Shown here piece by piece: positions 1-64,000 of a stretch of DNA of 64,000 bases. How positions within the stretch are numbered: position 1 is the first letter of the stretch; every line of letters begins with the position of its first letter. Location: assembly GCA_947175875.1 (NCBI GenBank), contig CAMWON010000004.1:62001-126000 (forward strand), given 5' to 3'. A model generated the notes under the pieces. The model saw nothing but the letters and a program-made list of their open reading frames with translations, made no database searches and was not told where the DNA came from. The translations under genes and the position numbers were made by a program. This DNA comes from an uncultured Alphaproteobacteria bacterium. GTDB lineage: Bacteria > Pseudomonadota > Alphaproteobacteria > Rs-D84.

Positions 1-86
1 AAGCGAAATAATATATTGTCCGGCGCCCTATTTTTAAGATTTTGTTCCCGTGGCGGGCGGACCATTTCGGGCTTTATAATGGAGGC

Positions 87-698
87 ATGAGAAAATCAAG
101 ACTAGAGGCTTTTAGTGACGGCCTGTTTGCTGTGGCGATAACCATAATGGTGCTGGCGCTGGCCGTGCCGCGAGACGTTTCTTTTGGGGCGCTGGGGCGG
201 ATGGTGCCGGTGTTTTTAAGTTATGTGTTAAGTTATATTTATGTCGCGGTGTTTTGGATAAACCACCACCATCTGCTGGCGGCGACGCGGCGCATAAACA
301 GCGCGGTTTTGTGGGGAAATCTGCATTTTTTATTTTGGGTGTCATTGATTCCGTTCTTTACGGCATGGGTCGATGAAAATCATGCTGCACCGGTACCAGT
401 TGCCGCATACGGCATTGTTTTGATGATGTGTTTTGGTGCCTATCGCTTGCTGGAGATATTGTTGATTCGCGCCCATGATTCAAATTCCGTGATTGTGCGC
501 GCACTGCGGCCGGGTCGTCGGGAAAATCCGACGATAATCGCGTTTGTTGTGGCGATACTGATGTCCGCCGTGCACCCGTTTTTATCACTGGCGGTGTATA
601 TAGTAATTGCGATTATATGGGTGCGGCCGCATCCGCGTCTGGAAAGACTAATCGGATATGACGATATATGCGACGCATCGCAAGATGCAGAAAAATAA
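87..698 (+). CDS. TMEM175/DUF1211-family membrane protein
   Basis: A 203-residue integral membrane protein. Near the N-terminus it has the RLEAFSDGLFAVAIT signature, including the FSDG motif that starts the first pore helix of bacterial TMEM175 potassium-selective channels. FWINHHH (about residues 55-61) and five to six hydrophobic segments fit the family, whose bacterial members are usually 190-210 residues. An in-frame start at 42 would add 15 residues unrelated to the family, so ATG 87 is preferred, although its GGAGG is only one base upstream. Potassium conductance is inferred from the family. It is followed by a tRNA cluster on the same strand and has no visible functional partner. Confidence 0.8.
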   Translation: MRKSRLEAFSDGLFAVAITIMVLALAVPRDVSFGALGRMVPVFLSYVLSYIYVAVFWINHHHLLAATRRINSAVLWGNLHFLFWVSLIPFFTAWVDENHAAPVPVAAYGIVLMMCFGAYRLLEILLIRAHDSNSVIVRALRPGRRENPTIIAFVVAILMSAVHPFLSLAVYIVIAIIWVRPHPRLERLIGYDDICDASQDAEK

Positions 699-717
699 TT
701 TGCCAATATGAATTTTC

Positions 718-747
718 TTGTTGCAAAACGAGCAAAGTTGATATAAT
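718..747 (+). promoter_or_regulatory. Putative sigma-70 promoter for the tRNA cluster
   Basis: TTGTTG (718-723) and TATAAT (742-747) are separated by 18 bases. The -10 lies 13 bases before the first tRNA, as expected for a stable-RNA promoter. Confidence 0.55.
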
Positions 748-760
748 ATGTTTCTCGCCT

Positions 761-847
761 GCGGATATGGCGGAATTGGTAGACGCGCTAGTTTCAGGTA
801 CTAGTGGCAGCAATGCCTTGGAAGTTCGAGTCTTCTTATCCGCACCA
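761..847 (+). tRNA. tRNA-Leu (CAG)
   Basis: An 87-nt class II tRNA. Acceptor GCGGATA pairs with TATCCGC, and stem CTAGT/ACTAG encloses loop TTCAGGT with anticodon CAG. It has a long variable arm and an encoded CCA end. The third base of the T-loop region (GTTCGAG) is canonical. Confidence 0.95.
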
Positions 848-853
848 CGTTTT

Positions 854-929
854 GGGGTTGTAGCTCAGTTGATAGAGCGCTACGTTCGCATCGTAGAGGT
901 CGTGGGTTTGAGTCCCATCAGCTCCACCA
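854..929 (+). tRNA. tRNA-Ala (CGC)
   Basis: A 76-nt cloverleaf. The acceptor GGGGTTG/CAGCTCC contains the G3-U70 wobble that identifies tRNA-Ala. Anticodon stem CTACG/CGTAG encloses loop TTCGCAT (anticodon CGC). CCA is encoded. Confidence 0.95.
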
Positions 930-944
930 AAATTTAACAACAAG

Positions 945-968
945 GCCACGAAAGTGGCTTTATATTTA
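945..968 (+). terminator. Weak hairpin between tRNA genes
   Basis: GCCAC-GAAAG-GTGGC-type hairpin (945-958) followed by TTTATATTT. It could be a partial terminator or a processing signal between tRNA-Ala and the next tRNA-Leu. Confidence 0.45.
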
Positions 969-974
969 TCTGCC

Positions 975-1061
975 GGGGATATGGCGGAATGGTAGACGCT
1001 GAGGACTTAAAATCCTTTGGTTATTGCAACCGTGTGGGTTCGAGTCCCACTATCCCCACCA
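975..1061 (+). tRNA. tRNA-Leu (TAA)
   Basis: An 87-nt class II tRNA. Acceptor GGGGATA/TATCCCC, anticodon loop CTTAAAA (anticodon TAA), long variable arm, CCA encoded. It is the second leucine tRNA in this cluster. Confidence 0.95.
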
Positions 1062-1070
1062 AGCGTTGAC

Positions 1071-1147
1071 GGATGTGTAGCTCAGCTGGTTAGAGCGCTT
1101 CGTTCACATCGAAGAGGTCGTTGGTTCGAGTCCAATCTCATCCACCA
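1071..1147 (+). tRNA. tRNA-Val (CAC)
   Basis: A 77-nt cloverleaf with stem CTTCG/CGAAG around loop TTCACAT (anticodon CAC). The acceptor GGATGTG/CTCATCC has one T-T mismatch at position 6:67; all other pairs form. CCA is encoded. Confidence 0.93.
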
Positions 1148-1153
1148 GAAATA

Positions 1154-1176
1154 ACCGCCCATAAAGGGCGGTTTTT
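1154..1176 (+). terminator. Intrinsic terminator of the tRNA cluster
   Basis: ACCGCCC-ATAAA-GGGCGGT stem-loop followed by TTTTT, seven bases after the tRNA-Val CCA end. Confidence 0.85.
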
Positions 1177-1200
1177 CGTGTGCGTTTGCGGTGTGGAATA

Positions 1201-1227
1201 AAAAAACGCCCAAACGGGCGTTTTTTT
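1201..1227 (-). terminator. Intrinsic terminator of the small secreted-protein gene
   Basis: AACGCCC-AAA-CGGGCGTT stem with an A-run on one side and a T-run on the other, so it could work in both directions. It overlaps the stop codon of the leftward gene at 1226. Confidence 0.8.
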
Positions 1228-1543
1228 ACCTTAAACCCTTTGCACGGCAACAGCTTGACGCCGCCGTTTTCCAATCAGAGTACTGTTTTGACGGGTCGCG
1301 CAAATCTTTCCATGCCTGCCAGCCGCTGCATTTTTTGTTTGCGCCCGTGCCGGTGCATTTGGCATAGCGGCGCAGAGAGCATGTCTGATTTGAAACCTTG
1401 CCCGTGTCGGTGGTGCATTTTACGACAACGTTCTGGTTTTTTGCGTCGTTTTGCCCCAGTTCTTTGGACGACATTACCTGGTACGCATTTGCCGCGGTCA
1501 GTGCCGTGCCACAGATTAAAATTGCCGTTAATATTTTTTTCAT
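1226..1543 (-). CDS. Small secreted Cys-rich protein, unknown
   Basis: 105 residues. The N-terminus MKKILTAILICGTALTAANA is a clear type I signal peptide with a probable cut after ANA. The mature part of about 85 residues has six cysteines, an even number consistent with disulfides in the periplasm or outside the cell, and two W-containing patches (SGWQAWKDL and YSDWKTA). I recognise no family. A 65-bp gap separates it from the stop of the next upstream leftward gene (1609), and it has its own terminator. It may be the last gene of the 1609-7946 operon or independent. Confidence 0.7.
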   Translation of the reverse strand: MKKILTAILICGTALTAANAYQVMSSKELGQNDAKNQNVVVKCTTDTGKVSNQTCSLRRYAKCTGTGANKKCSGWQAWKDLRDPSKQYSDWKTAASSCCRAKGLR

Positions 1544-1608
1544 GGCGACGTCCTTCCTTTGTTACATACAAATTATAAGTAATTTTACGACAAAATACAA
1601 CGGGTATT

Positions 1609-3234
1609 TTATCTGGTCAGGGGCCGGGCCGGCTCCACATGACAGCCGTTTTCTCGCATCAATTTTACCCCGTTCATCCAGCCTTTTAAAAAGACTTTGC
1701 GTTTCGGATTATGCTCGGTAATGTTCACATAATATTGCTGCAGGGTGTCCCAATACGCGTTATGCAAATCGCCGTTAAAATTCTCGGCTGCCTGAATCAG
1801 TTCGCTGTCAACCTTGCCCGTTTCCTTTAATCCCAGTGTCTTTTGCAGCTTTTTCACGCCTGCCCCCGGGCCAGATGCGAAATCACCGCGCAGTACGTCG
1901 CCGCGAATGGCATCAGGCAGTTTGTCAATGCCCCTGGCCTTGTAAAATCGTTCGTATGTGCGGTCTTCGGCCCCACCGCGCGTTAATTTGCGCACATCTA
2001 TATCAGGATTGTAATTTTGTGCATATCCGTAACATGTGTAGCCGCCCGGGTCGTTGGGATGACTGCCGCAGTCGCCTTCGACGCGAAAGATTTGAACCAT
2101 CATTTTTTCAAATGCGGGGTCTATTTGCTCGTATTTACCGGTTGTTAATATTTTGTTTTTGAAAATATTGCTGTGTGTTGACGGGGTGCACGGGCCGTCA
2201 TGTACACGATTGTTCGCCATTACCGTGGTCGGGGCCGAAGACGTATTCGGGGCCGCGGCGGGCGCCATTGCAATGGCTGGTGTGTTTTGTTGCGCGGGTG
2301 TGTTGGCGGTGGGATTTTGTGACGCTTGGATGCCGGATTGTGTACCTTGGGTTTGTTTCTCGGGACCGTCGCCGATTGCGATAATTTCCTGTTCGCGGCC
2401 ACGGTCCTGGGGGCATCTGGCCTCATCAAAATACTTGGCGCAGTATTCTTCGTTCGACATCTGTATTGCATCAATTTGGCGGCGCGCTTCAAGTGTTTCG
2501 AGTTGACGCGTTAACGCCTTTTGCTCGCTTTCAACATCAATTCCGTTATATGCCTTTGCATCCTTGTACGGCGCGTATCCGGCGGCCAGATTCTCCATGC
2601 GGTCCGCGAACGATACGTCGTTTATCGTTGTCGGGAATGCCGCTTTTGCTATATGCTCCGTCCCTGCTCCATTCTGGGATTGTAATTGCTGTAATTCTAT
2701 CGCGCGTTCTTTTACATCATTGGCCCAATCGGGTACTTTTGGTGCATACGGATTGTTTATTTTAAATTCATTCTGCTGTTGTATATTCGCCGCACCTGTT
2801 GCCGCTGGGAATGCAGAGGGTTGCACAACGTTTGCATATTGTTTTACGTAAGTATCAAAGGCTGTGTCAATATATCCCGCACAAGACGACGCATAGTTAT
2901 GCCCCGGCATACGCGACAGCTCCAGCATAATCGCCGGTCGTACATCCGCCACCCGCATTCCGTTACAGTTGTTGTTCGCGGCGCATTGCGATGCGACTAA
3001 ATTTGCGACGATTGTTTGACAATCCTGTGTATCAACCTCCGGCCCGGTGACATACACAGGCGACGGCATGATACGTTTATTATATTGCTGACCCGGACTC
3101 CAGAACGGATTGGTGGAATAGTTTTGGACGTTTTGAATCTGGCCGTATTGTGATAACGGAGCCGCGCGCGCGGCGCAGCAACATGCGGTTGCTGCGCAAT
3201 AAAATGTTAAAAGACCAAATGTCGTTTTTTTCAT
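1609..3234 (-). CDS. Exported fusion protein with C-terminal GH108-type muramidase
   Basis: 541 residues. The start is ATG 3234, which overlaps the previous stop as ATGA (translational coupling); an earlier in-frame start only adds MDNRRRRK. Layout: signal peptide (about 1-24), a Cys-containing module (about 25-228) identical to that of the protein at 6520-7437, a low-complexity Gln/Thr/Pro/Ala linker (about 290-345), and a C-terminal lysozyme domain. The last has VEGDCGSHPNDPGG and YTCYGYAQ, matching the E-G-x-NDPGG-x-T-x-YG core of GH108 endolysin-like N-acetylmuramidases, then a peptidoglycan-binding-type tail with GVKKLQKTLGL. The predicted role is local cell-wall cleavage in the envelope. 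It is the last gene of a five-gene operon. Confidence 0.82.
   Translation of the reverse strand: MKKTTFGLLTFYCAATACCCAARAAPLSQYGQIQNVQNYSTNPFWSPGQQYNKRIMPSPVYVTGPEVDTQDCQTIVANLVASQCAANNNCNGMRVADVRPAIMLELSRMPGHNYASSCAGYIDTAFDTYVKQYANVVQPSAFPAATGAANIQQQNEFKINNPYAPKVPDWANDVKERAIELQQLQSQNGAGTEHIAKAAFPTTINDVSFADRMENLAAGYAPYKDAKAYNGIDVESEQKALTRQLETLEARRQIDAIQMSNEEYCAKYFDEARCPQDRGREQEIIAIGDGPEKQTQGTQSGIQASQNPTANTPAQQNTPAIAMAPAAAPNTSSAPTTVMANNRVHDGPCTPSTHSNIFKNKILTTGKYEQIDPAFEKMMVQIFRVEGDCGSHPNDPGGYTCYGYAQNYNPDIDVRKLTRGGAEDRTYERFYKARGIDKLPDAIRGDVLRGDFASGPGAGVKKLQKTLGLKETGKVDSELIQAAENFNGDLHNAYWDTLQQYYVNITEHNPKRKVFLKGWMNGVKLMRENGCHVEPARPLTR
2552..3163. repeat. 612-bp perfect direct repeat, copy 1
   Basis: Reading both copies, every base from 2552 to 3163 matches 6755-7366 (constant offset 4203). 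The match ends with T2551 against C6754 on one side and diverges completely after GCC 3163/7366 on the other. In both genes the block spans codons about 25-228, starting just after the signal peptide. Confidence 0.95.
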
Positions 3235-4997
3235 TTTGCGCCGTCGGCGGTTGTCCACGGTTCGTCATTCATTATCAGATAGTACAATGCGCTGTCGGCT
3301 GTGCCCGGATTTCGAATAACGGGGCGCACAACATATATATCCACGTTGCAATGATGCGTGCCGTCTTCTTCCTGTTGCGTTAACAAATCCTGCCAGGTTT
3401 TTTCTGCGAAATCCATCGCCTGCAGGTATGCGGCGTCATCGTCGGCAGCACTGACCGAATCGCCGGCCCACATTAACCACATGCCGTAGTTGACAACGTT
3501 TTCCTGTCCTTTTATATCGTCCGCCGACAGCAGCAACAGCGGTTTGAAATCAATTCCGTTTGTATAGTCGCCCGTGCTGGTTTCGGTATAGTCATAAAAG
3601 TCGCCGGCAAATGTTATCGCGCCGTATAACAGGCCGCCCGCCTCTTCCATTTTTGCCAATTTGCCGATATTTTTTAGTGTAGAATGAAACAGCCAGTCGC
3701 GAACCTTGCCGGATGTTGCGCCGGAACGCGCCAGTTTTGAGCTGCGTTTCAGCAGTTTCCCGCCAGTGTTTGCGGCCTTGAAGCTGCGCCATGTGCGCGC
3801 CATTATGTTGCCGCGTTGCGCCGGGCGGCGAAGCGCCTGCAGATTATGGCGATATTTGTTTAGTTCTGAGAAGGTGTCGGCGTTTTTCTTGTACTGGCGC
3901 ACGTTGTCGTCGGCGCGTTCCATCTTGCGCATGGCGTCGCCCAGCTGCTTTACCTCATCCGATTTTTTTGCATATGCGGCGGCGTCTTTTGCTTTGTCCA
4001 ACTTTTTCAATTCTTCGGCGGCGCGTGTGTATTTCTGGCCAAGGCGCATATATTTTTGAACGGATTCGGTCTGGCGCAGTGTGCGCATAGATGCGCTTAA
4101 CCCCTTTAACGCCTTAGATGCGCGTGCCGCCTTGGTTGCGCCCAGGACCGCCGCCCCGCCCCCGAACGTGACGACCGTTATTACGACATCCAATGCGATT
4201 TCCAGATATGAAATCCACTGCAGATTGACGTCGCCCGCGACGTAATAATCGTTGGTATCCTCGCCTTCCGGCAGGCCGACCGTTCGGGTTACGGATTTGT
4301 TCAGCTCGTCACTATCAAGGGCAAGTGCGCTTTTACTGGTGCAATGATATCCTTTTGGATACAAATCATCGATGTTGTCGTTTATGTACTTCATCGATAT
4401 TGTGTTGTTTTTCCCCTCGCCCGCAAATTCACGCAGGGCGCCGTTTTGCACCACCATTATCCCGTACCATGCCGGATTTGTGTTGGTCCATACGGCCGCG
4501 TCGTCCGCGGCGCCGATGCGCGGGTTCGGGTTGTCGTCCGGCAGGCTGCGCTTGTTTGCGACCATTAAGCGCTGTTTTAAAACCTTTGGCTGGGTTTCAT
4601 AGTTCACAACTATCTTGCGGCCGCCGGGGAATGTGTATTCAATCGGTATGAATTTTATTGATTCCGCTTCATCCGCATTGGCAATTTCCGGACAAGCCAA
4701 CACCTGTTGCAGAACCTCAGGCTTTGAGAATGTGGTGTATATCCATTGCTGTACCTCTGTCTCGGGGGCGGTTTCGCTGATTCCGGATACGGTTGCGGCC
4801 AATGCGTCCGCAAAAGCCTTGGTCGCGCACTGTGTATCTGCGGTTTCGGTATAGAGTAATTCATCAATGGATACAAATCCCGGTGTTTCATTTTCCGTGT
4901 CGGGAATATCAATTCCGGCCACCGCATGCGATGCGCCCGGCGTCAGCAAGACCGCCAGCCCCAATAAAATGATACGAAGACGCCGGGTAATGTTCAT
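3231..4997 (-). CDS. Large exported protein with membrane-basic-membrane core, unknown
   Basis: 588 residues, no recognised family. Visible parts: signal peptide (1-25, cut near SHA), a soluble N-terminal region with scattered Cys (about 57, 101, 219), a hydrophobic helix at about 262-288 (LEIALDVVITVVTFGGGAAVLG), a long Lys/Arg-rich, probably coiled-coil stretch (289-449), a second weaker hydrophobic segment (452-466, GLLYGAITFAGDFYDY), and a soluble acidic tail with one Cys. The same order of parts occurs in the upstream gene at 5030-6523. Hydrophobic hairpins around basic helices occur in pore-forming and polymorphic-toxin translocation regions, but that is only an analogy. Its stop overlaps the start of the muramidase gene. 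Confidence 0.72.
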   Translation of the reverse strand: MNITRRLRIILLGLAVLLTPGASHAVAGIDIPDTENETPGFVSIDELLYTETADTQCATKAFADALAATVSGISETAPETEVQQWIYTTFSKPEVLQQVLACPEIANADEAESIKFIPIEYTFPGGRKIVVNYETQPKVLKQRLMVANKRSLPDDNPNPRIGAADDAAVWTNTNPAWYGIMVVQNGALREFAGEGKNNTISMKYINDNIDDLYPKGYHCTSKSALALDSDELNKSVTRTVGLPEGEDTNDYYVAGDVNLQWISYLEIALDVVITVVTFGGGAAVLGATKAARASKALKGLSASMRTLRQTESVQKYMRLGQKYTRAAEELKKLDKAKDAAAYAKKSDEVKQLGDAMRKMERADDNVRQYKKNADTFSELNKYRHNLQALRRPAQRGNIMARTWRSFKAANTGGKLLKRSSKLARSGATSGKVRDWLFHSTLKNIGKLAKMEEAGGLLYGAITFAGDFYDYTETSTGDYTNGIDFKPLLLLSADDIKGQENVVNYGMWLMWAGDSVSAADDDAAYLQAMDFAEKTWQDLLTQQEEDGTHHCNVDIYVVRPVIRNPGTADSALYYLIMNDEPWTTADGAK

Positions 4998-5029
4998 GTT
5001 CTGCTTCTTGGTTTTGCGGTGTTAATCGT

Positions 5030-6523
5030 TTAGTCGTCAATTCGTATCACATCTTCAATAATCATTGCAGAATCGTTTATTTCCAATGTGTCCGGGTCGT
5101 GTATAAAGTATCCGATATACATGTCAATGTCGTCCTCGTTCCAATCGCACGGGTGCTTGTCCTGAATTTTGGACATGTTGGCTTTGACTTTCTTTATCTG
5201 GTTGGCATCCATTACCAATTTTTTGCCCGTGTTTATCTCGTACAGATGATAGTCTGATTCGTTCACGCAATACTGTTTGCCCATGACCGGCTGTAACACG
5301 TTTGCATTTAGCATGTCCAATTTCCCTTTCCAGCCCGTCGGACTGTCGCCGCATACGGTATAGCAACCTTCGTTATGGTCCACGTCCTGGCAGTTTACTA
5401 TTTCCTTGTCGGCGTCACTGGACAGCAGACTGTACCCCAGGCCGGCGCCCTTGCCCCCCTGGTATATCAGGGCACCTGTGGCGGCCAGTGCGGTCCATTT
5501 GTTTTTCAGGTTTTTGCCTACAATCTTTACATAATTCTTTACACCGGCACGCAGAACGCCCTTGCCCGCATAGTTGTTCCAACCGCGCATGTTTGCCTTT
5601 AAGCCCAGTTTTACCGCGCTTTTTGCCAATTGTTTACCACCCTGTTTGCTTAATCTTTTTGCGGCAGCCTTGCCCCCGACCTTGGCCAGGGCGCGCGCGG
5701 ATGCCTTCAAGCCAGCGCCCAATGCCGCGCGTCCCGCGGCAACGGCGGCGCCGCCGGCGCCCCCGCCATAGAATGTTGCCACGGCCGCAACAGCGGTGAC
5801 TATCCACCCAACCGCATCAATTAACCCCTCGTAAGAACGATTGTTTTCGCAAACCAGGGCGCCGTATTTGCGCATGGTCTGGTCCATTACCTCAGATATT
5901 TCTTCCAAAATAGCGTCCCAATCAACGTCAATGCCCAGGTCTTTTTCCTCGACCTTTCCCGTTAGCTCGCTTAGCGGTTTTTGATATTTGGTCAGCTGTG
6001 GATCGTTGTCGCCCAGGAAATTGATTACAAACGCGTCGTCCAGCCATGTTTTATCGGACACTTTGTGCGCGCTTACATAACTGGTCGCCAATGCTTTGAA
6101 AAACGCTTCCTGTTCTTTTGTATCCGGGCCCAATGCCTTTATTATCAATTCTATGATTTCAGCATCGCTCATCATTTCGGCGTTGCCGGAATCATTGTTC
6201 AATGGTGCGCCGCCGTTTTTAATAATTTCGCGCACGGTTGCCCAATTTATTGCTATGTTTACGCCGTCAATTTGTGTCGATATGTCGCGTTTGAACCTAT
6301 CGGCATAGTTTGTGCAGTTCGGTGCCGACATTATTGCATTGGCCATTGCCTGGTTAAAATTTACGGTAAGGCCACTTTGTGCATCGGTAAAAGATTGGTA
6401 CAGTTCGCATGCAACCAGGCCGTCGCAATCGCCGGAATATGTTTGACAGTCATTGGAGATGGCAAATACGCCGGTCGGAATTACAAAACATAAAAGCATC
6501 AGCAGATTGCGTAAGAATTTCAT
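5030..6523 (-). CDS. Large exported protein with Gly/Ala-rich membrane core, unknown
   Basis: 497 residues. Signal peptide 1-21 (VIPTGVFA), an N-terminal domain with six Cys before residue 230, a Gly/Ala-rich hydrophobic stretch at about 236-272 (VGWIVTAVAAVATFYGGGAG), a strongly basic amphipathic region (273-341), a second hydrophobic segment (342-367), then a Cys-containing C-terminal domain rich in Asp. The start ATG 6523 overlaps the stop of the preceding gene as ATGA. The plan mirrors the 588-residue protein downstream, suggesting paralogs or partners in one envelope assembly. No enzymatic motif is visible. Confidence 0.72.
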   Translation of the reverse strand: MKFLRNLLMLLCFVIPTGVFAISNDCQTYSGDCDGLVACELYQSFTDAQSGLTVNFNQAMANAIMSAPNCTNYADRFKRDISTQIDGVNIAINWATVREIIKNGGAPLNNDSGNAEMMSDAEIIELIIKALGPDTKEQEAFFKALATSYVSAHKVSDKTWLDDAFVINFLGDNDPQLTKYQKPLSELTGKVEEKDLGIDVDWDAILEEISEVMDQTMRKYGALVCENNRSYEGLIDAVGWIVTAVAAVATFYGGGAGGAAVAAGRAALGAGLKASARALAKVGGKAAAKRLSKQGGKQLAKSAVKLGLKANMRGWNNYAGKGVLRAGVKNYVKIVGKNLKNKWTALAATGALIYQGGKGAGLGYSLLSSDADKEIVNCQDVDHNEGCYTVCGDSPTGWKGKLDMLNANVLQPVMGKQYCVNESDYHLYEINTGKKLVMDANQIKKVKANMSKIQDKHPCDWNEDDIDMYIGYFIHDPDTLEINDSAMIIEDVIRIDD

Positions 6524-7437
6524 TGCTGCGCCTTTTTTAATGCATCAACCAGCGCCTGGATTACGCGCTGTCTTTGTTGGTCGTTTGCCTGTTGTTGCTG
6601 TTGCTGGGTTTGGCAATATTGTGTGTCACTTGGATATTTTTCGCAATATTCCAGTGGTTTCATCTGCAACTTGTCCAGTTGTTGTCGGGCCTGGGCCATT
6701 TGCAGACGGCGCGTCATCGCGTCCTGCTGTTTTTCCACCTTTATTCCGTTATACGCCTTTGCATCCTTGTACGGCGCGTATCCGGCGGCCAGATTCTCCA
6801 TGCGGTCCGCGAACGATACGTCGTTTATCGTTGTCGGGAATGCCGCTTTTGCTATATGCTCCGTCCCTGCTCCATTCTGGGATTGTAATTGCTGTAATTC
6901 TATCGCGCGTTCTTTTACATCATTGGCCCAATCGGGTACTTTTGGTGCATACGGATTGTTTATTTTAAATTCATTCTGCTGTTGTATATTCGCCGCACCT
7001 GTTGCCGCTGGGAATGCAGAGGGTTGCACAACGTTTGCATATTGTTTTACGTAAGTATCAAAGGCTGTGTCAATATATCCCGCACAAGACGACGCATAGT
7101 TATGCCCCGGCATACGCGACAGCTCCAGCATAATCGCCGGTCGTACATCCGCCACCCGCATTCCGTTACAGTTGTTGTTCGCGGCGCATTGCGATGCGAC
7201 TAAATTTGCGACGATTGTTTGACAATCCTGTGTATCAACCTCCGGCCCGGTGACATACACAGGCGACGGCATGATACGTTTATTATATTGCTGACCCGGA
7301 CTCCAGAACGGATTGGTGGAATAGTTTTGGACGTTTTGAATCTGGCCGTATTGTGATAACGGAGCCACGGCATGCGCGGCACTTATGCCAGCCATGGCAC
7401 ATAGGCTAACGATAAAATGCCGAAAGTTTATTCTCAT
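6520..7437 (-). CDS. Exported protein sharing the duplicated N-terminal module
   Basis: 305 residues. Signal peptide 1-24 (MAGISAAHAVA region) is followed by the module identical to that of the GH108 fusion protein (residues about 25-228, beginning APLSQYGQIQNVQNYSTN, with Cys pairs QDCQ and QCAANNNC). It then has a unique Gln-rich, probably helical tail (KQQDAMTRRLQMAQARQQL) ending in KKAQQ. The tail has coiled-coil character. I recognise no family. It lies between the prepilin-peptidase-like gene (23-bp gap) and the 497-residue protein (4-bp overlap), so the genes are co-translated and probably act together. Confidence 0.75.
   Translation of the reverse strand: MRINFRHFIVSLCAMAGISAAHAVAPLSQYGQIQNVQNYSTNPFWSPGQQYNKRIMPSPVYVTGPEVDTQDCQTIVANLVASQCAANNNCNGMRVADVRPAIMLELSRMPGHNYASSCAGYIDTAFDTYVKQYANVVQPSAFPAATGAANIQQQNEFKINNPYAPKVPDWANDVKERAIELQQLQSQNGAGTEHIAKAAFPTTINDVSFADRMENLAAGYAPYKDAKAYNGIKVEKQQDAMTRRLQMAQARQQLDKLQMKPLEYCEKYPSDTQYCQTQQQQQQANDQQRQRVIQALVDALKKAQQ
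6755..7366. repeat. 612-bp perfect direct repeat, copy 2
   Basis: Partner of 2552-3163. Absence of even synonymous differences means a very recent duplication or ongoing gene conversion between two genes of the same operon. Confidence 0.95.
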
Positions 7438-7460
7438 TCCTGTATTCCCCGGTGCTTTAA

Positions 7461-7946
7461 TTATAACAAAAACGCAATTCCAAGGAAAGACAAAATTCCA
7501 CCAATTACAAAGAACGGTGCAAAAGGAATATATTTCTGTTTTTTACAGTACCCCCAGCCGCCCCCCAAAACGCATGCCGCGACCAAGGCCCATGCCAGAC
7601 CGGTCGGCCCCAGCCATATGCCGCCTGTCGCGATGAGCTTTATGTCGCCCATTCCAATCGGGGCGACGACGTCGGGGTTCTTTTTGCGCATTACGTAATC
7701 AAACGCAAAGCCGACCAGCGCCGCCAGCGCGTATCCGAACGCGGCACCCATGGCGGCGGCCTGGGTGTTGTGGGGCCACGGGAAAAAGGTCGTTATAATC
7801 AGCCCGGCGATAAGCAACGGGAATAAAAAAGCGTCCGGAATTATGCGCCGACGCCAGTCTGCGGCGGATATTTGGTACATGCACCACAGGGCGCCCGCCA
7901 ATAAAACGCCGAAGAATCCGTAATATAATATTGTATAATAATTCAT
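7461..7946 (-). CDS. Prepilin peptidase-like membrane aspartyl protease (A24, CpaA type)
   Basis: 161 residues from ATG 7946, which follows a CAAGGGGGAA ribosome site; longer in-frame starts give an implausible N-terminus. A24 features: Asp30 in SAADWRRRIIPD (D-x4-IP[N/D] motif) and Asp101 in IGMGDIKL (GxGDxK), the two catalytic Asp, within five to six hydrophobic helices. It lacks the N-terminal methylase domain of PilD, like the short CpaA/TadV enzymes. These cleave class III signal peptides of pilins or pseudopilins. No pilin-like gene is visible nearby, so its substrate is unknown. It is the first gene of the operon that ends with the muramidase. Confidence 0.85.
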   Translation of the reverse strand: MNYYTILYYGFFGVLLAGALWCMYQISAADWRRRIIPDAFLFPLLIAGLIITTFFPWPHNTQAAAMGAAFGYALAALVGFAFDYVMRKKNPDVVAPIGMGDIKLIATGGIWLGPTGLAWALVAACVLGGGWGYCKKQKYIPFAPFFVIGGILSFLGIAFLL

Positions 7947-8022
7947 ATTTTTCCCCCTTGCCTTTCGATTCGGAACTATGCTAATATTATTACATAATAA
8001 AGTATAACAGGGGTTTTGTAAA

Positions 8023-8631
8023 ATGAGCAAGGGTTGGGATAACGCAATGCTGAAAAAGCTGAAGGCGTTGACAGGCAAAGGTTTATCAACGGCGGAAATC
8101 GGCAAAAAGCTGGGGATGTCAAAGAATGCCGTCGTGGGTAAGCTGAACAGACTGGGCTGGAATTCCAAGGCCGGTGGTGCGCCTGTGGCTCAGGATAAAA
8201 AGGCGTTGCCTGCAAAAGAGGCGTCAAAGACACCGGCGCGCGCGCCAAAGAAAGAGGCCGCCTCGGCGGCGCCAAAGGCGACACCAAAGAAAGCCGCGGC
8301 GCCCGCGAAAAAAGCGGTGGAGGTCCCGAAAAAGTCGGCACCGAAAAAAGAGACTCCGAAAAAAGAGGTGGCGGCTCCAAAAGAAGCAAAGGCGGCCGCG
8401 CCGCGTGTGGCGTCGTCCAAGACGACAAACAAAACCTTGGCGATGCATCAGCGCATTATTCAGCATTCGCTGGAAATGGCCAATTTAAAGCCGAACCAGT
8501 GCCGTTGGCCGATTGGCGACCCGGATTCCGAGCATTTCCATTTCTGTGGCGAACAGGTTTTTGTTGGCAAGCCTTATTGCTATGAGCACTGTAAACAGGC
8601 GTATCAGTTCACGCCGCCGAAAAAGAAATAA
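8023..8631 (+). CDS. gcrA: GcrA-family cell-cycle regulator
   Basis: 202 residues. The N-terminal 45 residues (GWDNAMLKKLKALTGKGLS, then AEIGKKLGMSKNAVVGK) form the GcrA helix-turn-helix. The C-terminal part (NQCRWPIGDPD...FHFCGEQVFVGKPYCYEHC) is the conserved GcrA sigma-70-binding region with Cys/His residues. Between them is a long Ala/Lys/Pro linker (about 55-135), longer than in Caulobacter GcrA (173 aa in total). In Caulobacter, GcrA recruits sigma-70 RNA polymerase to promoters with methylated GANTC sites. The family is typical of alphaproteobacteria and is the best taxonomic marker here. It is divergent from the prepilin-peptidase operon. AGGGG lies nine bases before ATG. Confidence 0.93.
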   Translation: MSKGWDNAMLKKLKALTGKGLSTAEIGKKLGMSKNAVVGKLNRLGWNSKAGGAPVAQDKKALPAKEASKTPARAPKKEAASAAPKATPKKAAAPAKKAVEVPKKSAPKKETPKKEVAAPKEAKAAAPRVASSKTTNKTLAMHQRIIQHSLEMANLKPNQCRWPIGDPDSEHFHFCGEQVFVGKPYCYEHCKQAYQFTPPKKK

Positions 8632-8655
8632 CCGCAGGCGGGGGGACGGGAAACA

Positions 8656-10710
8656 ATGGCGACCGAGAGAGAGAACAATATTATGAAAGGCAATGGATTG
8701 GGCGCGCTGAGCATGCGCACCTATGACATTGACGGGAATAAGATACGCGCATTTTTTGATGCGGCGGAGCAGTTGGTCTTTGTTATTGACGACACCGTCA
8801 CCCCGGACAAGCCGAATGCGCTGTTGGTTATAAACTCCGAAGACGGCAGGAAATGGGACGACATACTGGCGCGCGATTACGGCGTGTCACTGGAAATGGT
8901 GCGCCCAAAGAAAGACAATAAATATCAAAAGCTGGATATCGAATACGTCGGTTTGGACGAGTATGACGATTTAATCTCCGATTATGACGAGGGGTTTGAC
9001 TGCGGCGAGTCTTTGAAGGCCTTGGCGCTGTTCCGGGCCGATGCGTCGCGTCGCGCAGCGCATGAGCGCTTACAGGCGGCGGAATCCGCGGCGGAAAATG
9101 CGCGCGAGACGATTTTGCGCGCCCAGACATCTATTGCACAGCAGCAGGCCCGTATAAAGACATTGCGCACAAAATTAAACCAGCAGAAAAAGTCTGTGGG
9201 GCGCGAGCCGACAAAGCAGTCCGCGGCAAAGATTTTGCGCACTGAGTCACAGATGGATGCATTAAAGGACAAACAGCACCGCAGCCAGCGTCGTCTGGAT
9301 AATGCGCGTCGTCGTCTGGTCGCCGCCGAAGAAGATGCTGAAATCGCACGTGCCATATTAGCGCGCCATGCGGCGGCGGGAAATTCGTATGATGCCGGTA
9401 CTTTGCCGGCGGCAGCACCGACACATGCCGTGGCGGCAATGCGCACGGATGCCGAATTGCCGGCGGTTGTAACAGATGCGCCGTTGCCGGTGACAGCAGA
9501 TACACCAATTTTAAAAGAACATTTAGAACCAAAGGCGGAAGAGATGGCCGAAGAAGAAGTAAAACCGTTGTTTGATAAAGACCCAGAAATTCTGGACGAA
9601 GAAATCGCATTCAAACCGATTGATTTTGATGTGAACCCGACTGTATCTTCGGCGCCCCGGCAAGAGCCGCGCTTTGACGATTATTCGGATTCAGCGCCGA
9701 TTGCGCCGCTGTCTTTTGTGCCGCCGACCGCTGATTTCACGACGGATGTGGCGCCGCAAACGGATGCGATGCGTCCGGCGCCGGTACTGGATACCATAAC
9801 CGCGGTTGAAATGCCGACGGAGCCCATAATGCCCCAGCCTGTGACGCCGACACCGGATCCTGCGCCGGTCGCAAATGAATTTACCGCCGCAGAGCGCCCC
9901 GCCCCGATAAGTCCTGCGCCGGTTGGCGTGGCGGCGCCCGTGGCCGCGCGTCCGATATCGCCGGTGACCGGAACGCCGACGGCGGCGGTCGGCGGAAATT
10001 CCGACGGACGCAAACCGACGTTCCTGTATTACATATTGTTAATAGCGCTGATTGTTTTGTCGGTGTTCACACTGTGGCTGTATCAGAAAAAGAACGGCGA
10101 CACCGTGCCGGATTTGGCGGCCACAACCGCGCCGGCGGAAAAAGAGGAGCCCACGCCGTCGACCGAGGATGCACCCAGCCCGTTTATCGTGGCCGAGGAA
10201 ACGGTGACGATTACAGAAACACCGGCGGAGCCGACGCCCGCACCGGTTGTCCCGGTTGAACCGGAACCAATACCGGAGCCTGTCGAACCCGCCGCGCCGA
10301 TTGTAGATGAAACAATTCCCGCGGTTCCCGTTGTGGCCGAACCGGAGCCCGCCCCCGTTCCGACGGAAACTCCATTTATAAGTGAACCGGAACCAGAGCC
10401 GGAGCCGGTAAAGCCGGTTGTCGTGAACAAGCCGGCATATAATGCGGGGTCCCAGAATGAAAACATGTTTGTTGCCGATGCGGATTACGACACCGATGTT
10501 GTTGTGACGTCGGCGCCCGCCCCGGCCCCGCTTCCGGCAACGTCGGAATACGCGGAAACGGTTTACGAACAGTCTGACATTGTCTGTGACGACGGCACCG
10601 CACCGTCCGTCGACGGTTGTTGTGGCGACGAGGTTTATACATCGATTGGCGGCGGCGCATATGCATGCTGTTCGCAATCAAGCGGAGATTGCTATCCGCC
10701 GATGTTTTAA
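8656..10710 (+). CDS. Single-pass membrane protein with coiled coil and Pro-rich regions, unknown
   Basis: 684 residues. Order: a cytoplasmic N-terminal globular region with acidic motifs (1-125), an Ala/Arg/Gln-rich coiled coil (about 130-245), a Pro/Ala/Thr-rich low-complexity stretch (250-455), one transmembrane helix FLYYILLIALIVLSVFTLWL (about 460-480), a Pro/Glu/Val-rich periplasmic segment with EP repeats, and a small Cys-rich C-terminal domain (seven Cys in about 50 residues). There is no N-terminal signal, so the helix is a signal anchor with N inside. The proline-rich span suggests an envelope-spanning scaffold, by analogy with TonB/TolA. A ribosome site GGGGGA lies nine bases upstream; ATG 8683 is an alternative start. 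It follows gcrA by 24 bp. Confidence 0.75.
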   Translation: MATERENNIMKGNGLGALSMRTYDIDGNKIRAFFDAAEQLVFVIDDTVTPDKPNALLVINSEDGRKWDDILARDYGVSLEMVRPKKDNKYQKLDIEYVGLDEYDDLISDYDEGFDCGESLKALALFRADASRRAAHERLQAAESAAENARETILRAQTSIAQQQARIKTLRTKLNQQKKSVGREPTKQSAAKILRTESQMDALKDKQHRSQRRLDNARRRLVAAEEDAEIARAILARHAAAGNSYDAGTLPAAAPTHAVAAMRTDAELPAVVTDAPLPVTADTPILKEHLEPKAEEMAEEEVKPLFDKDPEILDEEIAFKPIDFDVNPTVSSAPRQEPRFDDYSDSAPIAPLSFVPPTADFTTDVAPQTDAMRPAPVLDTITAVEMPTEPIMPQPVTPTPDPAPVANEFTAAERPAPISPAPVGVAAPVAARPISPVTGTPTAAVGGNSDGRKPTFLYYILLIALIVLSVFTLWLYQKKNGDTVPDLAATTAPAEKEEPTPSTEDAPSPFIVAEETVTITETPAEPTPAPVVPVEPEPIPEPVEPAAPIVDETIPAVPVVAEPEPAPVPTETPFISEPEPEPEPVKPVVVNKPAYNAGSQNENMFVADADYDTDVVVTSAPAPAPLPATSEYAETVYEQSDIVCDDGTAPSVDGCCGDEVYTSIGGGAYACCSQSSGDCYPPMF

Positions 10711-10712
10711 TA

Positions 10713-10737
10713 AATGCCCCGTTCGGGGCATTTTTAT
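10713..10737 (+). terminator. Intrinsic terminator after the membrane-protein gene
   Basis: AATGCCCC-GTTC-GGGGCATT stem (10713-10732) then TTTTATTT. The next promoter starts right after the T-tract. Confidence 0.85.
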
Positions 10738-10767
10738 TTGGACAAACCCGCGCTTTCAATATATAAT
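10738..10767 (+). promoter_or_regulatory. Promoter of type A leader 1
   Basis: TTGGAC (10738-10743), 18-bp spacer, TATAAT (10762-10767). The same TTGGAC-18-TATAAT occurs on the minus strand at 58996-58967 before leader A3. Confidence 0.75.
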
Positions 10768-10773
10768 TTATTC

Positions 10774-10998
10774 CGTCGACGGGTGTTCCGTCGGCGGGGT
10801 GTCAGAACCTCTGCTTTGGCGTCGGACAATGGGGGCGCAACGCGCCTTTTTTGATACGACGAAAAACAAACTCCTGAACCGCGGGTCAGGAGGGTTGCGA
10901 ATATATTGAATAAGCACACAATTCCAAAGATTGTTCTGAACCTCCTGACCACCAAATTTTGGTGGTTTTTTCGTTTCGAAAAACAGGAGAAAAGAATA
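10774..10998 (+). ncRNA. Structured 5' leader, type A copy 1 (candidate attenuator/riboswitch)
   Basis: Predicted elements: P1 CCGTCGACGG/CCGTCGGCGG (10773-10797, loop GTGTT); P2 GGGGT/ACCTC (10796-10811); P3 GGCGC/GCGCC plus TTTTTT (10834-10852), terminator-like; a CTCCTGA (10871-10877) pairing with b TCAGGAG (10886-10892); c CCTCCTGAC (10941-10949), which is complementary to b over nine bases; terminator-like ACCACC/GGTGGT plus T-tract (10948-10971). Then CAGGAG and ATG 10999. Segment b is also an AGGAGGG ribosome site for an in-frame TTG at 10906 (MNKHTIPKIV...). Stems keep pairing while sequences change in copies A2 and A3. Structure and function are inferred by eye. Confidence 0.72.
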
Positions 10999-11502
10999 AT
11001 GAAAACAAAACTTTTTATGTCGGTCATATTATGTTCGGCTGCCGTTAATACATGTTACGCACTCGGTACCACAAAACTGTGCTGCGATATAGCCTATGTG
11101 GAGGGGCAGCCATGTAAATGTTATGCAGACTCGTCCGGCAGTTGTGCGCTGTGCAATGGCGGGGGCAGCGTCGGCAGTGGCTGCAAAGACTGTGACAGTA
11201 CTGACTGGGCGCCGACCGGCACCGCCGGATATGAATCAAGAATTAACGCGGTATGCGCGCTTATTAACGGACATTGCACCAAGACGACAGTATATCGGTG
11301 TGCCGCCGGGTATTATGGAAAAGCGAAGTACTTGGGCGGACTGTCGGGGTGTACGCGCTGTCCGTCATCGGGTGGCGTATATGGTACAAATACGGCCGGC
11401 GAGAATGAGGACATAACGTCGTGCTGTATCCCGGCGAATAGAACAATGACCGATTCCGGCGGCACATTTACGTTTACTGATAAATGTTGTTATTCAAATT
11501 AA
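10999..11502 (+). CDS. Exported small Cys-rich protein (SGCTRCP-SGG family)
   Basis: 167 residues. Signal peptide MKTKLFMSVILCSAAVNTCYA; the mature part is very rich in Cys, Gly and Ser. The C-terminal half has YRCAAGYYG, SGCTRCPSSGGVYGT, an acidic-Thr-Ser-Cys motif and a terminal FTDKCCYSN. The same pattern is found at 17061, 18781 and 58115, so it is one of four paralogs here; the N-terminal halves diverge strongly. Probably disulfide-bonded and displayed or secreted; function unknown. It is preceded by the structured type A leader, from which an in-frame TTG (10906) could add 31 residues. A terminator follows immediately. Confidence 0.75.
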   Translation: MKTKLFMSVILCSAAVNTCYALGTTKLCCDIAYVEGQPCKCYADSSGSCALCNGGGSVGSGCKDCDSTDWAPTGTAGYESRINAVCALINGHCTKTTVYRCAAGYYGKAKYLGGLSGCTRCPSSGGVYGTNTAGENEDITSCCIPANRTMTDSGGTFTFTDKCCYSN

Positions 11503-11524
11503 AAAACGCCGTAAGGCGTTTTTT
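11501..11524. terminator. Bidirectional terminator
   Basis: AAAAAACGCC-GTAA-GGCGTTTTTT between convergent genes; it overlaps the corA-like stop codon. Confidence 0.85.
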
Positions 11525-12407
11525 AAACTATTCTGCGGCGGATGCTGGCATACATTGCGTATCCAATCAGCAGCGCCATTATCAAAACAAAAATAACCCA
11601 TCCAATTCGGCCGTCGTCGGCAAACGGCAATTTTACATTCATTCCGTAATATCCGACCACAATCGTGGGCGCAATCAATATAATGTTCCACATGGTCAAA
11701 CGGTTAATGTAAGTGTTTGAGTCCATGTTAATCACGCTTTCGAACGTTTCCTTGATGGATTTTAGCATCTTGCTGTAACTGGTCACGACCTCGGTCGCCT
11801 GGGCCAGCTCAATGCGGGCGTCTTCGGCCAGTTCCTGGGCGTCTTCGGTTTTGACAAAGCCGCGGACTTTCTCCAATTTGTCCAGCACGGCGACATTGCC
11901 TTTTATGCCCGCCATATACAGGGTATAGCTGTTTTCCACCTCAAGCAGCGCCATCAAATCTTTCTTGCGAATGTGCTCCTGCAGCGCTTTTTTAGATTCT
12001 ATAACGCGCTTGTTCAATTCTTTTAGAAAGCGCAGGTATGATTCCGCGATATAGTAGATTATGTTTAAAATAAACTCTTCGCGGGACGTCTTTTCGGATT
12101 TCTTTATCTTGTCCAGCAGGTCACAGCGCTTGCGACATACGGTTATAACGCGGTTTGACGAATAAATGATTGATAAGGGCTCTGTATGCCAAACAGTGTC
12201 CGTTTCGCGGTTAATAATGGGAAAACGGACGATTATAACCTTGTAATCGTCTTCGATTTCCAGGCGTGGCTGCTCGTCCGGGTCCAAGATGTCCAGGATA
12301 TTATCCTCGTCAATCTTGTATTCCGTGCGCAGCTTTTCAAAATCATGATGATCGGGATTGCCGACATTTACCCAAGAGAATGTCTTTAATTTTTCCGTCA
12401 CAAACAT
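11523..12407 (-). CDS. corA: CorA-family magnesium/divalent-cation channel
   Basis: 294 residues. The C-terminus has two transmembrane helices with the YYGMNVKLPF loop between them; GMN (255-257) is the selectivity signature of CorA. The N-terminal half is the mixed alpha/beta cytoplasmic domain (EDNILDILDPDEQPRLE), followed by the long stalk helix. CorA forms a pentameric channel in the inner membrane for Mg2+ (also Co2+ and Ni2+). Length is somewhat shorter than E. coli CorA (316) and typical for the broader family. AAAGGAGAATG precedes the start. It is convergent with the Cys-rich gene and divergent from the gene at 12550. Confidence 0.93.
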   Translation of the reverse strand: MFVTEKLKTFSWVNVGNPDHHDFEKLRTEYKIDEDNILDILDPDEQPRLEIEDDYKVIIVRFPIINRETDTVWHTEPLSIIYSSNRVITVCRKRCDLLDKIKKSEKTSREEFILNIIYYIAESYLRFLKELNKRVIESKKALQEHIRKKDLMALLEVENSYTLYMAGIKGNVAVLDKLEKVRGFVKTEDAQELAEDARIELAQATEVVTSYSKMLKSIKETFESVINMDSNTYINRLTMWNIILIAPTIVVGYYGMNVKLPFADDGRIGWVIFVLIMALLIGYAMYASIRRRIV

Positions 12408-12549
12408 TTCATTCTCCTTTGGTTAAAAGCCTTTGTATTTTACCCCCGAAAAAAGAAAAAATCAACAAATGGTGGGAATAAAAAACCGTTCACGTCAATA
12501 TTCTAAAAATGCTAGAATATTTGTAATATCAGACGAAGGAGAGACTCTT

Positions 12550-12987
12550 ATGGCGTATCAGACAAATTCTTTTTCCATTGCGCATTACATACTGCTTATA
12601 TGCATGGTTGTCCTGTGCGGTGGTGTTGTCGCATATGCAATAATACATGACACCGGCCCGCACGATGACGTTTTGGCGATGCCGACGCAGCCCGCCGCCC
12701 CGGCGGCGGCCCAGCCCGATACCTGCGCCCAGACTGTTACCAACGCGGTCGCCCAGATGTGGGCGTACAACCCCGACGTTATTCCGGTAAAATACAAAGA
12801 CATTGCCATGGCGTATTATGCCGGGCCGGTTAACACCACCATTCGCGGCGAATGCAACGGCGTGCGATTTGTATGCCGGACCGGGGCGCGGCGCGCGGAC
12901 TGTGACCCGTGCGCGGCCGGCGGTGCGCGTGATTATGCAATGTCGCTGCAGACGCGCGATATGATAAAAAAGCACTGTGGCGAATAA
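12550..12987 (+). CDS. Small single-pass membrane protein with Cys-rich periplasmic domain, unknown
   Basis: 145 residues from ATG 12550 (AAGGAG eight bases upstream); upstream in-frame codons look non-coding. A single helix IAHYILLICMVVLCGGVVAYAII (about 10-32) anchors it with the C-terminus outside. An Ala/Pro linker is followed by a small domain with six Cys (DTCAQ, GECN, FVCRTG, CDPC, KKHCGE), which suggests disulfide stabilisation. No family recognised. It stands between corA and tRNA-Pro. Confidence 0.65.
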   Translation: MAYQTNSFSIAHYILLICMVVLCGGVVAYAIIHDTGPHDDVLAMPTQPAAPAAAQPDTCAQTVTNAVAQMWAYNPDVIPVKYKDIAMAYYAGPVNTTIRGECNGVRFVCRTGARRADCDPCAAGGARDYAMSLQTRDMIKKHCGE

Positions 12988-13033
12988 AAAATATTGTTTT
13001 TAATAATATTATCGTTTATATTATCCGACATGT

Positions 13034-13110
13034 CGGGGTGTAGCTCAGTCTGGTAGAGTACTTGCATGGGGTGCAAGGGGTCGTAGGTTCGAATCCTGTC
13101 ACCCCGACCA
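13034..13110 (+). tRNA. tRNA-Pro (GGG)
   Basis: A 77-nt cloverleaf. Acceptor CGGGGTG/CACCCCG with the C1-G72 pair typical of bacterial tRNA-Pro; stem CTTGC/GCAAG around loop ATGGGGT (anticodon GGG); CCA encoded. Confidence 0.95.
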
Positions 13111-13117
13111 AAAATTC

Positions 13118-13143
13118 AACCGTCGCGTTTGCGGCGGTTTTTC
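13118..13143 (+). terminator. Terminator after tRNA-Pro
   Basis: ACCGTCGC-GTTT-GCGGCGGT stem (one G-T pair) then TTTTTC. Confidence 0.8.
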
Positions 13144-13243
13144 TGTGTGGAATACATGCATATTGTTGTTTAGGGGGCCGTGCGGTAAAATTGGTGCTGT
13201 CCGGACACAAACAAAATCAACACTTAAACCAAAAGGAAAAAAT

Positions 13244-13351
13244 ATGTGTAATTGTGATAAAAAACAATGCAAGAACTGCAGCAGCGTCATGGGCGAAAAG
13301 AAAAACAAGACACCCGAGAACAATAAAACGCCGTCCTGTGACCACAAATAG
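13244..13351 (+). CDS. 35-residue Cys-rich miniprotein
   Basis: ATG 13244 is preceded by AAAAGGA. The product begins MCNCDKKQCKNCSS and ends SCDHK: five Cys, the first four as CxC-x4-CxxC, plus a His, in a Lys-rich hydrophilic chain without a signal peptide. The spacing resembles small metal-binding peptides, but metal binding is a guess. A strong terminator lies eight bases after the stop, which supports a real short transcript. Confidence 0.5.
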   Translation: MCNCDKKQCKNCSSVMGEKKNKTPENNKTPSCDHK

Positions 13352-13359
13352 GCAAGAAG

Positions 13360-13387
13360 ACACCGGCGGAAAACGCCGGTGTTTTTT
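13360..13387 (+). terminator. Terminator after miniprotein gene
   Basis: ACACCGGCG-GAAAA-CGCCGGTGT with TTTTTT following. Confidence 0.85.
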
Positions 13388-13468
13388 GTGTTCCATTTTC
13401 TGCTTGCACGAATCGGAAAATTGTTATTAGTATGCGCGAGAAGCACTAAAATCAAAGGAGCTTATCGA

Positions 13469-13846
13469 ATGATAATTGGCATTGGGATTGATTTGGTGGA
13501 ATGTGGCCGCTTTTTGGACTGGTCCGCCTTTAAAAAGCAGCGGATTTTTACAAAAAAGGAATTGGAGTATGCCGACGCTGACAGCGCGAATGCGGAAAAG
13601 CATCTGGCGAATTGCTGGGCCGCGCGCGAGGCGTGCCTGAAGGCGCTGGGGACCGGGTTCGGCGAAGACATTGCGTTTTCCGATGTGTCGGTGACGCATA
13701 ATGAGGCGGGATGCCCCGAGTTGTTGATTGCCGGCGGCGCCCGTGCAAAATTAAAGGAATTGGCCGGCGGGGATGCGCGTCTGCATCTGTCGATTACCGA
13801 CCAGGACGATTATTCCGCCGCAATAGTGGTAATTGAAAAGATTTAA
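13469..13846 (+). CDS. acpS: Holo-[acyl-carrier-protein] synthase
   Basis: 125 residues, the usual AcpS size. It transfers the 4'-phosphopantetheine of CoA to a Ser of apo-ACP, enabling fatty-acid synthesis in the cytosol. Signatures: IGIGIDLVE with Mg-binding Asp8; NCWAAREACLKALGTG with the second Mg ligand Glu54 and the KALGTG loop (the usual form is WAAKEA-x-KA-x-GTG); LHLSITDQDDYSAA, corresponding to LSxSH in relatives, with the usual His replaced by Thr-Asp. ATG 13469 follows AAAGGAG by eight bases. Flanked by terminators, so probably monocistronic. Confidence 0.92.
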   Translation: MIIGIGIDLVECGRFLDWSAFKKQRIFTKKELEYADADSANAEKHLANCWAAREACLKALGTGFGEDIAFSDVSVTHNEAGCPELLIAGGARAKLKELAGGDARLHLSITDQDDYSAAIVVIEKI

Positions 13847-13847
13847 C

Positions 13848-13876
13848 AAAAATCCCCGCGAAAGCGGGGATTTTTA
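13848..13876. terminator. Bidirectional terminator (acpS / adk)
   Basis: AATCCCCGC-GAAA-GCGGGGATT flanked by A- and T-runs, between convergent genes. Confidence 0.88.
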
Positions 13877-13878
13877 TT

Positions 13879-14442
13879 TTACTTCATTTTTTGAGATTTC
13901 ATTGCGTTTAATATACGCGCGAAATTCTCGTCAACGGGTCCGGTGACGTCTACGTCCGAGAACTTGATTCCCGGTGCCGTGCGCAGCCATTCAATCGCCG
14001 GCATCGTAATCTGCCAGAACGTATCCAAACGACGACGTACCGCGGCGGCATCTGCATCGTCGGCACGTCCGCCACCTTCGTTGATGCGCTTGTTAATGCG
14101 CTTTATCATGATTTCTTCGGGTACGTCCAAATACAGAATATGAATTGCGAATTTGTCTGCATAATTTCGTACCAACCACTGGGCCTGGGGCGTGGTGCGC
14201 GGAAAGCCGTCAATCAACAGATCTTTTGTATCGGTAATCTTTGATGCGACCAGCTTGTACAGCTCGGTGTCCGGGACCAGATTGCCCGCCGCAATCAATT
14301 TTGCAATCGCGGAATCTGCCGGCAGAGAGCGGAACATTGCGCCCGTTTCAATATAGTTGTAATCGTGGCGGTCGCGCAGCATTTTTGAAAATGTGCCCTT
14401 GCCCACTCCCTGGCCCCCCATCAGCACAATCATGTCTTTCAT
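13879..14442 (-). CDS. adk: Adenylate kinase-family nucleoside monophosphate kinase
   Basis: 187 residues. P-loop GGQGVGKGTFSK (9-20) stands where adenylate kinases have GxPGxGKGT. LLIDGFPRT (NMP-binding/Walker signature), ETGAMFR and the Arg-rich LID region (KRINKRINEGGGRADDAD) follow. It lacks the extended zinc-type LID and is of the short type. It catalyses ATP + AMP to 2 ADP in the cytosol. The P-loop proline is replaced, and the C-terminal third is diverged, so UMP/CMP kinase specificity cannot be excluded. It lies directly downstream of rpsA on the same strand, after a terminator. Confidence 0.85.
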   Translation of the reverse strand: MKDMIVLMGGQGVGKGTFSKMLRDRHDYNYIETGAMFRSLPADSAIAKLIAAGNLVPDTELYKLVASKITDTKDLLIDGFPRTTPQAQWLVRNYADKFAIHILYLDVPEEIMIKRINKRINEGGGRADDADAAAVRRRLDTFWQITMPAIEWLRTAPGIKFSDVDVTGPVDENFARILNAMKSQKMK

Positions 14443-14462
14443 TTTGTTAGCCTTTGGAATTT

Positions 14463-14484
14463 AAAAGGGGCGTGTGCCCCTTTT
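14463..14484 (-). terminator. rpsA terminator
   Basis: AAAAGGGGC-GTGT-GCCCCTTTT; on the minus strand the stem is followed by TTTTAAA, right after the rpsA stop. Confidence 0.8.
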
Positions 14485-14485
14485 A

Positions 14486-16174
14486 TTATTTTTTGCTGTT
14501 CTCTATCGCAGCGCCCAAGATGTCGCCCAGAACCGAGCCGCTGTCGGCCTGGTTGGCGTATTCTTTGACCGCCTGCTTTTCCAGCGTTACCTGCAACGCG
14601 CGGATAGACAGCTTAACGGTGTTGCCCTCAACGGAAACAACAGACGCTTCTACCGTGTCGCCGACATGGAACTTGTTTGTGTCCTGTTCGGCTTTTTCAC
14701 GCGACAGGTCCGTGCGACGGATAACACCGCGGATTTCGTTCGGCAGAGCCAAAATCAGCTCGTCCGGTGTCACTTCGGAAACGGTGCCGGAAACAACAGC
14801 GCCCTTCTTGATGGCGATGTTCTTGCTGTCCGCACTTTCCGTCAACTGCTTGATACCCAGTGTGACGCGTTCTTTTTCCGGATTGATGTCCAGAATCTTT
14901 GCGGTCACTTCCTGGCCGCGAACGAACTTTTTCAGTTCTTCTTCGTCCAGCTTGTTCCAAGACAGGTCGGAAATGTGAACCATACCGTCCAGTTCCGGTG
15001 TCAACGCAACGAACAGACCGAATTCGGTTGTGTTCTTAATCGGGCCCGTGACAACGTCGCCGACATTGTGTGTTTCGGCAAACTGTTTCCAGGGGTTCGG
15101 CTGCAACTGCTTGTAACCCAGCGAGATGCGGCGCTTTTCCTGGTCGATGCCCAGAACAACAACGTTCACATCCTGGCCGTTCTGCAGAACTTTGCTCGGG
15201 TGAATGTTTTTGTTTGTCCAGGACAGTTCAGACATGTGAACCAAGCCTTCGATATTGTTGCCCAGGTCGATGAATGCACCGTAATCCGTCAGAGAAGATA
15301 CCTTGCCGGAGATTGTGTCGCCAACGTTGAACGCGCGGGACGCCGTATCCCACGGGTCCGCTTCCAACTGTTTCGCGCCCAGGGAAATACGATGGGATTC
15401 CGGGTCGAACTGAATAACCTTAACCTTGATTTTCTGGCCGACGTGAACCAGTTCACGCGGGTGGTTAACGCGCTTCCAAGACAGGTCTGTGACGTGCAGC
15501 AAGCCGTCGATTCCGCCCAGGTCAACGAACACACCGTAATCTGTGATGTTCTTAACCGTGCCTTCGATAACCGCGCCCAGTGTGATGTTCTTCATCGCTT
15601 CGCGCTGTGCGGCGGCGATGGAGTCAGACTGAATCGCGCGACGGGAAACGATTGCGTTTGTGCGCAGCGCGTCCATTTTCAATACGCGGAACTTGTCCTT
15701 CAGGCCGATTAACGATTTCGCATCGCGAACCGGTTTGTGGTCAACCTGAGAAGACGGCATGAATGCGAATACGCCGCCCAGGTCAACTGTAAAGCCGCCA
15801 CGAACAACGTCGATAATCGTACCCTCGGGGTCGATACCCTCGGCAACGGTCTTTTCCAGGTCTTTCCATGCTTTTTCAGCACGCGCCTTGGTATAAGACA
15901 GAACGGCCGTACCTTCGCGGGATTCATAGCGTTCTACGAAAACGTCGATGATGTCGCCGACAGAGGGAACGGATGCGCCGAATTCTTTCAACGGAACGCG
16001 ACCTTCGGATTTCAGGCCGACGTCAACCATTGCGAAATCGCCGCGAATGTCTTTGACTGTACCCTTGGTTGCATAACCCTGCAGCGTTTCCTGTGCGCCA
16101 TAGTTCGCGTCGAACATTTTGACGAAGTCTTCGCCGGACAGGGGGTTAAATAAATCTTTGGATAAATCTTTCAT
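14486..16174 (-). CDS. rpsA: 30S ribosomal protein S1
   Basis: 562 residues, close to E. coli S1 (557). Six S1/OB-fold repeats are visible; repeats 3-6 carry the typical core such as YGVFVDLGGIDGLLHVTDLSW, YGAFIDLGNNIEGLVHMSELSW and FGLFVALTPELDGMVHISDLSW (read in pieces). The first two repeats are more diverged, as in all S1 proteins. S1 binds the pyrimidine-rich 5' regions of mRNA on the 30S subunit and helps start translation. A promoter for it is visible at 16279-16307 and a terminator after the stop. Confidence 0.97.
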   Translation of the reverse strand: MKDLSKDLFNPLSGEDFVKMFDANYGAQETLQGYATKGTVKDIRGDFAMVDVGLKSEGRVPLKEFGASVPSVGDIIDVFVERYESREGTAVLSYTKARAEKAWKDLEKTVAEGIDPEGTIIDVVRGGFTVDLGGVFAFMPSSQVDHKPVRDAKSLIGLKDKFRVLKMDALRTNAIVSRRAIQSDSIAAAQREAMKNITLGAVIEGTVKNITDYGVFVDLGGIDGLLHVTDLSWKRVNHPRELVHVGQKIKVKVIQFDPESHRISLGAKQLEADPWDTASRAFNVGDTISGKVSSLTDYGAFIDLGNNIEGLVHMSELSWTNKNIHPSKVLQNGQDVNVVVLGIDQEKRRISLGYKQLQPNPWKQFAETHNVGDVVTGPIKNTTEFGLFVALTPELDGMVHISDLSWNKLDEEELKKFVRGQEVTAKILDINPEKERVTLGIKQLTESADSKNIAIKKGAVVSGTVSEVTPDELILALPNEIRGVIRRTDLSREKAEQDTNKFHVGDTVEASVVSVEGNTVKLSIRALQVTLEKQAVKEYANQADSGSVLGDILGAAIENSKK

Positions 16175-16278
16175 AAAGAATGTTATACAAAGCTTGCCAT
16201 CGCCAAATTATTTTTGAAACAGCGAGGTCTTGTGGGGTTAATCGGACTGATTCTGCGCCCACCCGCAAAATCTGACTG

Positions 16279-16307
16279 ATTATACGTTATCTTTTTTGTA
16301 AAAGCAA
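16279..16307 (-). promoter_or_regulatory. Putative rpsA promoter
   Basis: On the minus strand TTGCTT (16307-16302), 17-bp spacer, TATAAT (16284-16279). The leader to the rpsA ATG is about 100 nt. Confidence 0.6.
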
Positions 16308-16315
16308 GATATTTG

Positions 16316-16343
16316 TTGACAATTAGGGTATCAGTGATATTCT
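16316..16343 (+). promoter_or_regulatory. Promoter giving a probably leaderless mRNA
   Basis: TTGACA (16316-16321), 16-bp spacer, TATTCT (16338-16343). The ATG at 16351 is only eight bases after the -10, at the expected transcription start. Confidence 0.6.
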
Positions 16344-16350
16344 TATTGGT

Positions 16351-17025
16351 ATGTCTATCTATTATTTAAAAAAGTATTCTTTCCATTATCCTTTTCGTGA
16401 AGATGATGGAACACCAATGGAGATGTGCACCATTCCGGTGGAGGCACAGGTGAAAATGTATCAGGACTGTTTCGGTCGGGCGCCGCGGTCTTATTTTGAC
16501 TGTGGGGCGGCCATTGGTTTTATGGTTGCGATGGCGTCAAAAATGGGCTTGCGGGCATCCGGCATAGATGTGCGACGCTATAATCCAAATCATGATTTGG
16601 CCTTTTTGACTGAACCCTACTTTGCCAGTGGACAGATAAAGATAGGCTCTATTTTGGATGCGGCGCCTGTTCGTGCGGATTTGGCGTATTGTAATGGTAC
16701 GCTGACATATATGGATGAGGTTACGTTGCCATTGGCGCTAAGTAAATTTATAGATGTTGATATGCTGATTGCAATTCATAACACGACCGAAGATATTCAG
16801 GCGGCGCGTGAAATGGGCGCCCCGATTATCCATAGCGAGCCGCGATTGATTCGCTCCAAGCAATGGTGGTTAAACGCTTTCCGTCAAAACGGTTTCAGGG
16901 CTGGATACAATAATCAACATAATTGTTTTTGTGCCGTACCCGAAAAAATAATCGATCGTTTAATTGGCGATTTGAATGTAAAGCGCATAAAAGTTCGGGG
17001 GTTCACGAACGGGCGCTTGCGATAA
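16351..17025 (+). CDS. Putative SAM-dependent methyltransferase-like protein
   Basis: 224 residues. YFDCGAAIGFMVAMASKMGL followed by ASGIDVRRY resembles motif I and the acidic motif of class I Rossmann methyltransferases (DxGxxxG ... GxD). ADLAYCNGTLTYMDE could be the motif IV region. Later parts (HNTTEDIQAAREMGAPIIHS, SKQWWLNAFRQNGF) are consistent with the family's C-terminal half. Substrate unknown. No ribosome binding site can be placed before the ATG because the promoter -10 ends seven bases upstream. Followed by a bidirectional terminator. Confidence 0.65.
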   Translation: MSIYYLKKYSFHYPFREDDGTPMEMCTIPVEAQVKMYQDCFGRAPRSYFDCGAAIGFMVAMASKMGLRASGIDVRRYNPNHDLAFLTEPYFASGQIKIGSILDAAPVRADLAYCNGTLTYMDEVTLPLALSKFIDVDMLIAIHNTTEDIQAAREMGAPIIHSEPRLIRSKQWWLNAFRQNGFRAGYNNQHNCFCAVPEKIIDRLIGDLNVKRIKVRGFTNGRLR

Positions 17026-17035
17026 TACATTAAAT

Positions 17036-17062
17036 AAAAAAAACGCCGTTCGGCGTTTTTTT
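17036..17062. terminator. Bidirectional terminator
   Basis: AAAAAACGCCG-TT-CGGCGTTTTTTT between convergent genes. Confidence 0.85.
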
Positions 17063-17594
17063 AATTTTTGTAATAGCAGTCACCGGTATAAGTGCCGGAG
17101 CCGGTGCTATCACTGAAAGTGGTTCCCGATGGCAGATAGCATGCGGTTATGGATGTGCTGCCCGCGGCGGACGTGCCGTAAATGCCGCCAGATGTCGGAC
17201 AGCGCGTACAGCCGGATGTGCCGTTGGACGTTGTGCCGTAATATCCCTCCGCACAGCGATAGCTGTAATATCGGCTGCAGGAATTACAACTGCAATATGC
17301 GGTGTTACGGCGCTGGTATCCTGTACCATAGTTTTCCCATTCGCCGTTGTTGCAATTACTGCAACCGCTGCATACGCAATTATATGTGCTTGTTCCTGAG
17401 CCGTTTGTATAGCACATGCAGGTTCCGACTTCTTTGGCACTACATTCAAATCCGTTTAATGAATCATTCCATGTGTATGCGGCGCAATCATTTGCCGCGC
17501 CGCCTTTTTCTTCACACGATGGTGCGTATGCGACGGATGTCCGTGGTGCTTGTATAACTGCAATTATGCCGGCATATAGTATTATTTTTCTCAT
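17061..17594 (-). CDS. Exported small Cys-rich protein (SGCTRCP-SGG family)
   Basis: 177 residues from ATG 17594, which follows AAGGGG; an upstream in-frame ATG would disrupt the signal peptide. Signal peptide 1-24 (ending SVAYA). The mature protein is full of Cys pairs (CMCY, CVCSGCSNC, CSCNSCS) and ends with the shared module: YRCAEGYYG, SGCTRCPTSGGIYGT, CYLPSGTTFSDSTGSG and YTGDCYYKN. It is closest in its C-terminus to the proteins at 18781 and 58115. Unknown function, presumably an extracellular or cell-surface, disulfide-rich protein. Preceded by the type B structured leader. Confidence 0.75.
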   Translation of the reverse strand: MRKIILYAGIIAVIQAPRTSVAYAPSCEEKGGAANDCAAYTWNDSLNGFECSAKEVGTCMCYTNGSGTSTYNCVCSGCSNCNNGEWENYGTGYQRRNTAYCSCNSCSRYYSYRCAEGYYGTTSNGTSGCTRCPTSGGIYGTSAAGSTSITACYLPSGTTFSDSTGSGTYTGDCYYKN

Positions 17595-17863
17595 TCCCAA
17601 CCCCTTGTTTTGTATGAACAAAAAACCGCCAAGGAAATGGCGGTCGGGGAGTTAAGAAAATCATAATTGAAAATGACCCCGGCGGTCTTTGGGCGCGAAT
17701 GCGCCCTGTTCTATAACCGACGGCTCCCCGGCCGATTAAGGTCAGGGTTTGTACAATAAAAGGCGCGAATGCGCCGCAATGTACTTTGCGGATTCAGCCG
17801 GTTTCCCGACCGTTCAATTATGGGTTTTCTTACGACCCCGAACCCAATATCCCTTTGGATTCG
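17595..17863 (-). ncRNA. Structured 5' leader, type B copy 1
   Basis: Reading leftward from about 17863: a CCGCA/TGCGG stem, GGCGC-ATTC-GCGCC with TTTTT (17775-17757, terminator-like), a CCCTGACC (17748-17741) pairing imperfectly with b GGCCGGGGAG (17733-17724), a GGGCGC/GCGCCC hairpin (17706-17691), c CTCCCCGACC (17651-17642) complementary to b with one mismatch, then terminator CCGCCA/TGGCGG with TTTTTT (17643-17620), then AAGGGG and ATG 17594. The order of parts equals type A although the sequence does not. It occupies the whole 345-bp gap between 17594 and 17939 except its promoter and a terminator. Confidence 0.7.
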
Positions 17864-17869
17864 TTGGTG

Positions 17870-17898
17870 ATTATAAATTATGCTGGTGGTTTTTGCAA
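17870..17898 (-). promoter_or_regulatory. Promoter of type B leader 1
   Basis: Minus strand TTGCAA (17898-17893), 17-bp spacer, TATAAT (17875-17870). Confidence 0.7.
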
Positions 17899-17899
17899 T

Positions 17900-17928
17900 A
17901 TAAAAACACCCGCCAGACGGCGGGTGCA
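17900..17928 (-). terminator. Terminator of the slyB-like gene
   Basis: CACCCGCC/GGCGGGTG stem (17907-17926) with TTTTTAT downstream on the minus strand. The B1 promoter begins directly after it. Confidence 0.8.
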
Positions 17929-17938
17929 AATCATGTGT

Positions 17939-18394
17939 TTATCGCGGTATGATTCTGGCACGGTTGCCATAGTCCGCGTCCAGGACATATACAGCCTGGC
18001 CGACCGAGAATTTTACGTCGGTGCCCTGGGTTAAGGTAATCGCCTTGCCGGTGTCCAGTTTTACGATATATTCATATCCGTTTTGTGCGGACAGGCCTTC
18101 CTGGGCCTTGGCGCCCAATGCGCCGCCCAGCACTGCGCCGCCAACCGCGCCGATGATGTTTACCGCGCTGTTGCCGCCAATCATTGAGCCGGCCGCGCCG
18201 CCCGCGATTCCGCCGGCCAGCGATCCAACGCCGCCGTTTTCCGTTGCAACGCGAACCTCGCGCACGTTGATAATTGTGCCCTCTTGCACAGAGTTAATTT
18301 GTCCCGTGGCCGATGTCTGATAGCGGTTTGTATCCAAATTTGCCGCGCATGCGGTCAACGCAACAACGCAAAATATAGCCAGAACTTTTTTCAT
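17939..18394 (-). CDS. SlyB/PcP-type outer-membrane lipoprotein with glycine zipper
   Basis: 151 residues. MKKVLAIFCVVALTAC is a lipoprotein signal with lipobox LTAC (lipidated Cys16). A glycine-zipper 2TM region (about 57-97: GGVGSLAGGIAGGAAGS, then IIGAVGGAVLGGALGAKA) is typical of SlyB/PcP 17-kDa antigens of proteobacteria. The C-terminal region (YEYIVKLDTGKAITLTQ, FSVGQAVYVL) matches the beta-rich domain of the family. The outer-membrane location and envelope-stability role are inferred from the family. It lies between the two inverted type B leaders. Confidence 0.88.
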   Translation of the reverse strand: MKKVLAIFCVVALTACAANLDTNRYQTSATGQINSVQEGTIINVREVRVATENGGVGSLAGGIAGGAAGSMIGGNSAVNIIGAVGGAVLGGALGAKAQEGLSAQNGYEYIVKLDTGKAITLTQGTDVKFSVGQAVYVLDADYGNRARIIPR

Positions 18395-18472
18395 TTATTT
18401 GCTCCTTTTCCGATAAAATTATAGCTGTGTTTGTATATGATTGCAACCGACAAAAAATCACCGTATTTTAGA

Positions 18473-18501
18473 TTGCCTTTATCGCGGTTATGCGCTATAA
18501 T
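18473..18501 (+). promoter_or_regulatory. Promoter of type B leader 2
   Basis: TTGCCT (18473-18478), 17-bp spacer, TATAAT (18496-18501). Confidence 0.68.
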
Positions 18502-18507
18502 TTGCCG

Positions 18508-18780
18508 GAATTCAATAGGGATATTGGATTCGGGGTCGTCAAAAAGCCCACACAAAAGCGGTATGTGAACGCATGCTGTATCCGCATATATTGCGGCGCG
18601 ATTGCGCCCTTTATTGTATATGCCCCGATTTTAAACAGGTCGGGGAGCCGTCGGTTATAGAACAGGACGCCATGCGTCCAAAGACCGCCGGGGTCATTCT
18701 TTTGTGTGATTTTTTGAACTCCCCGACCGCCATTTCCTTGGCGGTTTTGTGTTTGATATAAAACCAAGGGGTCAAAAATC
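18508..18780 (+). ncRNA. Structured 5' leader, type B copy 2
   Basis: Elements in order: CCGCA/TGCGG hairpin near 18580-18596, GGCGC/GCGCC (18595-18608), a CCCCGA (18623-18628) pairing with TCGGGG (18640-18645), b GGTCGGGGAG (18638-18647), GGACGC/GCGTCC hairpin (18665-18679), c CTCCCCGACC (18719-18728) perfectly complementary to b over ten bases, terminator-like CCGCCA/TGGCGG plus TTTT (18727-18748), then AAGGGG and ATG 18781. GGACGC/GCGTCC here against GGGCGC/GCGCCC in copy B1 is a compensatory change. It fills the 387-bp gap 18394-18781 together with its promoter and the short slyB-like promoter region. Confidence 0.72.
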
Positions 18781-19284
18781 ATGAAAAAATTAACAACATC
18801 GGTATTATTGGTTTGGGCCGGTGTGTTGGGTGATGCGTATGCTGAGTTCAATTGCTGTGGCTCTGTTAGTGTGCCGGTTGGGATGAATCCGACATACGAC
18901 AGCAGCTGTACAACCAAGGTCAGTGGCGAAACATTATTTGATAATGCGGGCTGCTGCGCCTCTAGTTCAATAACCAGTACAGCCAATGGTGTCGTATCGA
19001 CCAGAAAATGTACAACAAATGCCAGTTATAACAGTTTAACGAATACGCTTACTGCAATGTGTAATTGTAGTGCGGCAACATATAAATGTGCGGTTGGATA
19101 TTATGGCAGTCCAAAGAACGCATCGTCGGGTTGTACGCGATGCCCGGCGTCGGGCGGAGTTTACGGTACCACGGGCGCGGCCGGTGCCACGTCAATAACC
19201 GAATGTTATCTGCCGTCCGGCACGGCGTTCAGTGATGCCGCCGGCAGTGGCGAATACACCGGAAATTGTTATTATGTTGAGTGA
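18781..19284 (+). CDS. Exported small Cys-rich protein (SGCTRCP-SGG family)
   Basis: 167 residues. Signal peptide MKKLTTSVLLVWAGVLGDAYA, mature start near EFNCCG. The variable N-terminal half is Ser/Thr/Asn-rich with paired Cys. The C-terminal module YKCAVGYYG, SGCTRCPASGGVYGT, CYLPSGTAFSDAAGSG and YTGNCYY is shared with 17061 and 58115 almost residue for residue. It follows leader B2, whose terminator-like hairpin ends about 33 bases before the ATG. Function unknown; the combination of a constant C-terminus and variable N-terminus suggests a diversified surface family. Confidence 0.75.
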   Translation: MKKLTTSVLLVWAGVLGDAYAEFNCCGSVSVPVGMNPTYDSSCTTKVSGETLFDNAGCCASSSITSTANGVVSTRKCTTNASYNSLTNTLTAMCNCSAATYKCAVGYYGSPKNASSGCTRCPASGGVYGTTGAAGATSITECYLPSGTAFSDAAGSGEYTGNCYYVE

Positions 19285-19287
19285 AAA

Positions 19288-19315
19288 AATCCCGCCATAC
19301 GGCGGGATTTTTTTT
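19288..19315. terminator. Bidirectional terminator
   Basis: AATCCCGCC-ATAC-GGCGGGATT with A-run and T-run, between convergent genes. Confidence 0.88.
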
Positions 19316-19316
19316 G

Positions 19317-20621
19317 TTAGGCCTGTTTAAACAATTCTTCGGCCTTGACCTTTTTTTCTTTGGTCTTGACGTGTGCCAACATGGCGTCCAAAGCCTTGCG
19401 TTCGAAAATCATTCCGCGCAGCATCGCCAATGCGTTCTGGTTTTTGTTATAGAATTCAAAAACCTGCTGCGGGTTCGGATAGCGCGCCGCCTCGGCCCAT
19501 ACCGCCTGCTGCAGGTCGTCGCGTGTGACTTCTACCTTGTTCTGGGTGCCCCATTCCGCCAGAATCAGCCCCAGCTTTACGCGGCGTTCGGCTTCCTTGC
19601 GTTCTTTCTTGTCATCCCATTTGTGGTCGTCAGACTTGCAGTGGCCGTCACAGTGCGCGTGCGCACGGTCGTGTTCGGCTTTTGCCATTTCCAGTTCCTG
19701 GGCAACCAATGTTTCCGGAACGTCCAGCTTTACCTTGTCCGCCAGAATGTCCAGCAGCTCGCTGCGCATTTCACGCTGGGCTGCCTCTGTGTACTGTTCT
19801 TTCAAAATGTTTTCAATATGCGTGCGCAGTGCCGCGACGGATTCCTGGCCGACTGTTTTTGCCAGTTCGTCATTCAGTTCCGGCAGGATGTGCTTGCGGA
19901 TTTCGTGGATTTCAACCTCGAACCGGGCGTCTTTCCCCGCCAGGTTTTCAGCGTGATATTCTGCCGGGAATTTTACGTTTACATCAAATTTGTCGCCGGT
20001 CTTGTGGCCGATAATCTGGTCTTCAAAGCCCGGGATGAATGCGCCACTGCCCAAAATCAGGTGGTGCTTTTTAGCCTCGCCGCCTTCAAACGCCTCGTCA
20101 CCGACAAAGCCCTTGAAATCAATTACGGCAACGTCGCCGTCGGCCGCTTTGTATTTTGCGTCCTGTTTTTCAGCGGTGCTGCGGTTCTTGCGAATGTTTT
20201 CCAGTGATTTTTCAACCTCTGCCGGGTCGATGTCCGCAACTTTTTTGGTCACAGTGAACTTTTCCAAATCAATTGCCGGCAATGTCGGCAGAATGTCGAA
20301 TTCCAGGCTGTATTCGGCGTCTTTGCCGATTTCCCAGCCCGCCAGGTCCGCTTTTGGTGCGCCGGCCAAACGAATTTTCTTTGATGCGATATATTCGTTC
20401 AAGTCTTTGTTCATTAACTTGTCAATAGCCTCGCCGTATGCCGACGCGTTGTATTTCTGGCGCAGAACGGACAACGGAATATGACCCGGACGGAATCCCG
20501 GCATTTTCGCCTTTTTTCCGTATTCTGTTAAAATTTCGTCCGCCGCCGCCTGCAAATCGTCCGCCGATATCAGGCCGGTCACGGAATAATGCAAATCTTT
20601 GATTTTTTCTTTTTTGAACAT
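19317..20621 (-). CDS. tig: Trigger factor
   Basis: 434 residues, matching E. coli Tig (432). N-terminal ribosome-binding domain with MPGFRPGHIPLSVLR, the family's G-F-R-x-G-K/H-x-P loop. The central FKBP-type prolyl isomerase domain includes DVAVIDFKGFVGDEAFEGG and LGSGAFIPGFEDQIIGHK. The C-terminal helical arms include an unusual His/Asp/Cys-rich insert (HDRAHAHCDGHCKSDDH). It catalyses folding of nascent chains at the ribosome exit. The insert resembles a metal-binding loop and is not in E. coli Tig. A promoter lies at 20657-20684. Confidence 0.96.
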   Translation of the reverse strand: MFKKEKIKDLHYSVTGLISADDLQAAADEILTEYGKKAKMPGFRPGHIPLSVLRQKYNASAYGEAIDKLMNKDLNEYIASKKIRLAGAPKADLAGWEIGKDAEYSLEFDILPTLPAIDLEKFTVTKKVADIDPAEVEKSLENIRKNRSTAEKQDAKYKAADGDVAVIDFKGFVGDEAFEGGEAKKHHLILGSGAFIPGFEDQIIGHKTGDKFDVNVKFPAEYHAENLAGKDARFEVEIHEIRKHILPELNDELAKTVGQESVAALRTHIENILKEQYTEAAQREMRSELLDILADKVKLDVPETLVAQELEMAKAEHDRAHAHCDGHCKSDDHKWDDKKERKEAERRVKLGLILAEWGTQNKVEVTRDDLQQAVWAEAARYPNPQQVFEFYNKNQNALAMLRGMIFERKALDAMLAHVKTKEKKVKAEELFKQA

Positions 20622-20656
20622 ATTTTTCCCCTAAAGAACAGTGAAATTGCGCTGTG

Positions 20657-20684
20657 ATTATACACGCTTTTTTTATAAACGCAA
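20657..20684 (-). promoter_or_regulatory. Putative tig promoter
   Basis: Minus strand TTGCGT (20684-20679), 16-bp spacer, TATAAT (20662-20657). Confidence 0.55.
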
Positions 20685-20753
20685 GTATGATAATTCTCTT
20701 TTTATTGACTTGAGGGTGCGGGGCGTATAAACTGCGCCTGAAAAGAAAAAGGT

Positions 20754-20993
20754 ATGGAAATGAAATTTAAAGATGATTTGGATTTTAGATTAAAAGCACA
20801 GGCCTGTGGCCAGATGCTGGGGACGCTGACTGTGGCCGGGGTGCTGTGTTTGGCGTATGCGTGCGGATGGGTGCCTGCGAAAGAGGATAATTCCGCGGAC
20901 AAGGCCGCTCAGGAAAGGGTTAAAAGCGTTGCTGATTCCGTCCCCGCGCCACAGAAACACAATATGTACAGTGTGTTCCAAAAAGTACGATAA
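20754..20993 (+). CDS. Small membrane protein, unknown
   Basis: 79 residues, or 77 if the second Met is the start. One hydrophobic segment (CGQMLGTLTVAGVLCLAYACG, in part) near residues 18-40, then a charged C-terminal tail with KEDNSADKAAQERVK. A possible promoter (TTGACT with TATAAA 15 bp away, around 20705-20731) precedes it, and a clear terminator follows. No family recognised. Confidence 0.6.
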   Translation: MEMKFKDDLDFRLKAQACGQMLGTLTVAGVLCLAYACGWVPAKEDNSADKAAQERVKSVADSVPAPQKHNMYSVFQKVR

Positions 20994-21008
20994 AAAATTA
21001 GTGCATAT

Positions 21009-21036
21009 AAAAAAACCGCCGTTTGGCGGTTTTTTG
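21009..21036. terminator. Bidirectional terminator
   Basis: AACCGCC-GTTT-GGCGGTT flanked by A8 and T6; ends the small gene and the leftward rplM-rpsI operon. Confidence 0.85.
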
Positions 21037-21051
21037 TTGCAAACAATATGA

Positions 21052-21540
21052 TTAACGCTTGCTGAACTGTGTCGAACGACGAGCCTTGCGAACACCATAG
21101 TGCTTACGTTCAACAACACGGCTGTCGCGTGTCAGGAAGCCCGCGGCCTTCAATGCGGCGCGCAACTCCGGTTCTGCTTTTTCCAAAGCTTTGGAAATAC
21201 CGTGCTTTACGGCGCCCGCCTGGCCGGACAGACCACCGCCCAGAACAAATGCGTGAATATCGTATGCTGTTTCGCGCTTTGTAACGCCAAACGGCTGGGC
21301 GATAATCATCTGCAACACCGGGCGACGGAAGTATTCGTTCGACGGTGTTTCGTTAACAAAGATGTTACCCTTACCCGGAACCATATAAACACGGGCAACG
21401 GAGTCCTTGCGCTTACCGGTGGCATATGTCGCGCCGTTCAGCTTAACCGAAGTTTTCGGCGCCTTTTTTGCGGCGGATTTCGCCGGGGCGGCTTTCTTGG
21501 TTGTTTTTGCCGCGCTTGCGGTCTTTTTTGTTTCTGTCAT
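21052..21540 (-). CDS. rpsI: 30S ribosomal protein S9
   Basis: 162 residues: a 35-residue Ala/Lys-rich N-terminal extension followed by a canonical S9 of about 127 residues ([51 protein letters not shown], and the C-terminal [11 protein letters not shown] that reaches the P-site tRNA). The start codon overlaps the rplM stop by one base. The extension is longer than in most bacterial S9 proteins. Confidence 0.96.
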
Positions 21541-22013
21541 TATTCGCCCCTTTTATTTTTGCGGTTCAAAGAACCAAAATCGATAACAACCGGTTTCTGA
21601 GCTTCGTGTTTGTGCTGTGCGCCCGCGTATACGTGCAGCTTTGTCAAACGCTGGTTCGCCAATGCAACCGCCGTGCGACGGCCCATCATGCGTTTTACGG
21701 CGTTGAATACCAGCTTTTCCGGTTTTTCGTTGCGCATCTGGCCCAGTGTGCGTTCCTTCAAAGAACCGGTCCACAAAGAATGCCAAAAGAACTTTGTCTT
21801 ATCTGCTTTTTTGCCAGACAAAGCAACTTTGTCGGCGTTGATAATGATTACATGGTCGCCGCAATCCATATTCGGTGTCCATGTCGGCTTGTTTTTGCCG
21901 CGCAGAATGTTTGCAGTGTATGCCGCCAAACGTCCCAGCGTGCAATCAGTTGCGTCAATCAGATACCATTTGGCCTCTAATTCGCACTTTTTTAACGATT
22001 TTGTCGCTGCCAT
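21540..22013 (-). CDS. rplM: 50S ribosomal protein L13
   Basis: 157 residues. [19 protein letters not shown], the L13 signature [19 protein letters not shown] and the [14 protein letters not shown] motif are all present. First gene of the rplM-rpsI pair, the usual bacterial order. ATG 22013 lies after an A/T-rich leader. Confidence 0.97.
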
Positions 22014-22107
22014 TATTTATACCTTTTTATTATTAAAGCGTCGCCATTATGGCGCAATGGCTTGAAAAAGTCAAGAAAAATTGATGCGGTATTATTGTAC
22101 CGCAAAT

Positions 22108-23178
22108 TTAATTGCGCGGCTGATTGTTTTTGTTTTGCAACGCTTCGCTGTTTGCGACGACGCATGCCCTGAATTGGCCGACGCATGTGGTTATGTCGTT
22201 GCGGGTACTGCCGGATTGTATGGCCTTGGCACAAGATTTATTTTCAGCCAGCGCATTTTCACATGGCGTGTTGACGCTGCAATTGGACTGGTTTTGGGCG
22301 CATGATATCGTCATGTTGTTAAAAGACAACAGTGCGCTTCTGTCCGTGGCCAACTGGCGGCGGGCCGCACCAATGTCGCCCGACGTGACGGCGGATTGGA
22401 TTTTTGCAATGTTTCGCAGCAGGCACTGCATGACGGCGGCGCTTGCCGTGGCTGTACCCATGCAGTCTTCGGCGTTTGCCAAGCCTTGCTGGGGGCGAAC
22501 ACCGCCGGAATTGGAACCGTATCCGTATGAGCCGCCGCCGGAGTCGGTATCGCCCGTTGCCGACGTTGCGCCCGCTGCCTGTAATTTTGTGGTAAGAACG
22601 GCCTTTTCCAGCTGGGTTCTAAAACGGCGTATCATCGCCTCCATGTAATCGTACTGCTTGTTCATCTGCTGGGCGATTACGGTTGTTTTAAGGGCGACCA
22701 CCTCTTTCATCAGCTGTTTGTCGGCGCCGGCCGGATTTGTGTTTTGGCCGATGTTGTATGCATGAACACTGCACAGGGCCAGTGTCGGCGAAATGCGGTC
22801 ATTTTCTTCTTTGTCGCATCCGTCGCCGCCGGTGTAACGTCCTACAACTGTCACCTCGCCCAGCATTGTGGGGTTGTCTTGTAATGTGATTGTCTGGCCG
22901 TTTAATTCGCTGGGCGAAAATGTCTGCGGGCTTGTCCCGATATAGCTTATTCGTACCGTTTTTGTTTCGTTTGGTGCGTTAAAATCAAATTTTCCGTCTA
23001 TATCGGCCACAACACCGCCAATGTTCTTGGTTGTATCCGTTGCACTGAATGCCTGAATTGATGCGCCAATGGCAGGTTCGTTATCGTTTGCAGTGATAAC
23101 GCGACCATGAACGCGTACCGCATTTGCGGCGCCAATGCTCATGATAAACAATAACAAAGACAGACCGATTTTATGCAA
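22108..23178 (-). CDS. Exported protein with CarboxypepD_reg-like domain
   Basis: 356 residues from a TTG at 23178, chosen because GGGGAGGAGGG lies just upstream and it gives a good signal peptide (LHKIGLSLLLFIMSIGAANA). The first 100 mature residues, VRVHGRVITANDNEPAIGAS ... GGVVADIDGKFDFNAP ... VRISYIGTSPQTF ... LGEVTVVG, match the beta-sandwich CarboxypepD_reg-like domain usual at the N-terminus of Bacteroidota SusC-type receptors. The rest is helical and Ala/Gln/Asn-rich with nine or more Cys and no beta-barrel. Last gene of the operon after argS (26-bp gap). Function unknown. Confidence 0.75.
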   Translation of the reverse strand: MHKIGLSLLLFIMSIGAANAVRVHGRVITANDNEPAIGASIQAFSATDTTKNIGGVVADIDGKFDFNAPNETKTVRISYIGTSPQTFSPSELNGQTITLQDNPTMLGEVTVVGRYTGGDGCDKEENDRISPTLALCSVHAYNIGQNTNPAGADKQLMKEVVALKTTVIAQQMNKQYDYMEAMIRRFRTQLEKAVLTTKLQAAGATSATGDTDSGGGSYGYGSNSGGVRPQQGLANAEDCMGTATASAAVMQCLLRNIAKIQSAVTSGDIGAARRQLATDRSALLSFNNMTISCAQNQSNCSVNTPCENALAENKSCAKAIQSGSTRNDITTCVGQFRACVVANSEALQNKNNQPRN

Positions 23179-23204
23179 AGCCCTCCTCCCCTCTTTGTAT
23201 AAGT

Positions 23205-24923
23205 CTACATCTCGGCCGGTACGCGCAGGCCCATCAGGGCAATCGCCTGGGACAGTGCGCGCTGGGCGGCGCGTGCGATATACAGGCGCGCGTCGCGCAC
23301 GTTTGCGGGCACGTCTTCGCGCAGTATCGGACAATTGTGATAGAACGTGTTTATCTGCTGGCACAGGTCGTATGCATAGTTTGCAAGCAAGTCTGTCGCG
23401 CGGCTGTCAAACGCACTGCGGACCGAGCGTTCAAAATCCAATATTTCAATTATCAGATTGCGTTCGTCCGCGCATAATTCGGCGGGCATTGCGGCGACAG
23501 CGTCCGATGCGTTCGCGCGCTTTAACACGCTGTTCAGACGTACGGCGGAATACAGAATGTACGGACCGGTGCGTCCCTCGAAACTGGTGACGGCGGCCGG
23601 GTCGAATATATAGTCGGACTTTACGTCATGCATTAAATCAGTGAATTTCAGCGCGGCCAATGCGATAGAGTCAATAGTTTCATCGTCCAGTGTTTTACCC
23701 GCGTCTTCGCAGCGACGACGAACTGCCGCCTGCACCATTTCAATTATATCCAACAGGCCGGCCGCATTGCCGTCGCGTGTTTTAAAGGGCTGGCCGCCGG
23801 GGCCGTTTATTGTGCCGAAATACAGGTGCTCCAGATTTTCCACCGGGAACAGGTCCAGCATTTCCGCAACGCGAAACACCTGTTTGAAATGCAATTGCTG
23901 GCGTGCGTCGGTTAAATACCATATCTTGTCCGGGTTGTCTTCGGTCTTGCGGAACCATATCGCCGCCAGGTCGGTGGCCTCGTAAGTGTCGGCACCGCGA
24001 GAGTTATAGAACATGAACGGCGGCATTGGTTCGGAATCCGTCTCGCGGCGAACCGTGACGATTTCGGCGCCGTCACTGGGCTGTAACAGATTGCGTTCGC
24101 GCAGCATTTTTTCAACCCGGTCCAGATGCATGGATGCGTTTCTTTCGCCCAATGTTTTGTCAAACGGCATCATGTTTAATTTGGCAATAATACCGTCCAT
24201 CATGTCCAGCGACACTTTCAGGAACAGGTTGTACAGCGCGGTATATCCCGGGTGGCCGTTTTGCAGGTCCGCCGTGATTTCACGGGCGTGATTTAAGAAG
24301 GCCTCGTCCTCTTTGCCGCGGGCGGATGCCGCCGGATAATATGTATCCAGTTCGGCCGCCGTTATCGGATAATCCGCCGGATTTATTTTTGATGCGTCAA
24401 AATCGGCGGCAAAAAACGGCCATTCCGGGTGCAGACTTTCAATATATGCGATAACCAGGCCCATCGGGCGGCCCCAGTCGCCGATATGGTTATATGATAT
24501 TGTCTTGTGGCCTAAAAATTTCGCAATGCGGTTTAATGTGTCGCCAACGATGGATGTGCGCAGATGGCCGATATGCAACGATTTCGCCACGTTGTATGAG
24601 CCGTAGTCCATATCAATCGTCATTTGCGGCGTTTTCTCAATATCCGTTGCGGTGGCCGCCGCATTCCACAGAAAATCGTTTTTGATTTTTATGTTGATAA
24701 ATCCGGGCCCCGCAATAGACGTGTCGGCGACAAAGTCCAATTCCGATATGCGGGCGGCGATATCCGTGGCCAGTTCGCGTGGCGGGCGTCCCGCCGCGCG
24801 CGCCATTACCATTGCGGCGTTTGTTGAAAAATCGCCGAAGTCACGGTTGCGCGGCACCTCAAGATTTACAGGCGCGCCCAGTTTTTCATTTATTGCATCT
24901 GATACGTATTTATACAGGTTCAT
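23205..24923 (-). CDS. argS: Arginyl-tRNA synthetase
   Basis: 572 residues, typical of ArgRS (E. coli 577). It attaches Arg to tRNA-Arg using ATP. Class I motif HIGH at 117-120 (AKSLHIGHLRTSI). The N-terminal Add-1 domain has NRDFGDFSTNAAMVMA. The region GGQPFKTRDGNAAGLLDII is the second class I active-site motif, in which the lysine position of KMSKS is replaced as usual in ArgRS. The C-terminal anticodon-binding DALR helices end LSQAIALMGLRVPAEM. The gene lies between a histidine kinase and a secreted protein on the same strand. Confidence 0.97.
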   Translation of the reverse strand: MNLYKYVSDAINEKLGAPVNLEVPRNRDFGDFSTNAAMVMARAAGRPPRELATDIAARISELDFVADTSIAGPGFINIKIKNDFLWNAAATATDIEKTPQMTIDMDYGSYNVAKSLHIGHLRTSIVGDTLNRIAKFLGHKTISYNHIGDWGRPMGLVIAYIESLHPEWPFFAADFDASKINPADYPITAAELDTYYPAASARGKEDEAFLNHAREITADLQNGHPGYTALYNLFLKVSLDMMDGIIAKLNMMPFDKTLGERNASMHLDRVEKMLRERNLLQPSDGAEIVTVRRETDSEPMPPFMFYNSRGADTYEATDLAAIWFRKTEDNPDKIWYLTDARQQLHFKQVFRVAEMLDLFPVENLEHLYFGTINGPGGQPFKTRDGNAAGLLDIIEMVQAAVRRRCEDAGKTLDDETIDSIALAALKFTDLMHDVKSDYIFDPAAVTSFEGRTGPYILYSAVRLNSVLKRANASDAVAAMPAELCADERNLIIEILDFERSVRSAFDSRATDLLANYAYDLCQQINTFYHNCPILREDVPANVRDARLYIARAAQRALSQAIALMGLRVPAEM

Positions 24924-24939
24924 TGTTGTGTCTTTTTCG

Positions 24940-26220
24940 TTATATTGGCAATACTATGCGAACACGCAGGCCGCCCAAATCGCTGTTTTCCAGGAACAGC
25001 TGGCCGCCGTGGTTTTCAATTGCGGTCTGGGCGATGGACAGGCCCAAGCCCGTGCCGCCCGTATCCATCCCGCGGGCATCGTCCAGGCGGACAAACGGGC
25101 GCATTGCGTCGCTTTTCTTGTCGTCCGGAATGCCTGGGCCGTCGTCTTCTATTGTGACCTCTACCTGTTCGGGTGTGTCGCGTTCGGTTATCTTTATCGT
25201 TTTGTCCGCATAGCGGGCCGCGTTTTCAATAACATTTCCAAATGCCCGGGCCAGCGCCATAGAGCGCGCATAGAACTGGGCCGGTTCGTCCGGGAAATCG
25301 GTGATGATATTTTTGGTCGGCGCCGCATCGCGCGCAATACGCGTCAGCATCGCGGGCAGCTCGGTCGCCTGCTCTATCTCCGGCATTTCGCCGCGCGCAA
25401 ACGCCAGGTATCCGTTGACCATTTCCGTCATGCGGTCAATGTCGCGCAGCATGTCCTTTTTCGTTGCGGCACCCGTTTCAACCCCCAGTCTCATGCGGGT
25501 CAGCGGCGCCTTTAAATCGTGACTGACCGCGTTTAACATGTCCGTACGGGTGCGGTTATATCGGTCCAGGCGCTCTTTCATCTTTATCATGGCGGATGCT
25601 GCCTCGCGTATTTCCTTGGAGCCGGTCGGTTCAAAGCCCGGCGCGTCCAGACCGCGGCCAAATCGTGACGCCGCGCGCGAAATGCGACGTATGCTGCGTG
25701 TGTGCAGGATTATGAACGGTGCAATCAAAATGGATACAATCAGCAAAGACCCCAACAGCCATATTAAAAACACCTCGGTACTGGTGGAGTATATTCTGTA
25801 CAGGGTTGTCGCAAATGTCGCGATTTTGCCGTCGTTGGTCGGAATGTCGATGAATATCAGGCGCTTGCCCTTGTCAATATAGATAGACGATGGACGCTGA
25901 ACGCGACGGGACAGCTCCCCGGCCAGAGGGCCTGCTTCTTTGGAGTCGTTGTCGTTGTGTTTCGGGCGGTTCAAGCGTTCGTTAACCGTGACGTTAATAC
26001 CGATGCGCTGAGCCATGGACTGGGTTGCGTCCGTGTCACCGCGATCCATAAAGTCCAGCATTGTTGCGATTTCACCGGCCAGACCGCGCGCCATTGTCGA
26101 ATGGACGCGGTCCCAATGGTTACCAAAAAACACGTTGGCAACGATTGTCAGCGCAATAATCAGCGGTATTAAAATCATTAAAATGGTTCGCCATAGAAAG
26201 CTGCGCGGAATAAGTCTCAT
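24940..26220 (-). CDS. EnvZ-type sensor histidine kinase
   Basis: 426 residues. Two transmembrane helices (about 11-33 and 152-173) enclose a periplasmic sensor domain. Then a HAMP linker, an H-box LNAVSHDLKAPLTRMR with phospho-accepting His234, an N-box NVIENAARYADK, G1 DDGPGIPDD and G2 GGTGLGLSIAQ. It autophosphorylates and passes the phosphate to the response regulator encoded just upstream, whose stop overlaps this start as ATGA. The architecture is EnvZ-like; the signal is unknown. Confidence 0.93.
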   Translation of the reverse strand: MRLIPRSFLWRTILMILIPLIIALTIVANVFFGNHWDRVHSTMARGLAGEIATMLDFMDRGDTDATQSMAQRIGINVTVNERLNRPKHNDNDSKEAGPLAGELSRRVQRPSSIYIDKGKRLIFIDIPTNDGKIATFATTLYRIYSTSTEVFLIWLLGSLLIVSILIAPFIILHTRSIRRISRAASRFGRGLDAPGFEPTGSKEIREAASAMIKMKERLDRYNRTRTDMLNAVSHDLKAPLTRMRLGVETGAATKKDMLRDIDRMTEMVNGYLAFARGEMPEIEQATELPAMLTRIARDAAPTKNIITDFPDEPAQFYARSMALARAFGNVIENAARYADKTIKITERDTPEQVEVTIEDDGPGIPDDKKSDAMRPFVRLDDARGMDTGGTGLGLSIAQTAIENHGGQLFLENSDLGGLRVRIVLPI

Positions 26221-26876
26221 TCCATATCCTTGTTGTCGGTTCCGGGCGCCAGTACAACCATTTTGTACCCGCGGCCCCGGATTGTGATAATATCTATGTT
26301 GGATAATACACTATTTAATTTCGCGCGCAAGCGTTTTGCAACCATTGGTGCGGCCGGCGCGATATTGCCCAGCGGGGTCGTCAAATGAATCAGCAGTTTT
26401 TTCTCTTCCCCCGACAGCGGCAGTGTGCGCGGTACGTCCGGATTTTCCGCTGTGCGCACAAAAAATTCATCGTCCGCAAACACCAGGCCCGCCGGCATCT
26501 GCGCGGCGCCGTTGTTCTTGCGGATTATGTTGTTTAAGCGCAGCACCAGCTCGCGCAGCTGGAACGGTTTTGCCAGATAGTCGTTCGCGCCGGCGTCCAG
26601 GCCTGCAATCGCGTTTTCAGGTCCGCTTAGCGCGGTCAGCATTATTACCGGCGTCGCGTCGCCCATTGTGCGGCGGTCGTTTAAGAAACTTAGGCCATCG
26701 CGGCCGGTCATCATTCTGTCCAGCACGATTGCGTCAACCGTTAATTTATCGAGAATTTGGGCGCCCTGCTCGGCCGAGTCGGCGGTGACGGCATTGAACC
26801 CTTCGGACCGCAGTCCCGCCGCCAGTGTGCGCCGCAGCATGTCGTCATCGTCAATAACAAGTACCGTTTTGTTCAT
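26217..26876 (-). CDS. OmpR-type response regulator with shortened DNA-binding domain
   Basis: 219 residues. Receiver domain 1-120 with acidic pocket DDDD (9-12), phospho-acceptor Asp53 in IVLDRMM, Thr in MLTAL and Lys in LAKPF. The C-terminal region (LPLSGEEKKLLIHLTTPLGN, then VAKRLRAKLNSVLSNIDI, TIRGRGYKMV) matches the winged helix of OmpR/PhoB, but the stretch between the first helices and the recognition helix is about 15 residues shorter than normal. DNA binding is therefore likely but atypical. It overlaps the preceding gene's stop by one base and the kinase start by four. Confidence 0.88.
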   Translation of the reverse strand: MNKTVLVIDDDDMLRRTLAAGLRSEGFNAVTADSAEQGAQILDKLTVDAIVLDRMMTGRDGLSFLNDRRTMGDATPVIMLTALSGPENAIAGLDAGANDYLAKPFQLRELVLRLNNIIRKNNGAAQMPAGLVFADDEFFVRTAENPDVPRTLPLSGEEKKLLIHLTTPLGNIAPAAPMVAKRLRAKLNSVLSNIDIITIRGRGYKMVVLAPGTDNKDME

Positions 26877-27799
26877 TATTTCTGCATTGGTTCAACCGCG
26901 TACTCGCCGGGCTGAATTGTGCGCATCGCATTGCTGACGCCGTTTGATTCTATGTCGCTGTCAATGGCGGCGCGGAATTTCATGCCGTTGGTTGTAAATT
27001 CTGTCTTAAACAGCGCGTATCCTGTTCCGCCGCCGGTCGTCGGCCCCTGCAGCCCCAGAGAATAATAACCGCCCATAATGCCATAGTCTAGGTCGATATA
27101 GTCAATGTTCACCATCAGGGATACGTTTGTCATGCCGTCGCTGGTCATGTTGCAGGCAAATTCACGGTTTGACAGTGTCGCCTGAGAGTTTATAGGAACA
27201 ACGATGTCCATAACGGTCGGTTCGCACCGGCGGTCGATGCCGTTGACCAGAAATTCGTATGTCATGCCGACTGTCGCCTTGGACAGGCCGGTCGAGATAT
27301 TGACCTGTGAAATCGTGGCCTTGGGTATTTTTACCATGGCGTTGGCGATGCCGCTGCGAACGGGGAAGGATATCCCGGACTGCAGGCAATCGCGCGAGAA
27401 CGGGTCCGCCTCGCATATATATACGCGCGAATGAGAATTCATCATGAACATATTTGCCAGGCTGTTGAACAGGAACGTGCGAGTAATCTTGTCGTTCAGG
27501 CGCGTGCAACCAAAGTCGCGGCATATAACCATCGGGCGCGACGCAAACGAAACACCCGGGTGCATGTAATATTCCGCCGCCTGGGCGTCCAGGATTGCCT
27601 GGTCGTAATCCAGACTGTCGGCGCGGTTCATAAATTCCGTTTCCGGAATGAAATTCGGGTCGTCGGGGTACGCATAATAAGACTGTACCGGCGTTTCGGT
27701 ATAGATTGTCTGAAGGTTGTCAAGCATAACCTCCTCGGCGCCATGCGCCAGGCCGGTGCAACAAATTGCAAGGATTGCCGTTAAAATAAATCTAGCCAT
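26876..27799 (-). CDS. Secreted protein upstream of a two-component system, unknown
   Basis: 307 residues. Signal peptide MARFILTAILAICCTGLAHG; the mature protein is Tyr/Asp-rich at first (AYPDDPNFIPETEF) and then beta-rich with five Cys, including CRDFGCTRLND and CEADPFSRDC. No family recognised. Being first in an operon with the response regulator and kinase (1- and 4-base overlaps), it could be a periplasmic partner or sensor input. That is inference from gene order only. Confidence 0.72.
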   Translation of the reverse strand: MARFILTAILAICCTGLAHGAEEVMLDNLQTIYTETPVQSYYAYPDDPNFIPETEFMNRADSLDYDQAILDAQAAEYYMHPGVSFASRPMVICRDFGCTRLNDKITRTFLFNSLANMFMMNSHSRVYICEADPFSRDCLQSGISFPVRSGIANAMVKIPKATISQVNISTGLSKATVGMTYEFLVNGIDRRCEPTVMDIVVPINSQATLSNREFACNMTSDGMTNVSLMVNIDYIDLDYGIMGGYYSLGLQGPTTGGGTGYALFKTEFTTNGMKFRAAIDSDIESNGVSNAMRTIQPGEYAVEPMQK

Positions 27800-27937
27800 A
27801 TCAACGCCTTTTATTCTCTCTTGAGAAATATTAGAACATTCGCCATATGCGTGTCAAAGCAAAAATATTTTTATTGAAAATCAAAACTCATTTGTTCTAT
27901 AAGTAATGTAAAGAATTTATAACGAAAGGTGGAATGC

Positions 27938-28597
27938 ATGGTCGATATCATAATCACAGGTGAATCCGGAAAGCTGCACGCCGTGTATCACAAGGCGGCC
28001 GCGCCCGCGGCGCCGCTGGCGGTGGTGCTGTCGGGGAATCCGCGTCAAAAATATCATATGAACGACCGCGTGTCGTATGCAATGTTTCGTGCGTTTATGG
28101 ATATCGGTTTTTCTGTTCTGCGCTTTAATTATCGCGGCGTGAACGATTCCGAGGGGGCCGTCGGCACAACCGCGGACAATATGCTGGATATCGCGACCGT
28201 AATCGACTGGATTCAAAATCACAACGAGGACAGCGACAAAATATGGCTGGCAGGACACGGTCTGGGCGCGTGGTACGTGTTGCAGGCGATGATGCGCCGG
28301 CCTGAGGTGTCGGGCTTTGCACTGGTCTCGCCAGATGCGTCGATTGCTGATTTTGCGTTCCTGTCGCCGCGCCCGAACCGCGGACTGTTGCTGCAGGGAA
28401 CGGCCGAATCCGACGATGCGAAAAGTTTCGGCACTCATTTGACCCAGGTGTTGAAAAAGCAGGCCCAGATTGATTTGGAGACAATCCGTGTCCGCGGCGC
28501 CGATGCAAATTACAGCGCGCCGGCGGACCTGCGCCAGATGTATAATGATTTAAAGGCCTATGTCGGTCGCGAAAACGCCGAAGACAAGTTGTTGTAA
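27938..28597 (+). CDS. Alpha/beta-hydrolase-fold protein lacking the nucleophile Ser
   Basis: 219 residues from ATG 27938 (AAAGGTGG upstream; a GTG at 27929 adds three residues). The sequence follows the COG2945-type small hydrolase layout: VVLSGNPRQKYHMND (oxyanion loop), FSVLRFNYRGVNDSEG, and the nucleophile elbow LAGHGLGAW. There, the normal GxSxG Ser is Gly108 (G-H-G-L-G). The acid loop and His loop at the C-terminus are also weak. It is therefore probably a non-catalytic or altered member. It sits four bases upstream of ruvB. Confidence 0.8.
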   Translation: MVDIIITGESGKLHAVYHKAAAPAAPLAVVLSGNPRQKYHMNDRVSYAMFRAFMDIGFSVLRFNYRGVNDSEGAVGTTADNMLDIATVIDWIQNHNEDSDKIWLAGHGLGAWYVLQAMMRRPEVSGFALVSPDASIADFAFLSPRPNRGLLLQGTAESDDAKSFGTHLTQVLKKQAQIDLETIRVRGADANYSAPADLRQMYNDLKAYVGRENAEDKLL

Positions 28598-28600
28598 GCC

Positions 28601-29596
28601 ATGCAGAACAATACAAACGACAGATTTTTTGACCCCAGCATTCCGGATGACATGGCGTCGTCCATTCGGCCGCGCGCCCTGTCCGACTTTATCGGGCACG
28701 AGTCTTTGAAACAGAATCTGGGGGTGTTTATTTCCGGTGCGCGTTCGCGGTCCGAGGCGATGGACCATGTCTTGCTGTACGGTCCGCCCGGGCTGGGCAA
28801 GACGACGTTGGCGCATATTGTGGCAAACGAGCTGGGGACGAATTTCCGCGCGACGGCGGCGCCCATGCTGACAAAGCAAGGGGATTTGGCGGCGATTTTG
28901 ACGTCGCTGGAGCCGATGGACGTTTTGTTTATCGATGAAATTCATCGTCTGCCGACGGCGATAGAGGAAGTGCTCTATTCCGCGATGGAGGATTTTAAGC
29001 TGGACATCATGCTGGGCGAAGGGCCCAGCGCAAAAAGCGTTCGCATTGACCTGCCGCCGTTCACTTTGGTCGGCGCAACAACGCGGACGGGACTGCTGTC
29101 CAATCCGTTGCGTGACAGATTTGGAATTGATTTGCGCCTGTCGTTTTATTCGCCCGAAGACCTGGCCAAAATTATTCAGCGCAGCGCCAATATTCTGGGC
29201 ACGCCGATTGACGACGCAGGGGCGTTGATGCTGGCGCGCAGTGCGCGCGGCACGCCGCGTATTGCAAACCGCCTGTTGAAACGTGCGCGCGATTTTGCGG
29301 CCGCACTGGGCAAAAGCGAGATTTCAGCCGACACGATAAAGACCACCCTGTTCCAGCTGCATATTGATGAAAGCGGCCTGGACGAAATAGACCGTGAATA
29401 CATGACGACAATCGTGTGCCATTATGCCGGCGGGCCGGTCGGTATTGAAAATCTGGCGGCGGCCCTGTCGGAACCGACGGACACGATAGAGGATGTGATA
29501 GAGCCGTATCTGATGCAGCTGGGCTTTATTCAGCGCACGCCGCGCGGGCGCGTTATAACGGATGCGGGGTACAAACATTTGGGGCTGGAAAAATGA
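28601..29596 (+). CDS. ruvB: Holliday junction branch migration ATPase RuvB
   Basis: 331 residues, as expected. N-terminal [18 protein letters not shown], Walker [14 protein letters not shown], Walker [11 protein letters not shown], sensor 1 [20 protein letters not shown] with the arginine finger region, and the C-terminal winged helix ending [17 protein letters not shown]. It forms hexamers that drive RuvA-bound junctions. ruvA and ruvC are not in the window. The stop overlaps the next ATG (ATGA). Confidence 0.97.
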
Positions 29597-29967
29597 CGGC
29601 GCATAAATTTCCGTTTTCTATTTGCTATGCGGATACCGATGCGGGCGGCATTGTGTATCACGGCCGCTATATTGAAATTGCGGAACGTGCACGCATGAAC
29701 TGGCTGCGCGGGCATTTTGCCGCGCCGGGCGACGTCGGGTTTGTGGTGCGCGCATTGGCGGTGCGGTATCTGGTGCCGCTGCGCCTGGGTGACGACTTTG
29801 TTGTCGAATCCGAGATTGTAAAACGCGGCGCGGCCAGTCTGGATATAGAACAAAAGTTCGTGAAAGACGGCGACGTTTGTGCTATAATCAATTTAACTGT
29901 CGCGTATTTGGGGGCGGATATGCGTCCAAAGCGCATCCCGGACAGCATTCTGGGGGCGACGGAATAA
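29593..29967 (+). CDS. ybgC: YbgC-type acyl-CoA thioesterase (hotdog fold)
   Basis: 124 residues. [21 protein letters not shown] carries the 4HBT signature; Asp16 and the following GG-x-VYH loop match YbgC Asp18. It hydrolyses short to medium acyl-CoA or acyl-ACP thioesters; in other bacteria ybgC is first in the tol-pal operon, exactly as here. It overlaps ruvB by four bases. Confidence 0.92.
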
Positions 29968-29996
29968 GTTTTTAATATCATAAGAAGGAAAGGAAT

Positions 29997-30491
29997 ATGA
30001 CAAACAATTTTTCATTGTTATCTTTGTTCACGGCCGGCGACATAATGACGCTGGTGATATCGTTGCTGCTGGTCGCGGCCAGCGTAATGTCCTGGGCGAT
30101 TATTATTGAAAAGTTCCGCCTGTGGCGTGCGCAAAAACGCGCCGCGGCGGTTAAAATTGACGACCGCGATCCGGAATTGTCCGTTGATCGTATAATTCGC
30201 CCGTTTGACCGTAATCTGTGGTTTTTATCGATGGTGTCGTATGTCGCGCCGTTTGTCGGTCTGTTCGGCACCATATGGGGCGTTATGGATTCTTTTGCGT
30301 CAATCGGCGTAAACCAGTCCGTGTCAATCGGCGTAATCGCACCGGGATTGGCGACGGCGCTGGGAACGACCGCACTTGGGCTGATTGCGGCGGTGCCGGC
30401 GGCGGTTGCGTATCAGTATTTTACACGTCGCGCGGACGATTTGTATGACGGCCTGATGGACAGGGTTCGTGAAAGTCGCATAAAAAAATAA
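29997..30491 (+). CDS. tolQ: Tol-Pal motor protein TolQ (short form)
   Basis: 164 residues, against about 230 in E. coli. A first TM at about 14-36 (IMTLVISLLLVAASVMSWAI), then a cytosolic loop shortened by about 60 residues, then VAPFVGLFGTIWGVMDSF and VIAPGLATALGTTALGLIAA, the conserved TM2-TM3 core. Order ybgC-tolQ-tolR-tolA supports the call over ExbB. TolQR use the proton motive force to energise TolA in the inner membrane, which keeps the outer membrane constricting at division. Confidence 0.9.
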   Translation: MTNNFSLLSLFTAGDIMTLVISLLLVAASVMSWAIIIEKFRLWRAQKRAAAVKIDDRDPELSVDRIIRPFDRNLWFLSMVSYVAPFVGLFGTIWGVMDSFASIGVNQSVSIGVIAPGLATALGTTALGLIAAVPAAVAYQYFTRRADDLYDGLMDRVRESRIKK

Positions 30492-30508
30492 AACGGGGGC
30501 AAAAAGAC

Positions 30509-30910
30509 ATGTCTCGTAATGGACGCAGAAAAGCAGACGCCGCAATATCGTTAACGCCGATGATTGATATTATGACGGTGCTGTTGGCGGTGTTTATGGT
30601 AACAACGCCGATGATGACGACGGGTATTGACTTGAACCTGCCGAACGCGGGCAGCTCCGCCCTGACCGGCAACGACCACGCCATTCAAATCAGTGTGGAC
30701 GCCGCGGGCCGCTATTATCTGGGCGATGTTCAGATGACCCGGGACGAGGTTGTACGGCGCGCCGTGGCGATGCGCGGTGAAAACCCACAGCTGACGATTA
30801 TGATAAACGGCGACCGCGCCGCGGATTATGGTGCGGTTATGTCCGTTATGGGTAAATTAAAAGACGCCGGGTTCCAGCGCGTCGGCCTGCGCACACAGTT
30901 GGACAAGTAA
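30509..30910 (+). CDS. tolR: Tol-Pal motor protein TolR
   Basis: 133 residues. One TM near residues 14-35 with the family motif ISLTPMIDIMTVLLAVFMV, where the conserved Asp is the proton-path residue. A periplasmic domain with ALTGNDHAIQISVDAAG and the C-terminal LKDAGFQRVGLRTQ typical of TolR/ExbD. GGGGGC lies upstream of the ATG. Confidence 0.92.
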   Translation: MSRNGRRKADAAISLTPMIDIMTVLLAVFMVTTPMMTTGIDLNLPNAGSSALTGNDHAIQISVDAAGRYYLGDVQMTRDEVVRRAVAMRGENPQLTIMINGDRAADYGAVMSVMGKLKDAGFQRVGLRTQLDK

Positions 30911-30918
30911 TTGCGGAT

Positions 30919-31674
30919 ATGAAAAAAATTAATCAATTTTCGTCGGAAAACATGCTGATGTCCGTGGGCGGGCATCTGGCGTTGGTGGCGATAATGGTGA
31001 CCTCGTTCGCCATTGTGGTAGAGCGTGCGCGTCTGGTCGCGCCCGACCGGGTTGAGATTACGGAAATCGACTTAAGCGCCGTAAAGGTGTCCGGTGACGA
31101 AACGCGGCTGTATAACACGGCGGCGGCAAACAGCGACGTGCCGGATGCGGCGCCCGAAACGCCAAAACCTGCTGAAACGCCGGTCGCCGCGCCAGAGCCG
31201 ATAACAGAACCATCCATGGCGGAGCCCGATCCCGCGCCGGAGCCGGAGAAAAAAGCGGAACCGGAACAACCCAAAGAAGACAAAAAGGTTGAAGATTTGC
31301 CAGCCCCGCGAAAGCGTACGGTGGTGCGCGTAAATCGTGAAACGGTGTCGCTGGACCGCACGCTGACGATATCGGTTGTCGATGCGTTGCGCGTGGCGAT
31401 GACGCGCTGTTGGACCATTGATACGACGCGGGCGGACATTTCGGATATACGTGCGGTGGCGCATTTAACCATGCGCCCGAACGGCACGGTTCGCGATGTC
31501 TGGTTCGAAGGGGCCTCCGCGGCCGAGACGGACCCTGCATTCGCATATGTTCTGGATACCATTCGCGCGGCGATAAACGTGTGCCAGCCGTTTCGCATGC
31601 TGCCGCCGGGCGAGTTTGCCAAGTGGGAGAAGATACAGCTGACCTTTTATCCGAATCAGGGAAAAGTTATGTAA
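30919..31674 (+). CDS. tolA: TolA-like energy transducer
   Basis: 251 residues. N-terminal TM (about 13-34, SVGGHLALVAIMVTSFAIVV, with the SHLxH-like start), a Pro/Glu/Ala-rich rod (about 70-130: ETPKPAETPVAAPEPI), and a C-terminal TonB/TolA domain III with one Cys pair (MTRCWTID, INVCQPFR). Much shorter than E. coli TolA (421) but common in alphaproteobacteria. The rod crosses the periplasm and contacts TolB/Pal; neither tolB nor pal lies within this window. Confidence 0.85.
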   Translation: MKKINQFSSENMLMSVGGHLALVAIMVTSFAIVVERARLVAPDRVEITEIDLSAVKVSGDETRLYNTAAANSDVPDAAPETPKPAETPVAAPEPITEPSMAEPDPAPEPEKKAEPEQPKEDKKVEDLPAPRKRTVVRVNRETVSLDRTLTISVVDALRVAMTRCWTIDTTRADISDIRAVAHLTMRPNGTVRDVWFEGASAAETDPAFAYVLDTIRAAINVCQPFRMLPPGEFAKWEKIQLTFYPNQGKVM

Positions 31675-31677
31675 AAA

Positions 31678-31701
31678 ATCCGCCACATGGCGGATTTTTT
31701 T
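31678..31701 (+). terminator. tol operon terminator
   Basis: ATCCGCC-ACAT-GGCGGAT then TTTTTT, a few bases after the tolA stop. Confidence 0.88.
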
Positions 31702-31712
31702 GTGTAATTATA

Positions 31713-31750
31713 CTGGATTGCCGCGGTCGCTGATGCTCCCTCGCAATGAC
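31713..31750. repeat. REP-like palindromic repeat
   Basis: CTGGATTGCCGCGGTCGCTG followed by ...CTCCCTCGCAATGAC: ATTGC (31717-31721) and GCAAT (31743-31747) bound an imperfect palindrome. The GGATTGCCGCG/TCGCAATGAC pattern is a widespread intergenic REP-type element in proteobacteria, by recollection. Only one copy is seen here. Confidence 0.55.
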
Positions 31751-31770
31751 AATGTGGATGCAGAATAAAA

Positions 31771-31796
31771 CAACCGCCCCCGCAGGGACGGCGTGC
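31771..31796 (-). terminator. rnpB terminator
   Basis: On the minus strand GCCGTCCC-TGC-GGGGGCGG then TTGTTTTATT, just after the RNase P RNA 3' end. Confidence 0.75.
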
Positions 31797-32115
31797 AGAT
31801 GCACTATAAGCCGGATTCTGTACTGCCGCGGGCCCAGTCTTTTCACAACCACGCCCGGGTAGCGAACATAATTAATCTGCATTTCGTGTTACCACGAATG
31901 TCAAGCCTTCTACCCGCCCCCAATCCTGGGACTGGTCACAGGGGGCCTATTTGAAGTTGCTGCGCATAGAGATTGGCCGTTTCACTCGAACTAAATCGAT
32001 TCGTCACTGTTCCTCTAATCGTCGGGTTGCCCCGCCCGGTCATTAGCCGGTATGCCGTCCCATGCAGTCCGGACTTTCCTCCAACCCTGTGGGGTCAGCT
32101 ATGTCCCGCGCATCT
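31797..32115 (-). ncRNA. rnpB: RNase P RNA (M1), bacterial type A
   Basis: Minus strand. 5' conserved region GGAGGAAAGTCCGGACT (near 32075), the universal ACAGAATCCGGCTTATAG near the 3' end (31806-31826), and an AGATGC/GCATCT helix joining the ends (P1). GGGGCAACCC and CCCGGGTAGC-type internal pieces are as in proteobacterial M1. It is the catalytic subunit that matures tRNA 5' ends. End points are estimated from P1. It occupies the gap between tolA and the 1896-residue gene. Confidence 0.93.
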
Positions 32116-32242
32116 TACGCGTGCAATACTAACAGCAATAAAAAAAAATTCAAATAAAATTGCGTAGGCGATATATTTTTTTGCTTGAACCGTTTCCATG
32201 ATTTTTTCTATGATTAGTATCAGAGAAAAAAAGTGGGGAATT

Positions 32243-35200
32243 ATGTCCAAAATTATACGCGTTTTTGCGTGCTTGTTCACGTTGTTTTTTGTAGGCTCTG
32301 CATATGCGGCGGGATATACCTGTAACGATTTAAAGAAATATACGTCGTGTTCGTCCGGGTATTATATGACCAAGGGCGGCACTTATAATGCTACGCCCCA
32401 AGTTGGCAATGCCTGTACGGCGTGTACATCGGGATGTACGTGCGCCGGCGGAACTGCGGCGCCGGTGTGCGGCAAGACATGTAGCGCTGGAACTTATTGG
32501 AACGGCAGTGCATGTACGACATGCCCCAACGGATATTATTGTCCCGGATTTTCAAATGTTCAAAGCCCGGCGACAAATTACGGGCGTAATGCGTGCCCGA
32601 CCGCAAGTACGTCAACCGAGGCGGCATCGTCGGCTTATCCGGATGTGTTTTATCCATATAAATCGATATCAGGTTCGGTTGATAAAACGACAACGCCCAC
32701 CCGCACTCTATTTAAGAATCAGGCGTTTGGAACAGGCTGGGCAACCATCAATGACTGTAAGGCGTCATATAAGTTTTCAGGCGCCGGTGGTTTTGTGTAT
32801 TCGGATGGTGTGCGCTATAATTCTTCGACCGGTAAATACGATAACTTCTCCGGTGCGGATATATATTATGACAGTGCCAAGGCCGGTTATTACCTGTACA
32901 CCAAGTACAACGATACATATTGCAATACATCTACAAACAAGATGTTGTATAGAAAGGTCATTTATTGTCCGGGTGGCTCGTATTGTCCGGGCGGTTCGGT
33001 TCCACAGTGCAGCACCGGTACGCATAACAACGAATGGGGACGAACAACGTGTCCGGGGACTTCTGCGACGTCATCCGTTTCAACGTGGCATTCGGCGTTC
33101 ATAGCCGGTGGTGAAACCGCGCGTGCAACAAAAGTCGGGGACTGTTTGGCGCATGATATGGCCTTTACAAATATTAACGGTGGTGCCGGAACACGTCGCT
33201 GTTATTATACCAGCGGCAGTGGCACAACCGCGACATATTCAACAAATTGCCATTATTACAAGTACACTTCATGTAATGCCGGGTATTATATGACCTATAA
33301 CGGGGCCGCAAACAGTACGTCCCAAGTTGGCAACGCGTGTACCGCGTGTGCGGCCGGAACATATAAATCCGCCGCGGGAACCGGAACGTGTACGGCATGT
33401 GCGATAGGTTCGTACAGCTCGTCGGGTGCATCCAAGTGTACGGCGTGTACTGGTGGGAAAACAACCACCGCCACCGGCCAGTCGTCATGTGCCGCAACAT
33501 GTACAAACGCCACCGGGGCCAGCACATGGACCGCCGCATCATGGTCGGCCAACAGCGTTACAAACAAGTGCGCGATTAACACATGCTCTACCGGATACAC
33601 CAAGGGCGGCACGGCCAGCAGTACCGGAACCAGCTCTTATACCTGTTCGGCGAACTGTAACGCGGTTACGCTGAATGCGACGACAAACGGCGGTTCTGCG
33701 AACACGACGGTTTATAAGCGCACCGGTTCCACAACATGGTACAGCAATAATACCTGTTCAACCTCTATAACCAGCATAACCAAACCGACCAAGACACACG
33801 CGACGTATGCGGGGCATTATAATACAAGCTCGAACTCCGGCGGGACGCAGTGCGTGACCGCGGCGGGCGCGCTTAGCACATCGACGTCTTGCAACGTGAC
33901 GGGTTCGACGACGTTTTATGCGCGATACAACTGCAACACCGGATATACCGCCAGCGGTACGACCATCGCCGGAACCTGTGCGGCAAACTGTATCGCCGTA
34001 ACATTGAACAATACGCAAAACGGCGGTACCGGTGGTACGACCACCCTGTACAAGCGTGTGGGCAGCACGACCATATATTCCGACAACGCCTGCTCCACGG
34101 CGTTGACGTTGGTCAAGCCGACCAAGACAAACGCGACGTATGCGGGCCATTACAACACGACGGCCACATCGGGCGGAACGCAGTGCGTGACATCGGCGGG
34201 CGCATGGAATTCGGGCTTTAATCCGACAGGTGCGACAACATGTTATGCACGATACAACTGTAATACCGGATGGACGGCCAGTGGCACAACGATTGCCGGC
34301 GCATGCGGTGCGACATGTAATGCGATTACAATGAACGCAACGCAAAACGGCGGCAGCGGCACTGCAACGACGTTGTATAAAAAGTCCGGCTCCACAACGT
34401 GGTACAGCAATAATACCTGCTCTACGACGATTACCACCCTGTCGTCGCGCCCGACCAAGACACATGCGACATATGCGGGACACTATAATACCACAGGTGC
34501 ATCCGGTGGAACGCAGTGTGTAACAGCGGCGGGCGCGCTTAGCACATCAACGTTATGCAACGTGACAGGCGCAACCACGTTTTATCCGCAGTTTACATGT
34601 AATACGGGTTGGACCAATGCAGGTACGCGTATTGCCGGGACCTGTACCGCGACAACGAATACAATAACGCTGAATAAAAACGGTGGTACGGGTACCTGTG
34701 GCGGCCAAAGCAGCACAACAAGCGGCAGCACGACATGTACCACGGGCAGTACCAAGTCTTTGCCGACATGGGACAGCAGCACGTGTAACATAACCAACGG
34801 AAACAAGATATTCAAAGGCTGGTCCACCAACAGCAGCGCAACCAGTGGTTCCACGTCCATAACATGTCCGACAGGCGCCACGACATACTATGCCGCATGG
34901 GCAACACCGACATGCAGTGCGACGAACGGAACGTGCGCGATGACCACCCCCAGTGGTAATGCACCGCGCGCTACTATAACCTGTAATACGGGATACAGCC
35001 AGTCCGGCGGTACAAACCGTACATCCAGCTTTACCGTCACAGGCAGTGCGGGCGGAACGTCAGTGTCCGGCACATGTTATGCGGTGACAAGTACGGTCAG
35101 CTTTAATTTGAACGGTGGCAGCGGCAACCAGCCGAACAATGTTACGGCCACATATGGCAGCAACATGCCGGCGCTTAGCACCAGTGCCAACCCGTCACGC

Positions 35201-37933
35201 ACCGGATATACTTTCGGTGGTTGGTATGACACCAGTGCCGCAACCGGTGGTACGCAGTACTATAACACCAGCCGCGGCTCTGCGCGTACATGGAACAAGA
35301 CGGATGCAAATGTAACGCTGTATGCGCGCTGGACCGTGAACAGTTATACATGCGATGCAAAGTACTATTTGAACGGCACGACATGTACATTGTGCGAAGC
35401 GGGATATTCCTGTCCGTCATCACAGCAGACATATACGTACAACGGCGGAATCCAAGGCCGTACGTATTGCGCGGCCGGTACATATAACTCCGGCACCGGA
35501 AATACGTCATGTACGACATGTCCGGCGGGTAAATATTGTACGGGTGGTACAAATAATACGGCATGCCCGGCCGGAACCGCCCGCAGTGCAACCGGTGGTA
35601 AAGCATCCGGCGATTGTACCACGTGTGCGGCCGGAACTTATACCAGCACGACCGGCCAGACATCATGCGCCAGCTGTGGTTCCGGATATTATTGCACGGG
35701 CGGCTCTAACCGTACGGCATGCAGCTCGCTGACAGGGGTGTCGGTAAGCGGCGGCAGCTATACGTCCGTGTCGCCATATAACGCCAGCACGACGTGCCGT
35801 TATACCGCACCTACTCCGCCCAAGCCCACAAATTGTGCCACAGTATCTGTAAATCAGGTGTCCTATACCGGCAGTGCATGGTCGCCCAGTACGTACAATG
35901 TAACGGCCAATACCGGATATCATACATCCGGTAGCGGTACGGCCAGCCCGTCTTGTCCGGCGAACACATATACTGTGGTTTATAATAAAAATAACACCAG
36001 TGCGACAGGTACGACCGCGAACAGCAGTCATACATACGGTACCGCTAAGGCGTTGACATCCAACGGATACTCATTAAGCGGATATACGTTTAATCGCTGG
36101 ACGACGGCGGCTGACGGAACCGGGACCAAATACACGAATGGTCAAAGTGTCACAAATCTGACAACGACAAATGGCGGAACGGTAAATCTGTATGCCCAAT
36201 GGTGCCAGAATTGTGCGACCGTATCCAATGGCTCTTGTTCGCTAAGTGTTGCTGATGGCACATGTAAATATACAACCAGCTGTAATTCTGGCTATACAAT
36301 CAGTGGCAATGGTACGCGTAATCCGACCTGTACGGCAAACGGATATACCGTAACCTACAAGGCCGGCGATGGCGGCAGTGGCAGCGACCAGACGCAGTCG
36401 GTAACGTATAACGCAGACTTTACAACCAAGGCGGCAAATACGTTTACCAAGGCAAATGCGACGTTTGCCGGCTGGAGTGCCAGCAGTGGCAGCTATACAT
36501 CGGCGAATACATCGTATAAGTATACAACGGTCGGTAATGTTACGTTGACCGCCACTTGGAACTGTAACGCCGGATATACGCTGAACAGCAGCACAAGAGC
36601 ATGTGATCCATGCGCGGCGGGTATGTATAAGGGCTCGGCAGGCAATGGTGCATGTACAGCGTGTACCGGACGTACTAAATGGAGTGCGGCAGGCGCAAAG
36701 GCATGCAGTGATGTCGGTGCCGGGTATTACACCACGGGCTGCAACACCAGCGGCAATAACTGTACCGGCCGTACGCAGTGTTCGGGCTCCACATATTGTG
36801 TAAGCGGTGTTCGGAACGACTGTCCGGCGGCGGAAAGCACCTGGAGCCTGGGGACGGGAACGGGTTGGTCGGCGGTCACCAGCTGCTTTGAAACAAAGGC
36901 GGCCACAGCGGTTAGCACGTACTGCAGCGAGGGCCAGCTGAAGAAAAATGCTGGTTCGGACAGCAAATGGCCGACAACTGCCAGCATATCTGTCGCGTTC
37001 AAGGCAAAAGCGGGTTCGATAGTATCCGGTCAAACATGCACGCAGTGCACCGGCGCGACATACAGTGCGGGTGGCACGGCGACAGAATGCGCCGCCTGTC
37101 CGACAGGGTATGCGTCAAACACAACGGCGGGCAAGACGGCCATAGGCCAGTGCCAGGCGTCATGTGCGGCGGGATATGCGGTACAGACTGCGAACGAGGC
37201 CTGCAAGATAGTCGCCAGCGGTTATCAGACCGGCACGCACACCGTCAGCTATGGTTCCAAAACACCGACGGCGGCGGACAGCACCAGCCCGGCGGTGGGA
37301 ACATGGTACAGCTGTCTGACGAATTATAGCGCGTCAGGCACGGCGGCCGCAGACCATGATGCGCGCAGCGACTGTAAAATAAGCTGCGGCGCCGGTACAC
37401 GGATTGCGTCTGCGAACGCGACCAGCTGCACCACCCCCAGCGGGAACTGGTACGTCGGCGCGCACAGCGTCGCGGCAGGCAGCACATCGTCGGTCAGCAG
37501 CTGTCTGACGAACTATACAATCAGCGGTACCGCGGCGGCCAACCATGACGCGGCGTCGGACTGCAAGATAAGCTGTGGCGGTGGTGCGTATATTGCCAAG
37601 GCAAATGATACATCCTGTACGAATGTCGGGGCGGGATACTGGGCGGCGGCCGCGAGTGTGTCGCAAGGAAGCGCCGGCAGTCGTACGGCATGTGCGTCGG
37701 GCCTGACGACAATCGGGTACGGCGCGGGCGCGGACGAAGCGGCGGATTGCGGGCATATCCTGCATCTGGGCGACAGCAAGCTGTATCTGCGCAGTACGAA
37801 AAAGACCACGCCGTCGTTAAATGTAAAGATTGGCGACAGCACGTTCTATGGCAACATGAGTACGGCGACAAAGGGCAAGTTGCGCGTCAAGAAAGACAGC
37901 ACAACCTACAGTGTTCACGACGACAGCATGTAA
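32243..37933 (+). CDS. Giant repetitive Cys-rich surface protein
   Basis: 1896 residues from ATG 32243 (GGGGAATT upstream). Signal peptide ends VGSAYAA. Main parts: N-terminal Cys-rich segments with repeated CTAC motifs, like EGF/ephrin-receptor-type growth-factor-like repeats; about 115-residue tandem repeats (about 470-800) with YKR-GSTTWYSNNTCST and YAGHYNT cores; at least three Listeria-Bacteroides (Flg_new/InlB B) repeats with TVSFNLNGGSGNQP...GYTFGGWYDT...LYARW; further Cys-rich repeats; and a C-terminal domain of about 65 residues (CGHILHLGDSKLYLRS ... SLNVKIGDSTFYG ... LRVKKDSTTYSVHD), also found at the end of the protein at 52583. Probably a secreted adhesin-like protein. Ser/Thr/Gly/Asn composition is biased. 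Confidence 0.8.
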   Translation: MSKIIRVFACLFTLFFVGSAYAAGYTCNDLKKYTSCSSGYYMTKGGTYNATPQVGNACTACTSGCTCAGGTAAPVCGKTCSAGTYWNGSACTTCPNGYYCPGFSNVQSPATNYGRNACPTASTSTEAASSAYPDVFYPYKSISGSVDKTTTPTRTLFKNQAFGTGWATINDCKASYKFSGAGGFVYSDGVRYNSSTGKYDNFSGADIYYDSAKAGYYLYTKYNDTYCNTSTNKMLYRKVIYCPGGSYCPGGSVPQCSTGTHNNEWGRTTCPGTSATSSVSTWHSAFIAGGETARATKVGDCLAHDMAFTNINGGAGTRRCYYTSGSGTTATYSTNCHYYKYTSCNAGYYMTYNGAANSTSQVGNACTACAAGTYKSAAGTGTCTACAIGSYSSSGASKCTACTGGKTTTATGQSSCAATCTNATGASTWTAASWSANSVTNKCAINTCSTGYTKGGTASSTGTSSYTCSANCNAVTLNATTNGGSANTTVYKRTGSTTWYSNNTCSTSITSITKPTKTHATYAGHYNTSSNSGGTQCVTAAGALSTSTSCNVTGSTTFYARYNCNTGYTASGTTIAGTCAANCIAVTLNNTQNGGTGGTTTLYKRVGSTTIYSDNACSTALTLVKPTKTNATYAGHYNTTATSGGTQCVTSAGAWNSGFNPTGATTCYARYNCNTGWTASGTTIAGACGATCNAITMNATQNGGSGTATTLYKKSGSTTWYSNNTCSTTITTLSSRPTKTHATYAGHYNTTGASGGTQCVTAAGALSTSTLCNVTGATTFYPQFTCNTGWTNAGTRIAGTCTATTNTITLNKNGGTGTCGGQSSTTSGSTTCTTGSTKSLPTWDSSTCNITNGNKIFKGWSTNSSATSGSTSITCPTGATTYYAAWATPTCSATNGTCAMTTPSGNAPRATITCNTGYSQSGGTNRTSSFTVTGSAGGTSVSGTCYAVTSTVSFNLNGGSGNQPNNVTATYGSNMPALSTSANPSRTGYTFGGWYDTSAATGGTQYYNTSRGSARTWNKTDANVTLYARWTVNSYTCDAKYYLNGTTCTLCEAGYSCPSSQQTYTYNGGIQGRTYCAAGTYNSGTGNTSCTTCPAGKYCTGGTNNTACPAGTARSATGGKASGDCTTCAAGTYTSTTGQTSCASCGSGYYCTGGSNRTACSSLTGVSVSGGSYTSVSPYNASTTCRYTAPTPPKPTNCATVSVNQVSYTGSAWSPSTYNVTANTGYHTSGSGTASPSCPANTYTVVYNKNNTSATGTTANSSHTYGTAKALTSNGYSLSGYTFNRWTTAADGTGTKYTNGQSVTNLTTTNGGTVNLYAQWCQNCATVSNGSCSLSVADGTCKYTTSCNSGYTISGNGTRNPTCTANGYTVTYKAGDGGSGSDQTQSVTYNADFTTKAANTFTKANATFAGWSASSGSYTSANTSYKYTTVGNVTLTATWNCNAGYTLNSSTRACDPCAAGMYKGSAGNGACTACTGRTKWSAAGAKACSDVGAGYYTTGCNTSGNNCTGRTQCSGSTYCVSGVRNDCPAAESTWSLGTGTGWSAVTSCFETKAATAVSTYCSEGQLKKNAGSDSKWPTTASISVAFKAKAGSIVSGQTCTQCTGATYSAGGTATECAACPTGYASNTTAGKTAIGQCQASCAAGYAVQTANEACKIVASGYQTGTHTVSYGSKTPTAADSTSPAVGTWYSCLTNYSASGTAAADHDARSDCKISCGAGTRIASANATSCTTPSGNWYVGAHSVAAGSTSSVSSCLTNYTISGTAAANHDAASDCKISCGGGAYIAKANDTSCTNVGAGYWAAAASVSQGSAGSRTACASGLTTIGYGAGADEAADCGHILHLGDSKLYLRSTKKTTPSLNVKIGDSTFYGNMSTATKGKLRVKKDSTTYSVHDDSM
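33653..34640 (+). repeat. Tandem coding repeats, about 330 bp period
   Basis: Three imperfect units begin near 33653, 33985 and 34313 (periods 332 and 328), each encoding N-C-x-A-[VI]-T-[LM]-N ... YK-x-x-GST ... GGTQCVT ... YN/TCNTG. Divergence between units is moderate. Confidence 0.85.
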
Positions 37934-37938
37934 CAGAA

Positions 37939-37962
37939 AACGCCCGAAACGGGCGTTTTTTA
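37939..37962 (+). terminator. Terminator of the giant gene
   Basis: AACGCCCG-AAA-CGGGCGTT then TTTTATTT. Confidence 0.88.
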
Positions 37963-37982
37963 TTTAAGAAATAAAATGCGGA

Positions 37983-38198
37983 TTATTTGCCGGCGCCCTG
38001 GCGGCGTGCCGCGGCCAATGCCCGGCGCAGTGATTCTTCGGCGATTTGGCGGATTTTTGGCGCAAATGTGCGCATGTTCATGGTGTCGGCAACGCTGTCG
38101 GCGAAAAGTCTGGATATATATTCGATTTGGGTGGGCGCAACTACGAAAATGTCGCTGGTTATGTCGGAAGTATTTAGCTGCTGTATAGGTTCTTTCAT
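37983..38198 (-). CDS. Small hydrophilic protein, unknown
   Basis: 71 residues from ATG 38198, which follows GGGGAGGAT; a longer frame up to 38246 is less likely. MKEPIQQLNTSDITSDIF, then a helical, Arg/Ala-rich C-terminus (ESLRRALAAARRQGAGK). No signal, no membrane segment, no family recognised. Divergent from secA. Confidence 0.6.
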   Translation of the reverse strand: MKEPIQQLNTSDITSDIFVVAPTQIEYISRLFADSVADTMNMRTFAPKIRQIAEESLRRALAAARRQGAGK

Positions 38199-38336
38199 AA
38201 TAATCCTCCCCTGTTGGTATAATTTTCCTATAATTGCCCCTTGCATGCGTGCCTTGTGTTCATTATATCATAAAGTGCCTTGACCGCAAGGCGCAAAATT
38301 GCTATCGTCTGGCAGATAATAGAAGGAAAAACAAAC

Positions 38337-40955
38337 ATGTTAAACGTTATAAGTAAATTTTTGGGCTCGGCCAATGACAGATTGGTAAAGTCATATGACA
38401 AGACCGTGTCCCTGATTAACGATTTGGAGCCGAAATATCACGCGATGAGCGATGATGAACTGCGCGCTCAGACGGCAGAGTTGCGCGCGCGTCTGGCGGC
38501 CGGTGAAAAAGAGAAAAACATACTGCCCGATGCGTTCGCTTTGGTCCGTGAAGGCGCCCTGCGTGCGGTCGGCATGCGCCACTTTAATGTTCAGATGATT
38601 GGCGGTATGGTTCTGACCAACGGCCAGATTGCGGAAATGAAAACCGGTGAAGGTAAAACACTGGTTGCGACGCTGGCGCTGTTTTTAAAGGCACTGCACG
38701 GCAAGGGTGCACACCTGATTACCGTCAACGACTATCTGGCGTCGCGCGACGCGGAATGGATGGGGCGCGTGTATAAGTTTTTGGGCCTGTCCATCGGCAT
38801 TATTCAGCACGACATGTCCGATGACGAGCGCCGTGCGGCATATGCGTGCGACATAACATATGTAACGAATTCCGAGCTGGGGTTTGACTATCTGCGCGAC
38901 AATATGAAATTTACCAAAGACCAGCAGGTTCTGCGTCCCCTGTTCTTTGCGATTGTTGACGAGGTTGACAGTATTTTGATTGACGAGGCCCGCACGCCCC
39001 TGATTATTTCCGGCCCGGCCGAGGATACCAGCGAACTGTATGCAAAGGTTGACGCGGTTGTCGCACAGCTGGGGGCGGACGATTTCAAGAAAGATGAAAA
39101 AGACCGTCATGTGACATTGACCGAGGCCGGTGTTGATAACGCGACGCGTATGTTGAAAGAAGCGGGTCTGCTGGTTGGCGACAATTTGTACGCTTCGGAA
39201 AATGCGACGCTGGTCATGCATATTCAGCAGTCGTTGCTGGCGCATCATCTGTATCAGAAAAATGTAAACTATGTCGTGCGTGGCGGCGAAATTTTGATTG
39301 TCGATGAATTTACGGGCCGTGTCATGACGGGGCGTCGTTTCGGCAAGGGGCTGCACCAGGCGATAGAGGCCAAAGAGCATGTGACGGTTCAGCCGGAAAA
39401 CCAGACGGTATCCAGCATTTCGTATCAGAACCTGTTCCGTTTGTATCCGACGTTGTCCGGTATGACCGGTACGGCCATGACCGAGGCGGCGGAGTTTGAA
39501 GAAATTTACAAACTGCGTGTTGTGTCCATTCCGACCAACCGTCCGGTTTCACGTATCGATCATCATGACGAGATTTATCGCAACAAAGATGAAAAATACG
39601 CGGCGATTATAAAGCAGATAAAGGAATGTCTGGACAGAAAACAGCCTGTTTTGGTCGGTACGGTGTCGATTGAAAAATCCGAAGAGCTGGCGGCGGTGGT
39701 TCGCAAAGAACTGGGGATAGAGCCGGCGGTTCTGAACGCAAAGCATCACCAGTCTGAGGCCAAAATCGTATCCCAGGCGGGTGCGCCGGGCGCTGTTACG
39801 ATTGCGACAAACATGGCGGGCCGCGGAACCGACATTAAACTGGGCGGTAACGCAGAGGAGTTGATTGCCGAACTGGACCCGCAGGCGCCGGATTTCGAAG
39901 AAAAAAAGAAAGAAATCTATGCGCGTATAGAGGCAAACAAGAAACTGGTGCTGGATGTTGGCGGCCTGTATGTTATCGGTACGGAGCGTCATGAATCGCG
40001 TCGCATCGACAACCAGCTGCGCGGACGCGCGGGACGCCAGGGCGACCCGGGCGATTCCAAGTTCTTTTTGGCGCTGGACGACGATTTGATGCGCATATTC
40101 GGCGCGGCGCGTCTGAACGGAATGTTAACGACGCTGGGGCTGAAAACGGGCGAGGCAATCACGCACCCGTGGATAACGAAGGCGCTGGAAAAGGCGCAAA
40201 AGCGTGTCGAGGCCCGTTATTTCGAATCTCGTAAAGAATTGCTGAAATACGACGACGTTATGAACGAACAGCGAGGCGTTATCTATAAACAGCGCGATGA
40301 TTTGATGACGTCTGAAGATTTGGCGCCGTTATCGCGAGAGTTAATCGGCGACGTGGTTGAAATGATTTGCGAAAACAACATTCCGGAAAAGTCCCATCCG
40401 ATGGATTGGAATACGACCGGAATACATGACGCAATGTTGCGCACGTTCGCACTGGATATAACGGATATTGAAAACTGGAAGACGGACGAATCCGTTTCCG
40501 AGCGCAAGGCGTACGATGTTCTGTACAACCTGGCGATGCGTCGCTTTGACGGCCAGGCGACCAAATACGGCCGCGAATTGATGCAGACTGCGTCGCGCCA
40601 GATGATGCTGGGGGCGCTGGACGCGGTGTGGAAGCGTCACCTGCAGCAGATGGATTATCTGCAGACGGCAATCGGTCTGCGCGGCTATGCTCAGAAGAAT
40701 CCGTTGTATGAATACAAGCGCGAGGCGCTGGAGCTGTTCAAAAACACAATCAAGAACTTTAAGATTATGTCGGTTGCGTATATCTGCCGAATGGAGCTGA
40801 CGCGCGAGGATGTCGATGCCCGTCAGCAGGAACAGGCCCAGCATGACGCGGAACTGAATGCGGCCGGGGCCGCGGCGGCGGAATCGCGCCGTAATGCCCC
40901 CTGCCCGTGCGGTTCCGGGTTTAAATACAAACATTGCTGCGGCAAGCTTAGCTAA
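38337..40955 (+). CDS. secA: Preprotein translocase ATPase SecA
   Basis: 872 residues. NBD1 Walker A MKTGEGKTLVATL (about 101-113), VNDYLASRDAEWMG, the DEAD-like IVDEVDSILIDEARTPLI, preprotein-binding region, NBD2 with NMAGRGTDIKLGG and GRAGRQGDPG, and a C-terminal zinc/SecB-binding SEC-C motif APCPCGSGFKYKHCCG. It pushes unfolded preproteins through SecYEG; demand is obvious here from the many exported proteins. ATG 38337 follows AGAAGGAAAA. The 40-residue SEC-C linker is Ala-rich. Confidence 0.98.
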   Translation: MLNVISKFLGSANDRLVKSYDKTVSLINDLEPKYHAMSDDELRAQTAELRARLAAGEKEKNILPDAFALVREGALRAVGMRHFNVQMIGGMVLTNGQIAEMKTGEGKTLVATLALFLKALHGKGAHLITVNDYLASRDAEWMGRVYKFLGLSIGIIQHDMSDDERRAAYACDITYVTNSELGFDYLRDNMKFTKDQQVLRPLFFAIVDEVDSILIDEARTPLIISGPAEDTSELYAKVDAVVAQLGADDFKKDEKDRHVTLTEAGVDNATRMLKEAGLLVGDNLYASENATLVMHIQQSLLAHHLYQKNVNYVVRGGEILIVDEFTGRVMTGRRFGKGLHQAIEAKEHVTVQPENQTVSSISYQNLFRLYPTLSGMTGTAMTEAAEFEEIYKLRVVSIPTNRPVSRIDHHDEIYRNKDEKYAAIIKQIKECLDRKQPVLVGTVSIEKSEELAAVVRKELGIEPAVLNAKHHQSEAKIVSQAGAPGAVTIATNMAGRGTDIKLGGNAEELIAELDPQAPDFEEKKKEIYARIEANKKLVLDVGGLYVIGTERHESRRIDNQLRGRAGRQGDPGDSKFFLALDDDLMRIFGAARLNGMLTTLGLKTGEAITHPWITKALEKAQKRVEARYFESRKELLKYDDVMNEQRGVIYKQRDDLMTSEDLAPLSRELIGDVVEMICENNIPEKSHPMDWNTTGIHDAMLRTFALDITDIENWKTDESVSERKAYDVLYNLAMRRFDGQATKYGRELMQTASRQMMLGALDAVWKRHLQQMDYLQTAIGLRGYAQKNPLYEYKREALELFKNTIKNFKIMSVAYICRMELTREDVDARQQEQAQHDAELNAAGAAAAESRRNAPCPCGSGFKYKHCCGKLS

Positions 40956-40991
40956 ACAAACGGCCCCCTTTTTACGGGGGCTGTTTGTTTG
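40953..40991 (+). terminator. Terminator after secA
   Basis: AAACAAAC-G-GCCCCC / GGGGGC-T-GTTTGTTT long imperfect stem ending in TTTGTTTGT. Confidence 0.65.
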
Positions 40992-41070
40992 TGTGGCTGT
41001 CAACCAAAAAATCGTATTTTTCGTAAATATATGGTTGCCCCGCCACGGCATTTTTTGCTATTTTTGCGAC

Positions 41071-44000
41071 ATGGAAAATCAATTCGTACATCTTCGCACA
41101 CATTCACGTTTTTCCGTTGGAAACGGGACACTTACAATTAAGGCTATTCCGGCGCTGTGCGCGGCGGCCGGCATGGGGGCGTGCGCGCTGACCGATACGA
41201 ATCTGATGTCGGGCGCGGCCGAATTTTCGGATGCTATGCCCAAAAACAAGTTACAGCCGATTATCGGCATAGAAATTTCTTTGAACCATCATACGGCGGA
41301 CCCGAAAATTTTACGGATGGAGTCACTGTCGCACATCGTGCTGCTGGCCCAGAATCACGAAGGGTATCTGAACCTGTGCGAGCTTAGCCGTATTATGTAT
41401 ATGCGCGGCGAAAATCATCATCTGGGGCCGTATATTTCATGGGGTGAACTGACCGCGCACAGCGCCGGTCTGATTTGCCTGTCGGGGGCGCATACGGGGC
41501 CGCTGGGGATGGCGCTGCTGAACAATCAGGAGGCTGCCGCGCGCACATATGCAACGCGCATGACAGAGATATTTGGTGACCGTTTTTATATCGAGATTCA
41601 GCGTCACGGTCTGGAGCCGGAAATAAAGACGGAGCCCGGATTCTTGAAAATCGCGCGTGATTTAAATATTCCGATTGTCGCGACAAACGACACGTGTTTT
41701 GCCGCCGACAGCGACTATGAGGCCGCGGACGCGTTAAGCTGCGTTCTTGGCCAGACCAAGGTTATCGACCCGTCGCGTCCGCGCAAATCGTCCGAACAAT
41801 ATTTCAAATCGCCCCAGCAGATGGCGGAGCTGTTTTCGGATTTGCCGGAGGCGGTGGAAAATACGGTTATAATATCCCAGCGTTGTGGATTCATGGTAAA
41901 TGTTCATGAAAAGCCGTTGCTGCCGCGTTTCGGCGACGACTTGGAGACCGAGTGCCAGATGCTGCGTGACAACACGATGAACGGCCTGGCCGAGCGGTTG
42001 AAACAGCATAACATTACGGACACCAAGCCTTATTACGAGCAGGCGGAATTTGAGCTGCAGGTTATTATCGGCATGGGATTTCCGGGGTACTTTCTAATCG
42101 TTGCCGATTATATCGAATGGTGCCGCAAGAACGACGTTTTGACCGGGCCGGGCCGTGGTTCCGGTGCGGGCTCTATTGTGGCGTGGGCGCTGGGTATTAC
42201 ACACGTTGACCCGTTAAAGTACGGCCTGCTGTTCGAGCGATTCTTAAACCCCGACCGAATATCCATGCCCGACTTTGACGTTGACTTTGAGCCGACCGGT
42301 ATCGAGCGCGTTTTGGCGTACATATGCGATAAATACGGCCATGATTCCGTATGTCGAATCATCACGTTCGGCAGTCTGCAGGCTCGTGGCGCAATTCGTG
42401 ATATCGGCCGCGTGTACAGCATGCCCTATTCCAAATCCGACCGTCTGTCAAAGCTGATACCGCAGGATGCCAAAACGTTGAAAGACGCGGTGGGTTCGTC
42501 CGGCGAAATACAGGAAATTCTGGACAATGACGAGGATATGAACAAGGTCGTCCGCGTCGCCCAGGAATTGGAAGGCAGTCTGCGCAACCTGGGCCAGCAT
42601 GCGTGCGGCGTTGTTATCGGCGACCGCCCCACGACAAAAATTGCGCCCGTTTACCGCGACCCGGCCAACCCGTTGCCGTCGTGCCAGTTCGACGGACACT
42701 ATCTGGAATCAGCGGGACTTATTAAGTTCGACTTTTTGGGGTTGGAAACGCTGGTCGTGCTGAAATACGCGACGCGCCTGATTCAGCAGACGCGCGGAAT
42801 CAATATCGACCTGGACAAGATTCCGACAGACGACGCAAAAACCATGAAATTATGGCAGGCGGGCCTGACAGAAGGTATATTCCAATTCGATGCCCCGTTT
42901 GTTCAGCAGACCCTGCGCAAGATGCACCCGACCAGCTTTTTGGAAATATCGGCGTTGAACGCATTGAACCGACCGGGGCCCATCGCATTTATTCCCCAGT
43001 TTATCGCCCGTATGCACGGCGAGGAGGAAATCGAATACGTTCATCCAAAGGCGGAGCCTATCTTAAAGGAAACGTACGGCATTATCGTGTACCAGGAACA
43101 GGTGATGCAGCTGACGCGCGCGCTGGCCGGGTTTACCCGCGGCCAGTCGGACAACGTGCGCAAGGCAATGGGTAAAAAGATTATCAAGATGTTGGACGAG
43201 CTGGAGGGCAAGTTCTATGAGGGCTGCGAGAAAGAGCAGACCCTGGACCGTGCGACGGCAAAAGATTTGTGGGAAAAGTTTAAGGAATTCGCAAAGTACG
43301 CCTTTAACAAATCGCACGCGATTGCGTACTCTATCGTTGCGAACCAGTGCGCGTATCTGAAGGCGAATTATACACCGGAATTTTTGGCGGCGTCCATGTC
43401 CAGTAACCTGAATGACACGGACCAGCTGGCGGTGTTTGTGGACGACGCAAAATCAAACTTTAACATTGCAATCGTTGCGCCTGATATTAACAAGAGCGAG
43501 TCGCTGTTCACCGTTCAAAACGGGAAGATAGTTTACGGTCTGGCCGCGATTAAGGGGGTCGGAACCGCCGCGACCGACGCGATTGTCGCCGAAAGAAACG
43601 CCAATGGAAAATTTAAAAACTTAACCGATTTCGCAAAGCGCTGTGCGCCGATTGTGAACAAAAGAATTTTGGAGGCTTTCGCCAAGGTCGGCGTTCTGGA
43701 TTCGCTGGAGTCGAACCGCGCGGCGATATACATGAACGCCGACGCAATATTGTCTTATGCGTCCAAATCGCGTGACGGCGGGAATACGCTGTCGCTGTTT
43801 GCAAACACGGTCGAAGACGACGTGGCCGAAGACCGCCTGCGCAAGAATCTGCCAAAGACGGCGCCGTGGACATTCTCGCAGCGTCTGGAAAACGAATTGT
43901 CGGCGCTGGGGTTCTATATTTCCGCGCATCCGTTGGACCAGTACAAGCATTTGATTCAGCGCGCCGGAATCGCAACCAGTGCGACCCTGGAAAATATGGG

Positions 44001-44481
44001 CGACAGAAAACCGGTACAGATTGCCGTAAATGCGGGCTCTTTTTCGCGTCGTCGTACCAAGACCGGCAAGGATATGATTACCATTGCCGCCACCGACAGC
44101 TACGGCAATATTGACGCGGTGGCGTTCGGTGAATCCGCGGCGGCGTTTGCACAGATATTGTCGTCCGACAACGTGGTGCTGATTTCCGGCAAGACGTCCT
44201 TACGCGACGACCGTGTGTCGATATTTGTGGATTCGATAACACCACTGAACCAGTGGGTGGCGAAAATCGCAAATAAAATAACGCTGGACATATGGGATGG
44301 CACCACGCTGCCCGATGTTAAAAAGGTGTTGGGCGGTCTGGGGCGCGGACGCGTTCGGGTTCAGTTGAACCTGCATACGGGGGACAAGATTGCGACGCTG
44401 GCCCTGCCTGGTGGTGTGGAGCTGGGGGACAATACGGCGGCGGACCTGATAGGACTTGGGGTAAAGGTTGAAATAGAATGA
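41071..44481 (+). CDS. dnaE: DNA polymerase III subunit alpha
   Basis: 1136 residues, in the DnaE1 range. N-terminal PHP domain (FVHLRTHSRFSVGNGTL; the HLR form without full metal ligands, as in E. coli). The catalytic centre has GRGSGAGSIVAWALGITHVD and PDFDVDFEP with the Asp triad. Then thumb/fingers (NALNRPGPIAFIPQFIARMHG, the YQEQVMQLTRALAG helix), a helix-hairpin-helix and an OB fold. It is the replicative polymerase. An in-frame frame upstream overlaps secA and its terminator; ATG 41071 is right for the family start. The rsmH start overlaps its stop. Confidence 0.97.
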   Translation: MENQFVHLRTHSRFSVGNGTLTIKAIPALCAAAGMGACALTDTNLMSGAAEFSDAMPKNKLQPIIGIEISLNHHTADPKILRMESLSHIVLLAQNHEGYLNLCELSRIMYMRGENHHLGPYISWGELTAHSAGLICLSGAHTGPLGMALLNNQEAAARTYATRMTEIFGDRFYIEIQRHGLEPEIKTEPGFLKIARDLNIPIVATNDTCFAADSDYEAADALSCVLGQTKVIDPSRPRKSSEQYFKSPQQMAELFSDLPEAVENTVIISQRCGFMVNVHEKPLLPRFGDDLETECQMLRDNTMNGLAERLKQHNITDTKPYYEQAEFELQVIIGMGFPGYFLIVADYIEWCRKNDVLTGPGRGSGAGSIVAWALGITHVDPLKYGLLFERFLNPDRISMPDFDVDFEPTGIERVLAYICDKYGHDSVCRIITFGSLQARGAIRDIGRVYSMPYSKSDRLSKLIPQDAKTLKDAVGSSGEIQEILDNDEDMNKVVRVAQELEGSLRNLGQHACGVVIGDRPTTKIAPVYRDPANPLPSCQFDGHYLESAGLIKFDFLGLETLVVLKYATRLIQQTRGINIDLDKIPTDDAKTMKLWQAGLTEGIFQFDAPFVQQTLRKMHPTSFLEISALNALNRPGPIAFIPQFIARMHGEEEIEYVHPKAEPILKETYGIIVYQEQVMQLTRALAGFTRGQSDNVRKAMGKKIIKMLDELEGKFYEGCEKEQTLDRATAKDLWEKFKEFAKYAFNKSHAIAYSIVANQCAYLKANYTPEFLAASMSSNLNDTDQLAVFVDDAKSNFNIAIVAPDINKSESLFTVQNGKIVYGLAAIKGVGTAATDAIVAERNANGKFKNLTDFAKRCAPIVNKRILEAFAKVGVLDSLESNRAAIYMNADAILSYASKSRDGGNTLSLFANTVEDDVAEDRLRKNLPKTAPWTFSQRLENELSALGFYISAHPLDQYKHLIQRAGIATSATLENMGDRKPVQIAVNAGSFSRRRTKTGKDMITIAATDSYGNIDAVAFGESAAAFAQILSSDNVVLISGKTSLRDDRVSIFVDSITPLNQWVAKIANKITLDIWDGTTLPDVKKVLGGLGRGRVRVQLNLHTGDKIATLALPGGVELGDNTAADLIGLGVKVEIE

Positions 44482-45326
44482 CGAAACATATTCCTGTTTT
44501 GTTGGGTGATGTTATGGCGGCGCTGGGGGATGTTCGCGGCATGCGCATAATTGACGCGACGTTCGGCGCCGGCGGATATACGCGTGCGTTTTTGGACGCC
44601 GGGGCGGATGTGACGGCGTTCGACCGCGACCCGCATGTGGCGGACGATGCGGCGGCCGTGGCGAACGAATACGGCGCGCGATTTACGTTTATTCCGCAGC
44701 CCTTTTCAGCAATGGCTGATTTGACCGGCGAGTATGATGCGATTGTTTTTGATTTGGGCATTTCCTCTATGCAGATTGATATTGCGGACCGCGGTTTTTC
44801 GTTTCGCGCCGACGGGCCGCTGGACATGCGCATGTCAGGCAACGGGGCCAGTGCGGCCGATTTGATTGCGAATACGGATGTGGCGGAGTTGGCCCGGATT
44901 TTGCGTGACTATGGCGATATAAAAAAAGCCCCCGCGTTGGCGCGCGCCATTCGGGATGCGCGACCCCGGACAACCATGGAACTGCGTGACCTTATTTACA
45001 ATCCGCGTGATATCGCACCGGTGTTTCAGGCGCTGCGCATTGCGGTAAACGATGAAATGGGCGAGGTTCAGCGGGCGCTGGCCGCCGTGCCGAAATTGTT
45101 GCGCGCAGGTGGCAAATGCATTTGTGTGACGTTTCATTCGCTGGAAGACAGAATTGTAAAAAACACATTCCGCGCGTGGACGACCGCGCCTGGCGACCCG
45201 CGCATGCCGGTTGTTGCGGCGGCGCCGTTTTCGGCGATTGCGCCAAAGACCCCGTCGGCGGCCGAATTGGCGCAAAATCCGCGTGCGCGCAGTGCGCATA
45301 TGCGCGGCGTTATAAAATCATATTGA
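44478..45326 (+). CDS. rsmH: 16S rRNA (cytosine-1402-N4)-methyltransferase
   Basis: 282 residues, slightly shorter than E. coli RsmH (313). HIPVLLGDVMAAL start, motif I DATFGAGGYTRAFL, DLGISSMQID, GFSFRADGPLDMRM and FHSLEDRIVKNTFR, all RsmH/MraW signatures. In most bacteria it heads the dcw cluster next to mraZ and ftsL; here it is coupled instead to dnaE by a 4-base overlap, so the dcw context is broken. Confidence 0.96.
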   Translation: MTKHIPVLLGDVMAALGDVRGMRIIDATFGAGGYTRAFLDAGADVTAFDRDPHVADDAAAVANEYGARFTFIPQPFSAMADLTGEYDAIVFDLGISSMQIDIADRGFSFRADGPLDMRMSGNGASAADLIANTDVAELARILRDYGDIKKAPALARAIRDARPRTTMELRDLIYNPRDIAPVFQALRIAVNDEMGEVQRALAAVPKLLRAGGKCICVTFHSLEDRIVKNTFRAWTTAPGDPRMPVVAAAPFSAIAPKTPSAAELAQNPRARSAHMRGVIKSY

Positions 45327-45388
45327 CGGGGCGACGGCATATTTTGTACGATTTGCTAAATACTATGAAAGGAAAGGATTTAAGGGTT

Positions 45389-45898
45389 ATGAAAAAGTCT
45401 TTATTGACCGCATTCTCGGCATTTGTGATGGCGATTTTGACTCTGCCGGCGGCGTGGGCCGTATGTCCGGTATGCACGGTTGCCGTTGGCGCCGGACTTG
45501 AAGGGGCGCGCCTGCTGGGGGTGGATGATGTGATAACCGGAATTTGGGCCGGCGGACTAACGCTATCGTTGTTTTTCTGGACGGCCGGCTGGTTGAAAAA
45601 GCGCGGCGTGACCAGTGTCTGGTGGCAGATTGTCGCGCCGCTGGTCGTATGCTATGGATTGCTGGCGGCGGTGTATCTGATGCCGGGCGTGACGTTTGGC
45701 GCCCAGACTTTGTGGGGTGTTGACAAGTTCCTGCTGGGCATCATTGTTGGTACGGTCGCGTTTTATCTGGGCGCGCGCTGGTACATTAAAATAAAGCGCG
45801 ACAATGGCGGGCACGCACGTTTTCCGTTTCAGAAAGTGATTGTGCCGTTAAGCTTTTTGCTGGTCGCAACGGTTGTGTTCTGGCTGATAACGAAATAA
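45389..45898 (+). CDS. Four-helix membrane protein with CPVCTVAVGAG motif, unknown
   Basis: 169 residues from ATG 45389. Signal-like first helix, then VCPVCTVAVGAGLEGARLLG with a CxxC right at the membrane surface, VDDVITGIWAGGLTLSLFFW, and two to three further helices, ending in a basic loop and a last helix. I recall this CPVCTVAVGAG protein family mainly from candidate-phyla-radiation (Patescibacteria) genomes; that memory needs checking. Redox or metal function could be guessed from CxxC but is not shown. 20 bp before the next gene. Confidence 0.7.
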   Translation: MKKSLLTAFSAFVMAILTLPAAWAVCPVCTVAVGAGLEGARLLGVDDVITGIWAGGLTLSLFFWTAGWLKKRGVTSVWWQIVAPLVVCYGLLAAVYLMPGVTFGAQTLWGVDKFLLGIIVGTVAFYLGARWYIKIKRDNGGHARFPFQKVIVPLSFLLVATVVFWLITK

Positions 45899-45918
45899 AA
45901 AAATTAGGGGTATATATC

Positions 45919-46542
45919 ATGAAACGTACAAGCACAAAGAAACCGGCGGCAAAAAAGCTGACGCTGGAAGAATTGGTTGAACAGGCCGATGCGGCAAAAA
46001 AAGTCAATCCGCTGGATTTGTCCTCGGACCAGGACTTGTCCATCGCGCTGATGAATCTGATTTCGTTGGAAGAACACTTTTTCTTCAGCGGTGCGAAAAC
46101 ACGCAAGACCGGCTTTTACGACATGATTAACACCGTACGTGAAATGCGCAAGGAGCTGATGGAACGCATCGTTCAGAAATCCAGTGCGGAAAACGGAGAA
46201 GTTTGGTGCATATCCAAGCATCTGCTGGCGGCCTCTATGCGGTTGATGGAGGTTGGTACAAAGGCTCTTGGCGCCGGCAATACAAAAGACGCATACGCCA
46301 TGTTTGATAAGGCGTACGACCTGTATTCCCTGTTCTGGGGAATTAACATGAATCTCATTGATTTGACCGGGGTTCAGCAGACCGTGCCGGAATTTTATGC
46401 CGGTGCGACAAAAGAATGCAAGCTGAAATCCGCGGCAAAGCCGTCGGCCCCCGCAGATACGACTGATGCGGGTGCTTCGAAATCGACGGTTCGTCGTTTG
46501 GGCAACTGGGTGAAAAATGCGGTGAATTGTTGTATAGAATAA
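45919..46542 (+). CDS. Cytosolic alpha-helical protein, unknown (pairs with 45389)
   Basis: 207 residues. Basic N-terminus (MKRTSTKKPAAKKLTLEEL), then a conserved-looking helical core: DLSIALMNLISLEEHFFFSG, MINTVREMRKELMERIV, GEVWCISKHLLAASMRLMEV, FDKAYDLYSLFWGIN, and a low-complexity Ala/Lys tail ending NCCIE. I associate the GEVWCISKHLLAASMRLMEV core with an uncharacterised family in Patescibacteria next to the membrane protein above, from memory. The tight 20-bp spacing suggests co-expression. Function unknown. Confidence 0.7.
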   Translation: MKRTSTKKPAAKKLTLEELVEQADAAKKVNPLDLSSDQDLSIALMNLISLEEHFFFSGAKTRKTGFYDMINTVREMRKELMERIVQKSSAENGEVWCISKHLLAASMRLMEVGTKALGAGNTKDAYAMFDKAYDLYSLFWGINMNLIDLTGVQQTVPEFYAGATKECKLKSAAKPSAPADTTDAGASKSTVRRLGNWVKNAVNCCIE

Positions 46543-46602
46543 AAATTCGGTATTGATTCCGTTTGTCGAAACGTGATAGAATACCAACAGAGAGAAGTAA
46601 AT

Positions 46603-48966
46603 TTGAGCATTTGTTCTGCGCAAATTTTTAAAGTTTCATTGTTTGTTGCTGCATTGATTGGCGGTGGCAATGTCTTTGCTGCCCAGGCGCCAAATCCGCG
46701 CGGTGGTGCGGTATCCGCCACAACAACGACGGCCAGTGCGCGCACCGACGGCCGTGATGTGCGCCGCGGTACCGTTCAACAGGCGCCGTCCGCAACCGTA
46801 TCACGCAGTGCGACGCGTCGTCCGGCCACAACGGTCAGCCGGGCTGCAACGGGCAAGACGTCAACCGCGGCGTCAAATGTTTCTGCGCGCAGCGCGACGG
46901 CGACACCGCGTACGGTGGTAACTGCAGCGCCGATATCTCATACAACGACAGGCCGCGCCGCATCGTCACATGTTGTGCGCAGCGCAACCGGCGCATCGTC
47001 TGCGCGCAGCGCAACACCCACGAACGTATCGCGTGCGGCAACGGCGCGTGCGACGGCTGTGTTTGATGATATTTCGGCCATTGGCGGCGGATACGCCGCA
47101 TGCCGCGAGGCGTATGCCACATGCATGGACCAGTTTTGCGCCAAGGCGAACGATACGTATCGTCGCTGTTATTGCAGTTCCAAATTTACGGAATTTCGTG
47201 ACACGGAAAACGCACTGGACCAGGCAAAGACCCTGTTGATGCAGTTTGAGGATAATAATCTGAACGCAGTTGACAAGACTGCGGCAGAGGTTAATGCGAT
47301 GTACAGTGCCACGGTCGGCGAATTGGCAATTAAAAAGGATACCAGTGCGGCCGCAAATACACTGAATGAAATCGGCGACCTGCTGTCGGGAAAGAAAAAG
47401 GCCACGACATCCAACAGTTCGACAACGTCTTTGGGGATTATGTCGTTTGATTTTACTGAAGATGTCGATGATATATGGTCCGGCGGCGGCAGTTCTATAT
47501 TCAGTACCTCGTCGGGCGAGGATTTAAGTCAGCTGGAGGGACAGAAACTGTATGATTCCGCCAATTCACAGTGCTTAAAAATTATTGCGGAATCATGCGA
47601 AAACAATGCGGTTCTGACAATGGCGCGCAGTTCTTATAGCATTCTGATATCCCAGGACTGCAACGCATATGAAAAGAAAATAAACAATCAAAAAGAAGCG
47701 GTAAAGCAGACGGTGCGCCAGGCGGAAAAGATTTTGCGCGATGCGCGTCTGGAGGAATATCGTGCGCACAATTCCGCCGATGTCAATGAATGTTTGGACA
47801 AGGTGCGCACCGCCCTGACGCAGGATACGGCATGTGGTGCAAACTATAAAAGATGCTTGGACTACAGCGGTGTTTATATCGACCAGAATACCGGCGATCC
47901 GATTTACAGCCCTCGCCTGTTCCAGCTGGTTGAGCAGATAAATCTGGACGGTTCGTCAGATGTTCTGGGACGGAACGCACAATTTAACCAGTTCCTTGAC
48001 TCAAAGAAAATGTTTGCAACAACCGCGCTGGATTCGTGCCGTGATATTTCCGATATTGTTTGGACCGAGTTTAAGCGCACGGCCCTGATTGAAATCGCCC
48101 AGGCCCAGGACGCCAAGATAGAAGAAGTAAAGATGTCGTGTGTCAGCACGATGGCCGATTGCTATGACACACAGTCGAACGCCCTGAAAAGCTTTGACAA
48201 CACGACGTCACAATATTCCGGTGCGACCGCCGCATACGCCGCGCGCACCATGTGCCAGGACAAGGTTGCCGCATGCGCCGCATTATATGCAGGCGCCAAC
48301 GATGTCCAGTGCCAGTTTGACAACAACGGTCGCCTGACAAACGGCGCGGTATGCGGTCTGACCGCCTTGGTCAGCTTTGTGCAGACGGTTGACGACGTTC
48401 GTGTGGCCGAGGGGTGTGCGACGGCGTTGGAGAACAAGCTGAAGGATACGTGCACGCCGAAAACCGGCGACAAGGGGTATCCGTGGAACTGTCGCGGAAT
48501 GTCACGCGAAGAGCTGACAACCACAGTTCGTGGCTATGCACAGATGTATTGTGCCGATCCGACGACACAGACTTTGGCGGCGGAAACGGAAACCACGGTC
48601 AACAAGGCAATAAACGATTTGTATGAAGAGTTGGATTACCAGCTGATGGAGACTTGTGAAGAGCTTGACGGATACTGGCTGGATCGTGACGCACAGATGT
48701 ATAATGGTCTGTCAGGGACATTATTGACTGCGTTCTATGCGAATGTGTTTGGTGGACGCCAAAATACGGATGAGCTGTCGTGGGGACGTTGTGTCCAGAA
48801 TGATACGCAGATACAATGTGAAAACTATAATAGTGGTAAAGATAACAAAGTTGCAACGTATGACAGACAGAAGGACGAGTGCGTTTTCACAGATGAATGG
48901 TACAAAATGAAATGTGAGACCATGCAAGGGTATTATGAAAACAGCGTATGCTATGTTGCCAAATAA
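46603..48966 (+). CDS. Large exported Cys-containing protein, unknown
   Basis: 787 residues from TTG 46603 (GAGAGAAG upstream); a GTG 30 bases earlier is less likely. Signal peptide to VFAAQA. A Ser/Thr/Ala/Arg low-complexity region (about 20-150) is followed by a helical domain starting YAACREAYATCMDQFCAKAN with many well-spaced Cys pairs (CYCSS, CLKIIAESC, CGANYKRC, CVSTMADC, CQDKVAAC). The end has CEELDGYWLDRDAQM and CETMQGYYENSVC. A disulfide-stabilised helical periplasmic or surface protein is likely. I recognise no family. Operonic with the next gene (19-bp gap). Confidence 0.72.
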   Translation: MSICSAQIFKVSLFVAALIGGGNVFAAQAPNPRGGAVSATTTTASARTDGRDVRRGTVQQAPSATVSRSATRRPATTVSRAATGKTSTAASNVSARSATATPRTVVTAAPISHTTTGRAASSHVVRSATGASSARSATPTNVSRAATARATAVFDDISAIGGGYAACREAYATCMDQFCAKANDTYRRCYCSSKFTEFRDTENALDQAKTLLMQFEDNNLNAVDKTAAEVNAMYSATVGELAIKKDTSAAANTLNEIGDLLSGKKKATTSNSSTTSLGIMSFDFTEDVDDIWSGGGSSIFSTSSGEDLSQLEGQKLYDSANSQCLKIIAESCENNAVLTMARSSYSILISQDCNAYEKKINNQKEAVKQTVRQAEKILRDARLEEYRAHNSADVNECLDKVRTALTQDTACGANYKRCLDYSGVYIDQNTGDPIYSPRLFQLVEQINLDGSSDVLGRNAQFNQFLDSKKMFATTALDSCRDISDIVWTEFKRTALIEIAQAQDAKIEEVKMSCVSTMADCYDTQSNALKSFDNTTSQYSGATAAYAARTMCQDKVAACAALYAGANDVQCQFDNNGRLTNGAVCGLTALVSFVQTVDDVRVAEGCATALENKLKDTCTPKTGDKGYPWNCRGMSREELTTTVRGYAQMYCADPTTQTLAAETETTVNKAINDLYEELDYQLMETCEELDGYWLDRDAQMYNGLSGTLLTAFYANVFGGRQNTDELSWGRCVQNDTQIQCENYNSGKDNKVATYDRQKDECVFTDEWYKMKCETMQGYYENSVCYVAK

Positions 48967-48985
48967 CTTACTGCGGTGGAAAAAT

Positions 48986-50212
48986 ATGAAAAATACATTC
49001 TTGGTGTCTTTTGCAGTGTACAGCGCCTTTGTTGCCGGAGCAGTAGCGGGTGGCGGGAATAATGTTTCGCAATATATCGGTGATTGGGGTGGCGGCAAAT
49101 GGGCCGTGTGCGGGCAGCATACACTGAATTCCAATAATGCGTGCATAGGCGCCACAAGTACTTGTGCAAATCGAGCGATGTTTGCGCGCAATTATACCGA
49201 TGAATGGGCGGTCCAGATGCTGGTTGCGATGAAGGTGACCGCAAATGGTGCGCAATTTTGTCCGGTTCAGGTAGAGGGAAAAAATAAAAACAAAGGCAAC
49301 GCATGGACCGAATATGCGGCGGCCGGCTCTAATTGCGTATGGTTGTGCAAGGCGGGCTTTTCCGGTGACGGCTGTACGACTGAATTAAGTGCCGTATCGT
49401 CGTGTGATCCGACGCCGTTGAAGGCGAGCAACTATTCCAGTATCGGGCGTATCGCTTCGGGCGCAAATATTGAAGACAGCGTTGCAATGTTTGCTTTTAA
49501 CAATTATAACGGCTGTGGTGTTCATAAGGGCCAGGAACACGATATCATTCTGGGGGTAACGCGTTGGACGCCCAGTGGACATGGTGCTTTTGTTCAACAG
49601 CTGATTGTTCGTGCGGAACGCAGCGGCTGGAAACATATGGACTCTTGGGCTACAATATATCCTGCGGCGGGTGCCACAGAAATTTTAGTTTGCAAGAACG
49701 GATATAAACCAAATGCGGCCGGTACGGATTGTGATGAAATAAATATGAATGTGTGCGCCCAGGCGCAGGCTTGCTCTGGTTGGTCAAATGCAGGATTTGA
49801 TGAAAAACAGCACGTTATGGTTCAGGCGTCGGGGCAAACTTGTTATGAGTTTAGATGTGCGCAACAAGGGTATGCGTTTCAATCCGCTGCGGACAGGACG
49901 TGTGTTGAATGCTCTAGCAGTCTGCGAGATGGCGCACATCCGGTTAGTGGGTTATGTGTAAAATGTGAAATTGGTAAAATCTTTAATAGAGAAACCGGAG
50001 AATGCGCAGATGCGGACGCGTTTAACAAGTCTGATATGCAGTATGGCAAAGGAAAGAATAAGAGTGCTCAGTCGGATATTACCAAGCAATGTTGGACTTT
50101 TTCAATTCCAGAGGAATATACGGTTTGTGTAAAGACCGGAGGCGGTCAGACATCGCCATCGTCGGACAGTGGTTCGGTGTCGCGTGCCGCGCGTCAGCCG
50201 ATACGTCGATAA
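48986..50212 (+). CDS. Exported Cys-rich EGF-like protein
   Basis: 408 residues from ATG 48986; GGTGGA is just upstream. Signal peptide 1-21 (FVAGAVAG). The first half has a Gly/Trp-rich domain (NVSQYIGDWGGGKWAVCG); CVWLCKAGFSGDGCT is EGF-like; the second half has GYKPNAAGTDCDE, FRCAQQGYAFQS, CVECSSS and LCVKCEIGKIFNRETGEC, like TNFR/EGF-type Cys repeats in the giant protein at 32243. The C-terminus is Ser/Arg-rich. Probably secreted or surface displayed. A terminator follows. Confidence 0.72.
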   Translation: MKNTFLVSFAVYSAFVAGAVAGGGNNVSQYIGDWGGGKWAVCGQHTLNSNNACIGATSTCANRAMFARNYTDEWAVQMLVAMKVTANGAQFCPVQVEGKNKNKGNAWTEYAAAGSNCVWLCKAGFSGDGCTTELSAVSSCDPTPLKASNYSSIGRIASGANIEDSVAMFAFNNYNGCGVHKGQEHDIILGVTRWTPSGHGAFVQQLIVRAERSGWKHMDSWATIYPAAGATEILVCKNGYKPNAAGTDCDEINMNVCAQAQACSGWSNAGFDEKQHVMVQASGQTCYEFRCAQQGYAFQSAADRTCVECSSSLRDGAHPVSGLCVKCEIGKIFNRETGECADADAFNKSDMQYGKGKNKSAQSDITKQCWTFSIPEEYTVCVKTGGGQTSPSSDSGSVSRAARQPIRR

Positions 50213-50220
50213 AGAGCATA

Positions 50221-50250
50221 AAAAAATCCCGCCGTTTGACGGGATTTTTT
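50221..50250. terminator. Bidirectional terminator
   Basis: ATCCCG-CCGTTTGA-CGGGAT with A7 and T6 flanks, between convergent genes. Confidence 0.8.
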
Positions 50251-50264
50251 ATGTTATTCTTTTT

Positions 50265-50678
50265 TTATGCGGCGCCGTTCAAGGTTTTCATAAGCTTCAT
50301 TATCATTTGGCGCGTTTCGTCGTTCGGCAATTTCCAGTACAGATTGATAAGTTGCAGTGACTCGTTCTTGCCCAGCGGATCGTTGGCGGTCTGTTCCGCC
50401 ACATGTAATGGCCGGCCAGATCTTGTCTCTTCGGGCATGTTGCCGGGCAGACCACTGAAAAAGAACGATACCGGCGTTTCCAAAAGAGTGCTGAGTTCAA
50501 ACAGGCGGGCCGCAGAAACGCGGTTGCCGGCCGTTTCATATTTTTGAATCTGCTGAAAAGTGACCCCGCATTTTTTTGCCAAATCTTTCTGGGATAATCC
50601 CATCATGGTTCGACGTAGTTGCAGTCTTTGTCCGATATGTTCATCTACGGCTGTCGGGGTAAATGCTTTACCGCTCAT
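50265..50678 (-). CDS. XRE-family transcriptional regulator
   Basis: 137 residues from ATG 50678 (GAGAGGAA upstream). N-terminal Cro/CI helix-turn-helix: IGQRLQLRRTMMGLSQKDLA, KKCGVTFQQIQKYETAGNRV and LFELSTLLETPVSFFF, a pattern common in alphaproteobacterial XRE regulators. The C-terminal 50 residues (LQLINLYWKLPNDETRQMIM) are helical. Target unknown; divergent from gpmI. Confidence 0.88.
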   Translation of the reverse strand: MSGKAFTPTAVDEHIGQRLQLRRTMMGLSQKDLAKKCGVTFQQIQKYETAGNRVSAARLFELSTLLETPVSFFFSGLPGNMPEETRSGRPLHVAEQTANDPLGKNESLQLINLYWKLPNDETRQMIMKLMKTLNGAA

Positions 50679-50804
50679 TTTTCCTCTCCAATGCAAAATC
50701 TAATATATGATATTTATCCTATTTATACATGTTTTCTTTTTCTTTTGCAATCAAAAAACTGTTGTGATATCGTTCGCTTTGAATTTGAAAAACAGGGGAA
50801 AAGC

Positions 50805-52280
50805 ATGAAAAAACCAGTTGTTTTATGCATTATGGACGGGGTTGGAATTAATCCAAATTCAGCGCATAACGCAGTGGCGATGGCAAATATGCCATTTTTT
50901 GACAAATTGTTGAAACAGTATCCGCATTCCGTGTTGGAGGCCAGTGGTCCGGCGGTTGGTTTGCCGGTGGGGACGATGGGAAATTCAGAGGTCGGTCATA
51001 TCACAATGGGGGCCGGTCGCGTGGTAAACCAATTTCTGCGTCGTTTTCAGATTGAAGACTGGGATAAAAATACGGCGTTGCGGGACTTTATCGCCGATGT
51101 TCGGGCGCGTGGCGGCATTGTTCATTTTGCCGGCATGATGTCCGACGGGCGCGTGCACTCCAATCTGGACGACATGTTGCTGATAATGCGGCGCGTACTG
51201 GATGCGGGGCTGCGCGTGTGTATTCACTTTATTGCGGACGGGCGCGACACCCTGCCCCAGTCTGCGCCGGAATACGTGGCAAAGATGCAGGCCGAGCTGG
51301 CAGCTTATCTGGCCGACGGGCGTGCGTTCTTTGGAACGTTGTCGGGGCGTTATTATGCAATGGACCGCAACCAGAATATGGACCGCACAGAGCTGGCGTT
51401 TGATGCGATTGCGTGCGCAAAGTCAGAATTTGTCGCGCCGACGATTGACGCGGCGCTGGCGGATGCATATGGCCGCGGCGAAACGGACGAATTTATCAAG
51501 CCGATTGTTATCGACGGCGACGTGGCGATTACGGACAAGGACGGTTTTTTGTTCGGCAATTACCGCAGTGACCGTGCGCGCCAGATTGTTCGTGCGATGC
51601 TGAAAACGGGTGCACGCATGTTGTGTTTTTCCCAGTATGGCGAAGGGCTGAACGAACACTGCCCGGCCCTGTTGCCGGACGAGGCTGTTTTGAACACGCT
51701 GGGCGACGTGCTGGCGGCGGCCGGCAAAAGCCAGCTGCGTATTGCGGAAACGGAAAAGTACAATCACGTGACATATTTCTTTGATGCCGAACGCAATATT
51801 GACTTTCCGCATTCTGACAAGGTTCTGATTGCGTCGCCGGCCGTTGCGACGTTTGATATGAAGCCGGAAATGTCGGCGGTGGAAATCACGGACGCGTTGT
51901 TGCCGAAACTGTCGGAATTTGACGTGGTTATTTTGAATTATGCCAACGGCGACATGGTCGGCCATACCGGCAGCGAGTCCGCCACAATCCGTGCGATGGA
52001 AACATTGGACGCCCAGCTGGCGCGCCTGGTGCCGGCGGTGCTGGCGCTGGACGGGACGGTGCTGATTACGGCCGACCACGGAAATGCGGAAAAGCTGTGG
52101 GATGACGAGAATAATCTGCCTTGGACAGCGCACACGACAAATCCGGTGAATTTCATCGTGGTGTCCAATGAAGAACATGCCGCGCATGACGGCGGCCTGG
52201 CCGATATCGCGCCGACAGTGCTTAAACTGGCGGGGGTTGCGGCGCCCGCAGACATGACCGGCAAATCGCTGGTTGACTAA
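50805..52280 (+). CDS. gpmI: 2,3-bisphosphoglycerate-independent phosphoglycerate mutase
   Basis: 491 residues (family about 510). Alkaline-phosphatase-fold signatures: LCIMDGVGINPN with metal-binding Asp11, GTMGNSEVGHITMGAGR with catalytic Ser61, HFIADGRDTLPQSA, GRYYAMDRNQNMDR, NYANGDMVGHTG, and LITADHGNAEKLWD. It converts 3-phosphoglycerate and 2-phosphoglycerate in glycolysis using Mn2+. GGGGAAAAGC precedes ATG 50805. A terminator follows. Confidence 0.96.
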   Translation: MKKPVVLCIMDGVGINPNSAHNAVAMANMPFFDKLLKQYPHSVLEASGPAVGLPVGTMGNSEVGHITMGAGRVVNQFLRRFQIEDWDKNTALRDFIADVRARGGIVHFAGMMSDGRVHSNLDDMLLIMRRVLDAGLRVCIHFIADGRDTLPQSAPEYVAKMQAELAAYLADGRAFFGTLSGRYYAMDRNQNMDRTELAFDAIACAKSEFVAPTIDAALADAYGRGETDEFIKPIVIDGDVAITDKDGFLFGNYRSDRARQIVRAMLKTGARMLCFSQYGEGLNEHCPALLPDEAVLNTLGDVLAAAGKSQLRIAETEKYNHVTYFFDAERNIDFPHSDKVLIASPAVATFDMKPEMSAVEITDALLPKLSEFDVVILNYANGDMVGHTGSESATIRAMETLDAQLARLVPAVLALDGTVLITADHGNAEKLWDDENNLPWTAHTTNPVNFIVVSNEEHAAHDGGLADIAPTVLKLAGVAAPADMTGKSLVD

Positions 52281-52282
52281 AC

Positions 52283-52307
52283 AAATGCCCCATTCGGGGC
52301 ATTTTTA
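52283..52307 (+). terminator. gpmI terminator
   Basis: AAATGCCCC-ATTC-GGGGCATTT with TTTTATTT; directly followed by the A2 promoter, as in the other type A loci. Confidence 0.85.
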
Positions 52308-52311
52308 TTTC

Positions 52312-52340
52312 TTGTGTTTACAGCCCTTATATTATATACT
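52312..52340 (+). promoter_or_regulatory. Promoter of type A leader 2
   Basis: TTGTGT (52312-52317), 17-bp spacer, TATACT (52335-52340). Confidence 0.65.
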
Positions 52341-52346
52341 CAAAAT

Positions 52347-52582
52347 GTCGGTGAGAGTTTCGCCGATGGGGTGTCAGAACCTCTGCTTACGCGTCGTTGA
52401 TTAGTGGCGCAGTGCGCCTGTTTTTATATCGCGACGAAAAATAAACTCCTGAACCGCGGGTCAGGAGGGTTGCGAATATATTGAATAAGCACACAATTCG
52501 TAAGATTGTTCTGAACCTCCTGGCCACTCAAGTTTTGAGTGGTTTTTCATTTCGAAAAATAATTTTTAACGGGGCAACGACA
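52347..52582 (+). ncRNA. Structured 5' leader, type A copy 2
   Basis: P1 TCGGTGA/TCGCCGA (52348-52366, loop GAGTT), P2 GGGGT/ACCTC, P3 GGCGC-AGT-GCGCC plus TTTTT (52406-52425), a CTCCTGA (52446-52452), b GTCAGGAGG (52460-52468), c CCTCCTGGC (52516-52524), which still pairs with b through a G-U, terminator-like CCACTCAA/TTGAGTGG plus TTTTT (52524-52547). The in-frame TTG at 52481 (MNKHTIRKIV) lies 102 bases before ATG 52583. From CTCCTGAACC to CACACAATTC (about 50 bases) it is nearly identical to copy 1. Confidence 0.72.
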
Positions 52583-53704
52583 ATGTTTAGGGATGTGACG
52601 GTGTGTCTTTTGGGAATGCTGTGTTGTGCGCCGGCACTGGGCGCTGATTGCAATATTGGGGAATACACAAATGGTGATGTTTGCACGGTGTGTCCTGAGC
52701 CATATGTGCACAGTATGCCAAATGCGGACGGTGTAAACGATTGCTATTTGATAACGGCGGCCGGGAAATATGTTCCCGCCGCTGGTATGACGGAGGTGGC
52801 GTGTCCTGAGAATCATTATTGCCCAGGCGGTATTCCTGTGTTCTATGGCCGTGCGGACCGATTGCGGCGCATAGAATATATCAAAAGTACAGGCACGCAG
52901 TATATAGATACAGGGATTTTGTTGGGCTCGGACATTGATACGGAAATGGTTTTTGAAAACGGGAAAATAAGTCTTGATAATGCGATTTTTGGTTCATGGA
53001 TTTCAGAGAGGCATTATTGGCTGAATGGTTATAATAACATGGCCTATATCAGATATAATGATTATCATCCGGTTGCCGAGGCCAAAGGGCATTTGCCCGC
53101 GGATGTCAGGCTTATATTGGGCGTGCGCCATGGCGATTGGATTTTGGATGGTAAAACAATATATTCAAATTCCGGGGAATTTGATGTAGACAAACCCGGA
53201 TATTTATTTGCGGTAAACGGCAGTACGGGTGTCAGATGGATTCATAAGTCTTTAAAAGTATACTCATTTACACAATGGCAAAAAGACAAAAAAGTAATTG
53301 AATTGATTCCGGTATATGATTCTGTAAAAGACGAATGCGGCATGCTGGATTTAGTGACGGGCAAATTGTTTGAAAATGTCGGTACGGGAAAATTTGAATG
53401 CGGCGCATTTGTGGATGATATCGTTGGTGCCGGTGGTGCGGCGTCATGTGCGGCGGCAACTGATAATGTCGCGCCATATTCGCCGGCGGGGACCGAAGAT
53501 ATGTCGGACTGTGGGCGGGTATTGCGTTTTTCCGGTAATTATAACCTGTATCTGCGCAGCCGGCCGCGCACCACGCACAGTTTAAAAGTAAAAATTGGCG
53601 GCAATATATTTTATGGCGACAGTACCGATAAAGAATGCGGACGTCTGCGTGTCAAATATAACGGGCAGACCATGTCAGTGTGCAATATGGATTCGGATGT
53701 TTAG
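52583..53704 (+). CDS. Exported LamG-like surface protein with shared C-terminal domain
   Basis: 373 residues from ATG 52583. Signal peptide to ALGA. An N-terminal Cys-rich EGF-like segment (CNIGEYTNGDVCTVCPEP, CPENHYCPGG) is followed by a beta-rich region (IEYIKSTGTQYIDTGILLGS, KVYSFTQWQKDKKVIELIPV, LDLVTGKLFENVGTGKF) resembling the LamG/concanavalin-type domains of gut-bacterial surface proteins. The C-terminal 60-70 residues (DCGRVLRFSGNYNLYLRS, TTHSLKVKIGGNIFYG, GRLRVKYNGQTMSV) match the end of the 1896-residue protein at 32243. No SGCTRCP module, so type A leaders serve two protein families. Confidence 0.78.
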   Translation: MFRDVTVCLLGMLCCAPALGADCNIGEYTNGDVCTVCPEPYVHSMPNADGVNDCYLITAAGKYVPAAGMTEVACPENHYCPGGIPVFYGRADRLRRIEYIKSTGTQYIDTGILLGSDIDTEMVFENGKISLDNAIFGSWISERHYWLNGYNNMAYIRYNDYHPVAEAKGHLPADVRLILGVRHGDWILDGKTIYSNSGEFDVDKPGYLFAVNGSTGVRWIHKSLKVYSFTQWQKDKKVIELIPVYDSVKDECGMLDLVTGKLFENVGTGKFECGAFVDDIVGAGGAASCAAATDNVAPYSPAGTEDMSDCGRVLRFSGNYNLYLRSRPRTTHSLKVKIGGNIFYGDSTDKECGRLRVKYNGQTMSVCNMDSDV

Positions 53705-54150
53705 TTTTTACAGCGGCGCGCCTTGAAAAAATCGCGCAACATTTGGGCGGATTCCGCGGCGTGGTCCGGTATTTGCGTAACGCCGGGGAGCCACAGGTGA
53801 CGGTCTGTGTCAAATATGCGTGCATTGGTCGTTATGCCGCCGCCCTTTTCGTCTGTGGCGGCAAAGTATATGTGGCGCATGCGCGCAAAGGATATCGCAG
53901 TGGCGCACATTGCGCACGGTTCCAATGATACGTATATATCGCATTCGTCCAGAAATTTCCGCCCCAGTTTTTTGCACGCCCGATTGATTGCAACGATTTC
54001 CGCATGCAGTGTCGGGTTCTGTTTTTGCTGCACCTTGTTTTCGCCGCGCGCGATTATTTTCCCGTCACAGACAATAACTGCGCCAATTGGCACGTCGCCA
54101 TGTTCGGCGGCGCGGCGGGCTGAAATTAAAGCTTGTTTCATAAAATCCAT
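53701..54150 (-). CDS. tadA: tRNA-specific adenosine deaminase
   Basis: 149 residues. Zinc-deaminase motifs TLHAEIVAINRAC (HAE) and LEPCAMCATAI (PCxxC); VPIGAVIV before them. It deaminates A34 to inosine in tRNA-Arg(ACG), and is essential in most bacteria. Convergent with the surface gene; the two stops overlap by four bases. Confidence 0.95.
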   Translation of the reverse strand: MDFMKQALISARRAAEHGDVPIGAVIVCDGKIIARGENKVQQKQNPTLHAEIVAINRACKKLGRKFLDECDIYVSLEPCAMCATAISFARMRHIYFAATDEKGGGITTNARIFDTDRHLWLPGVTQIPDHAAESAQMLRDFFKARRCKN

Positions 54151-54167
54151 ACGTTAAAGTATATGGC

Positions 54168-54710
54168 ATGGATTCAAAATTGCAAATTATTTCCGGGGAA
54201 TTTCGCGGGCGTAAATTACGCCTGCCGGCGGGGGCGCGGCCGACGCAAAATCGTGCGCGCATCGCCCTGTTCAATGTTATGCAGTCCATGGGGCTGCAGC
54301 CCGGCATGGTTTGGGACGCATTCGCGGGCAGCGGCGCGTTCGGAATTGAATGTCTGTCGCGGTGGCCGGAATGCAACGCGGTGTTTTCAGATTTGGCGCC
54401 GACCACGGTGCGCGGCAATTTGGCGGCGATGAATATCGGTGTGCGCGCATCTGTTGTGGCGGGGGACGCAATGTCGTACGTTGGCAAATATGGTTCGGCG
54501 GCCGATTTGATTTTTGTTGACCCGCCATATGCGGACGCGGATGTGGGCGCGACATTTGTAAAAAAGGTCGGCGCGGTTGCGCGGCCGGGCGCGATACTGA
54601 TTTGGGAGCAGGACGGGCAAAGCGCCACCCTGCCCGATTTAACGGTGTGGGAAATTGTGCGGGACAAGCAATACGGGCGCGCGCGTTTTCTGTTTTTATG
54701 TAAAAAATAA
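54168..54710 (+). CDS. rsmD: 16S rRNA (guanine-966-N2)-methyltransferase
   Basis: 180 residues. IISGEFRGRKLRLPAGARPT start typical of RsmD, motif I VWDAFAGSGAFGIECLSRW and motif IV LIFVDPPYADA (DPPY, the N6/N2 methylase signature). Normal length for the family (E. coli 198). Divergent from tadA, with 17 bases between their starts. Upstream of rplY. Confidence 0.94.
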   Translation: MDSKLQIISGEFRGRKLRLPAGARPTQNRARIALFNVMQSMGLQPGMVWDAFAGSGAFGIECLSRWPECNAVFSDLAPTTVRGNLAAMNIGVRASVVAGDAMSYVGKYGSAADLIFVDPPYADADVGATFVKKVGAVARPGAILIWEQDGQSATLPDLTVWEIVRDKQYGRARFLFLCKK

Positions 54711-54728
54711 ATAAAAACCTTGATTTTT

Positions 54729-54796
54729 GCATGTTTTTAATAAATAATTGCGTTCGCGCGGCACCCTTGGAGGTCGCGTGAAACATAAAAACATGC
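54729..54796 (+). promoter_or_regulatory. 11-bp inverted repeat ahead of rplY
   Basis: GCATGTTTTTA (54729-54739) is perfectly complementary to TAAAAACATGC (54786-54796), which ends five bases before the AAAGGA site. Between them a CGCG-flanked smaller hairpin is possible. A promoter-like TTGATT (54720) with A/T-rich -10 near 54743-54748 overlaps the left arm, so the repeat may be an operator or an RNA structure, not clearly either. Confidence 0.4.
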
Positions 54797-54812
54797 TATA
54801 AAAGGATAAAAA

Positions 54813-55433
54813 ATGGCAATAAACTTGAATGCAGAAATTCGCGCGAATACTGGCAAGGGGGCCAGCCGCAGCATCCGCAATAATAAGAACGTCCCCGCTG
54901 TTATCTATGGTGAAAAGAAAGAACCGGTGGCGATTGTTTTGGACGGTCATGATTTTGACATGTTGCTGAAACGCCCGTCCTTGCGGACAAAACTGTTCCA
55001 AATCAAAACTCCGAACGGCACCGAAGATGCCATGCTGATGGATATTCAGTATCATCCGGTAACCGACGCGGTTGTTCATGCGGACTTTAAGCGCATTGAC
55101 GTTAAAAAGCCGGTCAACGTTGTCGTTCCGGTTGAGGTTATCAATGCTGAAACATCCAAGGGGCTGAAACTGGGCGGCGTATTGAACTTTGCCGTACGTA
55201 AGGTTGCCCTGCGCGGTTTGGTTGACGCGATTCCGGAAAAAATCACGGTTGATTTGTCGACTTTGACAATCGGCGACGTGGTTCACGGAACAGACTTGGT
55301 TCTGCCGGCCGGCATTGAACTGGGCCTGCACCAGGCGGAATTGGCGTTCGTGACAATCGGCGGTAAGATGCCGGAAGAAGCGGATGCGGCGCCGAAGGCG
55401 GCAGCAGCGGCCGCGGCACCTGCAAAGAAATAA
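54813..55433 (+). CDS. rplY: 50S ribosomal protein L25/general stress protein CTC
   Basis: 206 residues, the long TL5/CTC form. It binds loop E of 5S rRNA. N-terminal L25 domain with GASRSIRNNKNVPAVIYGEK; C-terminal beta domain (KPVNVVVPVEVINAETSKG, GLHQAELAFVTIGG) and an Ala/Lys tail. AAAGGAT lies before ATG. Terminator at 55456-55484. Confidence 0.95.
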   Translation: MAINLNAEIRANTGKGASRSIRNNKNVPAVIYGEKKEPVAIVLDGHDFDMLLKRPSLRTKLFQIKTPNGTEDAMLMDIQYHPVTDAVVHADFKRIDVKKPVNVVVPVEVINAETSKGLKLGGVLNFAVRKVALRGLVDAIPEKITVDLSTLTIGDVVHGTDLVLPAGIELGLHQAELAFVTIGGKMPEEADAAPKAAAAAAAPAKK

Positions 55434-55455
55434 TATTTTTTGCAAACGCAAATCA

Positions 55456-55484
55456 AGTCGCCCCCGCGTGGGGCGATTTTTTCG
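55456..55484 (+). terminator. rplY terminator
   Basis: GTCGCCCC-CGCG-TGGGGCGAT followed by TTTTTTCG. Confidence 0.85.
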
Positions 55485-55504
55485 TGTTATTTTTTTCCTG
55501 TGGT

Positions 55505-55533
55505 CTTGAAATGCTTTTTCGTGTTCACTATAT
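55505..55533 (+). promoter_or_regulatory. Sigma-32-like heat-shock promoter of dnaK
   Basis: CTTG (55505-55508, in CTTGAAA), 18-bp spacer, ACTATAT (55527-55533). This fits the alphaproteobacterial RpoH pattern CTTG-17/18-CYTATNT at 6 of 7 positions in the second box, 33 bases before the dnaK ATG. Confidence 0.6.
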
Positions 55534-55565
55534 CTGAGGCAAACAGAGTTATAAGGAGTGAAAAA

Positions 55566-57458
55566 ATGGGAAAAGTATTAGGTATCGACTTGGGTACGAC
55601 TAATTCCGCCATGGCATTCATGGATGGAAACGACCCCAAGATTATCGAAAATGCCGAAGGTCAGCGTACTACACCGTCTGTTGTTGCATTGACGGCCAAT
55701 GGCGAGCAGCTGGTTGGAATTACCGCCAAGAACCAGGCGGTGACAAATCCGGAAAATACAATTTATGAAATCAAGCGTCTGATGGGCCTGCGCTATGACA
55801 GTCCGGTGGTCAAAGAAATCGCGGCGCGCGTACCGTATAAAATTGTGCGCGGCGACAATGGCGACGCGTGGGTTGAAATGGAGGGCAAAAAGTACGCCCC
55901 GTCCCAGATTTCGGCCATGATTTTGGCAAAATTGAAGAAAGATGCCGAAAACTATCTGGGGGAACCTATTACGGACGCTGTTATTACCGTGCCGGCATAC
56001 TTTAACGATTCCCAGCGCCAGGCGACCAAAGACGCGGGCCGTATCGCGGGCTTGAACGTGTTGCGTATTGTTAACGAGCCGACCGCGGCAGCGTTGGCAT
56101 ATGGCTTGGAAAAGGACAAGGACGGCATTGTTGCCGTGTATGACTTGGGCGGCGGAACGTTCGACGTGTCCATCTTGGAAATCGTTGACGGCGTATTTGA
56201 GGTAAAATCCACAAACGGCGATACCCAGCTGGGTGGTTCCGACTTTGACGCACGTATTTTGGAATATCTGATTTCTGAATTCAAAGGCCAGACAGGCATT
56301 GATTTAAAGAACGACAAACTGGCGCTGCAGCGTTTGAAAGAAGCTGCGGAAAAGGCAAAGATTGAACTGTCGTCCAAGACGTCGACCGATATCAATCTGC
56401 CCTATTTGACGGCGGACGCGACGGGGCCGAAACACTTTAACACAACGCTGACGCGTGCTAAATTGGAATCGCTGGTTGACGATTTGATTCAGCGCACGAT
56501 TGAACCGTGCAAGAAAGCGCTGGCGGACGCAGGTATTGAAAAATCCCAGATTAACGAGGTTATTCTGGTCGGCGGCCAGACACGTATGCCGAAAGTGGCC
56601 GAGGTTGTAAAGGAATTCTTTGGCCGTGACCCGCACAAGGGTGTGAACCCGGATGAAGTTGTGGCCGACGGTGCCGCGATTCAGGGCGGTGTTCTGAAAG
56701 GCGACGTAAAAGACGTTCTGTTGCTGGACGTGACGCCGTTGTCGCTGGGTATCGAGACGCTGGGCGGTGTGTTTACGCGCCTGATTGACCGCAATACCAC
56801 AATCCCGACCAAGAAGTCCCAGGTGTTCTCGACCGCCGAAGACAACCAGTCGGCCGTGACAATCCGTGTATTCCAGGGTGAACGTGACATGGCGGCGGAC
56901 AATAAGCTGCTGGGCCAGTTTAATTTGGAGGGTATCGCCCCGGCGCCGCGCGGCATGCCACAGATTGAGGTTTCTTTTGATATCGACGCGAACGGTATCG
57001 TGCATGTGTCGGCCAAGGACAAGGGTACCGGCAAGGAGCAGACAATATCCATTAAATCCGACGGCGGTCTGTCCGAAGACGATATTAAAAAGATGGTTGA
57101 TGAAGCGGCGGCAAATGCCGAGGCGGACAAGAAAAAACGTGCCCTGGCGGAGGCCAAAAACAATGCCGAGGCCGCAATATTCGGTATCGAAAAATCCTTG
57201 AAAGAACACGGCGATAAAATCAGCGCCGATGAAAAGCAGGCGATTGAAGACGCCAAGAAGGCACTGGCGGATGAGCTGGCCAAAGCTGACGCCACGGCGG
57301 AAAGCCTGAAAGAAAAGACCGACGCTTTAACAGAAAAGGCGATGAAGCTGGGCGAAGCGGTTTATAAGGCGGCCCAGGCCGAACAGAATGCGGGCGCGGC
57401 CGGTGATGCTCCGTCGGAAGACGGTACGCGTGACGCGGATTTTTCTGAAAAGAAATAA
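55566..57458 (+). CDS. dnaK: Chaperone protein DnaK (Hsp70)
   Basis: 630 residues. [16 protein letters not shown], the ATPase phosphate loop, [58 protein letters not shown], the linker [19 protein letters not shown], the substrate-binding domain and a C-terminal acidic tail ([13 protein letters not shown]). AAGGAG lies upstream of ATG 55566. A heat-shock-type promoter precedes it. dnaJ and grpE do not follow; the next gene is a terminator away. Confidence 0.98.
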
Positions 57459-57474
57459 TCGCCCGTTTATGATA

Positions 57475-57512
57475 AAATCCCTCCCCTGTTTGCGGAGGGA
57501 TTTATTTTTTTT
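57475..57512 (+). terminator. dnaK terminator
   Basis: AAATCCCTCC-CCTGTTTGC-GGAGGGATTT followed by ATTTTTTTT. Confidence 0.85.
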
Positions 57513-57522
57513 ATCATAAGTA

Positions 57523-57551
57523 TTGACAAAACATAAATTGTGTACTATATT
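57523..57551 (+). promoter_or_regulatory. Promoter of gene 57596
   Basis: TTGACA (57523-57528), 17-bp spacer, TATATT (57546-57551). Confidence 0.7.
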
Positions 57552-57595
57552 ATTTATGAACAGAAGCAATTTGAAACCAACCAAGGAGAGTTGTA

Positions 57596-58087
57596 ATGCA
57601 GATGGAAATAAAATCTTTTTTGAACGACATTAAGTTCTTTACGGAAAATATGGTGTCGGTTCGTTTTATGTTAAATCAGACCGATTATGTAATGAATACA
57701 ATGCCTCGTATTGACGCATGGCGCAGGGGTGTTGTCGTATTGTCGCCGCGTTCCCCAAAGGCGGCGGAAGAATTTAGAAAACGTTTGGCACAGTATAGTG
57801 GTGTCGAAGTTGTGTCGCAGAATCTGACACAGCAGCAGAGCGAGGTCGTCTTTAAATGCAATGCGGACAATGATATCGTGTTGCTGTTGGGTGAAGTTTT
57901 GAAACAGCAAAAATTGAAAATGCGCAGCAATCAGCTGGACGGTCTGGCCCAGGAAGTCGACCATGCGGTTGAGCAGTTGCCCTATGTTCGCGCCAGCGCA
58001 TTTAGCCGCGGTGTGAACGCACTGAAAAATCAGATAGAGGTTTTGAAAAACATTAGAACCGCTCATGCCAAAGAGTTGGTACGATAA
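57596..58087 (+). CDS. Small soluble helical protein, unknown
   Basis: 163 residues, MQMEIKSFLNDIKFFTENMV start; AAGGAG is upstream. No signal peptide or membrane helix and no Cys apart from one. Helical, charge-rich sequence (RKRLAQYSGVEVVSQ, KQQKLKMRSNQLDGLAQEV, NQIEVLKNIRTAHAKELV). No family recognised. It has its own consensus promoter and terminator, so it is probably a real, independently expressed gene. Confidence 0.7.
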   Translation: MQMEIKSFLNDIKFFTENMVSVRFMLNQTDYVMNTMPRIDAWRRGVVVLSPRSPKAAEEFRKRLAQYSGVEVVSQNLTQQQSEVVFKCNADNDIVLLLGEVLKQQKLKMRSNQLDGLAQEVDHAVEQLPYVRASAFSRGVNALKNQIEVLKNIRTAHAKELVR

Positions 58088-58090
58088 TAA

Positions 58091-58114
58091 AAATCCCCGC
58101 AGATGCGGGGATTT
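58091..58114. terminator. Bidirectional terminator
   Basis: AAATCCCCGC-AGAT-GCGGGGATTT with flanking A- and T-runs, between convergent genes. Confidence 0.88.
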
Positions 58115-58717
58115 TTAATTTTTGTAATAACAGTTTCCGGTATATGTGCCACTGCCGGTGGAATCGCTGAAGCTGCTGCCCGACGGTATATAACATGATG
58201 TGATTACGGTACTGCCCGCGGCGGCGGTTGTTCCATGTGCGCCGCCGGACGCCGGACAGCGCGTGCATCCCGATGTTCCGTTTGTTGAACTGCCGTAATA
58301 TCCGACGGCGCATCGGTATTCTTTTGTCGTGGTGCAATGTGTGGTGTCGCAGTAATCACGTACCTCGTACCCTGTGGACTTTGCGGTCCATGCGGTCGTG
58401 CTGCATCCGTTTGTGCAGCCGCATGTGTAATAGTATACGGTTTTCGAGCCCTCAATCTCCAAACTGTGTGATATTCTGGATTGTCCGGTGTTGCATGTGG
58501 GGCAAGACCATATTACGTATGTTTTTCCACTGCCGGGCGAGCTTTTATAGCATGTTGTGCTGCGATTGGAGCATGATGCTGTCGCGCTTTTGGTGCCCAT
58601 GTTGTCGTATCCTGTTGAGCTGTAATCCGATGGGCATGCGATGTCGATTATGACTGCGTATGCGCCGGTTGTGCCGAAAAAGCACGCGCATCCCAATATT
58701 GCCAGTTTTGTTTTCAT
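58115..58717 (-). CDS. Exported small Cys-rich protein (SGCTRCP-SGG family)
   Basis: 200 residues from ATG 58717 (ATCAGGAGATT upstream). Signal peptide MKTKLAILGCACFFGTTGAYA. The N-terminal half has CNRSTTCYKSSPG, CPTCNTG, TCGCTNGC; the C-terminal half has YRCAVGYYG, SGCTRCPASGGAHGT, CYIPSGSSFSDSTGSG and YTGNCYYKN, the shared module. The longest of the four paralogs. The in-frame TTG at 58813 would add 32 residues that resemble those of copies 1 and 2. Unknown function. Confidence 0.75.
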   Translation of the reverse strand: MKTKLAILGCACFFGTTGAYAVIIDIACPSDYSSTGYDNMGTKSATASCSNRSTTCYKSSPGSGKTYVIWSCPTCNTGQSRISHSLEIEGSKTVYYYTCGCTNGCSTTAWTAKSTGYEVRDYCDTTHCTTTKEYRCAVGYYGSSTNGTSGCTRCPASGGAHGTTAAAGSTVITSCYIPSGSSFSDSTGSGTYTGNCYYKN

Positions 58718-58960
58718 TTGTTCAATCTCCTGATGTTTTTCGAAATGAAAAACCACCCAAAATTGAGTGGTCAGGAGGTTGGAAACAATCGCTAGAATTG
58801 TGTGCTTATTCAATATATTCGCAGCCCTCCTGACCCGTATGGATTCAGGAGTTTGTTTTTCGTCGTAATAGTAAAAACGGCGCCTGTTTGCGCGCCACAA
58901 GAACATATTCCGACGCTAGCGTAGAGGTTTCCACACCTCATCATCGGAACACCCGATGAC
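58718..58960 (-). ncRNA. Structured 5' leader, type A copy 3
   Basis: Minus strand: P1 TCATCGG/CCGATGA (58959-58941, loop GTGTT), P2 GAGGT/ACCTC, P3 GGCGC/GCGCC with TTTTT (58896-58873), a CTCCTGA (58851-58845), b GTCAGGAGG (58834-58826), c CCTCCTGAC (58778-58770), terminator-like CCACTC/GGGTGG plus TTTTT (58770-58748). P1 has a sequence different from copies 1 and 2 yet pairs fully. The 311-bp gap 58717-59028 holds this leader, its promoter and the pfkA terminator. Confidence 0.72.
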
Positions 58961-58966
58961 AGTCCC

Positions 58967-58996
58967 ATTATATAATGAATAGTATGATTTGTCCAA
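58967..58996 (-). promoter_or_regulatory. Promoter of type A leader 3
   Basis: Minus strand TTGGAC (58996-58991), 18-bp spacer, TATAAT (58972-58967), the same as copy 1. Confidence 0.75.
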
Positions 58997-58997
58997 A

Positions 58998-59022
58998 TAA
59001 AAATCCCCCGATACGGGGGATT
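58998..59022 (-). terminator. pfkA terminator
   Basis: AATCCCCC-GTAT-GGGGGATT with TTTATTT downstream on the minus strand. Confidence 0.85.
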
Positions 59023-59027
59023 GTTTG

Positions 59028-60116
59028 TTATTTTATTTCGCCGACATATGCGCCGAGCCCCGTCGCCACGCCCAGCAACGGGTCGTCCGGTTCGACATAT
59101 GCGTTTGATGTTTCGATACCCGGGATGTGCGGGTCCGGAACCAAGTCGCCGTGGTTGAAAAATTCGGCCAGTGCAATTGTCTTGCACTTTCCATTCTCCA
59201 TGGCGGTCATTACATATGTTTCATTGTTTTCAATGGCACGCACCGCACAGTCTGTCATTGACGCCGCGACAATGCGGTCGGTGGCGGTGGTGTCGCCCGC
59301 GCGCTGGAAATGTTCCGGGTATTCCGCACGGCAATATATACCCGCCGCAGACAGTTGGCGCGCAATCATTTCCGCCGCTTTGCCGGAATGGCCACGCAGT
59401 GAAATCCCCTCGGATACGACGATGACGCCGTAATCGGTCGGGGCGTTCTTTATGTGTTCTATCAGGCTGTTGACGTCGAATTTTATTTCCGGTATCAATA
59501 TCGCCGATGCACCTGCGGCCACGCCCGCCTCCAGCGCCAATTTCCCACAGTCGCGTCCCATTGCCTGGACCACGAACCAACGGCGATGGCTGCGTGCGGT
59601 CATCAACAGCTGGTCACAGAAATTCGTTAACTGCTGAACCGCGGTGTTAAATCCGATTGTTGCGTCGGTCAGCGGCACGTCCATGTCGATTGTTTTCGGC
59701 ACGCATATCAGTTTTACGCCGGAATATATTTCTTTAAAGCCCCATGCAAGCGACAGACTGCCGTTGCCGCCAACCAAGACAAGCGTGTCCAGGTTTAATT
59801 CTTTGAGGGCGCTGTTCAGTTTTGCGTTAAATTCTTTTAATATCCCCTGGCGAGAGGCCTCTTCAAAATTCATTGTGCCGTCACGGCCGTTGCGCAGAAT
59901 GCTGCCGGACAGGCGTGCAAATTCCAACGGCATGTTTTCAGGCGTCAATTCCACCGCGTCCGTCGGTGTAGAGTACAGGCCGTCCGTGCCGCCGCGGATT
60001 CCGATAACGGACCAGCCGCGCGAATCCGCCGCTGAAACCAATCGCTGAATCACGGTGTTCAGACCACTGCAGTCGCCGCCGGTGGTCATGATTCCAATTC
60101 TTTTTTTGTCGCTCAT
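59028..60116 (-). CDS. pfkA: 6-phosphofructokinase family protein
   Basis: 362 residues from ATG 60116 (AAGGAAAG upstream). IGIMTTGGDCSGLN (nucleotide-binding start), VIGIRGGTDGLY, LVGGNGSLSLA (116-124) and CVPKTIDMDVPLT (TID-x-D catalytic motif with Asp144 and Asp146), MGRDCGKLALEAG and VVSEGIS. Family A PFK. The GGDGS Asp that binds Mg is Asn118 and the usual TIDND Asn is Met145. These changes make kinase activity uncertain. With gpmI nearby, glycolysis is the parsimonious role. Confidence 0.85.
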   Translation of the reverse strand: MSDKKRIGIMTTGGDCSGLNTVIQRLVSAADSRGWSVIGIRGGTDGLYSTPTDAVELTPENMPLEFARLSGSILRNGRDGTMNFEEASRQGILKEFNAKLNSALKELNLDTLVLVGGNGSLSLAWGFKEIYSGVKLICVPKTIDMDVPLTDATIGFNTAVQQLTNFCDQLLMTARSHRRWFVVQAMGRDCGKLALEAGVAAGASAILIPEIKFDVNSLIEHIKNAPTDYGVIVVSEGISLRGHSGKAAEMIARQLSAAGIYCRAEYPEHFQRAGDTTATDRIVAASMTDCAVRAIENNETYVMTAMENGKCKTIALAEFFNHGDLVPDPHIPGIETSNAYVEPDDPLLGVATGLGAYVGEIK

Positions 60117-60223
60117 ATTCTTTCCTTTTTTTTGCTGGTAAATTATAACACAATTAAGTTGACAAACAAATATCTTTTGCAATAATTTGTCTATTGAAAA
60201 TATTCATCTTCGGAGATTGCGAA

Positions 60224-61345
60224 ATGGCAAAGAAAAACACAAAAACCAAGATTAAACCCTCTACAGACGATTTGATTGACAATGCAATCGCCCAGCAAAA
60301 TTCGTGGATGGAAAACCGTCGCGCATTTGCACAGCGATTTTTGAAAAGTTTAAACATATTTGCGCGTCCGAATCCAAAGAAGGCGGATGCGGCCGCCGCC
60401 GACAAATCTGAAAACCGTGGGTGGCGCCCGTACTGGTTTCCGATATTGTGCGCATTGGTCGTAATATTTGTTGCGATATGGGTTGCGTTCTTTCATACGA
60501 CGACGCATCGCGTTATTGTCGTTCCGGCGGTTCCGGATCCGGTGGTGCGCGCCATTGACACGGAAACAAAGCCCTCTTTCGATATTGTTCGCATCGAGCG
60601 CGGCGGTCAGATTGTCGTTGCCGGGCGCTGGATTCCGCATCAGAACATTTCTATTTTAATCAACGGCAAAATCGTTGCGACCGAGCGCACAGATTCCCGC
60701 GGCGAGTTCGTTTATTCGCCGACCCATCCGCTGGCGGCCGGTAATTACACGATTTCCTTGCTGGGGGTAAATCCGGACGTTCACAGTGAAGACAACGTTT
60801 TTGTATACGTTTCGGAACAGGGATATAAAAACTCCATATCCTTGCTGATGACGCGTGACGGCAGCACCCTGCTCCAGGCGCCGACCATGCTGACCGACGG
60901 CGATTTGGTCGTTTCCAAAATTGATTATTTAAGCACGGGCCGCATCGTTGTGACCGGCGACGCGATGCCGCGTTTACGCGTGTCTTTGACTCTGGGGGAC
61001 AAATACATGGGTTTTGCGCGCGTGTCCGACCATCGTCATTTTGGTCTGGGGGCGGATGTCGGCGAATTAAAGTCGGGCCAGGAATACAGTCTGGCGGTGC
61101 GCCTGCATGACGGCGACGGTCGCACGATTGCGACAGTGCGTCATAATTTTGTAATGCCGGAAATGACAGGCGACGACAATACGTATTACACGGTGCGCCG
61201 CGGTGACTGTCTGTGGATTATTGCGCGCAATTTCCTGCGCCGCGGGGTTTTGTTCAGCATGATTGCCGAACGCAACAATATTGAAAATCCGGATTTGATT
61301 TATCCGAAGCAGCTGTTGCAGATTCCGGTGGACGAGTCGAAATAA
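60224..61345 (+). CDS. LysM-domain envelope protein
   Basis: 373 residues from ATG 60224 (GGAG nine bases upstream). A basic, Lys/Ala-rich N-terminal region is followed by one TM helix (ALVVIFVAIWVAFFHTTT) at about 85, a periplasmic beta-rich region with two Ig-like segments (IERGGQIVVAGRWIPHQNIS; YLSTGRIVVTGDAMPRLRVS) and a C-terminal LysM (YTVRRGDCLWIIARN ... IENPDLIYPKQLLQIP) that binds peptidoglycan glycan. Anchored in the inner membrane with LysM outside. Next gene follows without a gap. Confidence 0.85.
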   Translation: MAKKNTKTKIKPSTDDLIDNAIAQQNSWMENRRAFAQRFLKSLNIFARPNPKKADAAAADKSENRGWRPYWFPILCALVVIFVAIWVAFFHTTTHRVIVVPAVPDPVVRAIDTETKPSFDIVRIERGGQIVVAGRWIPHQNISILINGKIVATERTDSRGEFVYSPTHPLAAGNYTISLLGVNPDVHSEDNVFVYVSEQGYKNSISLLMTRDGSTLLQAPTMLTDGDLVVSKIDYLSTGRIVVTGDAMPRLRVSLTLGDKYMGFARVSDHRHFGLGADVGELKSGQEYSLAVRLHDGDGRTIATVRHNFVMPEMTGDDNTYYTVRRGDCLWIIARNFLRRGVLFSMIAERNNIENPDLIYPKQLLQIPVDESK

Positions 61346-61933
61346 ATGGCAGACGATATCAATTTTGAAGAATCCCAGGAAGATGCGCGCAAAGAGCGCA
61401 TCCGTCGTCAAAATGCCGAATATTATGCGCGGCACAGGGATGAAATAAATCAGCGCTCCAAACAATATTATCAGGACAACAAACAGGAACTGCGACCAAA
61501 ACGCAGGGTGCATGAAAAGAAGTATCGCGAAAAGCACGCGGAATATGTGCGCAAAAGAAAGCACGACTGGGATGTCGAGAATGCCGAGCGCTGTGCCAAA
61601 TATGCGGCGGCCCGTTATCGCCAGTGTCGTGAAATGACCGAACGTGCCAAATTTGTTTGTCCTGCATTTATGTTTTTAACGCGTGTGCGCGCGGAAAGCC
61701 TCGCGACCTATTCCATTGCGTACAAGCCCGGCGAACGCGTTGTGCCAAAGGCTGCAAAGTTGTGCGATGCACTGCGTGTCATGGATTCGCGAATTTGCCC
61801 GCTGGTGCGCGGCGGCACACAGGAACCGGCGGCGATGGTGGCGCAGTGTCCGATGCGTGGGGCTTTTCTTATTTCCGGGGCGGCCGGCGAAATTGCAAAA
61901 ATTGCGCAAATACTGCGACAGAATCAAAAATAA
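61346..61933 (+). CDS. Basic coiled-coil protein, unknown
   Basis: 195 residues, starting on the base after the LysM stop, so coupled. The N-terminal 90 residues are highly charged and repetitive (RQNAEYYARHRDEIN, KQYYQDNKQELRPKRRVHE), likely helical; the C-terminal part has CPAFMFLTRVRAES and ICPLVRGGTQEPA with four Cys. No signal. Function unknown. Confidence 0.65.
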   Translation: MADDINFEESQEDARKERIRRQNAEYYARHRDEINQRSKQYYQDNKQELRPKRRVHEKKYREKHAEYVRKRKHDWDVENAERCAKYAAARYRQCREMTERAKFVCPAFMFLTRVRAESLATYSIAYKPGERVVPKAAKLCDALRVMDSRICPLVRGGTQEPAAMVAQCPMRGAFLISGAAGEIAKIAQILRQNQK

Positions 61934-61953
61934 AATTGGCGCAAGGCCAATTT
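61924..61953 (-). terminator. Terminator of tRNA-Gly
   Basis: Minus strand AAATTGGC-CTTGC-GCCAATTT followed by TATTTTTG. Confidence 0.75.
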
Positions 61954-61958
61954 AATCT

Positions 61959-62032
61959 TGGTGCGGGCGAAGGGAATCGAACCCTCGTCTTCAGCTTGGG
62001 AAGCTGACGTGCTACCATTATACCACGCCCGC
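61959..62032 (-). tRNA. tRNA-Gly (CCC)
   Basis: A 74-nt cloverleaf on the minus strand. Acceptor GCGGGCG/CGCCCGC, stem TCAGC/GCTGA around loop TTCCCAA (anticodon CCC), CCA encoded. Confidence 0.95.
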
Positions 62033-62091
62033 AGTGACCAGTATTTTATCCGGGCGGCGCTTAAATGTCCAGCATAAAAGTATAAAAATAT

Positions 62092-62120
62092 TTGACTTTT
62101 GACAAAAACAAATGCATAAT
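62092..62120 (+). promoter_or_regulatory. Promoter of the rpsP region
   Basis: TTGACT (62092-62097), 17-bp spacer, CATAAT (62115-62120). Start expected near 62127. Confidence 0.65.
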
Positions 62121-62126
62121 AGGTCC

Positions 62127-62240
62127 GCAAATCCCAACAGATTGCCATTATTGTAAATCCAGTATGCGGTATGCATGTGGAACATCAACCGGCGAGTGTT
62201 CGCTCTTGATGTGGTTTTAAATATGTGCTTTTTGGGATTA
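62127..62240 (+). ncRNA. Candidate structured leader upstream of the 56-codon gene and rpsP
   Basis: An 8-bp closing helix AATCCCAA (62130-62137) with TTGGGATT (62232-62239) encloses three possible hairpins: GATT/AATC (about 62140-62158), CCA-ATGC/GCAT-TGG (62159-62180) and ACATCAA/TTGATGT with an inner GCGA-GTGT-TCGC (62182-62212). The whole would be a four-way junction about 110 nt long, starting at the predicted transcript start. No known riboswitch class was recognised. Read by eye from one copy, so unproven. Confidence 0.5.
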
Positions 62241-62257
62241 ACAAAGGTATATGAAAT

Positions 62258-62428
62258 ATGAATAAAAATATATTGGGTTTGGGATACGAGGCGCTGTTAC
62301 AGCCTAATGTGACGGTGCGTAAAACCGAATGCAAAACCGTGGCAATAAGTGCAGAGGCTCTGCAGGCCGCAAAGATTAAGTTTTTCGGGCTGGACCGTTT
62401 GTTTCAGTCTAATCAAAAAGTGAAATAA
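62258..62428 (+). CDS. 56-residue protein upstream of rpsP
   Basis: ATG 62258 (AAAGGT upstream) to TAA 62428. The product begins MNKNILGLGYEALLQPNV and ends LDRLFQSNQKVK, a small soluble chain with one Cys and no signal peptide. It is 19 bases before the rpsP start and shares the rpsP leader. Unknown function; could be a regulatory or ribosome-associated small protein. An ATG at 62251 in another frame closes after four codons. Confidence 0.6.
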   Translation: MNKNILGLGYEALLQPNVTVRKTECKTVAISAEALQAAKIKFFGLDRLFQSNQKVK

Positions 62429-62447
62429 AAAAGCAAGGAGTAAAAAA

Positions 62448-62867
62448 ATGGCAACAGTTATCAGATTGGCACGTTATGGTGCAAAAAAGCGTCCGTATTA
62501 CCACGTGGTTGTGACGGATTCCCGCAATGCGCGTAATTCCGGCAATGTTTTGGAAGTCGTTGGCAAATACGACCCGATGCAGCCGCGCGACAGCGAAAAG
62601 CGCGTTATCCTGAACCTGGACCTGGTAAAGGCTTGGTTGGCAAAGGGTGCGAAACCGTCCGACCGTGTTTACAAGTTCTTGGCGAATGCGGGCCTGGTTG
62701 CGAAAAAGCCGGTTCCGGTTCAGACGAAAAAGCACCTGCAGTCTGAAAAGACCCAGATGAAGATTAAGGACAAGGCGGACAAGCTGGCCAAGGCTGCGGA
62801 AGAAAAAGCAGCGGCAGAGGCGGCGGCTAAAGCGGCCGCAGAAGCCCCGGCGGAATCTGCGGAATAA
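62448..62867 (+). CDS. rpsP: 30S ribosomal protein S16
   Basis: 139 residues: S16 core of about 85 (VIRLARYGAKKRPYYHVVV, YDPMQPRDSEK, WLAKGAKPSDRVYKFL) followed by an Ala/Lys/Glu tail of about 50 residues absent in E. coli S16 (82 aa). AAGGAG is upstream. First of the rpsP-rimM-trmD order. An Ala/Lys tail also occurs in S9, L25 and GcrA here. Confidence 0.96.
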   Translation: MATVIRLARYGAKKRPYYHVVVTDSRNARNSGNVLEVVGKYDPMQPRDSEKRVILNLDLVKAWLAKGAKPSDRVYKFLANAGLVAKKPVPVQTKKHLQSEKTQMKIKDKADKLAKAAEEKAAAEAAAKAAAEAPAESAE

Positions 62868-62870
62868 TTT

Positions 62871-62900
62871 AATATACCCGGGGATTTCCCCGGGTATATT
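62871..62900 (+). promoter_or_regulatory. 14-bp stem-loop between rpsP and the 63-codon gene
   Basis: AATATACCCGGGGA-TT-TCCCCGGGTATATT, a perfect 14-bp stem, followed by AAAATAGGAG and not by a T-run. It looks like an mRNA processing or stability hairpin more than a terminator. Confidence 0.55.
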
Positions 62901-62916
62901 AAAATAGGAGTACTTC

Positions 62917-63108
62917 ATGTCTAAATGTCCATATAATGATTCAATTGAATGCAGTAAAGAATGCCGGCAAGAAGAATTGACGCGTCAGATGAATTTGGCA
63001 CTGCGCAGCGGGATGTTCTGGTTTAATACGACGCCGCAAGGTGTTTCGTGTTCGGTTAAGCATTGGCAGTGTGCTCGTTTGTTGGCCGCCAATCAGGTAC
63101 AGCGATAA
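62917..63108 (+). CDS. 63-residue Cys-containing protein between rpsP and rimM
   Basis: ATG 62917 with AGGAG nine bases upstream; its stop is immediately followed by the rimM ATG. Five Cys (MSKCPYNDSIECSKEC, VSCSVKHWQC) and His suggest a zinc-ribbon-like or redox fold, by spacing only. No signal peptide. Its position in the conserved rpsP-rimM-trmD operon is unusual. Confidence 0.65.
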   Translation: MSKCPYNDSIECSKECRQEELTRQMNLALRSGMFWFNTTPQGVSCSVKHWQCARLLAANQVQR

Positions 63109-63555
63109 ATGACACAATCCGATAAAATTTTAGTCGGTAAAATCGTTGCGCCCCAGGGAATTCGGGGCGAGGTTCGTGTTCATACATTCACCGCCGCGCC
63201 CGCGGATTTTAAGGCGTTGCGAATTTTGGACGTGCCGTTGCGCTTTGTGCGTGCGGCGGGCGCCGATATTGCGATATGCCGCGTTGATGGTGTGATCGAC
63301 CGCAACGCCGCAGAGGCTTTGCGCGGGACAGAGCTGTTCATTTCGCGTGACGCCCTGCCCGATTTGGATGCCGATGAATATTATCAGGCGGATTTAATCG
63401 GGTTTGACGTTGTGCGTGACGGTGCTAAAATCGGCACTGTCGCGTGCTTTCAGAATTTTGGCGCCGGTGATATTATTGAATTGGATAATGGCGACATGGT
63501 GTCGTTTAAAGGCGCCGTCGTTGAGATGGAAACCAAAAACATAGTTGTAAAATAA
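63109..63555 (+). CDS. rimM: Ribosome maturation factor RimM
   Basis: 148 residues. VGKIVAPQGIRGEVRVHTFT (RimM N-terminal beta-barrel), GVIDRNAAEALRGTELFIS and the PRC-barrel domain DEYYQADLIGFDV. It binds S19 and assists 30S maturation. Shorter than E. coli RimM (182). No gap to either neighbour. Confidence 0.92.
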   Translation: MTQSDKILVGKIVAPQGIRGEVRVHTFTAAPADFKALRILDVPLRFVRAAGADIAICRVDGVIDRNAAEALRGTELFISRDALPDLDADEYYQADLIGFDVVRDGAKIGTVACFQNFGAGDIIELDNGDMVSFKGAVVEMETKNIVVK

Positions 63556-64000
63556 ATGCATTTCAACATACTGACCATTTTTCCGGAAATGTTTCCCGGC
63601 ACGCTGGGCGGCGGGGTTGTCGGTCGTGCGTTGGAACGCGGCATATGGTCATATGATGTGATAAACATACGTGATTTTGCCTATAACAATTATGGCAGTG
63701 TTGATGACGAACAGTTCGGCGGCGGCAAGGGTATGGTTATGCGTCCCGACGTTTTGGGGGCGGCGCTGGATTCCATTGAAAAACGTGGGCGCGTGATATA
63801 TTTTTCGCCGCGTGGTCCGCGACTGGAACAGTCGATTGTTCGTGACTTTGCCGCCGCGCCGGATGCGACATATACGCTGTTGTGCGGACGGTACGAAGGA
63901 ATTGATCAACGAATCATCGAAGAATATGATATAATGGAACTGTCTATCGGCGATTATATCCTGTCCGGGGGCGAAATTGCCGCGCAGGTTTTTGTTGACA
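63556..64000 (+). CDS. trmD: tRNA (guanine-37-N1)-methyltransferase, partial
   Basis: The first 148 codons, cut by the window end. MHFNILTIFPEMFPGTLGGG, YNNYGSVDDEQFGGGKGMVM, IYFSPRGPRLEQ, LLCGRYEGIDQRIIEEYDI and ELSIGDYILSGGE, the trefoil-knot SAM-binding motifs of TrmD. It methylates G37 of tRNAs with G36 (such as tRNA-Pro and tRNA-Leu). Start follows the rimM stop directly; last in the operon as usual. Confidence 0.96.
   Translation, partial: MHFNILTIFPEMFPGTLGGGVVGRALERGIWSYDVINIRDFAYNNYGSVDDEQFGGGKGMVMRPDVLGAALDSIEKRGRVIYFSPRGPRLEQSIVRDFAAAPDATYTLLCGRYEGIDQRIIEEYDIMELSIGDYILSGGEIAAQVFVD

Follow-up and report, generated by a model that had tools for sequence, protein, structure and literature searches.

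Two secreted proteins encoded in one operon of an uncultured gut alphaproteobacterium carry the same N-terminal module, and the two copies of this module have been homogenized at the DNA level separately in several species. Concerted evolution of the module by recurrent intrachromosomal gene conversion is the probable explanation. The process itself is known; what is found here is a real, well-supported case of it at the level of a protein module. In the window (the whole stretch of DNA analyzed, 64 kb), scanned at an offset of 4203, the copies form a single uninterrupted exact match of 612 nt, by far the longest near-perfect repeat present. The perfect 612-bp identity over codons ~25-228 of both genes that was reported in the preliminary description is borne out by this run, which starts with the final base of codon 24 in one gene (P4), reaches codon 228 there and lies in the same frame and on the same strand in the other (P1).

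The repeated block and its operon

The host genome (0.95 Mb) belongs to the Candidatus Enterousia group; the records related to it come from uncultured Alphaproteobacteria and from Candidatus Enterousia gut genomes. Genomes of Enterousia (order Rs-D84) measure about 1 Mb or less (PMC12306168), a published range that a size of 953 kb fits. A DNA search of all nine contigs placed the 612-nt block in two positions only, both on one 150-kb contig with unique flanks. The two genes are separated by two others, P3 and P2, in an operon with the order prepilin peptidase-P4-P3-P2-P1-X105 and with a divergent GcrA gene upstream (Table 1). The operon had previously been described as containing an export module, a label that its content does not support: it has a prepilin peptidase and no recognized export component.

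Table 1. Positions of the operon's genes, modules and repeated block in the window
Feature	Position	Strand	Basis
Prepilin peptidase-like gene, operon head	7461..7943	-	PF01478, 56.7 bits
P4, 305-aa secreted protein: signal peptide, N-module, PYKD module, helical tail	6520..7437	-	ORF, alignment
612-nt identical block, copy in P4 (codons ~25-228)	6755..7366	-	Exact run
N-module helical bundle in P4, residues 69-136, four invariant Cys	7030..7233	-	AlphaFold2 pLDDT ~90; invariant columns
PYKD module in P4	6610..6855	-	Profile A3, E=1.2e-36
P3, secreted protein, hydrophobic helices, fast evolving	5030..6523	-	
P2, secreted protein, conserved in almost all operons, without a known family above cut-off	3231..4997	-	
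P1: signal peptide, N-module, PYKD, low-complexity linker, GH108, PG_binding_3-like end	1609..3258	-	PF05838, 36.7 bits; alignment with relatives
612-nt identical block, copy in P1 (GH108 protein)	2552..3163	-	Exact run
PYKD module in P1	2407..2652	-	Profile A3, E=8.3e-37
GH108 catalytic domain of P1	1894..2094	-	PF05838 match
X105, conserved 105-aa secreted protein, operon tail	1226..1543	-	

P1, which could start at an ATG (3234; 541 aa) or at a GTG (3258; 549 aa), is a predicted GH108 muramidase, as had been proposed. Its PF05838 score exceeds the curated cut-off of 21.2 bits, a PG_binding_3-like part follows at its end, and the Glu-Gly motif, including the conserved Glu, is kept in all aligned GH108 proteins; which residue of this motif is catalytic in P1 we take from general knowledge of the family. 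Three other assignments were rejected: holin-dependent muramidase export of the TtsA type (NF040573, 25.5 vs 240 bits; no holin was identified in the P1-P4 operon), P3 as an SseC-type translocator (PF04888, 19.5 bits vs a cut-off of 30.2) and an Rhs/YD-repeat protein (no YD-repeat Pfam match in P1-P4).

The operon is modular. P4 was matched in 35/35 genomes of the same genus and in 0/24 others, with partial or weak matches in two of the former (G033 and G034), and is fused to P3-like sequence in several operons. Nine operons have GH108 as a separate protein of 350-380 aa that lacks the N-module, two have it fused to P2, and most others have no GH108 at the locus. The P2-GH108 fusions (L063:6341-9289 and L065:2520-5480) are single proteins of 982-986 aa, an arrangement that suggests that P2 and the muramidase act together. 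In one further genome (G003), the P4 gene encodes the N-module alone and a nearby gene on the opposite strand has a PYKD module and no Pfam domain (L056:8271-8864 and 3543-4679).

Several other elements were observed in the window. A four-tRNA array adjoins the operon (761-1144), RNase P RNA is encoded on the minus strand at 31791-32117, and a 1911-aa protein with Listeria-Bacteroides repeats (PF09479) is encoded at 32198-37933 (+), its gene having internal DNA repeats at 33704-34650. A dispersed element of ~119-200 nt occurs at 10775-10985 (+), 52347-52546 (+) and ~58734-58837 (-), with 27 matches in the 953-kb genome. Its core (CTCCTGA...TCAGGAGGGTTGCGAATATATTGAATAAGCACACAATTC...AACCTCCTG.CCAC) is invariant, its end resembles a terminator, and it is located either at genes predicted to encode secreted proteins or immediately upstream of them. 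For two copies, the fold is better than that of shuffled sequences (z ~-3), and no match to the element was found in Rfam; it is a candidate regulatory leader or mobile element.

Homogenization of the copies within genomes

P4 and P1 both carry the N-module in six genomes, each from a different species: that of the window, L071, L072, L074 (identical with contig C41 of G023), L076 and L078. The check for concerted evolution that had been proposed was run on these six, and the copies proved more alike within genomes (90.6-100%) than between them. The DNA identity of the two copies is 100% in the window (with one edge difference), 92.5% in L071, 99.5% in L072, 90.6% in L074, 99.5% in L076 and 100% in L078, whereas copies from different genomes share 52-78% (91-92% for the closest pair, the window and L071). 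The exact runs measure 612 nt in the window, 582 + 63 nt in L072, 629 + 47 nt in L076 and 656 nt in L078. At fourfold-degenerate sites, the window copies differ at 1/97, in an edge codon outside the 612-nt run, vs 35/93 between the window and L071, the closest species; the present identity is thus much younger than the split from L071. The last homogenization of the window copies would then have taken place well after their lineage parted from its closest sequenced relative.

The ends of the identical tracts are consistent with gene conversion. On the left, the tract stops just behind the signal peptide, where homology itself stops, in the window, L072 and L078; in L076 it continues into the signal peptide, so the earlier statement that the signal peptides are unrelated holds for the window's genome and fails for this relative. 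On the right, the tails of P4 and P1 had also been called unrelated, which proved incorrect: ~55 more residues align beyond the block (NGI.VE...LTR.L..AR.Q.D..QM..EYC.KY), homologous and diverged, as part of an ~84-aa module that we call PYKD. This correction matters because the conversion tracts end within this diverged segment, at a point that differs from species to species. Tract ends that vary inside homologous sequence are what gene conversion would be expected to leave.

Residues at the tract edges suggest transfer in both directions. The P4 of L071 has a P1-like ESEEKA where the window P4 has EKQQDA, which suggests transfer from P1 to P4, and the P1 of L072 has a P4-like EKPEDA at the tract edge, which suggests transfer from P4 to P1. 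When the donor was polarized over the whole block from L071, changes were equal in both copies. We infer from the edges that the N-module region (~200 codons) is copied between P4 and P1 in either direction, presumably by RecA-type exchange between the two direct repeats, which lie 4.2 kb from each other; RecA itself is present. Deletion of P3 and P2, the product expected of a crossover between the repeats, was not seen among the operons read.

Phylogenies point the same way. In a tree of 93 N-modules, a single clade of the six P1 copies was rejected (dlnL 998, p=2.6e-4), as was a P1 clade of the nearest trio (window, L071 and L072; p=4e-48), whereas the GH108 halves of the same proteins largely grouped and one clade was not rejected (p=0.41). 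Such discordance inside one protein is the product expected of gene conversion in its N-terminal half. In the window, L071 and L072, moreover, P1 has a distinctive signal peptide that the three share, and the joint is the same, so the two-copy state of this trio is older than their split; for all six genomes, a single origin is possible.

An unlikely alternative is that each lineage freshly copied the P4 N-module into a GH108 gene that had none, with PYKD as right-hand homology, and that no homogenization followed. On the operon tree (built from PilD, GcrA, P2 and X105), genomes with the N-module-GH108 state are scattered and four changes are required to explain it, GH108 proteins lacking the N-module are common, and the left joint of L076, inside the signal peptide, is unlike the others. 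These features would fit repeated capture, and part of the pattern may indeed be fresh capture rather than homogenization of one old pair. However, the signal peptide and joint of the window-L071-L072 trio predate its split and yet each of the three was homogenized separately, the L071 edge suggests transfer out of P1, and a single GH108 clade was not rejected. Repeated fresh capture in L076 and L078 is possible, and mechanistically it would be the same kind of non-reciprocal transfer.

An assembly artifact, with one copy written twice or two similar copies merged to a consensus, is very improbable. All of these genomes are metagenome assemblies, short-read assemblers can merge near-identical copies, and if copies that differ by a few percent were merged, an identity of 97-99% could rise to 100%. 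In G023, contigs break within the repeat: C41 and C39 end in 77-nt overlaps in the same region, a sign of unresolved assembly that calls for caution over this genome's mosaic of near-identical and diverged stretches. But both window copies lie on one long contig between unique flanks, and several separate studies have produced genomes with the same architecture, in frame and with species-specific sequences; in L071, the two copies are distinct and both are under selection. At the end of G023 C39, the 77 nt equal to the P4 interior are joined to the region upstream of GcrA (L035:11635-11711, L036 end), which is either an assembly tangle or a strain variant.

Slimmer still are the chances of a single, very recent partial duplication confined to this genome: it would readily yield 612 identical bases, but the same two-copy architecture and joint occur in L071 and L072, which refutes it unless both of these are artifacts, similar ones occur in three other species, and the L071 copies have diverged to a dS of 0.38. 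Of the two origins first envisaged, a very recent event or continuing gene conversion, the latter is thus favored. The L071 copies, 7.5% apart, differ almost only at silent sites (dN 0.011, dN/dS ~0.03), which places the module under purifying selection in both genes, but we give almost no credence to the idea that, with no exchange of DNA, such constraint on the protein has preserved the likeness of two old copies, since silent sites match too.

The PYKD module and possible docking

The PYKD module, which lies behind the N-module, has the pattern FP.T..D.SF..R....GY.PYKD..AY, and its profile (A3) was found in 35/35 genomes of the genus, one to five times in each, and in 0/24 other genomes. 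Outside P4, nearly all of the examples read have the arrangement signal peptide-PYKD-low-complexity linker-M23 peptidase, and a few are GH108 proteins; the window's genome has an M23-type PYKD protein on contig 3. PYKD is therefore a common N-terminal part of the secreted wall hydrolases of the genus, and it is also present in P4. Among the M23 and GH108 genes L172-L199, the PYKD part had no Pfam match in those scanned.

The PYKD segment itself may retain traces of exchange. The comparison covered seven genomes, two of which are close relatives, in which the GH108 protein has no N-module; between P4 and P1, a 50-codon PYKD segment had 54.2% DNA identity within genomes vs 49.7% across them, a difference reached in 2/5040 permutations. 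This likeness suggests either short conversion tracts or co-evolution with a shared partner.

The N-module is predicted by AlphaFold2 to form a small helical bundle with four invariant cysteines. P2, P3, P4 and the N-module had no family above cut-off in Pfam or NCBIfam, no convincing one in PHROGs and no convincing match in a PDB sequence search. For the P4 model, Foldseek gave no match at E<=0.001, and the Z scores from VIA reached at most 5.9; caenopore-5 was rejected as a fold relative, since Z 5.6 and an rmsd of 2.7 over 66 residues are in the chance range for helical bundles. The P2 model gave coiled-helix matches only, in its helical part.

With low certainty, the N-module and PYKD could be docking parts that a wall hydrolase has in common with its partner in the operon, holding wall hydrolases and P4 at the same envelope partner, perhaps P2 or P3. 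Docking of this kind might let GH108 cut peptidoglycan where the operon's proteins assemble; fold and family searches gave no match in support of a specific docking partner. A bolder reading, tentative and on the doubtful side, is that identity of the module is itself selected: P1 and P4 would co-assemble through identical N-modules, conversion would keep a fast-evolving interface matched, and PYKD would serve as a targeting tag specific to the genus, bringing wall hydrolases together at the envelope machine.

Relation to known systems and significance

The secreted M23 (LytM-type) endopeptidases of the genus resemble P1 in carrying PYKD behind a signal peptide and with a low-complexity linker, but they differ in having another catalytic domain, scattered loci and no N-module. 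A further comparison is with TtsA, a GH108 protein. TtsA is a muramidase needed for secretion of typhoid toxin (PMC6996933), and P1 is likewise a putative muramidase of the same type encoded alongside secreted proteins. Unlike TtsA, P1 has a signal peptide, an N-module and a PYKD module, and it falls far below the cut-off of the holin-associated model. In the Rhs family, homologous recombination diversifies proteins that combine a conserved core with C-terminal tips that vary (PMC2935791). P1 and P4 similarly have a common N-terminal part, different C-terminal ends and recombination in the common part, but they have no YD-repeat match, no tip arrays were seen, and here the C-terminal parts stay while the shared module is copied.

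The closest parallels are tufA/tufB, psbA/psbD and flagellin, bacterial paralogues with long-lasting concerted evolution, attributed for tuf to extensive gene conversion (PMC6053082). As in those cases, copies within a genome are recurrently closer than orthologues between species (PMC6053082). The bacterial cases that we found in the literature involve whole duplicated genes with the same function, whereas here one module is exchanged between two architectures in one operon. A sub-gene module has been homogenized repeatedly between two functionally different proteins, and their signal peptides and the catalytic part were left untouched. A literature search on gene conversion in peptidoglycan hydrolases returned nothing relevant.

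The setting, a poorly known operon in the very reduced genomes of uncultured gut bacteria, adds to the significance of the finding, as does an N-terminal module on GH108 and M23 hydrolases that matches no library family and, among the genomes searched, occurs in this genus only. If the shared module is an interaction surface, the operon is a natural setting in which to test whether matched interfaces are maintained by gene conversion. If identity of the module is selected, conversion would be a DNA-level route by which an enzyme co-evolves with its envelope machine.

Follow-up and report, generated by a model that had tools for sequence, protein, structure and literature searches.

What are the structured 5' leaders that stand in front of exported-protein genes in this uncultured alphaproteobacterium? 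The window (the whole 64,000-nt stretch of DNA that was analysed) contains three copies, and inspection of the sequence located all of them where the first-pass annotation had placed them. That annotation proposed a functional RNA leader with compensatory changes, a claim which is strongly supported by pair counts, covariation and a copy-specific code between segments a1/b1 and a'/b'. Two outcomes that it had named as refuting, a lack of further copies and a lack of covariation, did not occur. It missed this code, the phage link and the size of the family. Our best explanation, to which we give a probability of about 0.68, is that these are domesticated phage C4/CI-type (P1, P4, sRNA-Xcc1) autosilencing leaders of ~65 chromosomal genes in bacteria of the Enterousia type.

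Organization of leaders in the window

The predicted features of the three copies and of two Type B members of the superfamily are as follows.

10739–10767 (+): copy 1, promoter TGGACA-17-TATAAT, sigma-70-like, 11 of 12 matches
10775–10795 (+): copy 1, P1 hairpin, from sequence
10796–10811 (+): copy 1, P2 hairpin, loop a1 TCAGAAC (10802–10808), complementary to a'
10814–10819 (+): copy 1, target b1 CTTTGG, complementary to H2 loop b' CCAAAG
10834–10852 (+): copy 1, T1, GC hairpin with T-run, first terminator-like site, from sequence, alignment and comparison with P4
10871–10877 (+): copy 1, segment a CTCCTGA, partner of b in the alternative pairing
10884–10893 (+): copy 1, segment b GGTCAGGAGG, forming the 5' side of the C4-like outer stem; the predicted RNase P cut lies just 5' of it
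10894–10917 (+): copy 1, H1 hairpin, conserved loop GAATATATTGAATAA (10899–10913), from alignment and covariation
10918–10934 (+): copy 1, H2 hairpin, loop b' CCAAAG (10924–10929), from covariation and code match
10933–10939 (+): copy 1, a' GTTCTGA, complementary to a1
10941–10950 (+): copy 1, segment c CCTCCTGACC, forming the 3' side of the outer stem and sharing bases with the terminator
10947–10971 (+): copy 1, T2, intrinsic terminator GACCACCAAATTTTGGTGGTT+TTTT, from sequence; strong, just before the gene
10999–11502 (+): gene after copy 1, exported Cys-rich protein of 167 aa without Pfam match
52347–52547 (+): copy 2 leader, T2 ending at 52547
52374–52380 and 52386–52391 (+): copy 2, code sites a1 TCAGAAC and b1 CTTACG
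52459–52468 and 52516–52525 (+): copy 2, outer stem arms b and c
52583–53704 (+): gene after copy 2, exported protein of 373 aa
58748–58960 (-): copy 3 leader, C4-like module at 58748–58853
58933–58927 and 58921–58916 (-): copy 3, code sites a1 TGGAAAC and b1 CGCTAG
58115–58717 (-): gene after copy 3, exported Cys-rich protein of 200 aa
17621–17750 (-): Type B superfamily member with C4-like module, before an exported protein, joint code match of 18 nt
18620–18749 (+): Type B superfamily member, before an exported protein, joint code match of 17 nt

As described in the first-pass annotation, the window copies carry a promoter, the hairpins P1, P2 and P3 (a GC hairpin with a T-run), an a:b hairpin, segment c and a terminator, and their P1 stems differ in sequence yet remain paired in all three. 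Two of its readings hold only in part. P2 is a hairpin but not merely that, as its loop is the target a1 and is followed by a second target, b1. The a:b hairpin and segment c are both present, but b:c closes a C4-like fold and competes with a:b. T1 of copy 1 occupies the position of the isrK terminator in phage P4; this element is missing from compact class-2 copies. Conservation of the -10 box extends over 16 class-1 copies, and the start codon mostly lies 24–31 nt after T2, with a Shine-Dalgarno site present.

Two minor features were also observed. In many class-1 copies the T-run of T2 is often trailed by a complementary A-run that abuts the Shine-Dalgarno site (TTTTTC..GAAAAA), as at positions 10966–10984 of the window. 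Type B leaders have the same architecture with a different H1 (GTTATAGAACAGG..CCAAAGA).

Conserved fold and covariation

A covariance model, designated R1, was built from 37 aligned leader copies, with own-genome copies among them. In this alignment, 92.7% of the b:c, H1, H2 and terminator pairs were standard, and 83 two-sided changes were counted, compared with a mean of 28.6 after shuffling (none of 500 shuffles was as high). Among 99 further matches from the genus, whose alignment was fitted to R1 and so leans towards the model, 92.0% of pairs were retained, and again the covariation score lay above that of all 500 shuffles. In both alignments this score collapsed once one strand was slid against the other, and in the first so did all other measures.

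The deduced fold is that of the C4/CI superfamily, in which the outer stem surrounds two hairpins followed by a 3' linker. The loop of H1 hardly varies (GAAUA..GAAUAA); plain energy folding did not recover H1 and H2 in the copies inspected. The two alternative pairings, a:b and b:c, are almost equal in predicted energy (median difference of -0.75 kcal/mol in 50 copies), and b:c makes use of 3 nt of the T2 stem.

A copy-specific code

Two complementarities link the module to sites near the 5' end of the leader: segment a', which immediately precedes c, matches the P2 loop upstream (a1), and b', in the loop of H2, matches the bases that directly follow P2 (b1). The a1/a' pair is TCAGAAC/GTTCTGA in copies 1 and 2 and TGGAAAC/GTTTCCA in copy 3, and it differs in other copies, while the b1/b' pairs of copies 1, 2 and 3 are CTTTGG/CCAAAG, CTTACG/CGTAAG and CGCTAG/CTAGCG, respectively. 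We parsed 39 class-1 copies by flanking anchors, without the use of complementarity. All 7 positions of a1:a' were paired in 39/39 copies (shuffled mean 77%, maximum 83%, 1000 shuffles), as were 97% of the b1:b' positions (shuffled mean 55%, maximum 64%, 1000 shuffles), and 38 of the 39 codes were distinct. When the 61 own-genome leaders were compared with one another, joint matches of 13 nt or more occurred in 85% of self pairs versus 1.7% of non-self pairs, and self was the top-ranked partner for 49 leaders. The code loops are the most variable positions (up to ~2 bits) of an otherwise near-invariant module. The orthologous leaders L287 and L289 have different codes, each internally matched. 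In genome G003, the leader of an orthologous exported gene has a different yet internally matched code. Sequence evidence establishes the fold, the pairing of a1 with a' and of b1 with b' specific to each copy, and the competition of a and c for b.

Tandem leader pairs, ~200–260 nt apart, were observed before single genes, and some of these pairs share a code. Examples in G000 are C3:14749/15007, C3:19313/19575, C5:75456/75658, C5:130962/131186, C6:21578/21786, C4:15896/16137, C5:111772/112008 and C1:224880/225136. Another unusual case involved a sister-genome leader (L183:3490–3594) with a matched a1/a' and a poor b1/b' (4/6), possibly the result of a recent exchange between copies.

Size and distribution of the family

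The leaders are far more numerous than the three copies of the window. The own genome comprises 953 kb (0.95 Mb), and its scan took in contigs C6–C9 in part. It contained 27 blastn matches to the leader and 64 leaders at E<=0.01 with R1; the R1 E-values are rough (short calibration), and some weak matches may represent degenerate copies or belong to neighbouring genes. These 27 matches and 64 places exclude chance as the source of the likeness among leaders. In ten sister genomes of Candidatus Enterousia type (order Rs-D84), R1 detected 29–61 leaders per genome, and a DNA search also matched leader DNA in most sister genomes of the genus. Other families of order Rs-D84 had few or no R1 matches, and no R1 matches occurred in other sampled families of the class Alphaproteobacteria.

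Database records with the core motif were mostly Alphaproteobacteria MAGs, many of them from animal gut, and two were named Candidatus Enterousia, a genus with reduced genomes of ~0.75–1.0 Mb and 800–1200 genes (PMC12306168). In IMG/VR contigs with the core, leaders precede an exported protein and an ABC transporter; no clear phage origin was found for these contigs.

Relationship to sRNA-Xcc1 and phage C4/CI RNAs

The first-pass annotation recognised no Rfam class. Formally this stands, as nothing in the window leaders reaches an Rfam gathering threshold, but a permissive search revealed full-length matches to RF02221 (sRNA-Xcc1) below its gathering cut-off of 53 bits. Eighteen own-genome places matched this model (the best with 46.7 bits and E 1.4e-7, below the cut-off), the class-2 copy L046 matched it over its full length with 35.1 bits, and a sister-genome copy (G062) scored 55.5 bits, above the cut-off. 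Reciprocally, R1 finds true sRNA-Xcc1 loci (L256, E 7e-7). An H1 motif shared by the two groups is visible by eye, GAGGGCGGTGAATA..GAATAAGCCCGC in L258 versus GGAGGGCGGTGAATA..TTGAATAAACCCGC in C1:267154. Common to both are the b:c outer stem, the GAAUA..GAAUAA H1, the H2 loop b', the linker a', upstream a1/b1 and a position directly before a gene. These comparisons of sequences and models establish that the Enterousia leaders are homologous to sRNA-Xcc1. As riboswitch candidates, Rfam families gave no match at gathering and, RF02221 aside, no convincing weak match.

Of 398 genomes sampled from the phylum, 55 had true sRNA-Xcc1 loci. The loci directly preceded genes, many of which resemble those of phage antirepressor (BRO-N), KilA-N, Rha and SymE-like proteins (named by eye, not by profile). 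In integron cassettes, sRNA-Xcc1 has been found upstream of symE (PMC12444791). The true loci have the upstream a1/b1 contacts and, in about half of them, second targets a2/b2 downstream, near the ribosome site. The Enterousia leaders differ in that such a2/b2 targets, a mark of P1-type C4, occur only at background, an intrinsic terminator and segment a are added, and most copies score below the RF02221 cut-off.

RNase P releases C4 from a precursor, and C4 acts through a' and b' to silence the cognate mRNA; C4-like RNAs also undergo processing (PMC5320573). Like C4 of phages P1 and P7 (RF01695, with c4-a1b1, RF03163), the leaders have the order a1, b1, hairpin with a T-run and C4 fold, together with copy-specific antisense segments a' and b'. 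The annotation of phage P1 (AF234172) gives the order a1-b1-C4-a2-b2, with a2/b2 at the ribosome site, and a hairpin between b1 and the module, CCGCA..TGCGGTATTTTTGTG(T/C)CC, is common to P1 and several sRNA-Xcc1 leaders. P1 C4 blocks translation via a2/b2, the target that is missing in Enterousia leaders, and the genes that follow these leaders do not encode antirepressors. The curated C4 model RF01695 gave no match in the own genome at E<=10; the C4 link therefore rests on RF02221 and the layout. Among the papers searched, none stated a link between sRNA-Xcc1 and C4.

Another relative is CI of satellite phage P4 (seqA/seqB/seqC, with an isrK-like leader), which pairs with seqA and seqC, whereupon premature termination follows (PMC4825925). 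In P4, C4, isrK and c4-a1b1 matches lie in one neighbourhood, and the contact GUGAGAA/UUCUCAC fits the pairing scheme. The likeness consists of a leader-derived antisense RNA, complementary segments upstream and downstream and premature termination as the output, the first and last of these being predicted on the Enterousia side. CI controls phage replication genes, whereas the Enterousia elements are intrinsic-terminator leaders of ~65 chromosomal genes. Group 1 C4-like sRNAs of Acinetobacter baumannii are also numerous per genome and have variable a' loops (PMC5320573). They were described as sRNAs; an Enterousia unit instead consists of a ~200-nt leader and the gene behind it, its transcript includes the cognate target, and the genome is smaller than 1 Mb.

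Downstream genes

The earlier view that the leaders precede exported proteins is correct for the three window copies but too narrow for the genome, where class-2 leaders also stand ahead of the genes for small HTH regulators and for a C5 DNA methyltransferase. The leader of this methyltransferase (G000 C2:59007–59123, minus strand) has an additional hairpin inside its H1 loop. Among downstream products of 80 aa or more, 33 appear to be exported (mean Cys content 7.7%, median length 200 aa) by a home-made signal-peptide rule that wrongly counts the DNA methyltransferase as exported. Most tested products had no Pfam match, and one was an outer-membrane beta-barrel. Several share a Cys-rich C-terminal segment. 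This segment, GYYG..GCTRCP.SGG..CY.PSG..FSDSTGSGTYTG.CYY, has no Pfam match and is common to the products of 10999–11502 and 58115–58717 and of both Type B genes.

The mutase and deaminase genes that flank copy 2 are adjacent (4–62 bp) in 16 of 30 genus genomes, and a 1.4-kb unit of leader and gene is inserted between them in the own genome and in G023. Leader and gene behave as one inserted unit.

Proposed mechanism and alternatives

Under the preferred reading, the transcript would start just before P1 and carry a1, b1, T1 and segment a, followed by the C4-like module (b:c, H1, H2 with loop b', linker a'), T2, the Shine-Dalgarno site and the gene. Read-through past the terminators would yield the antisense module, and a cut by RNase P 5' of b would release a stable antisense RNA of 80–90 nt. 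By analogy with C4, the leader is probably processed in this way. The 5' end of b is GG, and the window also contains an RNase P RNA. An RNase P substrate should carry RCC after its outer stem; by a crude count, RC follows the stem in 73% of copies but RCC in only 50%, which speaks against the proposal. Also counting against the preferred reading are the lack of a2/b2 and of an RF01695 match, the RF02221 scores of most leaders and the result of plain energy folding. The antisense RNA, in trans or still attached, may pair through a'/b' with a1/b1 of its own leader and favour termination at T1/T2. The gene would shut itself down after its RNA accumulates and be expressed mainly while this RNA is scarce, and distinct codes would keep genes from silencing one another. 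Relative to P1, the ribosome-site target appears to have been lost, with the T2 terminator in its place, and segment a, complementary to b, to have been added. Autosilencing is proposed because a:b and b:c are nearly equal in predicted energy and b:c draws three bases from the T2 stem; the direction of each switch step and the action in trans are inferred.

The same two properties, together with the nearly invariant H1 loop, would also suit a purely cis-acting pseudoknotted attenuator or riboswitch, in which a1:a' and b1:b' are tertiary contacts and a small molecule or protein, possibly at the H1 loop, switches between a:b and b:c and controls T2. Every code match lies within one transcript, which alone does not separate trans action from a cis fold. 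However, both long-range contacts fall on the most variable positions and nearly every copy has its own code; this counts against a cis-only fold because such variability is expected if cross-talk is selected against, although neutral compensatory drift may account for it as well. As the known relatives P1 C4 and P4 CI act as antisense RNAs (PMC5320573, PMC4825925) and the downstream genes have no common pathway, we regard the cis-only attenuator as unlikely, if the strongest competitor.

The promoters might instead mainly make stable trans-acting sRNAs ending at T1 or T2, the downstream gene being an incidental or lesser output. Both sites resemble intrinsic terminators, sRNA-Xcc1 is a stable RNA of 88 nt with RACE-mapped ends (PMC2996969), and the Acinetobacter C4-like sRNAs are abundant (PMC5320573). 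The near-constant distance from T2 to the start codon, with its Shine-Dalgarno site, and the insertion of leader and gene as one unit argue against this possibility and make it quite improbable. A mobile element (an integron-like attC or recombination site) that functions through the folding of its DNA and not of an RNA would agree with the discrete insertions of leader and gene and with the occurrence of sRNA-Xcc1 in integron cassettes (PMC12444791); but the conserved promoter, the strand-specific arrangement of terminator and Shine-Dalgarno site and the matched a1/a' codes are explained by RNA, and a DNA element is very improbable. Translation from the TTG of ATATTGAATAAG in the conserved core, as an N-terminal extension or upstream peptide, is hardly credible even though all three window copies have this codon in frame with the ATG and no stop in between, since conservation tracks base pairing and not codons. 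As a general feature it was rejected: of 21 own-genome copies, 9 have the TTG in phase and 6 have an open frame, which is about chance.

Significance

If the autosilencing reading is true, ~7% of the genes in a very small genome are under private phage-type antisense RNAs, and the leaders constitute a natural library of orthogonal RNA repressors. It seems that a phage repressor was recruited here to switch dozens of genes, most of them for exported proteins, and the family offers a handle on many uncharacterised exported proteins of uncultured gut Alphaproteobacteria. We tentatively extend this to ~50 mutually orthogonal antisense codes in which each mobile unit of leader and gene carries its own immunity RNA. 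Such a unit might be silenced once established and burst on entering a code-free cell, units of the same code might silence each other, and the phage immunity principle might thereby have become gene-by-gene control of a secreted-protein repertoire.

The autosilencing reading would also apply to sRNA-Xcc1, which has been studied as a virulence-linked trans sRNA. If true, this RNA is the processed core of a C4-type leader, and its cognate target is its own transcript. At one true sRNA-Xcc1 locus (L269:1501–1584), a CRISPR repeat array (L269:24–1193) lies ~300 nt upstream.
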